A stretch of 33,513 nt of DNA from Methanobrevibacter sp. (lineage in GTDB: Archaea > Methanobacteriota > Methanobacteria > Methanobacteriales > Methanobacteriaceae): contig JAITXE010000019.1 in NCBI GenBank assembly GCA_031284925.1, positions 1 through 33,513 on the forward strand, in the 5' to 3' direction. The position numbers and the translations under genes were made by a program. Shown here piece by piece: positions 1 to 33,513 of this stretch. The notes under the pieces were generated by a model. The model saw only the letters and a program-made list of their open reading frames with translations, was not told where the DNA came from and did not search any database. The first letter of the stretch is position 1. Each line of letters begins with the position of its first letter.

Positions 1-60
1 ATTAGAAATCCCTTAATAAATATCTACTTTTAAATCAAATGGCGTGAATATCTGATTCAT

Positions 61-657
61 CTATAAATGTTTTTCTTCTATGAATTTAATTGTTGATGAA
101 TCTTTTAATTTATTCTTGAAATCTTTTAATGTTTCTATATTTTTATTATTGAGGGCTATTTTATATTGAATATCTTCTTGGAATTCTTTATTTAAGATTC
201 TGAAATTATTTTTTCTAATTTCATTTTCAATGAATTTTAGATTTGAATAATTAAAGGATATTTCATATATTTGGTGTGGGTTTAATTCAATTATATTTGA
301 AATAGCTATTGCTTGTTGGACTGATTTGGAGTATGCTCTTACTAATCCACCTGATCCAAGTTTGATTCCTCCAAAATATCGAGTTACAATAGCCAAAATA
401 TTTTCTAAATTGTTCTGTTTTAAGACATTTAGCATTGGTTTTCCTGCTGTTCCATTAGGTTCACCATCGTCATCAGAACTTTCTATTCCTTTAATGATAA
501 AAGCTGTGCAGTGGTGAGTTGCATCTTTGTATTTTTCAGATATGTTTTTAATTATTTCGATGGACTTTTGTTTGCTTGTTATTGGGTATATTCTAGATAT
601 AAAAATAGATTTTTTTATTTCTATTTTAGTTTCTATTTCTTTTGATATGCTCTTCAT
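61..657 (-). CDS. YigZ/IMPACT family protein
   Basis: This 198-residue protein belongs to the YigZ/IMPACT (UPF0029) family. Known members have an N-terminal IMPACT fold and a ferredoxin-like C-terminal domain; bacterial YigZ has no settled biochemical role, and eukaryotic IMPACT regulates GCN2. Seen here: the block around residues 48-75 with ATHHCTAF, then SSDDGEPNGTAGKPML-like sequence (DDDGEPNGTAGKPM), followed by VTRYFGGIKLGSGGLVRAY at about 91-109. These are the family's signature stretches. The length is typical. The gene begins 17 bases after the stop of ehbQ on the same strand, so it may be the last gene of that transcript. The ATG is preceded by GAGAAAT, a weak ribosome binding site. 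Family call is firm; function is not known. Confidence 0.9.
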   Translation of the reverse strand: MKSISKEIETKIEIKKSIFISRIYPITSKQKSIEIIKNISEKYKDATHHCTAFIIKGIESSDDDGEPNGTAGKPMLNVLKQNNLENILAIVTRYFGGIKLGSGGLVRAYSKSVQQAIAISNIIELNPHQIYEISFNYSNLKFIENEIRKNNFRILNKEFQEDIQYKIALNNKNIETLKDFKNKLKDSSTIKFIEEKHL

Positions 658-674
658 GGATTTCTCATTTTTTT

Positions 675-1331
675 TTAAAATTTTTTATTTTTTAATCTTT
701 TAATTTCAAATATTCCTGTAGTTGATGCTGACATTACTGCCATCACTCCTGCTTGAGTTGGATCTGTTATTATAATGTCTGCTTCTTTTGATGCTGTTCC
801 AATCATGTTTAAACTAATAACTGTAATTTCATGTTCTTTTTTAATATTTTTAACTGCATCTGTTATTTTACCACCCATCATAGATCCTGCAAGAATAAGC
901 ACACTAACTCTTGGGAGTCTTGAAATTGATTTAATTGCTTCAGATATTTCATTTTCACCAATAAGGGGGATTGTATCTACACTTATTCTTTCTCCTCTAA
1001 TATTATGTCTGTCAGCTTCAATGATAGCTCCTGTAGCTACTTGAGAAACTTGAGCTCCTCCACCTATAATAATAATTCTTTTCCCATAAATATCTATTAA
1101 TGATTCATGAATTTCAATTGATTTAATTGATTTTAAGGATTTTAATTCTTTAACTAAATTATCCACATTTTCTACATTTTCTAACTCTAAATTTAAGGAA
1201 CCTAAATTATTTTCTTCAAGATAAAGATGAATGTAGATTATATTTAATCTCATTGAAGATATTTTCTTTGTTATATTTTCTAAAACTCCTTGATTATTCA
1301 GTGTTTTAATTGTGAGTGCAATTTTTTTCAT
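675..1331 (-). CDS. ehbQ: Ehb operon protein Q, ACT-domain protein
   Basis: This 218-residue protein has an N-terminal ACT-like domain (about residues 1-75, beginning KKIALTIKTLNNQGVLENIT) and a C-terminal domain of about 140 residues unique to methanogens. The second domain contains IIIIGGGAQVSQVATGAI near residue 86 and ILAGSMMGGKITDAV near 145, a glycine-rich pattern suggesting ligand binding. No membrane segment is visible. In Methanothermobacter the gene after ehbP is ehbQ, whose product carries a ligand-sensing type domain, and position here fits: it lies 36 bases downstream of ehbP. I infer a regulatory rather than catalytic part in the hydrogenase. ACT domains commonly bind amino acids; the ligand here is unknown. 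The name rests on gene order plus the domain, so it is slightly less certain than the core subunits. Confidence 0.75.
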   Translation of the reverse strand: MKKIALTIKTLNNQGVLENITKKISSMRLNIIYIHLYLEENNLGSLNLELENVENVDNLVKELKSLKSIKSIEIHESLIDIYGKRIIIIGGGAQVSQVATGAIIEADRHNIRGERISVDTIPLIGENEISEAIKSISRLPRVSVLILAGSMMGGKITDAVKNIKKEHEITVISLNMIGTASKEADIIITDPTQAGVMAVMSASTTGIFEIKRLKNKKF

Positions 1332-1367
1332 TTATTTCCCATTTTAAAATTATTTTTTAAATAAATA

Positions 1368-1625
1368 TTAATTTTCTTTAATACTTTCTAATTCTGCTTT
1401 TGCTCTTTTAAACAAGGTTAAAAAGCTGTCTTCTTCACTAACTGGGATTATTTCTAAGCCTAAATTCCTATGTTCTTCTATCCATTCTTCTTTAAAAACA
1501 GGAACTTCAATTTTAACATCTTCGCTTGTTTTATTTACTACGATAATGTTTCTATATGGGAAGTTACGTTCTACAATGTAACCTCCAACACTTATAATAT
1601 GTTGGGATCTTACTACAAATTTCAA
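1368..1625 (-). CDS. ehbP: Energy-converting hydrogenase B subunit P
   Basis: This 85-residue protein matches the EhbP family, a small soluble protein known only from methanogen Ehb operons. Visible traits are the N-terminal [21 protein letters not shown] stretch, a central [18 protein letters not shown] strand pair, and the acidic [21 protein letters not shown] segment. No cofactor motif or membrane helix is present. Translation starts at TTG (1625), supported by AAGGTGAT five bases upstream. In relatives ehbP directly follows ehbO; here the two are about 4.2 kb apart with a foreign-looking locus between them. The molecular role of EhbP is not established. The family call is good from sequence and from the adjoining ehbQ. 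Confidence 0.85.
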
Positions 1626-1718
1626 ATAATCACCTTTTATTTTAAGATAAATTTTTTTTATTAAGGCATTTTACTTAATAAATTTCACATTTCTTTCATA
1701 TATTGTGTGAGGAAAAAG

Positions 1719-1870
1719 GACACTGCAAATTTAGCATGGTTTTCAAGAATCTGAATACCTCGATATAAAGTTTTAGCTGAAAAAATTTTAGATTATGTAT
1801 ATATGGCTCTTAATGTAATCATTTCATGATTTTTCAAATCCAAAAAAACCCATGCTAAATTTACAGTACC
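1719..1870. mobile_element. MITE-like element with 21-bp terminal inverted repeats
   Basis: A non-coding element of about 152 bp is bounded by imperfect inverted repeats. The left end reads GACACTGCAAATTTAGCATG, and the complement of the right end reads GGTACTGTAAATTTAGCATG. The inner 13 bases AAATTTAGCATGG are identical. The interior is A+T rich with no open frame. A second, partly degraded copy lies at 23521, including related interior sequence. The size, the TIRs and the copies suggest a miniature inverted-repeat transposable element mobilised in trans. I see no convincing target-site duplication. It sits exactly between ehbP and the radical SAM gene, at one edge of the inserted locus. Confidence 0.65.
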
Positions 1871-1892
1871 TAATAAGTTAAGGACATTAGCC

Positions 1893-3146
1893 TCATTTGA
1901 TTATAGAATATGTATAATATTTTTTACCCCATACACATTTATCACCTAATTCTTTAAATTTATCTAAACCTTTTACAATACAATTCATACAATGTTCTAA
2001 TTCATTACAATCTTTACATTCTTCTTTATTTGGACTGTTAATTTCAAATATTTTAGTATTATTTAATTTAGAAAAAATATCATAAATTTCATTTTCAAAA
2101 ATGTTTCCCAATTTAAAATGATTATTCATATCTATTATACATCCTTTAACATTACCAGTTGGTGTAATAGTAATTGCATTATTACATAACTCACATTTTT
2201 TAGATCCAATTTGAACTTTTGGCTTTTTTATATAATTTTTATAAGATTTAATAATTTTATTTAATTCATTTAAAGATATATTATTAAAATTATTTTTTAA
2301 AGCTGCTCCAACTTTCATAATAGGTGAAAATGAAATATTTTTACATCCAATATTTTTTGTTAAGTTAATAATATCTTCAACTTCATTAATATTTTTCTCA
2401 TGAACAACCGTTGTTATTTCAATTATCACACCATTATTTGTTAATTTTTTAATTTTATTTAAAATTAAATCTAAATTATAATCACTGTTATTTATAAATT
2501 TACTATATGTTTCGTTATCTCCATTATTAATAGATATTTGAAGAATAAGTTTATCTTTATATTTACTAATTAAGTTAATTTCTTTATCACTTATTAAAGA
2601 TAAATTACTTAATAAAATAACATGTTCAAAATTTTGGAATACAAATTTTAAAATTTCATAACTATTAGGATGATTAAATATCTCCCCACCAGTTAATTGT
2701 AATCTTCTAGTTCCATATTTTTTCATTTTTTTTAAAAAATTAAAAAGTTTATCTTTATTTATGTTATCCTGTTTATCAAAATTTTCATAGTTATAACAAT
2801 GATCACATTTATAATTACAATTATAAGTCAATTCAATCTCAATTTGTTCTGGAATTTGAATATTTTTTAAACCAGAAATATCTATATATGAATCAGTTGG
2901 ATTATCATTGATAATTAAATAAGGATTATTTTCAATAAAATTTAAAATATCCTCCTTATCTTTGTCTTGATATGATTTTAAAATTCCATTAATTGTTGAT
3001 TTTCCATCACATTTTTTCATTATTTCTGTTTCATTTTTCCCAACTTCACAAAACTTTTGAGGATCATTTATATCACTTATCAAATTTTTTATAGATCCTT
3101 GATGTAATCTTACTCCTTTTTTAATCATTGGATATTTATTTATCAT
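1893..3146 (-). CDS. Radical SAM/SPASM peptide maturase with PqqD-like N-terminus
   Basis: This 417-residue protein is a radical SAM enzyme of the type that modifies ribosomally made peptides. Residues 1-85 form a small PqqD-like region (compare the CDGKSTINGIL stretch at 46-56), expected to bind the leader peptide. The radical SAM core starts at about 100, with the [4Fe-4S] motif CNYKCDHC (Cys110, 114, 117) and TGGE at 152-155 for SAM binding. A SPASM domain follows with Cys318, 321, 336, 377, 380, 386, 389 and 404, enough for two auxiliary clusters. The gene starts with ATG after AAAGGTGA and lies 55 bases downstream of a 36-codon peptide gene on the same strand, the arrangement of a RiPP precursor and its maturase. 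The protein is very rich in Asn, Ile and Lys. The exact chemistry (thioether, C-C crosslink or other) cannot be read from the sequence. Confidence 0.9.
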   Translation of the reverse strand: MINKYPMIKKGVRLHQGSIKNLISDINDPQKFCEVGKNETEIMKKCDGKSTINGILKSYQDKDKEDILNFIENNPYLIINDNPTDSYIDISGLKNIQIPEQIEIELTYNCNYKCDHCYNYENFDKQDNINKDKLFNFLKKMKKYGTRRLQLTGGEIFNHPNSYEILKFVFQNFEHVILLSNLSLISDKEINLISKYKDKLILQISINNGDNETYSKFINNSDYNLDLILNKIKKLTNNGVIIEITTVVHEKNINEVEDIINLTKNIGCKNISFSPIMKVGAALKNNFNNISLNELNKIIKSYKNYIKKPKVQIGSKKCELCNNAITITPTGNVKGCIIDMNNHFKLGNIFENEIYDIFSKLNNTKIFEINSPNKEECKDCNELEHCMNCIVKGLDKFKELGDKCVWGKKYYTYSIIK

Positions 3147-3201
3147 ATTTTTTCACCTTTTTTAAAAAAATAAAAAAAATAATTTAAATTAAAGTGGAAA
3201 A

Positions 3202-3312
3202 CTATTTACAATGATAACAACTATGCATATAAGCATAGTGTTTAAATTGTAGTTCATCTAATTCTTCATTATCTAATTCAATAGATTCTACGAATTTTAA
3301 ATTTAGATCCAT
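3202..3312 (-). CDS. Putative RiPP precursor peptide with C-terminal Cys-x-x-Cys
   Basis: This 36-codon gene encodes a likely substrate of the radical SAM enzyme just downstream. It has a perfect GGAGGA ribosome binding site eight bases before its ATG, stronger than that of most neighbours, and ends with TAG. Residues 1-22 form an acidic leader-like segment (ESIELDNEELDEL at 9-21) of the kind bound by PqqD-like domains. Residues 23-36 are a compositionally different tail rich in Tyr, His and Cys, ending YAYMHSCYHCK, with Cys32 and Cys35. No Gly-Gly cleavage site separates the two parts. Candidate modified residues are the two cysteines and the aromatic residues. The reading frame, the binding site and the position support a real gene. 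Its role as precursor is inference, since I recognise no characterised family. Confidence 0.75.
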   Translation of the reverse strand: MDLNLKFVESIELDNEELDELQFKHYAYMHSCYHCK

Positions 3313-3364
3313 AATGAATTCCTCCTTTTTTTAATAAAATTGTGTGCTGCTTGTCAAAATAAGA

Positions 3365-3379
3365 AAATTTTATTTAAAA
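3365..3379 (-). promoter_or_regulatory. Candidate TATA box for precursor peptide
   Basis: On the minus strand GTTTTAAATAAAAT lies about 60 bases before the peptide ATG. It matches an archaeal TATA element, and initiation about 25 bases downstream would give a leader of roughly 30-35 bases containing the GGAGGA site. It suggests that peptide and maturase have their own promoter instead of depending on ehb readthrough. Confidence 0.45.
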
Positions 3380-3544
3380 CAAGAGAGAATTTCTATTAAC
3401 ATTATTTTTCACATAATATTTTTTCATGAAATAATAAGTTGTAAAAATTCCAATACTTAATTTAAACTTCTTAGTATATAAGCTTTACCATACATATTTC
3501 ATAATTATAAGATTGGTCAAGCCATATTATTCATGATATAATTA

Positions 3545-3562
3545 ATTTATAACGTTATAAAT
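3545..3562. repeat. 18-bp perfect palindrome, possible operator
   Basis: ATTTATAACGTTATAAAT is its own reverse complement. It lies about 230 bases upstream of the precursor peptide in a stretch without genes. A dimeric regulator could bind it, but chance palindromes are common in A+T-rich DNA and no regulator gene is adjacent. Confidence 0.3.
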
Positions 3563-3789
3563 CAAATAAAACATGATGAATGCACTGTGAAAGATTAATC
3601 ATTTGCTCTCTCTCTCTCTTTCTAATGACTAAATAGTATTTTAAATAGAATAATGGTTATTATAATTTGATTTTCATAATAGATTAAGAGAGCAATATAG
3701 TTTAAATACTACAAAATAACTAAAATAAAAGTATGAAAGACATAAGCAACTATTTTTTAAAAATTAGGTATGGGGAAGTTGAAGCATGA

Positions 3790-4023
3790 GGTGATAAATT
3801 AGCTGAAATAGGATCCCATTAATTAATTAGGAATTATTCAGACCCATAATCAAACCAATATATAATAATCAGAGCAAAAAATGTGGTAGACCCAATATTG
3901 ATGAAATATATCATGTTAAAAAATATTAATTCTGCAAGGCACGGTATGAGTTTATCACATCCTGAGCTTGAAAAACAAGTTAATGATCATGTTTCATTTC
4001 TTAAGTTCTTATGGAGAAGTTAA
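3790..4023 (+). pseudogene. IS5-type transposase remnant (N-terminal part)
   Basis: One forward frame from 3790 reads DKLAEIGSH, a stop, LIRNYSDP, a stop at 3847, then NVVDPILMKYIMLKNI and MSLSHPELEKQVNDHVSFLK before a final stop at 4021. The block HPELEKQVNDHVSFLKFL closely resembles the conserved N-terminal region of IS5-family transposases (typically a GLSDPELE...DRISFRKFLGF-like stretch), preceded in the intact protein by a DPILMxKxLxLQ-like segment, which is also discernible. The catalytic DDE part is missing. Two in-frame stops and the abrupt end inside the 3' end of the ABC transporter gene show a dead fragment. No terminal inverted repeats could be assigned. Confidence 0.6.
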
Positions 4024-5643
4024 ATTTAAATTAATTATATTAGAATTATCCTTAATTTGAGATGAATCATGAGTAATGATAATAATTGTTTTCTCTTGTT
4101 TAATTTCATCAATCACATTATTAATAACAATTTTTGTTTCCTCATCAATAAAATTAGTGGCTTCATCTAATAATAAAATAGGACTGTCTTTTATTAAAGC
4201 ACGAGCTAAAGATATTTTTTGTCCCTGACCACTTGATATAAATTGTCCTGATTCACCAATATCATAATTAAAACCATCTTTTTTATTACGGATAAATTCA
4301 TCTAATTTTACTAACTTACAAATATTTTCAACATCCTTTTTGTTCGCACCAAAATTACCCATGATAATATTCTCATATATGCTTCCTTTAAATAAATAAG
4401 GATAAGGAAAAACAATACTTATCTCTTTAAGTAAATTTTTAGATGATACATACTTTATATTTTGATTATCAATAAATATATTGCCTTTATTTAAAGGATA
4501 TAATCCACAAATTAAGTTTATTATTGTGGATTTACCTGTCCCATTTTCACCAAGGATATAATTCAAACCTCTCTTAAAACAAGCATTAAAATCAACCAAC
4601 AGCTCTTTTTTATCATAAGCAAAACAAACATTCTCCAGTTTTATTTCACCATCAGTAATCTCTAATTTCTCTTGATTATTATCATCACCCACATTAAATC
4701 TTTCTAATTCATTTATTCTATTAATAGCAGGAATACTTGATTTATAATCACTCCATAGCATGGATAGTTGGGATATAGGTTGAAAAAATAATGCGATATA
4801 TGAAAAAAATGCTGAGAAAGTACCGATACTCATTTCATTATTAATAACCATCCTACCACCAAAAACAATAAATGAAATATTCATTAAACAATAAAATAGA
4901 TAATTACTTGATTGATTCAAACTCTTAAACTTATTATGTTTAATATCTAAATCACAATATTCTCTATTAGTTTGTTTAAATTTATTATTAGCCCATTCTT
5001 TTAAATTAAAAATCTTCAACACTAAAAATTTAGATAAAAACTCATTCAAAATAGAACCAATCAAACCATTAATCCATGATACTTTTGTCTGATAAAATTC
5101 TACTTTATTTCCTAATTCAAAATTAAAATACAAAAATATTAAAGCAGGAGAAACAATGATAATAGTCAAAAAAGGAGCAATAGATAACATTATTCCAATT
5201 GGAATAATGAAAGTTAGTAAATTCATAAATAAACGATCTATAGTTTGTGAAACTAAAATAGATGCAATAGGAACATTATTCATGACTCTACTCATCAAAT
5301 CTCCAACATCTCTCTGTTCATAATCAGAAACAGAACTACTTAAAATATTATCCAATAAATTAATAGAAACATCATTATATACATGATTCTGTAACTTATT
5401 AATAAAAACACTGTTAACATAATCAGAAACAGCAGATACTAAAAATAGAATTACTAAAATAATTATAGTTAAATTTATTAACTGAAAATTTTTATTAATA
5501 AGAATATCATCAATAATAACTCTTAGAATTAAAGGATTAACAAATTCAAATGTAAATGAGAATATAGCTGTTACGAAAATAATTAAAAATAATTTTTTAT
5601 GATTTTTAAGTGATTTCTTAAAAAAATTGGTAACTATACTCAC
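4009..5643 (-). CDS. ABC exporter, fused membrane and ATPase domains
   Basis: A half-transporter of about 544 residues, likely acting as a homodimer to export the modified peptide (inference from position). Numbered from an upstream ATG at 5661, membrane helices fall at about 23-50, 61-85, 140-182 and 255-300. The nucleotide-binding domain follows: Walker A GENGTGKST (371-379), signature ISSGQ (475-479), Walker B ILLLDE (495-500) and His531 of the H-loop. The usual Q-loop glutamine is replaced: SIVFPYPYLF stands where xVPQxPxLF is expected. No N-terminal C39 peptidase domain exists, so leader removal would need another protease. I prefer the GTG at 5643, because GGAGG lies ten bases before it and would otherwise be inside the coding region; ATG 5661 has no binding site. 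The 3' end overlaps a transposase remnant on the other strand. Confidence 0.85.
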   Translation of the reverse strand: MSIVTNFFKKSLKNHKKLFLIIFVTAIFSFTFEFVNPLILRVIIDDILINKNFQLINLTIIILVILFLVSAVSDYVNSVFINKLQNHVYNDVSINLLDNILSSSVSDYEQRDVGDLMSRVMNNVPIASILVSQTIDRLFMNLLTFIIPIGIMLSIAPFLTIIIVSPALIFLYFNFELGNKVEFYQTKVSWINGLIGSILNEFLSKFLVLKIFNLKEWANNKFKQTNREYCDLDIKHNKFKSLNQSSNYLFYCLMNISFIVFGGRMVINNEMSIGTFSAFFSYIALFFQPISQLSMLWSDYKSSIPAINRINELERFNVGDDNNQEKLEITDGEIKLENVCFAYDKKELLVDFNACFKRGLNYILGENGTGKSTIINLICGLYPLNKGNIFIDNQNIKYVSSKNLLKEISIVFPYPYLFKGSIYENIIMGNFGANKKDVENICKLVKLDEFIRNKKDGFNYDIGESGQFISSGQGQKISLARALIKDSPILLLDEATNFIDEETKIVINNVIDEIKQEKTIIIITHDSSQIKDNSNIINLNLTSP

Positions 5644-5702
5644 TTTTATACATCCTCCCATAAATAAATCTTAAATTAATTTGTTAATATAACCTTTAAT
5701 TT

Positions 5703-5807
5703 TTATATTATTGCCCAGCTACATTTATCACCAATGCTAAAATATTTTGCAAGACCTTGCATTAAACAGTACCTACAATCTTTTAAATATTCACAATCTC
5801 CATATAA
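5703..5807 (-). pseudogene. C-terminal remnant of a second radical SAM/SPASM maturase
   Basis: On the minus strand, a 34-codon frame closed by stops on both sides (TAA at 5808-5810 upstream, TAA ending at 5703) contains cysteines spaced C-x5-C-x2-C-x14-C and ends IGDKCSWAII. The intact maturase at 1893-3146 has exactly the same spacing at Cys380, 386, 389 and 404, with LGDKCVW at the end. Intervening residues also agree, for example GL.K before the GDKC block. There is no start codon. This is the last part of a SPASM domain from a second, related enzyme whose remaining sequence is gone. It lies between ehbO and the ABC exporter, implying that the exporter once followed its own maturase gene. 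Confidence 0.8.
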
Positions 5808-5839
5808 TTAAGATAAATTTTTTTTATTATAATTATTAA

Positions 5840-6853
5840 TTAATATAATAAACTTAATGCAATAGCTAATACTCCAAGTAAGGATGTTCCAATTACAGTT
5901 GGATAAAACTGCTTATTAGTAAATATTGGTGAAAATGCACTTAATATGCCCATAATTAGGGGGAATATAAAAGCTATAGCTATATTTATTAGTATTGTAT
6001 ATGATATGATATTTGGTGGGAGACCCATAAATAAAACTGAAAATATCATACTCATAGTAAATATTAAGAATCCTCGAGTTAAAAATATAACTGCCCTATA
6101 TTTAGATGCATATTCCATGTATGGTCCTTCGATGACATCTGCTTTAGTTTTTAATATTGCAAAGGGGTATTCATTCATTATAATCATATAACCTATGAAA
6201 AAAACTATAAATCCTAAAATTCCAGCTGCTGAAAATAAGATAGGCCCATGAATTGCTTGATATGCTACAATGTCTTTAAGATACACACTTCCCACAACTG
6301 ATACTGGTACAAATAAAGAGAGGTAAAGTGGAAAAGATCCAAAAGCTATTAATCTAAATGCTCTTTTTGAACTAATATCTTCAATAAATGATCTTTGACT
6401 ATCTAAATGAAGTCCACCTTTTACTAAATCAGGGAAAGGCATTGAAAGAGACATGATTGATTTGGAAAGAGCACCCATTAAAACATAACAAATCTCCTCA
6501 ACTTTTAAAAATCCTATAATAGCTATTACACTTGCAAATACACCAAACACATAGTTTTGAGGTATTAAAAACAATAATATTAAAAATACTACAATAAAAC
6601 ATATTATGGGTAATGATTTATATAATTTTGGAACTGTGGAGTTTGGTTCTATATTTTCCTTAAAGAAAAACTTAATTGGTGCCATTAAGCCAAGACTTGT
6701 AAATGTTGGTCCAATTCTCTGCTGAATTCGTGCATGAACATACTTTCTCTCAAAACCAGGAATAATTGTTCCCACAATAAAAGCCACGATTATTGTAGCT
6801 ATTACAGCTAAAATTGAGTATAAACTTTCATAAGATATTATCATTGTCTTCAT
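5840..6853 (-). CDS. ehbO: Energy-converting hydrogenase B subunit O (NuoH-like)
   Basis: This 337-residue integral membrane protein is the NuoH/HycD-like subunit that links the hydrogenase module to the ion-pumping arm. Family traits seen: an N-terminal helix then [18 protein letters not shown] at about 33-50, the conserved loop of this family, and [10 protein letters not shown] with E-rich flanks near 140. About eight hydrophobic helices are apparent. It follows ehbN with the stop and start only a few bases apart. ATG 6853 lies very close to AGGA; ATG 6844 (Met4) has a better eight-base spacing and could be the true start. It is the last gene of the ehbA-O run; in relatives ehbP would come next, but here a RiPP locus intervenes. 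Confidence 0.93.
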
Positions 6854-6855
6854 TC

Positions 6856-7992
6856 CTATTTTTTATTAATAATCTCTATAGCTCTATCAGTACAGGTAAA
6901 GCATGGGTCGCATTGAACTATACAAAGTTGAGCATCAGTTACATGGTTTCCAATACAGGCTAATTGCATTGCACCAATGTTAGACATTGATGGGGTTCTT
7001 ATTACTGCTCCTCTAACTCTACCTTCTTCTAATCTATATGAGTGATATAATCTTCCTCTTGGAACTTCAATATAACTTTTAATAGTATCGGTATCAAACA
7101 TTTCCCAAGATCTATTTACAATAGGACCTTCTGGTAAGTTTTTAATGGCTTGTCTAATGATATTAATAGTTTCTGGTATTTCCAAGACTCTTAAAAGAAT
7201 ATTATCTTTAACATCACCATCTGATAAAGTTATCACATTTATGTCAAAATCTTCATACTCTTTCATAGTTGTTCTAAGGTCTTGACTTACACCTGTTGCT
7301 CTTAAACTTGGGCCTGTTACTTCTAATCTTATAGCATCTTTTTGAGATATTTTTCCAACACCCATAATCCTATTCATTACAATCGAATCATTAACAAATC
7401 GATCAGTAAAGTTAGCTACTTGTTTTTCAATTAAATCCATTCCCTCAATTATTTTCACTAATCTACCATGGCCTAATTCACATCGTGGTCTAACCCCACC
7501 AATTATAGAAGCACCATACTGAACTCTGTTTCCACCAATCATTCTTAAAAGTTCCATTACAGTTTCCCTAATTGAAAAAGCTCTCATTGAAAATGTTTCA
7601 TGAGCTAAAACTTCACTTCCATGCCCTAAATAGAGAAGATGACTATGTAATCTTTCTAACTCTTCCATAATAATTCGTATATAGTTTGCTCGTGGAGGAA
7701 CATCAATTTCAAGACCTTTCTCAGCAGTTAAAACAGAATTCCATATATGTGCATTGGAACATATTCCACAAACTTTTTCAGTAAGTGCATTAGCTTTTTC
7801 AACAGGAAGTCCTTCCATAATTCTTTCTATTCCTCTATGATTAACTCCCACAGTTATCTCAGCATCTCTTACAATTTCATCTTCAACAAAAAGTCTCAAT
7901 CTATAAGGTTCTAATGCTGCAGGATGGACAGTTCCTAAAGCAACTTCAGTTTCTATTGTTTCATATTCCTTAGTTTCGTTCCGTTCACTCAT
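6856..7992 (-). CDS. ehbN: Energy-converting hydrogenase B, NiFe large subunit
   Basis: This 378-residue protein is the catalytic large subunit of a group 4 membrane-bound [NiFe] hydrogenase, related to EchE and NuoD. The nickel-iron ligands are visible as CGIC (Cys75, Cys78) and DPCFTC near the C-terminus (Cys364, Cys367). RGIERI near residue 53 and [18 protein letters not shown] are typical of the family. It ends only eleven residues after the last cysteine, so no long cleaved C-terminal tail of the kind removed in other NiFe hydrogenases is present. The start has AGGTG eight bases before ATG. It partners with EhbM and sits on the cytoplasmic side next to EhbO. Confidence 0.95.
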
Positions 7993-8121
7993 TAATAAGC
8001 ACCTATTATTTGTTTGTATTTTTTAATTTTTATAGTAATTTTAATAATTCTAACAATTCATAATAAATAAATTTAAATATTTTAAATCAAAATAATTAAA
8101 TTTCATTAAATATAAATGATT

Positions 8122-8568
8122 TTAATCAGCATTCAGTAATTTTGGTAGGGCAGCTACAACACCAGCTAAAATATCTTGAGGCCTTACTGCACATCCTGGA
8201 ACTTTAGCATCCACGGGAATTATATTTTCAACAGGTCCACAAATTTCTTCAGAAGGAATATCACCGTGAATATTTTTATAAACTCCTCCCATTAAAGCAC
8301 AAGAACCTGCAGCTATAACTGCTTTTGGATTTGGAATAGCTTCATATATCTTCTTTAAAGGTTCTTTATTGAAATAGGTGACAGGACCTGTTACAACCAA
8401 AACATCTGCTTCACGAGGATTCCAAGTTAAAAAAACATTGTATTGTTCACAATCAAATTTAGGGGAAAGAACACAATTAACAATTTCTATATCACAACCA
8501 TTACATCCTCCAGTGTATACTAACATTAAATGTATGGCTTTTGATCGTGAATATGATTTAAGACTCAT
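8122..8568 (-). CDS. ehbM: Energy-converting hydrogenase B, small subunit
   Basis: This 148-residue protein is the small hydrogenase subunit of the NuoB/EchC type, holding the proximal [4Fe-4S] cluster that passes electrons to or from the NiFe site of EhbN. The cluster cysteines are seen as GCNGCDIE (Cys22, Cys25), [10 protein letters not shown] (Cys90) and VPGCAVRP (Cys126). There is no signal peptide, as expected for a cytoplasmic group 4 enzyme, and the length is normal for this short class. It begins nine bases after ehbL. About 130 A+T-rich bases separate it from ehbN, with nothing recognisable in them. Confidence 0.95.
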
Positions 8569-8576
8569 TTAATCAC

Positions 8577-9116
8577 CTAATTATTTTCATCTTTATTAGA
8601 TTTATCAGTGAAAATGGGGTTATCTTTAATAATATTTGGATTAGTTTTAATAATGTTTTTATCAGATAAGAATTGAGAAATGAATTTGAGTTTATCTTCA
8701 GATATTTTTACTGGTTGGTTCATAAGTTCATCTAACTTTAAACTTACTTCACCAACATCATTTGGGTGTATAGTAGCTTTTTCACCAAATAAAGCATAAA
8801 TTGGGCAGAAATCATGACAATAATAACAAAATACACATTTTTCACTATTTAATTCTGGGATTTGGGTTTTAATCCAACCATCCATTAATTTTTCCTCATT
8901 TTCAAGGTTTTTCATATCTATTGCTCCAGTTGGACAAACATTTGAACATCCCCCACAACCAATACATGAAATTTCTGCAACTTTATCTGTTGGTTTAACA
9001 TTTCCATTTAAGATATCATTTCTTATTTTCGTATCTGTTACTCTATTAGACTTGAAGAATATTCTTTTAAAATTTTGATAAGATCCTTCTAGAATTATTC
9101 TAATTAGATTTTGCAT
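8577..9116 (-). CDS. ehbL: Energy-converting hydrogenase B ferredoxin subunit L
   Basis: This is a ferredoxin-like subunit with two [4Fe-4S] clusters, resembling NuoI/HycF. The motifs are [12 protein letters not shown] and [12 protein letters not shown], each C-x2-C-x2-C-x3-CP, separated by about 37 residues. It probably relays electrons between the polyferredoxin EhbK or soluble ferredoxin and EhbM. I place the start at ATG 9116 because GGTG lies seven bases before it; a TTG at 9128 would put this site inside the gene. The protein is then 179 residues. The C-terminal 70 residues after the second cluster are Lys/Asn/Asp rich and have no recognised motif. Confidence 0.93.
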
Positions 9117-9153
9117 AAACAACACCAAGTTTATTACTTAATTATTCTATTAT

Positions 9154-10500
9154 TTAATATTCTTCTATAAATTTTCTCTCAAATATAAATGCTTTAGCTG
9201 GACAATTATTATAACATGCTCCACAGAAAACACATTTATCTAAATCAACTGTGATTTTATCATTTTCACTAGTAATAACCTCTTCTGGACAGATATTATA
9301 ACATATTTCACAGTTTATACATAATCTGTTATCAATTAGATTAAATCCATTTTCAACTTTGTTTTTAAACATTGTTGTTTTTGGGATTGCATCTTTTGGA
9401 CAGTTTATAGCACAGGTTTCACATAAAATACATTTATCTAAATCAACTAAAACTTTACCTTTTTTTAGTTTAATTGCATCTTTTGGACATAGTTCTTCAC
9501 AAGTTCCACATGAAATACATTCATCTGAAACTTCACCATTCCAAGTCACATTTTTAAAGTTCCGTGCTTGATTTTCATCACAAACTTGCACACATTTACC
9601 ACATGAAATGCAGTACCCATCTAATTTAACCAGGAAAGATTCTGTTAAACTATTAACTGGGCAATTATCTATTGATTTTTCAAATGAATCAGTTGCTAAA
9701 CTTGGGTCAAATCGCATTTTTTTATTTATCTTTTTTAAAGATCCATCTTCACTACTACAAAGTCCACAGTTTAAACATGAAACAATCGAACCTTCATTTT
9801 CTTTTTTTGGTTTTACAATATTAACTGTAAAGTTTTCTATATTAACTGCATCTTGTGGACAATTTTTATAACAACTTAAACATAAAACACATTTCTCATA
9901 ATCTACAACTCCTTTATCAATAGCTCCTACTGGACATAAATCATTACATATTCTGCATTTAACACATTCATCCCCATAAATTCTTACTTTAATTGCATTG
10001 GTTGGACAGTAAAATTCACATCTACCACAGAAAATACATTTGTATAAATCAGTAACCACTGAGTTTCTCACTACATTCTTCTCTTTTTTAGGTTTAAATA
10101 ATTTTGTAGGGTTTGTAAGATTAGCTGTTAAATTAAGTGATTTTAAGTATGCTTTTTGTTTATCTTCAACTAAATCAAATCCATCTATTCTCGCATTAAT
10201 TGGACATAAATCCTCACAAACACCACATCTTGCACAAATCCCTTTAGTTTTACCCTCTTCGATATGGATACTATTTACTGGACATGAGAATTCACATACA
10301 CCACAACCATTACATTTTGCTTTATCAACTACATAACCACCATATTTATTTTTAAATATAGCATGGTTTGGACATACATCAAAGCAGGTCCCACATGTAA
10401 TGCAACTAAAACCTTTTCCTTCAACCATACGGATAGCTTCAGTAGGACACCCTTTAATACATTCTCCTTTTCCTTCACAGTTACTCGTTGATAAAAACAT
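9154..10500 (-). CDS. ehbK: Energy-converting hydrogenase B polyferredoxin
   Basis: This 448-residue polyferredoxin carries thirteen successive cysteine motifs by my count, mostly C-x2-C-x2-C-x3-CP, for example [48 protein letters not shown] and [12 protein letters not shown]. The first ([12 protein letters not shown]) and the eighth (CLNCGLC followed much later by CP) depart from the pattern and may bind altered clusters. It likely acts as an electron wire or reservoir delivering low-potential electrons from Ehb to anabolic oxidoreductases. The ATG follows GGAAGT at a good distance. About 335 bases separate it from ehbJ, an unusually wide gap for this operon. Confidence 0.93.
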
Positions 10501-10644
10501 GTTTTTACTTCCAAATATATGATTTTAGCTTTTACAAACCATCTGGTTGCCTTTTTAAAATATTAATTATAAACTATTATCTATTAAAATATATAAATTT
10601 TTGATTACAATAACAAAAATGAAATTTTTTTTAGTGATATATGC

Positions 10645-10743
10645 TTATTCAATAGAGTACACTTTAAATCCTAAATTTCCAGTTTTAACAGGTTTAAGAT
10701 TTTTAATAGTGATTATATCTTTATAAATACTAAATCTAAGTCT
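10645..10743 (-). other. Gap between ehbJ and ehbK with possible coding remnant
   Basis: The 10501-10836 gap holds no intact gene. On the minus strand, a 32-codon frame closed upstream by TGA (10744-10746) reads in part DIITIKNLKPVKTGNLGFKV and ends SIE-stop. It looks protein-like, but it has no start and no family I recognise, so it may be the C-terminal relic of a lost gene or simply chance. The rest of the gap is A+T rich. Confidence 0.25.
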
Positions 10744-10836
10744 TCACTGTAATTGTTGATCTTTTACTGTTTGAGTTGAATTAACTTTATGAGTGTATAT
10801 ATCTTTATTATCTATAAGATAAATAATTATTCGTAA

Positions 10837-11085
10837 TTAAGTAGCCTTTGATATACTTTTTCCAATAATTATTCCAATGGCTCCAGATACAAAACCAGTA
10901 GCTATTGGAAGATCAGTATAGTAAGGAAATGGACCTAATTGCCATGCCACTACAATAGTTACAATTAATATTACTATAAATGATGATTTAGTAAATACTA
11001 TTGGATTGTCGGGATTATTCTTTAGGGTTAATCCAACAATAACTCCAATAATCAATCCAAATATGATTGGTCCTAAGTTTAACAT
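10837..11085 (-). CDS. ehbJ: Energy-converting hydrogenase B subunit J
   Basis: This 82-residue membrane protein has three hydrophobic segments, at about residues 3-21, 33-47 and 60-76. It contains no cofactor motif. Its place between the MrpB-like EhbI and the polyferredoxin EhbK matches EhbJ in Methanobacteriales. The ATG is preceded by GAGGAG, which overlaps the stop codon of ehbI, so translation is probably coupled. Its precise role in the membrane arm is unknown. Identity rests on position, size and hydrophobic profile. Confidence 0.85.
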   Translation of the reverse strand: MLNLGPIIFGLIIGVIVGLTLKNNPDNPIVFTKSSFIVILIVTIVVAWQLGPFPYYTDLPIATGFVSGAIGIIIGKSISKAT

Positions 11086-11093
11086 CTTAATCT

Positions 11094-11561
11094 TTACTCC
11101 TCTGATTTTTCATGTCTTTCAAATTGGAAAAATGCAATTACAACTGCACTTAATCCTACGAACACTTTTAAACCAACAAAAATATTTAGATAAGGTACAA
11201 TTCCCGCATTTGTCACATCGGGGTATTTGAAAATCATGTATATTGTATTTGGAATTAAATGATAAAAGTCTGCACCTACATTGTATAAGAAGAATCCTGT
11301 TGTAAACAATCCAACAAGACCCATTATTATATATCCTAATGCTCCTATACTTTCAATAATTGAGATAAGATTATGGGAAAGTTGTATTGGACTGTGTTCT
11401 AGTCCATATACTACTATACATAATATTACTCCACTAGCAATCATAGCTCCACCCTGAAACCCACCTCCTGGTGTAATATGTCCTCCAAGTATAGTTAAAA
11501 TACCTAAACATATTATTATGAAACTCGCTGGAAAGGTGAATATTTTTAAAATTGTACTCAT
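11094..11561 (-). CDS. ehbI: Energy-converting hydrogenase B subunit I (MrpB/MnhB-like)
   Basis: This membrane protein of about 155 residues has four helices and the MnhB/MrpB signature [19 protein letters not shown], as in the MrpB subunit of multi-subunit Na+/H+ antiporters. It belongs to the ion-translocating arm of Ehb. I prefer ATG 11561, because GATATGAT precedes it in the same way as GTGAT precedes ehbB; an upstream in-frame ATG at 11585 would add eight residues and has no ribosome binding site. The 179 bases between this gene and ehbH are A+T rich and empty as far as I can see. Confidence 0.9.
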
Positions 11562-11764
11562 TTTATCATATCCATTATAAAACATGTTTAAATCATAACT
11601 TTAATTTACTATTATCTTTTACTATTTTAATTCATTTCTATTAATTTTAATTATATTTAGAATTATTATAATAAATTATAATTATAATTATTTATTTTAA
11701 ATATCTTATTTTTATATTTACTATATTAAATAATTATCATTTTTTAATCTGCTATATCAACACA

Positions 11765-12040
11765 TTAATCATTTTTTAATATTCCTCTTCCAAATATTAA
11801 AAGGACTACAACAACGGAACTTACTAAAATTAATGCTTCACCAAGTGTATCATAACCTCTCCAATCAAATACAACTAATGTAACCATATTTGGAGCAATT
11901 TGAGTTCCTAATGTATTATAAATTTCACTCACACCAGGAACAATAAGTTTTTCTAAGTTAAATAATGCATTAAGCAAAGTAATTGAAAATAAACTTAAGA
12001 CTATTGATAAAACTAATGTTCTTATACTTTTATTTACCAA
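11765..12040 (-). CDS. ehbH: Energy-converting hydrogenase B subunit H
   Basis: This 91-residue protein has two membrane helices (about 7-27 and 68-86) joined by a hydrophilic stretch containing APNMVTLVVFDWRGYDTLGEA. That motif is typical of the hydrogen-subunit-like part of MrpA/MrpB proteins (N-terminal piece of the MnhB module). Together with EhbI it probably forms one functional MrpB-like unit split over two genes. Position fifth before ehbM agrees with EhbH of related methanogens. Confidence 0.88.
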   Translation of the reverse strand: MVNKSIRTLVLSIVLSLFSITLLNALFNLEKLIVPGVSEIYNTLGTQIAPNMVTLVVFDWRGYDTLGEALILVSSVVVVLLIFGRGILKND

Positions 12041-12135
12041 ATTAAGCTCCTCCTAACCTCTATGTGAATAGTAATATAATTTAGTATTGTATATTAATGA
12101 ATAATAATTATCTATTGAGAATGTATTAAGGTTTA

Positions 12136-12471
12136 TCAATTGATTATTCCCCAATAAATAGTGGTTACAAGTATTGCAAGGGTTAAAATTACATAAAATG
12201 TCATTCTATCAAGAGAATCATTTTGTTCTCTTCTAATTTTACCGATTATTGGTGTATTTGTGGATAGGTATAATCCTAAACCTAAAATTATTAAAACTGT
12301 AAGTATAATATTTAAATGCCTAAGCATAATAGCTGAAATTAATACTGTAGATATTATGGTTAGTTCAGCAGCCATTGCTGATGTTACATTATCACCAGTA
12401 TTTTGGTCTTTTTTTAATTTATTTTTAAATTTATTAACAGAGTCTGAAATTTTGCTGTAAGTATCACTCAT
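12136..12471 (-). CDS. ehbG: Energy-converting hydrogenase B subunit G
   Basis: This 111-residue protein has a hydrophilic N-terminus of about 28 residues rich in Lys, Ser and Asp, then three hydrophobic helices separated by a short basic loop (IGKIRREQNDSLDRM at about 76-90). It has no cofactor motif. Its ATG shares one base with the stop codon of ehbF (TAATG), so the two are translationally coupled. Identity comes from gene order and the membrane profile; its function within Ehb has not been assigned. Confidence 0.87.
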   Translation of the reverse strand: MSDTYSKISDSVNKFKNKLKKDQNTGDNVTSAMAAELTIISTVLISAIMLRHLNIILTVLIILGLGLYLSTNTPIIGKIRREQNDSLDRMTFYVILTLAILVTTIYWGIIN

Positions 12472-13952
12472 TATATCAACCCTCCAATAAATGCATTAAA
12501 TCCATTTACAACAAGACTTGGCATTAAACCTAAAACAATACACATTATTATTAAAACTCCCATTGTAAATGTGGTTGATTTCGGGATTTTATTATCTTCA
12601 ATGATTAGGTCTTTTGGTTTTGGTTTAAGATATATTGAGTGGAATATTTTTATAAATGTCATAAATGTAACAATACTTATTAATATCATGATTATAGCAA
12701 GTTCTGGGAATCCTTTATCTAAAGCTGATTGAATTAGCATTACTTTACTTTGAAATCCATTTAAAGGAGGAACTCCTGCTAATGCAAAACCTCCAATGAG
12801 AACCATAACACCTGTTTTCGGATTATTTTCAATGAGTCCACCTAACTTATTAATTTCTGATGTTTTACTTAAGTATAAGGTTGTACCAAATCCAATAAAT
12901 AGTAATGCTGTTATTATTATTTCGTTAAGACCTTGAAATAGTGCTGCAGTAAGTGATAGTTTTGTTCCAATACCAAAACCAATACCTAAATATCCAAGTT
13001 CTCCAACAGCTAAAAATCCTATTATTCTTCTAAAATCAGTTTCAGTAAGTGCCATTGAGATGGATAAAATCATGGCTGCCAATGAAAAGAATATTATAAA
13101 TGTTCCAACATAGGAAATACCATTATATATTCTAAATATTGCAAGCCCAATGCTTATAAATATAATCACTGATAATGTTTGAAGTAAGGCACTTCCACTT
13201 GGGGTTGCTTTACTATACATATCCGATTTAATGGTATGAAATGGTGGTAAACCCACACTATATAACCAACCAAAGAATATTAATCCAAATGATAATAAAA
13301 ATATTGGTGAATAAGAGTTTATTAATCCATTTTTAACAACATGAACTATATCAGTTATATTCACACTTCCAACTAAAGCAAGCAAAAATCCTATTCCTGT
13401 AAGAAGCATAGGTCCACCTATAGAACCTAAAATCATATATTTCATCGCAGTTTCATATTTCTCTTTGTGATTAGAAGCTAATACTATTCCTACTTGAGCA
13501 ATAATAACTATTTCAAAAAAGATGTATAAATGAAAAATATCATCTGATAAAAGCATGGCTACAACAGAAGCTAATCCCATAAACATTAAGAACATATATG
13601 TTCCTGAAATTTTCTTTCTCTCACCAATTGTTGTAAGAATAGCTAAAAATGCTATTATAAATAAGAAGAAGATTAATATCTGTTGCATACTCCCATATGA
13701 GTAAGTTATTCCAATATGTAAGGTATTTAAAATACTGTTTGGAAATAAACTTAAGAAAGTTCCATAATCTGTTAGTGGGGCATGTCCTCCAAAATAATAA
13801 GTTCCATAGTTAGCAAGTAATGGAATTATTGGTAAGACAATAGCAACTACAAAAGAAAGTATTTTGACAGTAGAATTATTTTTGTTAAATAAATTTAGAA
13901 GTATAGCAGCTATTATGGGAATAATAACCATTAATGGGATTAAATCATTCAT
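12471..13952 (-). CDS. ehbF: Energy-converting hydrogenase B subunit F (NuoN/MrpD-like)
   Basis: This is the large antiporter-like subunit of the membrane arm (about 493 residues, roughly 14 helices), homologous to NuoL/M/N, MrpD and HycC. Family residues seen include [16 protein letters not shown] (conserved Glu in helix 5), [31 protein letters not shown] with the helix-7/8 lysine region, and [17 protein letters not shown]. It should carry out proton or sodium translocation coupled to ferredoxin reduction. The best start is ATG 13952, five bases after GGGTGAT and overlapping the stop of ehbE; ATG 13973 would place that ribosome binding site inside the gene. Confidence 0.94.
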
Positions 13953-14313
13953 TTTTATCACCCAATATTTCATCTGTACTTAAACTACCATGCTTTTTAT
14001 ATAAAACCATAGCTATTGCTAGCATAACAGCTAATGTGCTTGCTCCAATAACTATGCTTGTAAGTACTAATGCTTGTGGTAGAGGATATGCTGAATTTTC
14101 TGCAAACCATTGAGGATTCATACCAGATAAAAAAATAGGCACTATACCATCTGCTCTGTAAGCCAAAGTAATTAAGAATAAATTAGCTCCTTCTTCAATA
14201 AAAGACAATCCAATAATTTTTTTAATTATATTATCCAGAAATATTGCAGCATATAATCCAATTATAATAAAACTTCCTGATGTTAATAAGGCAGCTAACT
14301 GAGTATTAATCAT
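13945..14313 (-). CDS. ehbE: Energy-converting hydrogenase B subunit E (NuoK/MrpC-like)
   Basis: This NuoK/MrpC-like membrane protein of about 122 residues has three helices. It includes [16 protein letters not shown], where the NuoK family carries conserved glutamates, and [24 protein letters not shown], a hallmark of MrpC. ATG 14313 is favoured because GGGGTTGAT precedes it and the start overlaps the stop of ehbD; an in-frame ATG at 14328 lies ahead of that site. It is part of the ion-pumping arm between EhbD and EhbF. Confidence 0.92.
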
Positions 14314-14545
14314 TATTATCAACCCCATGAGTTTTATAAATGGCTAAAGCAATAAATACAGGAATTATTGCAGCACCAACAATAGCTTGGGTTAATGCTA
14401 CATCTGGAGCAAGTAAGATTTGAAAAAGAACAGCTATGCACCCTCCACTTATTCCTGTAAGGATTGCTGCTTTAAGTAGATCTCTTTGTGCAAGTGCAAG
14501 AATTGCTCCTAAAATTCCAATTATCATTATTATATACTCAATCAT
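14306..14545 (-). CDS. ehbD: Energy-converting hydrogenase B subunit D (MrpB-like)
   Basis: This 79-residue protein has two to three helices and the sequence [31 protein letters not shown], characteristic of the small DUF4040 domain found at the C-terminus of MrpA or as a separate Mrp subunit. GAGGAAATATA precedes the ATG. It overlaps ehbE by a few bases. The function is inferred from the Mrp complex: a helix pair completing the antiporter arm. Confidence 0.9.
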
Positions 14546-14563
14546 TATATTTCCTCGTAATAA

Positions 14564-14893
14564 TTATTTTTCATTACCATTAACTATTTTATCATCATCA
14601 TTTAATAAAGATTCTTTATTATGGTCTTCTTTACTATAATAATATGCATTTGCCATTGTATGAGCAACAATAGGACATAAAATAAAGTATATTCCTGCTA
14701 AAAGCAATTGATCTAATCCAATCATCGCTAAAACTCCAGCAATATCTACAATACCTAAAAGTTGTATTCTAACATATATTATTTTATCTCTATCGTCTTG
14801 AAACCGCAATATACCAATACAGGTAATTAAAATCAAAATAGAGGATATAATTAAACACAACGATTGAATTATATCAAAAGGTATGTTAATCAT
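14564..14893 (-). CDS. ehbC: Energy-converting hydrogenase B subunit C (MrpG-like)
   Basis: This 109-residue membrane protein has three helices and looks like MrpG/MnhG: an N-terminal helix ending GILRFQDDRDKI, then LAMIGLDQLLLAGIYFILCPIVAHTMANAYY. The PIVAHTMANAYY stretch is the most diagnostic. The C-terminus is a charged cytoplasmic tail. Its start overlaps the end of ehbB, indicating coupled translation. Confidence 0.9.
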   Translation of the reverse strand: MINIPFDIIQSLCLIISSILILITCIGILRFQDDRDKIIYVRIQLLGIVDIAGVLAMIGLDQLLLAGIYFILCPIVAHTMANAYYYSKEDHNKESLLNDDDKIVNGNEK

Positions 14894-15155
14894 CTTTTTC
14901 TCCCCTTAAAACAACTGAAAAAGCTATTGTACCTACTATTCCAAGTATAAGTAATGCCATAGCAATATCTTTACAAAACTCAATTGAATAAATAGTACCA
15001 TAAGCTAAAAGTAGAACAGCTATTCCAAGTGAAAATGTAGCACTTCCAATTAGACCCATAGCTCTTGTTTTATGGGTTGTTATTCGAATAGATGCCAATG
15101 AGAATATGATAAGTGAAATTATTAAAATATATTGGCTAATTAAGAGAATTTCCAT
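14886..15155 (-). CDS. ehbB: Energy-converting hydrogenase B subunit B (MrpF-like)
   Basis: This 89-residue protein has three helices and resembles MrpF/MnhF, for example YSIEFCKDIAMALLILGIVGTIAFSVVLRG in the last helix. GTGAT precedes the ATG. It is separated from ehbA by about 125 A+T-rich bases and overlaps ehbC by eight. It is presumed to stabilise the Mrp-like arm of the hydrogenase. Confidence 0.9.
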   Translation of the reverse strand: MEILLISQYILIISLIIFSLASIRITTHKTRAMGLIGSATFSLGIAVLLLAYGTIYSIEFCKDIAMALLILGIVGTIAFSVVLRGEKDD

Positions 15156-15281
15156 TTTATCACTGTTATTTAATTTTTAATTAATATCATCAATCTTAAA
15201 AACTACAATTTAATAATATCTTATTAATTTTATATTATTATTAACCGGATAAATTTTTAAATACATGCTATCGAAGACTAC

Positions 15282-15593
15282 TTACTCTAACATCTTTTTA
15301 ATATATTTCTCAAGAGGGATAATCTCCTTATTCTCTCTTGGAGAAATAACAGCTACTTTTAAAAAAGCATTTTCACTATCTACATCAACTGTTAAAGTTC
15401 CAGGAGTTAGAGTTATAGTATTAGCTAAAATAGTTTGGGATATTGATCTTTTAAGAATGGTTTCTATATCTATGATGTAAGGATCTATATCTCCATTGAT
15501 AGATCGCTTAGATGCATCAATTGTTGCCTTTATAATTTCCCATATTAAAAATATAAAGAAAAGAACACCATAATAAACTCTATTTAAAAACAT
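15282..15593 (-). CDS. ehbA: Energy-converting hydrogenase B subunit A (MrpE-like)
   Basis: This 103-residue protein resembles MrpE/MnhE: one N-terminal membrane helix (about residues 5-22), a short hydrophilic linker, then a soluble domain with ISQTILANTITLTPGTLTVDVD, the diagnostic MrpE stretch. It is the first gene of the ehb operon, with TGAGGAAAT just upstream of the ATG and a candidate TATA element behind it. Only a tRNA gene on the other strand lies farther upstream. Confidence 0.92.
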   Translation of the reverse strand: MFLNRVYYGVLFFIFLIWEIIKATIDASKRSINGDIDPYIIDIETILKRSISQTILANTITLTPGTLTVDVDSENAFLKVAVISPRENKEIIPLEKYIKKMLE

Positions 15594-15633
15594 ATTATTT
15601 CCTCATAAGTTTAAAATTTATTTTTACATAATT

Positions 15634-15645
15634 CTATTATAAAAA
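15634..15645 (-). promoter_or_regulatory. Candidate TATA box of the ehb operon
   Basis: TTTTTATAATAG on the minus strand lies about 45 bases before the ehbA ATG, which would give a leader of about 20 bases including GAGGAAAT. A second candidate, TTTAAATA near 15655-15662, would give a longer leader. In this A+T-rich gap I cannot choose between them. Confidence 0.35.
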
Positions 15646-15901
15646 GTATTTTTATTTAAAATATATTATTATTCTTTATTCATATATATAATTATTTATA
15701 ATGCGCAATTTTTATTAATTTTTTAATAAATATTCTATAATTTAAATATAATTAAATAAGATATCATGGTTGATTTTTTACATTTTACAAGAAATCATGA
15801 AAAATAAGATTCCTAATTGTAAGTTAACTACAATCACAAAATATTTCTTTAAAACTTGCAACTTTTATTTGTATATTTAAATACATGAAAAATTAAAAAA
15901 G

Positions 15902-15910
15902 TTTAAATAC
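15902..15910 (+). promoter_or_regulatory. Candidate TATA box upstream of tRNA-Leu
   Basis: GTTTAAATAC lies about 60 bases before the mature tRNA 5' end. This would imply a 5' leader of about 35 bases removed by RNase P. It is the closest TATA-like match in the region. The rest of 15594-15969 is A+T rich and holds no gene. Confidence 0.35.
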
Positions 15911-15969
15911 TATTAAATACTAATAAGTTAATAAAGTTTTATTGTTACTATTTGTTAATGTAATTTCTA

Positions 15970-16053
15970 GCAGGGATGGTCGAGTGGTCAAAGGCGATAG
16001 GTTGAGGGCCTATTGGGTTAGTCTCTTCGCGGGTTCGAATCCCGTTCCCTGCA
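15970..16053 (+). tRNA. tRNA-Leu (anticodon GAG)
   Basis: The 84-base gene folds as a class II tRNA. The acceptor stem is GCAGGGA (15970-15976) with TCCCTGC (16046-16052) and discriminator A. The anticodon stem-loop is ATAGG-TTGAGGG-CCTAT, giving anticodon GAG for CUC/CUU leucine codons. A long variable arm follows, and GGGTTCGAATCCC forms the T arm. CCA is not encoded and no intron is present. Confidence 0.96.
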
Positions 16054-16191
16054 TTTAATATTCCCTAATTTTATTGATAATTTAGTTTTTTGCTAATTAT
16101 ATTTAAAATTATAATATTTTTAATTTACTATAAAATCATAAAACTTTAAGTTATTTTAAAAAATTCATAATAAAAATAAGGAGGTGTTTTT

Positions 16192-17046
16192 TTGAAATGT
16201 GTTATTCCAGCTGCTGGCTTAGGTACAAGATTTCTTCCAATTACTAAGGCACAGCCAAAAGAGATGTTACCAGTATTTAATAAACCAACCATACAATATG
16301 TTATAGAAGAAGCTGTTGCATCTGGAATAGATGATATTCTTATTGTAACAGGTAAAGGTAAAAAGTCTATTGAAGATCATTTTGATAGATCTTTTGAGTT
16401 AGAAGAAAGTTTAAGGGAGAGTGGAAAGACAAATCTTCTAAAAACAGTGCAACATATATCTGATATGGCAGATATTTATTATATAAGACAAAAGAAACAG
16501 AAAGGACTTGGAGATGCAATTTATTGTGCGAAAAAACATGTGGGAGATGAACCATTCGCTGTTATGTTAGGCGATATTATTACTAAATCAGATGTTCCAT
16601 GTACTAAACAGTTAATTGATTTATCTCAAAAGTATGATGCACCTGCTATTGCTGTAGAAAAAGTTCCTAATGAGAAAGTTGAAAGATATGGTGTAATAAA
16701 TGGCGAGAAAATATCTGAGAACGCATATAAAGTCAATCATCTTGTTGAAAAACCTAAAATAGATGAAGCACCTTCTAATTTAGCTATTATGGGCCGATAT
16801 GTTTTATATCCTGAGTTATTTAATTATATTGAAAACACTAAACCGGATGTTGGTGGTGAAATTCAATTAACAGATGCATTAGGTGAATTTGATAATATAT
16901 ATGCAAGTATTTTCAATGGTAGTTCCTATGATATTGGAAATAAAATAGATTGGATAAAATCTTCTATAGAATTTGCATTAAATGATGCAGAATCTAAAGA
17001 TATTTTATTGGATTATATAAAAAGTATTAATATATATAATAGTTAA
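16192..17046 (+). CDS. galU: UTP-glucose-1-phosphate uridylyltransferase
   Basis: This 284-residue nucleotidyltransferase makes UDP-glucose from UTP and glucose 1-phosphate, supplying cell-wall and glycolipid synthesis. The N-terminal signature PAAGLGTRFLPITKAQPKEM is present at residues 6-25. It is followed by NKPTIQYVIEEAVASGI and later VVEKPK-like (LVEKPKIDEAPSNLAIMGRY) and GGEIQLTDAL, all typical of GalU. Translation starts at TTG, supported by AAGGAGGTG six bases before it. It follows the tRNA gene and precedes a coiled-coil protein of unknown role on the same strand. Confidence 0.95.
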   Translation: MKCVIPAAGLGTRFLPITKAQPKEMLPVFNKPTIQYVIEEAVASGIDDILIVTGKGKKSIEDHFDRSFELEESLRESGKTNLLKTVQHISDMADIYYIRQKKQKGLGDAIYCAKKHVGDEPFAVMLGDIITKSDVPCTKQLIDLSQKYDAPAIAVEKVPNEKVERYGVINGEKISENAYKVNHLVEKPKIDEAPSNLAIMGRYVLYPELFNYIENTKPDVGGEIQLTDALGEFDNIYASIFNGSSYDIGNKIDWIKSSIEFALNDAESKDILLDYIKSINIYNS

Positions 17047-17115
17047 GTTTATTGATTAATTTATTAAAAAAATTAATATTTTATTTTATTAAAAAAATTT
17101 TAAAAGGAGATTTAC

Positions 17116-17772
17116 ATGGTAGTAATAAACAACAAAAAGTCACATATCAAAGACTATAAATCTTCTAAAACAACGAATTCTTCACCACCAAAAACTGATT
17201 CTTCAGTAAATGCAAGAAAGAATTCCCTAGCAAGAAATAGTTTAACGAAAAGTTCCCCACATACTACGAAAAACAAATCATCACATAATAAGACTTATTC
17301 TAATAAAAATTATTCTAAAAATTCTGGTAATAGACAATTTGATAAAACTTTAACTACTAAATTAGAAAATGAGATTAAAGAATTGAAAGAACAATTAAGT
17401 AAACAGGAAAAGGAAAGTGCATCTGAGATTTCCTCCTTAAAAAAGAAAATTTTTATATTACACAATGATAAATCTAAATTATCAAGAAATGTTGAGATAC
17501 ATGAGATTAAAGATGTAAATTATAAACTTAAAAATACTGAAAAGATAAGACAAGATTTATCAAAATCCCAACATAAAAATGAGGTAATTAAAAAACTTCT
17601 TGATGAAGCTCGAGAGAAAGTATCTCATTTAGAAACTGATAATGAGTCTTTAAAACAAGATAAAGAAAAATTAATAAACATAGTTAAGGATTATAATAAC
17701 TTAGGATTTTTAGGTTCTATCACAAGGAAAAAACCTGATAGCTATAATGACTTTTTTAAACAAGATAAATAA
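17116..17772 (+). CDS. Unrecognised basic coiled-coil protein
   Basis: I do not recognise this 218-residue protein. Residues 1-80 are low complexity and strongly basic, made mainly of Ser, Lys, Asn and Thr (for example KSSPHTTKNKSSHNKTYSNK), and likely disordered. Residues 83-195 are highly charged with heptad-like leucine and isoleucine spacing (LENEIKELKEQLSKQEKE near 86), so a long coiled coil. A short conserved-looking tail, NNLGFLGSITRKKPDSYNDFF, closes it. There is no signal peptide or membrane helix. AAAGGAGAT before the ATG argues for real expression. It lies between galU and gatE with about 70 and 150 bases on either side. A structural or nucleic-acid-binding role is possible but unsupported. 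Confidence 0.8.
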   Translation: MVVINNKKSHIKDYKSSKTTNSSPPKTDSSVNARKNSLARNSLTKSSPHTTKNKSSHNKTYSNKNYSKNSGNRQFDKTLTTKLENEIKELKEQLSKQEKESASEISSLKKKIFILHNDKSKLSRNVEIHEIKDVNYKLKNTEKIRQDLSKSQHKNEVIKKLLDEAREKVSHLETDNESLKQDKEKLINIVKDYNNLGFLGSITRKKPDSYNDFFKQDK

Positions 17773-17921
17773 TTTAATCTAAACATTTTTAACTTTATAT
17801 TTTAAGAAGTGCATTGTTGTAAATGTATTTGAATTTTCCATTTTCAAAAACTATCCAATTAAAGAATAATTTTAAGTAATGAAGAAATATAATAGAAAAA
17901 TATTAAGATGTTGGAGTTTTT

Positions 17922-19811
17922 ATGAATTGGAGAGAATTAGGTCTTAAAATGGGGTTAGAGATTCATCAACAACTTAATAGTAAACATAAGTTATTCTGTG
18001 CTTGCCCAAATGAACTTAGTAATAGTGAGATTGATAGTGAGATTAAAAGATATCTAAGACCCACACAGAGTGAATTAGGTCAAATTGATAGAGCCGCTTT
18101 TCAAGAATCTTTAAAAAACTTAAGGTTTAATTATGAGGCTTATAATCTAAAAACATGCTTAGTTGAAAGTGATGATGAACCACCACATAATTTAAATAAA
18201 GAAGCACTGAATTTGTCTGTTACAATCGCATCTCTTTTGAATATGAAAATAGCTGATGAAATTCATACAATGAGAAAACAGGTTATAGATGGAAGTAACA
18301 CTGGAGGATTTCAAAGAACGGCTTTAATAGCAACCGATGGTTATTTAAACACTAATAATGGCAAAATAGCTATTGAGAATCTTTGTCTAGAAGAAGATGC
18401 TGCAAGAAGAATAGCGACAGGGGATGGTTTTACAAGTTTTCGTCTTGATAGATTAGGAATTCCCTTAGTTGAAATTACAACAAACCCATCTATGCATGAT
18501 CCACAAGAAGTTAAAGAAGTTGCATATATATTAGGCCAAATATTAAGAAGTACCAATGTTAAAAGAGGTCTTGGAACTATAAGGCAAGACTTAAACATAT
18601 CAATTAGTGAAGGTAGCCGTGTTGAGATTAAAGGTGTTCAAGATTTAGATTTAATTCCTAAAATGGTTGAATTAGAAGTTGAAAGGCAATTAAATCTTAT
18701 TAAAATTAAAAATGAACTTGAAAAAAGAGATGCTAAAGTTCAGGGAAATATTTTTAATGTTGGTGAAATATTTAAAAACACAGGTTCTAAGATAATAGCT
18801 AGTGCAAAATCTGTAAAAGCTATTGTCTTAAAAGGATTTGCTGGATTAATTGGAATGGAGATTCAGGAAAATCTTAGATTTGGAACTGAATTAGCTGATT
18901 ATGCTAAAAAACATGGAGTTTATGGAATATTTCATAGTGATGAGTTACCTGCTTATGGAATTAATCAAGAAGAAGTTTCAAATCTAAAAGAATTTTTAAG
19001 TGTAACAGAAGAGGATAGTTTTGTTATTGTTGCTCATGAAGAGGAAATAGCTATTTCTGCACTAAAAGAAGTTATGAAACGAGCTGAAATGGCATTTGAT
19101 GGAGTTCCTGAAGAAACAAGAAAAGCCTTAGAAAAAGGTACAAGTGAATATATGAGACCTCTTGCAACTGCAAGTCGAATGTATCTTGAAACAGATATCC
19201 CTCTTCTTAAAATTAGTAAAGAAAACATGGATGATATTTTAAATAATCTACCCGAACTTATAGATGAAAAAAGAAACAGACTTATTAAAGAATATAATAT
19301 AAGTGAAGACCTTATAAATCAATTAATTAAAAGAGGATACGCTGATGAGTTTGAAGAGATTGTAAATGAACTTAAAGTAAATCCAACAACTGTTGCATCA
19401 TTTTATGCATATTCCATTACAGAATTTAAGAGAGAAAAAATATTTATCGACCAATTAAATATTAACGAAGTTAAATCAACTTTTAAATTACTAAAGGATG
19501 AATTAATAAGTAAAACAGCAATTAACAATATTATAAAAGAAATAGCTATTTTAAAAGAGAAAAATCCAAACATAAAAATAGAAACTAAAGAAATAGCTAA
19601 AAAATTAAATCTCTTAGTTCTCCCAGGTGATGATTTAAGAAACATAATCACAGAAATTGTTAATAAAAACGAAGAATTAATTAAAGAAAGACAAATGGAT
19701 GCATTAGGTTCTTTAATGGGTATAGCAATGAAAGAATTTAAAGGAAAAGCAGACGGTAAAACAGTCAATAAAATTCTAAAAGAAGAAATTGAAAAAGTTT
19801 TAAATCAATAA
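17922..19811 (+). CDS. gatE: Glutamyl-tRNA(Gln) amidotransferase subunit E
   Basis: This 629-residue protein is the archaeal GatE, which with GatD converts Glu-tRNA(Gln) to Gln-tRNA(Gln). The start MNWRELGLKMGLEIHQQLN is the GatB/GatE signature. It continues with FCACPNELSN, VESDDEPPHNLNKEALN and QVIDGSNTGGFQRTALIATDG. An AspRS-like GAD insertion domain spans about 270-400, which separates GatE from bacterial GatB, and the C-terminal 180 residues form the helical and YqeY-like domains that bind tRNA. GGAG precedes the ATG. GatD is not in this window. Confidence 0.97.
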   Translation: MNWRELGLKMGLEIHQQLNSKHKLFCACPNELSNSEIDSEIKRYLRPTQSELGQIDRAAFQESLKNLRFNYEAYNLKTCLVESDDEPPHNLNKEALNLSVTIASLLNMKIADEIHTMRKQVIDGSNTGGFQRTALIATDGYLNTNNGKIAIENLCLEEDAARRIATGDGFTSFRLDRLGIPLVEITTNPSMHDPQEVKEVAYILGQILRSTNVKRGLGTIRQDLNISISEGSRVEIKGVQDLDLIPKMVELEVERQLNLIKIKNELEKRDAKVQGNIFNVGEIFKNTGSKIIASAKSVKAIVLKGFAGLIGMEIQENLRFGTELADYAKKHGVYGIFHSDELPAYGINQEEVSNLKEFLSVTEEDSFVIVAHEEEIAISALKEVMKRAEMAFDGVPEETRKALEKGTSEYMRPLATASRMYLETDIPLLKISKENMDDILNNLPELIDEKRNRLIKEYNISEDLINQLIKRGYADEFEEIVNELKVNPTTVASFYAYSITEFKREKIFIDQLNINEVKSTFKLLKDELISKTAINNIIKEIAILKEKNPNIKIETKEIAKKLNLLVLPGDDLRNIITEIVNKNEELIKERQMDALGSLMGIAMKEFKGKADGKTVNKILKEEIEKVLNQ

Positions 19812-19956
19812 TCTTATGATATGATAAATGGTTTGTATGTTTTTAATAGTGTCAATAGAATTGTCAAAAATTTGGATGATAAAATCAAAATGATAAGTTT
19901 AAGATTTCACTTTTCTATTTCGGAAAACCAACCTAATCCTACCAAACATTGGAACT

Positions 19957-20307
19957 TTATCTATTCAGCATTAAATATATTAAACTCAATATAGAAACAG
20001 TCCTCAGTATCATTCCAAAAATGCCAATTATATAATTACCTCCAAAAAACCTAAACGATCCATTTTTTATTCTTTTTAATCTTATTTTTTGAGCAGCTAT
20101 AGATTCAGGCACATATTTAAGTACTTCATCATCAGTTAATAAACCTTCTTTAGGTTCTGTGTGATTATTACTTCCCATAAATCTCTTTAATTCCACTTCT
20201 CTCAATTCTTTATGGAATTTATTGTCATATTCAATTCCATCATTTTTTGTTTTGCCATTAGTAAAATTTTCATCATTAACATTTGGAGTTTCATCATTTT
20301 TAGACAT
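19957..20307 (-). CDS. Hypothetical protein with one C-terminal membrane helix
   Basis: This 116-residue protein is unrecognised. Residues 1-50 are hydrophilic and Asn/Asp/Lys rich. A charged middle follows (KEGLLTDDEVLKYVPESIAAQKIRLKRIKN), and the last 25 residues form a hydrophobic helix (YIIGIFGMILRTVSILSLIYLML), so it is probably tail-anchored in the membrane. It starts about 44 bases downstream of a J-domain protein on the same strand and may be co-transcribed with it, which hints at a membrane-linked chaperone partner; this is inference only. Confidence 0.7.
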   Translation of the reverse strand: MSKNDETPNVNDENFTNGKTKNDGIEYDNKFHKELREVELKRFMGSNNHTEPKEGLLTDDEVLKYVPESIAAQKIRLKRIKNGSFRFFGGNYIIGIFGMILRTVSILSLIYLMLNR

Positions 20308-20350
20308 ATGTTCTGTAAGGCTTTTGTTATCATTAGGTTTAAATTATTGA

Positions 20351-20569
20351 TCATATTTCTGTTTTTTTATCATGATTGGATAATGTTTCATATGCTTCTT
20401 GAATTTCATATATTTTCTTTCTATAATTCTCTTTTTCTTCCTCTTCAGCACGATCAGGATGATAAGTGAAAATCTGTTTATTATAAGCTTCATTTATTGT
20501 TTTTTGATCAGCAGTTTTATCAATTCCAAGCATATTATAGTAATCTTCTTTAATAATATCACACCCCAT
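20351..20569 (-). CDS. Minimal J-domain protein
   Basis: This 72-residue protein consists only of a J domain: EDYYNMLGIDKTADQKTINEAY, then the DnaK-stimulating HPD motif (His37-Pro38-Asp39), then an acidic loop and the helix YRKKIYEIQEAYETLSN. It lacks the Gly/Phe linker, zinc-finger and substrate-binding domains of DnaJ, so it would be a recruiter of DnaK ATPase to a partner, perhaps the tail-anchored protein encoded just downstream. No Shine-Dalgarno site precedes the ATG, and a TATA-like element ends about 17 bases before it, suggesting a leaderless transcript. Confidence 0.88.
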   Translation of the reverse strand: MGCDIIKEDYYNMLGIDKTADQKTINEAYNKQIFTYHPDRAEEEEKENYRKKIYEIQEAYETLSNHDKKTEI

Positions 20570-20586
20570 AGCGTAGATTATAAAAG

Positions 20587-20594
20587 TTTTTAAA
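20587..20594 (-). promoter_or_regulatory. TATA box giving a leaderless J-domain mRNA
   Basis: TTTAAAAA on the minus strand begins 25 bases before the ATG of the J-domain gene. That is the usual distance from an archaeal TATA box to the transcription start, so the ATG itself would be at or near the +1 position. The absence of a ribosome binding site agrees. Confidence 0.4.
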
Positions 20595-21156
20595 TGTGTT
20601 TTAAGGGTGCAATTATTTCAATTTAATGCATTGTAACTTACCATTGATATCTTTAAGATATGTAAATTTATTTTTAAACAATAATATCAATATCACAATA
20701 GAATGGTTGATATAATAAAATAAGAATCATATTTATATAAATGTTTCCTTTGTCTGCACGATAAAATTTTGCATTTGATGTTTAAACTTACAACAGGTTG
20801 AGTGTATGGGTGTTAATTTTTTTGTATTGTTTATCTGTTACAAGATTCTTCTTCATCAATTTCCTTATCTTCTTTATTTAATTCTTCACAAATACATCAG
20901 AAAACTCTAATTTCCATTTGATATAAAAAATATCACCATATTATTCTTTTCATTTGATTTTTCAACTAAATTATCATTTAATTTGGGTTTTAATCATTGA
21001 TATGAATAATAATCTTCTAACTTCTCATTATATTATAAATAATGCATAATCAATATCTACTTAATTATATATTATTCGAAAAGGAATATTAATTATATAA
21101 TAAATTTTAAAAAATTATAATACATTAATATGAATTATTTTTAAAAGGTAGATGTT
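20595..21156. other. Gene-poor gap, possible degenerate coding traces
   Basis: No intact gene is visible. On the minus strand at about 20836-20888 a short open stretch reads EELNKEDKEIDEEESCNR followed by a stop. Its charged composition looks coding-like, but upstream it is closed by stops and no family is recognisable. The last 100 bases before the flavodoxin gene are A+T rich with several TATA-like sequences and probably hold its promoter. Confidence 0.35.
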
Positions 21157-21639
21157 ATGAAAACTTTAATATTATACTATTCAGAAAGTGGTAAGAGCGA
21201 GGTTGTTGCAAAAACATTATCATCACAATTATTTGGAGATTTAATTAGAATAAAAGATTTAAAAGTAAGAAAAGGATTTAAATCAAAATTAACATCTTCA
21301 ATAGATGCATTTAGAGAATCTAAAACTGAAATATCACCATCAAAAATAGATCTGAAAGATTATGATTTAATATATATTGGAACACCTGTTTGGGCATCTA
21401 AACCAACTCCTGCAATTATAACTGCAATTGACAAGTTTGATTTTAGAAGAAAAGAAATTATTCTTTTTGCAACAATGCGAATTTCTGGTGGGGAAAAAGC
21501 AATTAAAAGAATGGAAGATAAACTTCAATCACGAGGGGCTCGTGTTACAAATTCATTTATAATAAAAACACAAAATAAAAACACATCTAACATCACAGGG
21601 GATACACTGGATTTAATTGAATCATTAAATTTAAAATAA
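21157..21639 (+). CDS. Flavodoxin-like protein
   Basis: This 160-residue protein has a flavodoxin fold. The FMN phosphate loop is YSESGKSEVVA at residues 8-18, in place of the commoner TxTGxT. YDLIYIGTPVWASKPTPAI near 69-87 is the second FMN-contacting loop, with Trp at the stacking position. It most resembles the short, single-domain flavodoxins that shuttle electrons or reduce quinones in anaerobes. AAGGTAGAT precedes the ATG. It is transcribed toward, and ends only three bases from, the convergent chorismate lyase gene. Redox partners are unknown. Confidence 0.88.
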   Translation: MKTLILYYSESGKSEVVAKTLSSQLFGDLIRIKDLKVRKGFKSKLTSSIDAFRESKTEISPSKIDLKDYDLIYIGTPVWASKPTPAIITAIDKFDFRRKEIILFATMRISGGEKAIKRMEDKLQSRGARVTNSFIIKTQNKNTSNITGDTLDLIESLNLK

Positions 21640-21642
21640 TGG

Positions 21643-22182
21643 CTACTCTTTAAAATAATCCCATGGAAATGTTTCTTTAATCCATATTAATTTTTCATTA
21701 TTTTTAAATATACTATACTCTCTTGTAAGAAGATCATTGTTTGAGTTAAATAGTTTTGACATTTCATCAGTACTTGGCTCAATACTCACATTTTCTATTT
21801 CTCTTCTTGATTCAACATTATACTTTTTAAGGATTTTTCCTATTGGTAAATCTTTTTTAGTTAAATCTTCTTTAAATTCATCTTTTATTCTTTTTAAAGG
21901 AGTGTATGATATGGCATGTATTAAAGGTTTGTTATCTTTATGCATTAAAACTACTCTGTAATTAACATCATCAGTTCTCCTAATATTTAATAGTTTAGCT
22001 ATTTTAGGGCTTGGGGTTTCAAATTGTTGTATTAATGTTTTAATAGCTATTGTTCCGTTTAAAATATCTAATATACTTGTCATAGATCCATCATGCACCA
22101 TGAGGATTTTTTGTAGTTTAGATAATTTATATTTTCCATTATCAAGTTCATTAATTTTTTTAATAATATTTTCATTTGTCAT
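21643..22182 (-). CDS. Chorismate pyruvate-lyase family protein (DUF98)
   Basis: This protein of 179 residues belongs to the DUF98 chorismate lyase family, which in methanogens makes 4-hydroxybenzoate from chorismate for methanopterin synthesis. Seen: MVHDGSMTSILDIL near residue 28, RRTDDVNYRVVLM, HAISYTPLKRIKDEF and the ESRREIENVSIEP stretch, with an arginine and glutamate pattern typical of the active site. I use ATG 22182, four bases after the stop of the aconitase-family gene; an in-frame upstream ATG would overlap that gene by 38 bases. Translation is probably coupled. Family assignment is good; the methanopterin role is from knowledge of relatives. Confidence 0.82.
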   Translation of the reverse strand: MTNENIIKKINELDNGKYKLSKLQKILMVHDGSMTSILDILNGTIAIKTLIQQFETPSPKIAKLLNIRRTDDVNYRVVLMHKDNKPLIHAISYTPLKRIKDEFKEDLTKKDLPIGKILKKYNVESRREIENVSIEPSTDEMSKLFNSNNDLLTREYSIFKNNEKLIWIKETFPWDYFKE

Positions 22183-22186
22183 GATT

Positions 22187-23422
22187 TCACTCACTAATAA
22201 AACCTTTAATAGCTGAACTTGCAACTATTCTTGCATTTGATAGATAAACTTTTGAATTTGGATCTCCCATTCTCCCCTTAAAATTACGGTTTGTGGTTGC
22301 TATACAAGTTTCTCCTTCAGATAAAACTCCCATGTGTCCCCCTAAACAAGGTCCACAACCTGGATTACACACAATAGCATTTGATTCTATAAATGTTTGT
22401 ATATATCCTTTTTCAATAGCTTTTTCATATATTTTTAAGGATGCTGGAGAGATTAATAATCTTACATCAGGGTGGACTTTTTTATCTTTTAAAACATCAG
22501 CAGCCATTTTTAAATCTTCTAGTCTCCCATTGGTACATGAGCCAATGAATCCTTGATCAATAGATATTCCTTTTATTTTTGATATTGGTTTCACATTATC
22601 TACACTATTTGGGCATGCTATTTGGGGTTCTAGATCACTTATATCAAAGGAAAACTCTTTTTCATAGTTTGTATATTTATCTGCTTTAAACATACTGAAT
22701 TTATTCATCTTTGTTTTATCTTTTAAATAATTTAATGTTTCTTGGTTTATTTCCATTATGCCGTTTTTTGCCCCCATTTCAACAGCCATGTTTGTCATTG
22801 TCATTCTTCCTGCAACATCCATATTATTTATGATATCACCAAAAAACTCAAGTGATTTATATGTAGCACCACCAGAACCAATTTCTTTAATAATTTTTAA
22901 AATAATATCTTTTGAACTAATATTTTCACTTAAATCTCCTGTAACATTTATCTTAAATGCTTCTGGAACCATAAACCAAGTTTTACCTGTTGCGTAAACC
23001 ATTGCAATATCTGTTGCACCCATCCCTGTTGAGAATGCATTAAAAGCTCCATAAGTACATGTATGGGAATCTGCCCCTACAATAATTTGTCCTGGTTTAA
23101 CAAGCCCTTTCTCAGGCAGTACTTGATGACAAATCCCTTCACCATGATCATAAAAGTGTTTTAAATTTTGTTTTTTTTTAAATTGCCTTGCAACTTTTTG
23201 AAATTCAGCAGAACCAATTGTGTTTGCTGGGACTGTGTGGTCAAATACAATAGCTATTTTTGAATTATCCCAAACATCTTCAGCTATTTTTTCAAAGATT
23301 CTAATAGCTGGTGGGGATGTTCCATCATGGGACATGACTAAATCTACATCAACTTCTATAATCTCTCCAGGAATTACTTCTTTCCCATATCCAATGGATA
23401 AAATTTTTTCAGTTATGTTCAT
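22187..23422 (-). CDS. Homoaconitase / 3-isopropylmalate dehydratase large subunit
   Basis: This 411-residue protein is the large subunit of an aconitase-family hydro-lyase of the archaeal LeuC/HacA type. Visible signatures: GADSHTCTYGAFNAFSTGMGATD, the [4Fe-4S] ligands in GSCTNG and CNPGCGPC (Cys356 and Cys359), and NRNFKGRMG near the end. Methanogens carry two such proteins, LeuC for leucine and HacA for 2-oxosuberate and coenzyme B. The large subunit alone does not tell them apart, since specificity comes from a loop of the small subunit, which is not in this window. Hence no symbol is given. The downstream chorismate lyase favours a cofactor role only weakly. Confidence 0.9.
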   Translation of the reverse strand: MNITEKILSIGYGKEVIPGEIIEVDVDLVMSHDGTSPPAIRIFEKIAEDVWDNSKIAIVFDHTVPANTIGSAEFQKVARQFKKKQNLKHFYDHGEGICHQVLPEKGLVKPGQIIVGADSHTCTYGAFNAFSTGMGATDIAMVYATGKTWFMVPEAFKINVTGDLSENISSKDIILKIIKEIGSGGATYKSLEFFGDIINNMDVAGRMTMTNMAVEMGAKNGIMEINQETLNYLKDKTKMNKFSMFKADKYTNYEKEFSFDISDLEPQIACPNSVDNVKPISKIKGISIDQGFIGSCTNGRLEDLKMAADVLKDKKVHPDVRLLISPASLKIYEKAIEKGYIQTFIESNAIVCNPGCGPCLGGHMGVLSEGETCIATTNRNFKGRMGDPNSKVYLSNARIVASSAIKGFISE

Positions 23423-23520
23423 ATTAACACTTATTTTTTGTATTTTAATTGAGGTTGTTTGTAATCTTTATTTAAAAAAAATAATTTATTTCTAATAAAA
23501 CCAATATTTAACTATCAATA

Positions 23521-23745
23521 GACACTGTAAATTTAGCATGGTTTTTTGAATTTGAAAAATTGCAAATAAGATTACCTTAAGAGTCTACATATAACAGTTA
23601 ATTTATATGTCAAAAAGGATATTTTTTTAGAATTGTTGCAGAATTTTAATATAGAAAATTTAATATATTATGAAAAACAAATTAATTATATTATATATTA
23701 AAAATTTTAGTTTTTTTTTATAATATATTTCATGCTAAATTATTA
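23521..23745. mobile_element. Second, degraded copy of the MITE-like element
   Basis: The left end GACACTGTAAATTTAGCATG matches the terminal repeat of the 1719-1870 element, and the next 60 bases resemble its interior read in the opposite orientation (GAATTTGAAAAATT, then ATTACCTTAAGAG against ATTACATTAAGAG). A weak right end may be CATGCTAAATT at 23731-23741. The right half is poorly conserved and the boundary uncertain. It lies upstream of the divergent aconitase-family and aIF2-beta genes. Confidence 0.5.
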
Positions 23746-23829
23746 TATATTACATGTGTTAATAATATAAATTTCAATTAATATTTTAAAGATTTAGATT
23801 TTATTTAATAAATTTAAGGAAACGATACT

Positions 23830-24237
23830 ATGGAAAAATATGAAGATTTATTATCAAGAGCAATTGATCAATTACCTCCTGAAGTTTTTGAAACAAAAAG
23901 ATTTAATGTTCCTAAAGCATACTCAGATATACAAGGTAATAGAACTTTTATTAAGAATTTTAAAGAAATATCTGAAGCATTAAATAGAGATTCTCAACAT
24001 TTATTAAAGTTTTTATTAAGAGAATTAGGAACTGCGGGTAATTTAGAAGGTAGTAGAGCTATTTTACAAGGTAAGTTTAATCATTATTTAATAAATGAAA
24101 AAGTGGATGAGTATGTTGAAAAATTTGTATACTGCCAAGAGTGCAACAGACCAGATACCAAAATTGTAAGAGAAGGCAGAACATTCATTCTCAAATGTTT
24201 AGCATGCGGTGCTAAAGCTCCTCTTAAAACATTATGA
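23830..24237 (+). CDS. eif2b: Translation initiation factor aIF2 subunit beta
   Basis: This 135-residue protein is archaeal aIF2-beta, part of the heterotrimer that brings initiator tRNA to the ribosome. It has the N-terminal helix, the central alpha-beta domain with [31 protein letters not shown] and [11 protein letters not shown], and the C-terminal zinc ribbon with Cys102, Cys105, Cys123 and Cys126. Length and all domain signatures are normal. AAGGA precedes the ATG. A monocistronic unit is likely. Confidence 0.96.
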
Positions 24238-24356
24238 TGGAATGAAAATAAAAGACACTCAAAACCATGCCATGAAATTAGTTAGCTTGCATTTAAGAAA
24301 ACATTTTTATTATTATATATGATTTTATTTATTTTTATTAAATATTCATGAAAATA

Positions 24357-25712
24357 TTATTTATCTGAAAAATCCACCTCCTCTGCTATATTTTTACTGA
24401 AATTATAGGCAAAATTTGGGCATGAACAACTATGAATATGTATGTAGTTTGCTAAGGTATTATTATATGTTATCCCATCTTGATGATTTATAATTCCTTT
24501 TCCTCTTTGAACTTCAAAGGCGAAGTTAGCTTTTACATTGTTTAACTTAGTGTAGTGAAATTCATGACCTTTAAAAACTTCATCTTTTTCTGATATTAAG
24601 TTATCTTTTTTTGATTTAGCTATTGTATAACTTAATCCTTGAACTTTTGGTGTCATTGCTGAATTAAAAGGTATAATATTACACATCTCATATTTATCAA
24701 TTGATTTTGAGAGGTATATCAAACCACCACATTCCCCATATATATGTTTTCCATTATTAGAAAACTTTAAAATGGATTTTCTCATAGATGAATTTTTTTC
24801 TAGTTCTTTTTTAAAAACTTCAGGATATCCTCCACCAATATATAAACCATCCACATCAGGAAGTGTTTCATCGTGCAAGGGTGAAAATGGGATAATTTTT
24901 GCTTTATTATCCTCTAAAGCACAGATATTATCTTGGTAATAAAAATTAAATGCTTCATCTTTTGCTAGACCTATTTTTATTGGTTTTTTATTTGCGACTT
25001 TCCAAAGTGTTCCATTATCTTTAGGTGTTTTAAAATCTTTCATTATATCTATTAAACAGTCAAGATCTATATATTTTTCTACTATTTTCCCCCAATTTTC
25101 AATATTTTTAGCTATTTTATCTTTTTCAAGTGCTGGAACCAAACCTAAATGTCTTTGCTCAATACTTATTTTATCATCTCGTGGTATTCCACCTATTACT
25201 TTAGTTTTAGCTAATTTTTCAACGGATTCTTTGGTTTTTAAATAATGTTTTTTTCCTTTTACTTTATTTAATATAACTCCTTCTATTTTTAATTCAGGCT
25301 CTAAAGATTTAAATCCTAAAACAATTGCTGCTGCACTTTTAACTAAACTACGGGCATCTAAAATGAGAATTATTGGGGCATTTAATGCTTTAGCTATTGA
25401 AGCGGTACTTCCAACATCTGAAATTGAGCTTATTCCTTCATAAAGACCTCTTACTCCTTCAATAATTCCATACTTAGCTTTGGATTTTTTCATGGCTCTT
25501 TTATATGTTGTTTTTATTTGATTATCACTCATAAAAAAGGAATCTAAATTTCTTGATATGTTTCCTGTTGCAAGTGTGTGATAACTTGGATCAATGTAAT
25601 CTGGACCAACTTTAAATGGTTGAACATTATATTGGGATAATGCTTTCATTATTCCTGTTGAAATTGTTGTTTTTCCAACTGCACTACTTGTTCCTGCTAA
25701 TAATATTTTCAT
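24357..25712 (-). CDS. Cobyrinate / Ni-sirohydrochlorin a,c-diamide synthase
   Basis: This 451-residue ATP-dependent amidase belongs to the CbiA family. The N-terminal synthetase domain begins with the P-loop [10 protein letters not shown] (residues 7-16) and [11 protein letters not shown]. The C-terminal class I glutamine amidotransferase domain has the nucleophile Cys328 in [10 protein letters not shown] and IGGGYPE earlier. CbiA amidates cobyrinate for cobamides, and its close relative CfbB amidates Ni-sirohydrochlorin for coenzyme F430. In methanogens the two are hard to separate by sequence alone and one enzyme may serve both, so no symbol is given. It is convergent with aIF2-beta across 119 bases. 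Confidence 0.9.
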
Positions 25713-26622
25713 GTTTATATCTTTTTAATTAACTTGATATTTAAATTTTGTTTTTATGAATTTAATTTAATACTATTTTTAGAATAAATCAATTTATTTA
25801 TAATTTAAATATATTAAATTATTTTATTTAAAAGAATTTTAATTAGTTAAATATAAATTAAATCAAAATACGATATGTATTCATCAAATAAAAATTTAAT
25901 ACTTATTTAATATTAAAAAATATTAATTAATATTATCTTTTTTACCTAAATAATCATTAATTAGTTTTTGTTTTAATATTTAATAAAAATTAATAAATAA
26001 TTTTAGAAAATAATTAATTTTAAACAAATACAATTGTTTGGAAACCTCTTTAAAATTGAAAATTTGTAAAATCATCCCGTATTAATATTTCCTTAGTTCA
26101 TAGTAATCTTAATTGGGACAATAATCATGAGTATGGCTAAACTCAATATTCCTTAATTAAGTGATTAAAAATTACCTGGTATAATTTATTAGGAACGATG
26201 ATTATTACTTCTTACTATACCCAAAATCATGGACTTAATTTTTTATATTTAAATCAATATGTTCTTGATGGAAACATGCTTTTTTAAAATTGAAAAAATT
26301 TTCACATTAGATAAACTCATTGTTGTTAATTTTAAGGAAATTATTTTTTATTAGTAATATATTAAAAAAGTGGATTTATATAATTAATAAAAAACTATTT
26401 AAGTTTATAATAATTATAATGTCATTTATTATTAATATTTTCTTAAATTAAGAGAATTTAAAAACCAAAATGTTTATATAGAATAATCATTACAAATATA
26501 AAAGAGGGAGTAAACTATATATCAATTTCATTTATTTATATTATAAAAATATAAGATGGTTATAGTCGCTCTCTTATATAAACTCTCTAATGTTATTATA
26601 TTAACTAGTTTTTAATCATTGG
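25713..26622. other. Long A+T-rich intergenic region
   Basis: No gene could be supported in nearly 1 kb between the amidase and the alcohol dehydrogenase. The first 300 bases are almost pure A/T. From about 26040 to 26290 the composition is closer to coding DNA, but both strands are broken by stops and no family is visible. Several TATA-like sequences occur, at about 26472 and 26572, each upstream of the adh promoter candidate. The region could hold decayed genes or a regulatory zone. Confidence 0.4.
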
Positions 26623-26631
26623 TTTATATAA
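26623..26631 (+). promoter_or_regulatory. Candidate TATA box for the alcohol dehydrogenase gene
   Basis: TTTATATAA lies about 60 bases before the ATG. Initiation 25 bases downstream would give a leader of roughly 30 bases containing AAGGTG. It matches the archaeal TATA consensus well. Confidence 0.5.
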
Positions 26632-26683
26632 TAACCGAACACTTAAACATAACTATTTAAATAAAGGAAATTAAGGTGTTAAA

Positions 26684-27757
26684 ATGCAAGGAAAAATGCA
26701 AGGACTCGCAATGAAAAAAATAGGTGAAATTGGTTGGGTTGAAAAAGACATACCATCTATCGGACCACAAGATGCATTAGTTAAATCTATAGCTATCGCA
26801 CCATGTACTTCTGATGTACATACAGTATGGGAAGGGGCTGTTGGTGAAAGACATGATTTAATTTTAGGTCACGAAGCTGTAGGTGAAGTTGTTGAAGTAG
26901 GAAATTTAGTAAAAACTTTAAAACCAGGTGATCGTGTTATTGTGCCAGCTATTACTCCTGATTGGGGTAGTGATGCTGCACAAAGAGGGTTTTCATCACA
27001 ATCAGGCACACCATTAGGTGGATGGAAATTTTCAAATGATAAAGACGGATCATTTGGAGAATATTTCACTGTTAATGAGGCTGATTTTAACTTAGCTATA
27101 TTACCAGAGAATATTTCACCAGCTGATGGGGTTATGCTTACAGATATGTGGTCTACTGGTTTTATGGGTGCTGAGAATGGAAGAATCCCCTTAGGAGGAA
27201 CTGTCGCTGTTTTAGGTATAGGTGCAGTAGGACTATCAGCTATTTTAGGTGCTAAATTACAAGGAGCAGGACGAATTTTCGCAGTAGGGACACGTCCAGT
27301 ATCAGTAAAAGTTGCTAAAGAATATGGTGCAACTAATATCATATCATATAAAGATGGATCTACATCAGAACAAATCATAGAAGCAACCGGTGGAGAAGGT
27401 GTAGATACTGTGATTGTAGCTGGTGGAGGACCTGATATATTAGTTGATGCAGTTAATTCTGCAAGAGCGGGATCTGTAATATCCAACATTAACTACTTTG
27501 GTCAAGGTGAAACATTACCTATTCCTCGTGTAGGATGGGGTTTTGGAATGGCTGATAAAGATATTCATACAGGATTATGTCCTGGTGGAAGAACAAGAAT
27601 GGAAAGATTGGCTGATCTTGTTACATACGGTCGTGGTGATCCTAGTAAATTAATAACCCATAAATTCGAAGGTATTGAACATATTGAAGAAGCACTCTTA
27701 TTAATGAAAGATAAACCAAGAGATTTAATTAAGCCAATTGTAATAATAGATGATTAA
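26684..27757 (+). CDS. adh: NADP-dependent secondary alcohol dehydrogenase
   Basis: This 357-residue zinc medium-chain dehydrogenase resembles the thermophilic Thermoanaerobacter brockii and Clostridium beijerinckii secondary alcohol dehydrogenases. Zinc ligands equivalent to theirs are Cys41, His63 and Asp154 (PCTSDVHT, GHEAVGEVVEVG, LTDMWSTG). The Rossmann motif GIGAVGLSAILGA is followed by VGTRP, the position that recognises the NADP 2'-phosphate (GSRP in the Thermoanaerobacter enzyme). It oxidises 2-propanol, 2-butanol or ethanol with NADP+. AAGGTG supports ATG 26684; ATG 26696 (Met5), preceded by AAGGA, is a possible alternative that aligns better with the bacterial start. The next gene turns NADPH into F420H2. 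Confidence 0.93.
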   Translation: MQGKMQGLAMKKIGEIGWVEKDIPSIGPQDALVKSIAIAPCTSDVHTVWEGAVGERHDLILGHEAVGEVVEVGNLVKTLKPGDRVIVPAITPDWGSDAAQRGFSSQSGTPLGGWKFSNDKDGSFGEYFTVNEADFNLAILPENISPADGVMLTDMWSTGFMGAENGRIPLGGTVAVLGIGAVGLSAILGAKLQGAGRIFAVGTRPVSVKVAKEYGATNIISYKDGSTSEQIIEATGGEGVDTVIVAGGGPDILVDAVNSARAGSVISNINYFGQGETLPIPRVGWGFGMADKDIHTGLCPGGRTRMERLADLVTYGRGDPSKLITHKFEGIEHIEEALLLMKDKPRDLIKPIVIIDD

Positions 27758-27781
27758 GTCCTAAAGGACTTAATCTTTTTT
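27752..27781 (+). terminator. Intrinsic-terminator-like hairpin between adh and the F420 reductase
   Basis: GATTAAGTCC (27752-27761), loop TAAA, and GGACTTAATC (27766-27775) form a perfect ten-pair stem followed by six T residues. It overlaps the adh stop codon. The ribosome binding site of the next gene follows within ten bases, so the hairpin would attenuate downstream transcription or protect the adh mRNA end rather than separate unrelated units. Confidence 0.6.
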
Positions 27782-27797
27782 AACAGGAGTTGTTTAT

Positions 27798-28478
27798 ATG
27801 AAAATAGCGGTACTCGGAGGCACTGGTGATCAAGGTTTAGGCATAGCTTTAAGATTTGTTCAAGTTGGTGAAGATGTAATAATAGGTTCAAGAAAAGCTG
27901 AAAAAGCTGAAAATGCAGCAATAAAGATTGAAGAGCTTTTAAAAAATGAAAAAGTAGGCACTGTTGAAGGTTTAAGTAATGTTGATGCAGCAGCTAAAGC
28001 AGATATTTGTATTTTAACCGTTCCAATTCTTGCACAAAAACCAACATTGGATTCTGTAAAAGAATTTGTTAAAGATAAAATCTTCATTGATGCAACTGTT
28101 CCATTACAATCAAATATTGGGGGTACACCATTCACTTATTTTAGTCTATGGGAAGGATCTGCTGCTGAAAGAACAGCATCTATTTTGAAATGCTCTGGTG
28201 CTAATGTAATCTCAGCATTTAATAATATAAGTTCTTCTAGTTTAATTAGAATTGAAAAAGAAATTGATTGTGATTGTTTAGTTGCTGGTGATGATAAAGA
28301 AGCTAAAAAAATTGTTTTTGATTTAATAGAAAAAATTCCTGGAGTTAAATGTGTTGATGCTGGACCATTAGAACAAGCAAGAACTGTTGAACGAATCACA
28401 TCTCTTTTAATTGGTCTTAATATTAGATATAAAACACATTATGGTGGTTTAAGAATAACTGGTTTACCTGAGAAATGA
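27798..28478 (+). CDS. npdG: F420H2:NADP oxidoreductase
   Basis: This 226-residue enzyme transfers hydride between coenzyme F420 and NADP. The N-terminal NADP-binding fold shows LGGTGDQGLGIALRF (residues 6-20) and the SRK set at 31-33 for the 2'-phosphate. The family stretches AILTVP-like ICILTVP, FIDATVPL and GANVISAFNNISS follow, and the C-terminus has RTVERITSLLIGLNIRYKTHYGGLRITG, the F420-binding end. AGGAG precedes the ATG. Adjacent adh supplies NADPH, so in this strain the enzyme probably works in the direction of F420 reduction when alcohol is available. Confidence 0.95.
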   Translation: MKIAVLGGTGDQGLGIALRFVQVGEDVIIGSRKAEKAENAAIKIEELLKNEKVGTVEGLSNVDAAAKADICILTVPILAQKPTLDSVKEFVKDKIFIDATVPLQSNIGGTPFTYFSLWEGSAAERTASILKCSGANVISAFNNISSSSLIRIEKEIDCDCLVAGDDKEAKKIVFDLIEKIPGVKCVDAGPLEQARTVERITSLLIGLNIRYKTHYGGLRITGLPEK

Positions 28479-28566
28479 TTAGAAATCAAAAATTTGCTAA
28501 AAAAGAACTCTAAAATTAGTATTCTATATAAGAAAAAGATTATTATACTCAGGAGTTGATTTAAAT

Positions 28567-28848
28567 ATGATTATTTTGTTAGTTGGAATGATAGTTAAAG
28601 AAAATAAAAGAGATGATTTTTTAAAAGTTACAGAATCACTTATTAAAAATACACGGTTAGAAAAAGGAAATATTGATTATAATCTGTATTTAGACACTGA
28701 AAGTGATAATAAATACCTAATGGTTGAAAATTGGAAAAATGATGAATGTTTATGCGAACATAATCAATCAACTCATTTTAAAAATTTTGTAAATGAAAGC
28801 ACTAATCTTTTATCTGAAGAAATAGAGATTAAAAAATATGAAGTTTAG
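28567..28848 (+). CDS. Antibiotic-biosynthesis-monooxygenase-fold protein
   Basis: This 93-residue protein has the dimeric alpha-beta barrel pattern of the ABM/YgiN family: an N-terminal strand (IILLVGMIVKENKRDDF), a helix, ENWKNDECLCEHNQSTHFKNF and a C-terminal strand. YgiN-like members act as quinol monooxygenases or heme-related enzymes, but many have no known substrate. CAGGAG lies upstream of the ATG. It follows npdG at 88 bases, so a role with the alcohol module is possible but unproven. Confidence 0.8.
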   Translation: MIILLVGMIVKENKRDDFLKVTESLIKNTRLEKGNIDYNLYLDTESDNKYLMVENWKNDECLCEHNQSTHFKNFVNESTNLLSEEIEIKKYEV

Positions 28849-29092
28849 TAAATATGATTAAATTATTTTCATTTTTTTTGTAGGATTATACTCTAAATTA
28901 AATAATAGAAGAATACTTAAAACATATTAGGTTTTTTAAGTGTATATTTAAGTGATTAATACTTATCTTAGATTCTAATTTTTACATTATCTTTAAATAC
29001 TTCTTCAGCAAAATTTAATATTATATTATTCTATTTTTATATAAAATTTATTTTATAATTATCAAATATCCTCAAAAATAAGGAGAATTAAA

Positions 29093-30379
29093 ATGGATTT
29101 AAACTTAAAAATAAATGGGAACGGGAAGCTGGTTATTGGAAATATTGATTCAAGTAAGATTGCTGAAGAATATGGAACTCCAGTATATATCACTGATGAA
29201 AAAAGAATTAGAGAAAACTATAGACGAGTTTTTAATGCTTTTACTAAATATCATGAAAAATTTAAAATACTTTATGCATGTAAAGCCAATCCAAATTTAG
29301 CTGTAATGAGAATTCTTGAAGAAGAAGGAAGTTCGATTGATGCTGTATCACCTGGAGAAGTTTATACTTCTTTAAAAGCTGGATTTTCTCCTGATAGAAT
29401 TTTATTCACAGGAAACAATGTTAAAAATGATGAATTAGAATTTATTAATGAAAAAAATGTTTTAATTAATCTGGATTCTATTTCTCAACTTGAAAGATTA
29501 TCTAAAATTGTAGATCCTGAAAATTATAAAATATCCTTTAGAGTAAATCCAATGGTTGGTGCAGGTCATCATGCACATTGTATTACTGGAGGAGTAATGA
29601 GTAAGTTCGGTATAAAAGAAGAAGAAGCTCCTGAAGTTTATAAAAAAGCTGTTGATTTAGGTTTTAAACCCATAGGAATTCATTCCCATATTGGATCAGG
29701 TATTTTAGATCCAAAACCTTTTAAATTAGCATCAAATGCTCTTTTAGATATTGCAGGAAATGTTGCATCAAAAGCAGATATTGATTTTGAGTTTTTAGAT
29801 TTTGGTGGAGGACTTGGAATTCCATACAAACCTGAAGAAAACATTCTTGAAATTGATAAATTCGCAAAAGAAATAACTGATATTTTTAAAACTAAAACAG
29901 GAGAATATGGATTAGGAAATCCTTATCTTTACATTGAGCCTGGAAGATATCTTGTTGGTGATGCTTCAGTTTTACTTACGAGAGTAAATACTATTAAAAA
30001 CAGCTATCGTAAATTTATTGGTGTTGATGCTGGTTTTAACACACTTCTTAGACCAGCAATGTATGATTCATATCATCATATTGTCCCAGTAAATAATGTA
30101 TTTGAGAAAGGAAATGAAAAAGTAGATGTTGCAGGTAATGTTTGTGAATCAGGTGATCTTTTTGCAAGAGATAGACCTTTGCCAAAAGTTAAAGAAGGAG
30201 ATCTTTTAGCTATTTTAAATGCTGGAGCTTATTCTTTTTCAATGGCTTCCCAGTATAATTCTAGACCAATACCAGCTGAAGTATTAGTAAATAAAGGAAA
30301 ATCAGAATTAATAAGAGAAAGAGAAACTTTTGAAGACTTATTTAATAAACAGATCATTCCGAAAAGATTAGAAAAATAG
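29093..30379 (+). CDS. lysA: Diaminopimelate decarboxylase
   Basis: This 428-residue PLP enzyme makes lysine from meso-diaminopimelate. It has the alanine-racemase-like barrel with the PLP lysine Lys64 in [30 protein letters not shown] and [10 protein letters not shown], and in the C-terminal sheet domain [13 protein letters not shown] with the Cys and Glu that reach the partner active site. [19 protein letters not shown] near the end is typical. AAGGAG precedes the ATG. Length is normal. Confidence 0.96.
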
Positions 30380-30778
30380 ATTGTATTAATTGGTTAAGTA
30401 ATAATCCCATTTTTATACTGATTAAGCTTGTTTTAGTTTTAATTAATACTTTAAAAAATCTATGATAGAAAAAATATCAATTTTTTTCCTCATCAAAAAT
30501 CACTTAATTTATACTTTTTTACATTAGTATTTCTATTTTAATGTATTATATCATAAAATATAGTTCAAATATTTCTAGAATTTTAACAAAATATCAGTTC
30601 CTGATTAAATGATAGGGATTAAAACATAAATCTAAAAAAAACTTTTAAATAAATAATGCTAAAAAAAAACTAAGTGAAATGGATGAGTGGTTATATATGG
30701 GAAATAAATATATATTATAAAAAGTTATATAATTATATATAATAAAGATTAAATAAACATAGAATAAAGGTGATTAGT
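30380..30778. other. Intergenic region before SRP19, no gene seen
   Basis: About 400 A+T-rich bases separate lysA from the SRP19 gene. They contain TATA-like TTTTAAATAA near 30643 and a 13-codon frame at 30679 without a family match, which I do not call. I see no RNA gene. Confidence 0.4.
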
Positions 30779-31072
30779 TTGTCAACAATGGTATGGCCAG
30801 TATATATCAACTCAATAAAAACACGAAAAGAAGGTAGGAAAATAGCTAAAGAATACTGTGTAAAAAATCCTGAGTTAAATGAAATAGCTAAAGCAGCTTC
30901 AAGACTTAAATTCAATCCACAGAAAGAAGATGATAAATCTTATCCCAGCTCATGGTGGGAATACTCAGGAAGAGTAATAATAGAAACAGATTTGAAAAAA
31001 AATGATGCATTAAAAAAGATCAGTTCTTTAATTAAAAAATCTAAAGCTAATACTAAAAATAAGACAAAATAA
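30779..31072 (+). CDS. srp19: Signal recognition particle 19 kDa protein
   Basis: This protein of 97 residues is archaeal SRP19, which binds the tips of 7S RNA helices 6 and 8 and promotes SRP54 assembly. The family pattern is visible: MVWPVYINSIKTRKEGRKI, PELNEIAKAASRLKFNP, then SWWEYSGRVIIE. I use TTG 30779 because AAAGGTGAT lies just upstream; an in-frame GTG at 30770 is part of that ribosome binding site. Neighbouring lysA is unrelated in function. Confidence 0.93.
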   Translation: MSTMVWPVYINSIKTRKEGRKIAKEYCVKNPELNEIAKAASRLKFNPQKEDDKSYPSSWWEYSGRVIIETDLKKNDALKKISSLIKKSKANTKNKTK

Positions 31073-31096
31073 TATTATTTGGGGGATTATAAAAAT

Positions 31097-32947
31097 ATGG
31101 ATATAGCTATGGATTTAGAAATGGATAAATCTTATGATACTGCTAAGAAAACAATAGAAAACAGTGAAGATATTAAAATATACAGCCATAATGATTGTGA
31201 TGGAATATGTGCAGGATCTATTTTATCAACTGTTCTTGATCGATTAGGTAAAGAACATGAAAAAGAGTTTGTTCCTTTAGATAAACTTGAAAATCTAAAA
31301 ATAGAACATGAATTAACAATTTTCTCAGATTTAGGTTCTGGACAATATATTGATAAATTAGCTAAAAAATCTTCTAAAATAATTATACTTGATCATCATC
31401 CACCAATAAGAGATTTAAACTATAAAAACAGTGTTGATTATGATTTTAATGAAATAAATCCTTTACACTATGGAATCGATGGTACTCATTATATATCTGG
31501 AGGAGGACTTAGCTATTTTTTAGCTAAAAAATTTGGATATGAGGATTTAAGCTGGATTGGTATTTTATCAGCTATTGGGGACATGCAAAATTCAAGAACA
31601 GGTAAACTTGAAGGATTAAATAAAATTATTCTCCAAGATTCTGTTAATCAAGAACAGATTAAAGTAACAAATGATCTTTCTTTTTATGGAAGACAAACTA
31701 GACCAATATTTGTTGCATTATCCTATTTTGGAGACATAAAACTTCCAATTACTAATAGTACTAAAGAAACAATAGCTTTAATGAAAGAGTTAGATATTGA
31801 AAGGAAAAAAGATGGTAAATTCCGTACTTTAAGCGATTTAACAAATGAAGAGAAACAAAAACTATTCCGTGAACTTATAACAATGCTATCTAAAGAAGTT
31901 CCTGGTAAATATATAAAATATATTCCCCAACTTTTAGTAGCTGACTCCTATCAATTCTTAAATGAAAAAGAAAAAACATTCTTAAGTGATGCTTCAGAAT
32001 TTTCAACTGGAATTAATGCTTGTAGCCGTAACAATCGTGATGATATTGCATGTGAAGTACTTAAATGGGATAAATACAAAATATTCAATGAAATGAAAAA
32101 AGTTTTAAATGAACATAGAACATATTTATCTGAAATCAAAAATAAAATTGAAAAACTTAAAGAAGATAAAGATGAATCAATTATTGATGCTATGCAAAAA
32201 GTTTTAGAGGGTCATGGAACATATTTATCCGAAACCATGAACAAATTTGAAAAACTTAAGGGAGATAGATACAAACTACTTGAAGAAATGAAAGAAATTT
32301 TAAATAACTATAAAACATATTTAACTAAAAACATTCTGAAATTTGAGAAAAATATTACTAAGCTTGAAAAACTTAAAGAAAATAGATGCAAACTATTTAA
32401 AGAATTGAAAAAAGTTTTAAAAATTCATAGCAAATATGTAGATAAAACAATTGATAAATTTAAAGAACTTAAAGGAGATAGATACAAATTACTTGAAGAA
32501 ATGGAAGAAGTTTTAAAGACCCATAAAACATATTTAGCTGAAACCATTAGTAAATTTGAGAAAGATTATTATATGGTAGAAGATGAAAACATTCAATATT
32601 TTGATGGTACTGGCATTAAAAGTAATCTTGTAGGAACAATAGCTGGGATGGTTCTCAGTCAAAGTAATTGGAAAAAACCAATAATTGGATTTACACAAAT
32701 TGGAGATGATAATCCAGATATAAAAATATCACTTAGATGTTCAAGGCTTTTAGCTTATGACGGCACACATTACGGTAATATAATCCGAGAAGTTGCTAAA
32801 TCAGTTGGAGGAAATGGGGGAGGACATTCAGTTGCTTGTGGAGCATATATCCCACACAATAAAAAAGAAGAATTTTTCAAAACATTAAATGGAACTCTTG
32901 ATGAATTAAACGAAGAAAATTTAAATGATCCAAAAGAATTAAAATAA
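31097..32947 (+). CDS. DHH-family RecJ-like phosphoesterase with internal coiled-coil repeats
   Basis: This protein of about 616 residues belongs to the archaeal RecJ/GAN-like DHH phosphoesterases linked to the replisome. Numbered from ATG 31097, the DHH domain has HNDCDG (about 31-36), SDLG (78-81) and DHH (99-101). The C-terminal DHHA1 domain ends with VGGNGGGHSVACGA (about 570-583). Between them, residues 325-489 hold five related charged units, absent from typical members of this family at this length. They give a long coiled coil and explain the larger size. GGGGG precedes the ATG by eleven bases; TTG 31079 has no ribosome binding site. Exonuclease activity and partner are inferred from the family. 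Confidence 0.88.
   Translation: MDIAMDLEMDKSYDTAKKTIENSEDIKIYSHNDCDGICAGSILSTVLDRLGKEHEKEFVPLDKLENLKIEHELTIFSDLGSGQYIDKLAKKSSKIIILDHHPPIRDLNYKNSVDYDFNEINPLHYGIDGTHYISGGGLSYFLAKKFGYEDLSWIGILSAIGDMQNSRTGKLEGLNKIILQDSVNQEQIKVTNDLSFYGRQTRPIFVALSYFGDIKLPITNSTKETIALMKELDIERKKDGKFRTLSDLTNEEKQKLFRELITMLSKEVPGKYIKYIPQLLVADSYQFLNEKEKTFLSDASEFSTGINACSRNNRDDIACEVLKWDKYKIFNEMKKVLNEHRTYLSEIKNKIEKLKEDKDESIIDAMQKVLEGHGTYLSETMNKFEKLKGDRYKLLEEMKEILNNYKTYLTKNILKFEKNITKLEKLKENRCKLFKELKKVLKIHSKYVDKTIDKFKELKGDRYKLLEEMEEVLKTHKTYLAETISKFEKDYYMVEDENIQYFDGTGIKSNLVGTIAGMVLSQSNWKKPIIGFTQIGDDNPDIKISLRCSRLLAYDGTHYGNIIREVAKSVGGNGGGHSVACGAYIPHNKKEEFFKTLNGTLDELNEENLNDPKELK
32069..32563 (+). repeat. Five tandem 96-117 bp units inside the DHH phosphoesterase gene
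   Basis: Five in-frame units, starting near 32069, 32168, 32264, 32381 and 32477, encode 32-39 residues each with the pattern KLLEEMKKVLKTHKTYLAET plus KFEKLKGD. Period is 32-33 residues except unit three, which carries about seven extra residues (KNITKLEKL). At DNA level they are clearly alike but diverged, for example GATAGATACAAA at units three and five and AATAGATGCAAA at unit four, so the duplications are not fresh. Boundaries are approximate. Confidence 0.8.
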
Positions 32948-32969
32948 AAGAAAAAAGAGGAAAACTTAG

Positions 32970-33386
32970 AGTGAAGAAGACACTCCTTATATTTTTGGTA
33001 TTAATGAAAGATTTAATAAAGAATTAATAAAGAAAGCTTACAATAAATTGATTTTTACTTATCACAAGATGCATATGAAGAGTTACTATGATGATAATAA
33101 GAATAAATTAGCTAACATAAATATAGAAGTTATTGATAGTAAAGGGATTATAAGTAAAGGAATTACTAAAACATTTAATATTGGTGGAGTTTTCTTAAAT
33201 CATCCCATTTTGGAATTGAAATTGATAAGTATTCCCTATGATTATGCTTCAAAAACAGTTTAAATCAACCCACTGGAAATGAAAATTTCACTGATAGAAC
33301 TTAAAAACAATATAAAATTTAGAATAGTGTTTCTTAAAGAGAGGATAATAAATTTATTAAATTTAAAAAGTAAAATTTTCATCTAA
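32970..33386 (+). pseudogene. Decayed J-domain protein gene
   Basis: In one forward frame from 32970, YIFGINERFNKELIKKAYNK then LIFTYH closely follow the J-domain pattern of the intact gene at 20351-20569 (INEAYNKQIFTYHPD). The HPD motif is lost: it reads HKM. There is no start codon after the TAG at 32967 except a poor TTG at 33048, and a TAA at 33261 interrupts a frame that then runs on to 33384. The C-terminal extension (SKGITKTFNIGGVFLNHPI) is not a J domain. All this points to a dead gene. A remote chance remains that it is a J-like protein with an alternative start. Confidence 0.6.
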
Positions 33387-33513
33387 AAATAAAAAATCTT
33401 AAAACTTCATGTATTTCACTTAGTACATATATATGTAGCATATCATATTTGGTACTTTTAATGATTTTTTAAAAACTTGATTTTTCAATATGTTTATTTT
33501 TTAAAAAATAAAA

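Follow-up and report, generated by a model that had tools for sequence, protein, structure and literature searches.

The 33.5 kb stretch of methanogen DNA analysed here (the window) holds a 36-codon open reading frame next to a gene for a radical SAM protein, which raises the question of whether the small peptide is the substrate of that enzyme and what the enzyme would make of it. The original prediction read the region as an unrecognised radical-SAM RiPP pathway. Strong support for the pathway comes from the position of the small gene, its ribosome binding site, the fold of the maturase and the presence throughout the genus of loci joining a maturase to a Cys peptide, and we hold it very probable that this is a real archaeal radical-SAM RiPP locus. 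The system does not stand alone, however: it belongs, as a divergent copy, to an AlbA/SkfB-like family; and the range first given to it, 3202–5643, though its content was accurately described, left out the maturase (1893–3146).

The peptide gene and its maturase

The features of the core locus are as follows.

3202–3312, minus strand: candidate precursor of 36 residues, MDLNLKFVESIELDNEELDELQFKHYAYMHSCYHCK, an acidic leader-like half followed by the tail FKHYAYMHSCYHCK
3320–3325, minus strand: Shine-Dalgarno sequence GGAGGA of the peptide gene, 7 nt before the ATG
1893–3146, minus strand: radical SAM/SPASM peptide maturase of 417 residues with an N-terminal RRE (PqqD-like) domain, by Pfam and fold match
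2796–2819, minus strand: radical SAM motif CNYKCDHC (Cys110, Cys114 and Cys117), invariant in the family
1935–2195, minus strand: SPASM region, with Cys318, 336, 377, 380, 386, 389 and 404 invariant in the family and Cys321 private to the window copy

The short gene with an excellent GGAGGA site, an acidic leader-like half and a Tyr/His/Cys tail is thus confirmed by the reading frame and by a ribosome binding site 7 bases before its start codon. The tail carries three His and two Cys, the latter at positions 32 and 35 of 36, and the codon-position G+C of the frame (0.44/0.14/0.11) resembles that of the neighbouring genes and looks coding. When both strands were scanned for frames of 18–62 residues with a strong Shine-Dalgarno sequence and at least two Cys, this was the only one in the 33.5 kb. 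The five other genomes of the genus hold no ortholog of the peptide, a genus-wide peptide search matching only the peptide itself, and we count this against the explanation preferred below. A sigma-70 promoter scan returned chance numbers only, its bacterial model being uninformative for an archaeon. Within the 3' end of the peptide gene, at 3220–3239, there is a hairpin (ACTATGC...GCATAGT), followed by a T-rich stretch, that might restrict how much transcription reaches the maturase gene.

The radical SAM protein begins 55 bp downstream on the same strand, as predicted, and its radical SAM and SPASM domains both exceed the Pfam cut-offs. The CX3CX2C motif and seven SPASM cysteines, invariant family-wide, are all intact; the eight-cysteine SPASM region of the original prediction is present as eight C-terminal Cys, the eighth, C321, being peculiar to this copy. 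Pfam finds no PqqD match in the sequence of the enzyme; the PqqD-like N-terminus is backed instead by the AlphaFold2 model (pLDDT 85, pTM 0.86), which matches SkfB best (E 1.7e-22 over 388 columns) and then SuiB and CteB, with the N-terminal recognition domain included. All three are RiPP maturases with such a domain. SkfB also comes first among solved structures when the family profile is searched against the PDB (4.4e-39). Among NCBIfam models, AlbA, the subtilosin maturase, is the top named match of the window maturase at 131 bits, far from the equivalog cut-off of 850 bits (NF012164), and all 20 family members tested match AlbA with the lowest E-value of any NCBIfam family. Mycofactocin, PqqE, SuiB and EpeE enzymes are also among the matches, those to the mycofactocin/PQQ-type models TIGR03962 and TIGR02109 staying under their cut-offs (60 vs 265 bits and 66 vs 381 bits). 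A precursor gene next to the maturase, an RRE domain and the CX3CX2C and SPASM cysteines, by which radical SAM/SPASM RiPP systems are recognised, all occur here.

A genus-wide family of maturases and Cys peptides

Among 139 genomes from the taxonomic family and 152 from the phylum Methanobacteriota, true relatives of the maturase turned up only in the genus of the window, in all six of its genomes, and in a single genome (G138) from another genus. The copies per genome of the genus range from one (G004) to about 12 (G005), fragments included. A genome contig search with the single maturase protein gave only a weak Caldisericum match, its patterns being too specific. At 30 of 37 maturase loci a Cys peptide preceded by a ribosome binding site lies nearby on the same strand, and at the other seven the contig always breaks off no more than 900 bp upstream. 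Under a strict rule (strong ribosome binding site, at least two Cys) 21 of the 37 units have a peptide, against 0.25 expected in dinucleotide shuffles; the frames that pass this rule around the 37 maturases number 22 on the coding strand and none on the opposite strand, with a mean of 0.26 in dinucleotide shuffles.

In most precursors of the family a short leader (e.g. MNPxxE) is followed by three to seven Cys, spaced three residues apart and starting near residue 12, and then by a hydrophobic tail, mostly of 16–28 residues. This ladder (12, 15, 18, 21, 24, and up to seven Cys) resembles thurincin H, in which Cys4, 7, 10 and 13 are bonded to residues 28, 25, 22 and 19 (PMC8172795), and about 15 paralogous precursors have donor Cys in the N-terminal part and a C-terminal acceptor arm of similar length. 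By analogy, these paralogues would be archaeal nested-hairpin sactipeptides. The genome of the window (G000) encodes two of them itself, at L067 (on contig C18) and L068 (C16). Thurincin-H-like precursors stand beside AlbA-like maturases at L067, L068, L071, L072, L076, L077, L079, L084, L086, L094, L096, L097, L099 and L101. At L096:3472–3819 (minus strand) two tandem ladder precursors of 58 and 49 residues, with seven Cys each, lie upstream of one maturase. Ten paralogous peptides run against Pfam matched no family, and NCBIfam gave weak matches below the cut-offs.

A His-rich two-Cys tail and its likely chemistry

The Cys ladder is missing from the window peptide, and the position of its Cys, at 32 and 35 of 36, rules out a nested-hairpin sactipeptide. 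Three other loci (L069, in the same genome, L082 and L095) have peptides of its kind: like the window peptide, each has two Cys and no more, three His and a hydrophilic tail, and the final Cys lies within one or two residues of the C-terminus. The tails are HYAYMHSCYHCK in the window, NCHATHYHCYG at L069, MHCHAGHNGCW at L082 and RRCHTTNNHCW at L095, the Cys being spaced C-x6-C in the latter three and C-x2-C in the window. The peptide gene lies 57 bp before the maturase at L082 and 50 bp after it at L095. The maturases of these three loci form a supported clade with that of L093 (95/98), where the 490 bp before the contig end hold no peptide. Placement of the window maturase with this clade is compatible with the data (p-AU 0.27), which do not establish it; grouping the window maturase with that of L069 only is weakly disfavoured (p-AU 0.088). 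The leaders of the window and L069 peptides are not significantly similar (p 0.08), and the window peptide aligned weakly to L096a and L079 (p 0.0015–0.008 before correction for 25 comparisons), matches that were not used.

Since one residue follows the last Cys of the window peptide, the acceptors would have to lie N-terminal to the Cys or between them. Among known systems, subtilosin A of Bacillus subtilis resembles the family in its RRE, radical SAM and SPASM maturase, AlbA, which is the top NCBIfam match of every member tested, in the very short leaders of its precursors and in the order of most paralogous precursors, with Cys first and the hydrophobic tail after (e.g. NKIGCKICALCTFCIICAGPAWGAGFSGLVGLW at L072); it differs in that the AlbA score is far under the equivalog cut-off, that the present systems are archaeal, that the island described below has no protease gene, and that in the window peptide the Cys stand at the C-terminal end, with no hydrophobic arm to act as acceptor. 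SkfB is the nearest solved structure by profile and by fold, but in sporulation killing factor Cys4 of SkfA is bonded to the downstream Met12 (PMC8172795) and the window peptide has no residue arm after its Cys. The NxxcA ranthipeptide, with a Cys23-Asn20 bond and hence an acceptor N-terminal to the donor Cys (PMC8326336), shows the topology that the window tail would need; the NxxC motif, however, is absent from that tail (MHSC, CYHC) and occurs only at L095. Nor does the window peptide, with its two Cys, have the six Cys in forty-five residues of SCIFF/ranthipeptides.

By family resemblance, a thioether appears the single most likely chemistry, on an atypical substrate with two C-terminal Cys; we lean towards it with some reserve, as the AlbA match that suggests it reaches 131 of 850 bits. 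Rather unlikely, in our estimate, is that the peptide is a real substrate modified in another way, by an aromatic or His/Tyr C-C/C-N crosslink (e.g. within the H-S-C or Y-H-C triplets), by epimerisation or by a cofactor-type C-terminal change like that of mycofactocin or PQQ. A Tyr/His-rich tail at the extreme C-terminus would suit such a reaction, the geometry differs from that of nested-hairpin sactipeptides, and enzymes of the mycofactocin, PqqE, SuiB and EpeE kinds match the maturase as well. However, the number of Cys is two in each of the four peptides of the class and nearly every peptide of the family contains Cys, AlbA and SkfB are the top-scoring matches, and an exporter is adjacent, unlike in cofactor pathways. 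A bolder reading, which we think less likely than not, is that the His-rich two-Cys tails of the window, L069, L082 and L095 represent a new methanogen RiPP class, in which an enzyme of the AlbA lineage would close a small ring at the C-terminus, perhaps with a His taking part, and not a nested sactionine hairpin.

The inserted island, the exporter and the state of the maturase

The core locus lies in an inserted block with these further features.

4009–5661, minus strand: fused ABC exporter, TMD and NBD without a C39 peptidase domain (Pfam), closest to the L100 exporter (53% identity over 502 residues)
5712–5804, minus strand: remnant of a second maturase, 31 residues, SPASM C-terminus only (YGDCEYLKDCRYCLMQGLAKYFSIGDKCSWA), stopping some 50 bp short of the ABC start
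1642–1663: 22-nt direct repeat TTAAGATAAATTTTTTTTATTA, perfect copy, at one edge of the island
5808–5829: second perfect copy of the repeat, at the other edge
1722–1867: MITE-like palindromic element of about 150 bp, arms of 22 nt with 91% complementarity, 25 genomic matches

The flanking genes, a NuoH-like membrane subunit (5840–6853) and an 85-residue protein (1368–1625), lie side by side in each of the five relative loci that show both (L103 and L105–L108) and about 4.2 kb apart in the window. No repeat in 200 shuffles was longer than 18 nt, against 22 nt here, and the maturase remnant is cut right at one copy of the 22-nt repeat. The simplest reading is that the block of about 4.1 kb arrived whole, as one insertion. 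The MITE-like repeat is also found at 23524–23593 of the window.

On the minus strand the remnant (5804–5712) is followed by the exporter (5661–4009), about 700 bp without a recognisable gene, the peptide (3312–3202) and the maturase (3146–1893). In the relatives, exporter genes usually follow the maturase, as a fused ABC protein at L068, L069, L074, L077, L087 and L100 and as an ATPase and a permease in many others. Because the exporter directly follows the remnant, whose closest relative is the L100 maturase (55% over 29 residues), and both are closest to the L100 pair, it was probably borrowed from a second unit whose maturase was lost, its native partner being the eroded maturase and not that of the window. 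The fused ABC exporter predicted upstream on the same strand is real, and the whole block was inserted together despite the probable borrowing of this gene.

The window maturase deviates at seven of 44 near-invariant columns (P156I, G182L, R281A and G319E among them, with GGEP changed to GGEI) and has the longest end branch of the maturase tree, an orphan with a best identity of 34%, and from these sequence features we suspect that it may be decaying or altered; decay and altered chemistry are both possible. In the same genome two maturases are frameshifted, on contigs C16 and C44 (L068:4880–6164 and L069:573–1896). Interrupted copies also occur at L072, L073, L080, L098 and L099.

These changes and the long branch, together with the eroded second maturase, the two frameshifted paralogues and the many pseudogenes of arthropod-gut relatives (PMC13135261), would fit an island that once made the peptide and now carries an inactive maturase, the small frame persisting by chance. 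We think this improbable, as the 417-codon maturase and 550-codon exporter frames are both open, the cluster-binding Cys are all intact and the ribosome binding site of the peptide is perfect. That the small frame is not the substrate at all, but a small metal-binding protein, as its His/Cys tail would allow, or a chance frame, as the missing ortholog might suggest, with the maturase acting on another peptide, is very unlikely given that it is the sole strong candidate in the window, correctly placed 55 bp before the maturase, that the island holds no other, and that L082 and L095 show similarly close placement.

Proposed mechanism and significance

The best explanation, and in our view a probable one, is a radical-SAM RiPP module on the island, with a thioether ring at the C-terminal Cys and export by the ABC protein. 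In this scheme the acidic N-terminal half would be the part of the peptide bound by the RRE domain of the maturase. An acceptor residue in the tail would lose a hydrogen to the radical SAM cluster, and the thiol of Cys32 or Cys35 would, with help from the SPASM clusters, form a thioether to that residue, as happens with AlbA and SkfB. As the acceptors must lie upstream of or between the Cys, the product would be a small C-terminal ring, unlike the nested hairpin of the thurincin-like paralogues. The leader would be removed by a protease encoded outside the locus and the product exported by the ABC protein of the neighbouring unit with the decayed maturase, to serve most likely as a narrow-spectrum antagonist or a signal.

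Sactipeptide and ranthipeptide clusters have been predicted in archaea by antiSMASH, with Methanobacteriota among the cluster-rich phyla (PMC12144867); like the present loci these are predicted radical-SAM RiPPs, but such earlier surveys listed them by class only. In the literature we searched, we found no description of this maturase family, its precursors or the two-Cys class. If our reading is true, one gut-type methanogen genus has an arsenal of AlbA-like RiPP systems that is restricted to its lineage, with highly diverse substrates and about 12 copies per genome at most, and the loci offer specific candidates for antimicrobial compounds or signals of archaea in animal guts. Related maturases with very different tails would also allow a direct test of what sets the crosslink position.

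Other genes at the family loci

A single-module NRPS gene directly follows the maturase at L070:4517–6931, L083:6290–8758, L075:4496–6979, L088:4827–7316 and L090:4784–7045, with AMP-binding, PP-binding and thioesterase domains (Pfam run for L070). Peptides of 15–32 residues beginning MNPVMT or MNPIIT lie upstream at L070, L088, L090 and L017, and the combination is a possible RiPP-NRPS hybrid in archaea. Signal-peptidase-like genes near maturases (L073:4768–5241, L080:4989–5489, L092:7547–8047, L081:3303–3617 and L097:3356–3736) are candidate leader proteases, the Pfam S26 score at L092 being slightly below the cut-off. No formate dehydrogenase alpha subunit scored above the cut-off in the six genomes of the genus, most of which are incomplete assemblies. 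Termite-associated Methanovirga was described as lacking FdhAB (PMC13135261), and the missing FdhA, the low G+C and the pseudogenes of the genus genomes fit with it. In five genomes a Cas4-like nuclease gene lies just upstream of a TGTIGY-type peptide gene (L071:9023–9841, L076:1089–1907, L084:5672–6505, L086:2506–3336 and L094:4397–5230; Pfam run for L071).
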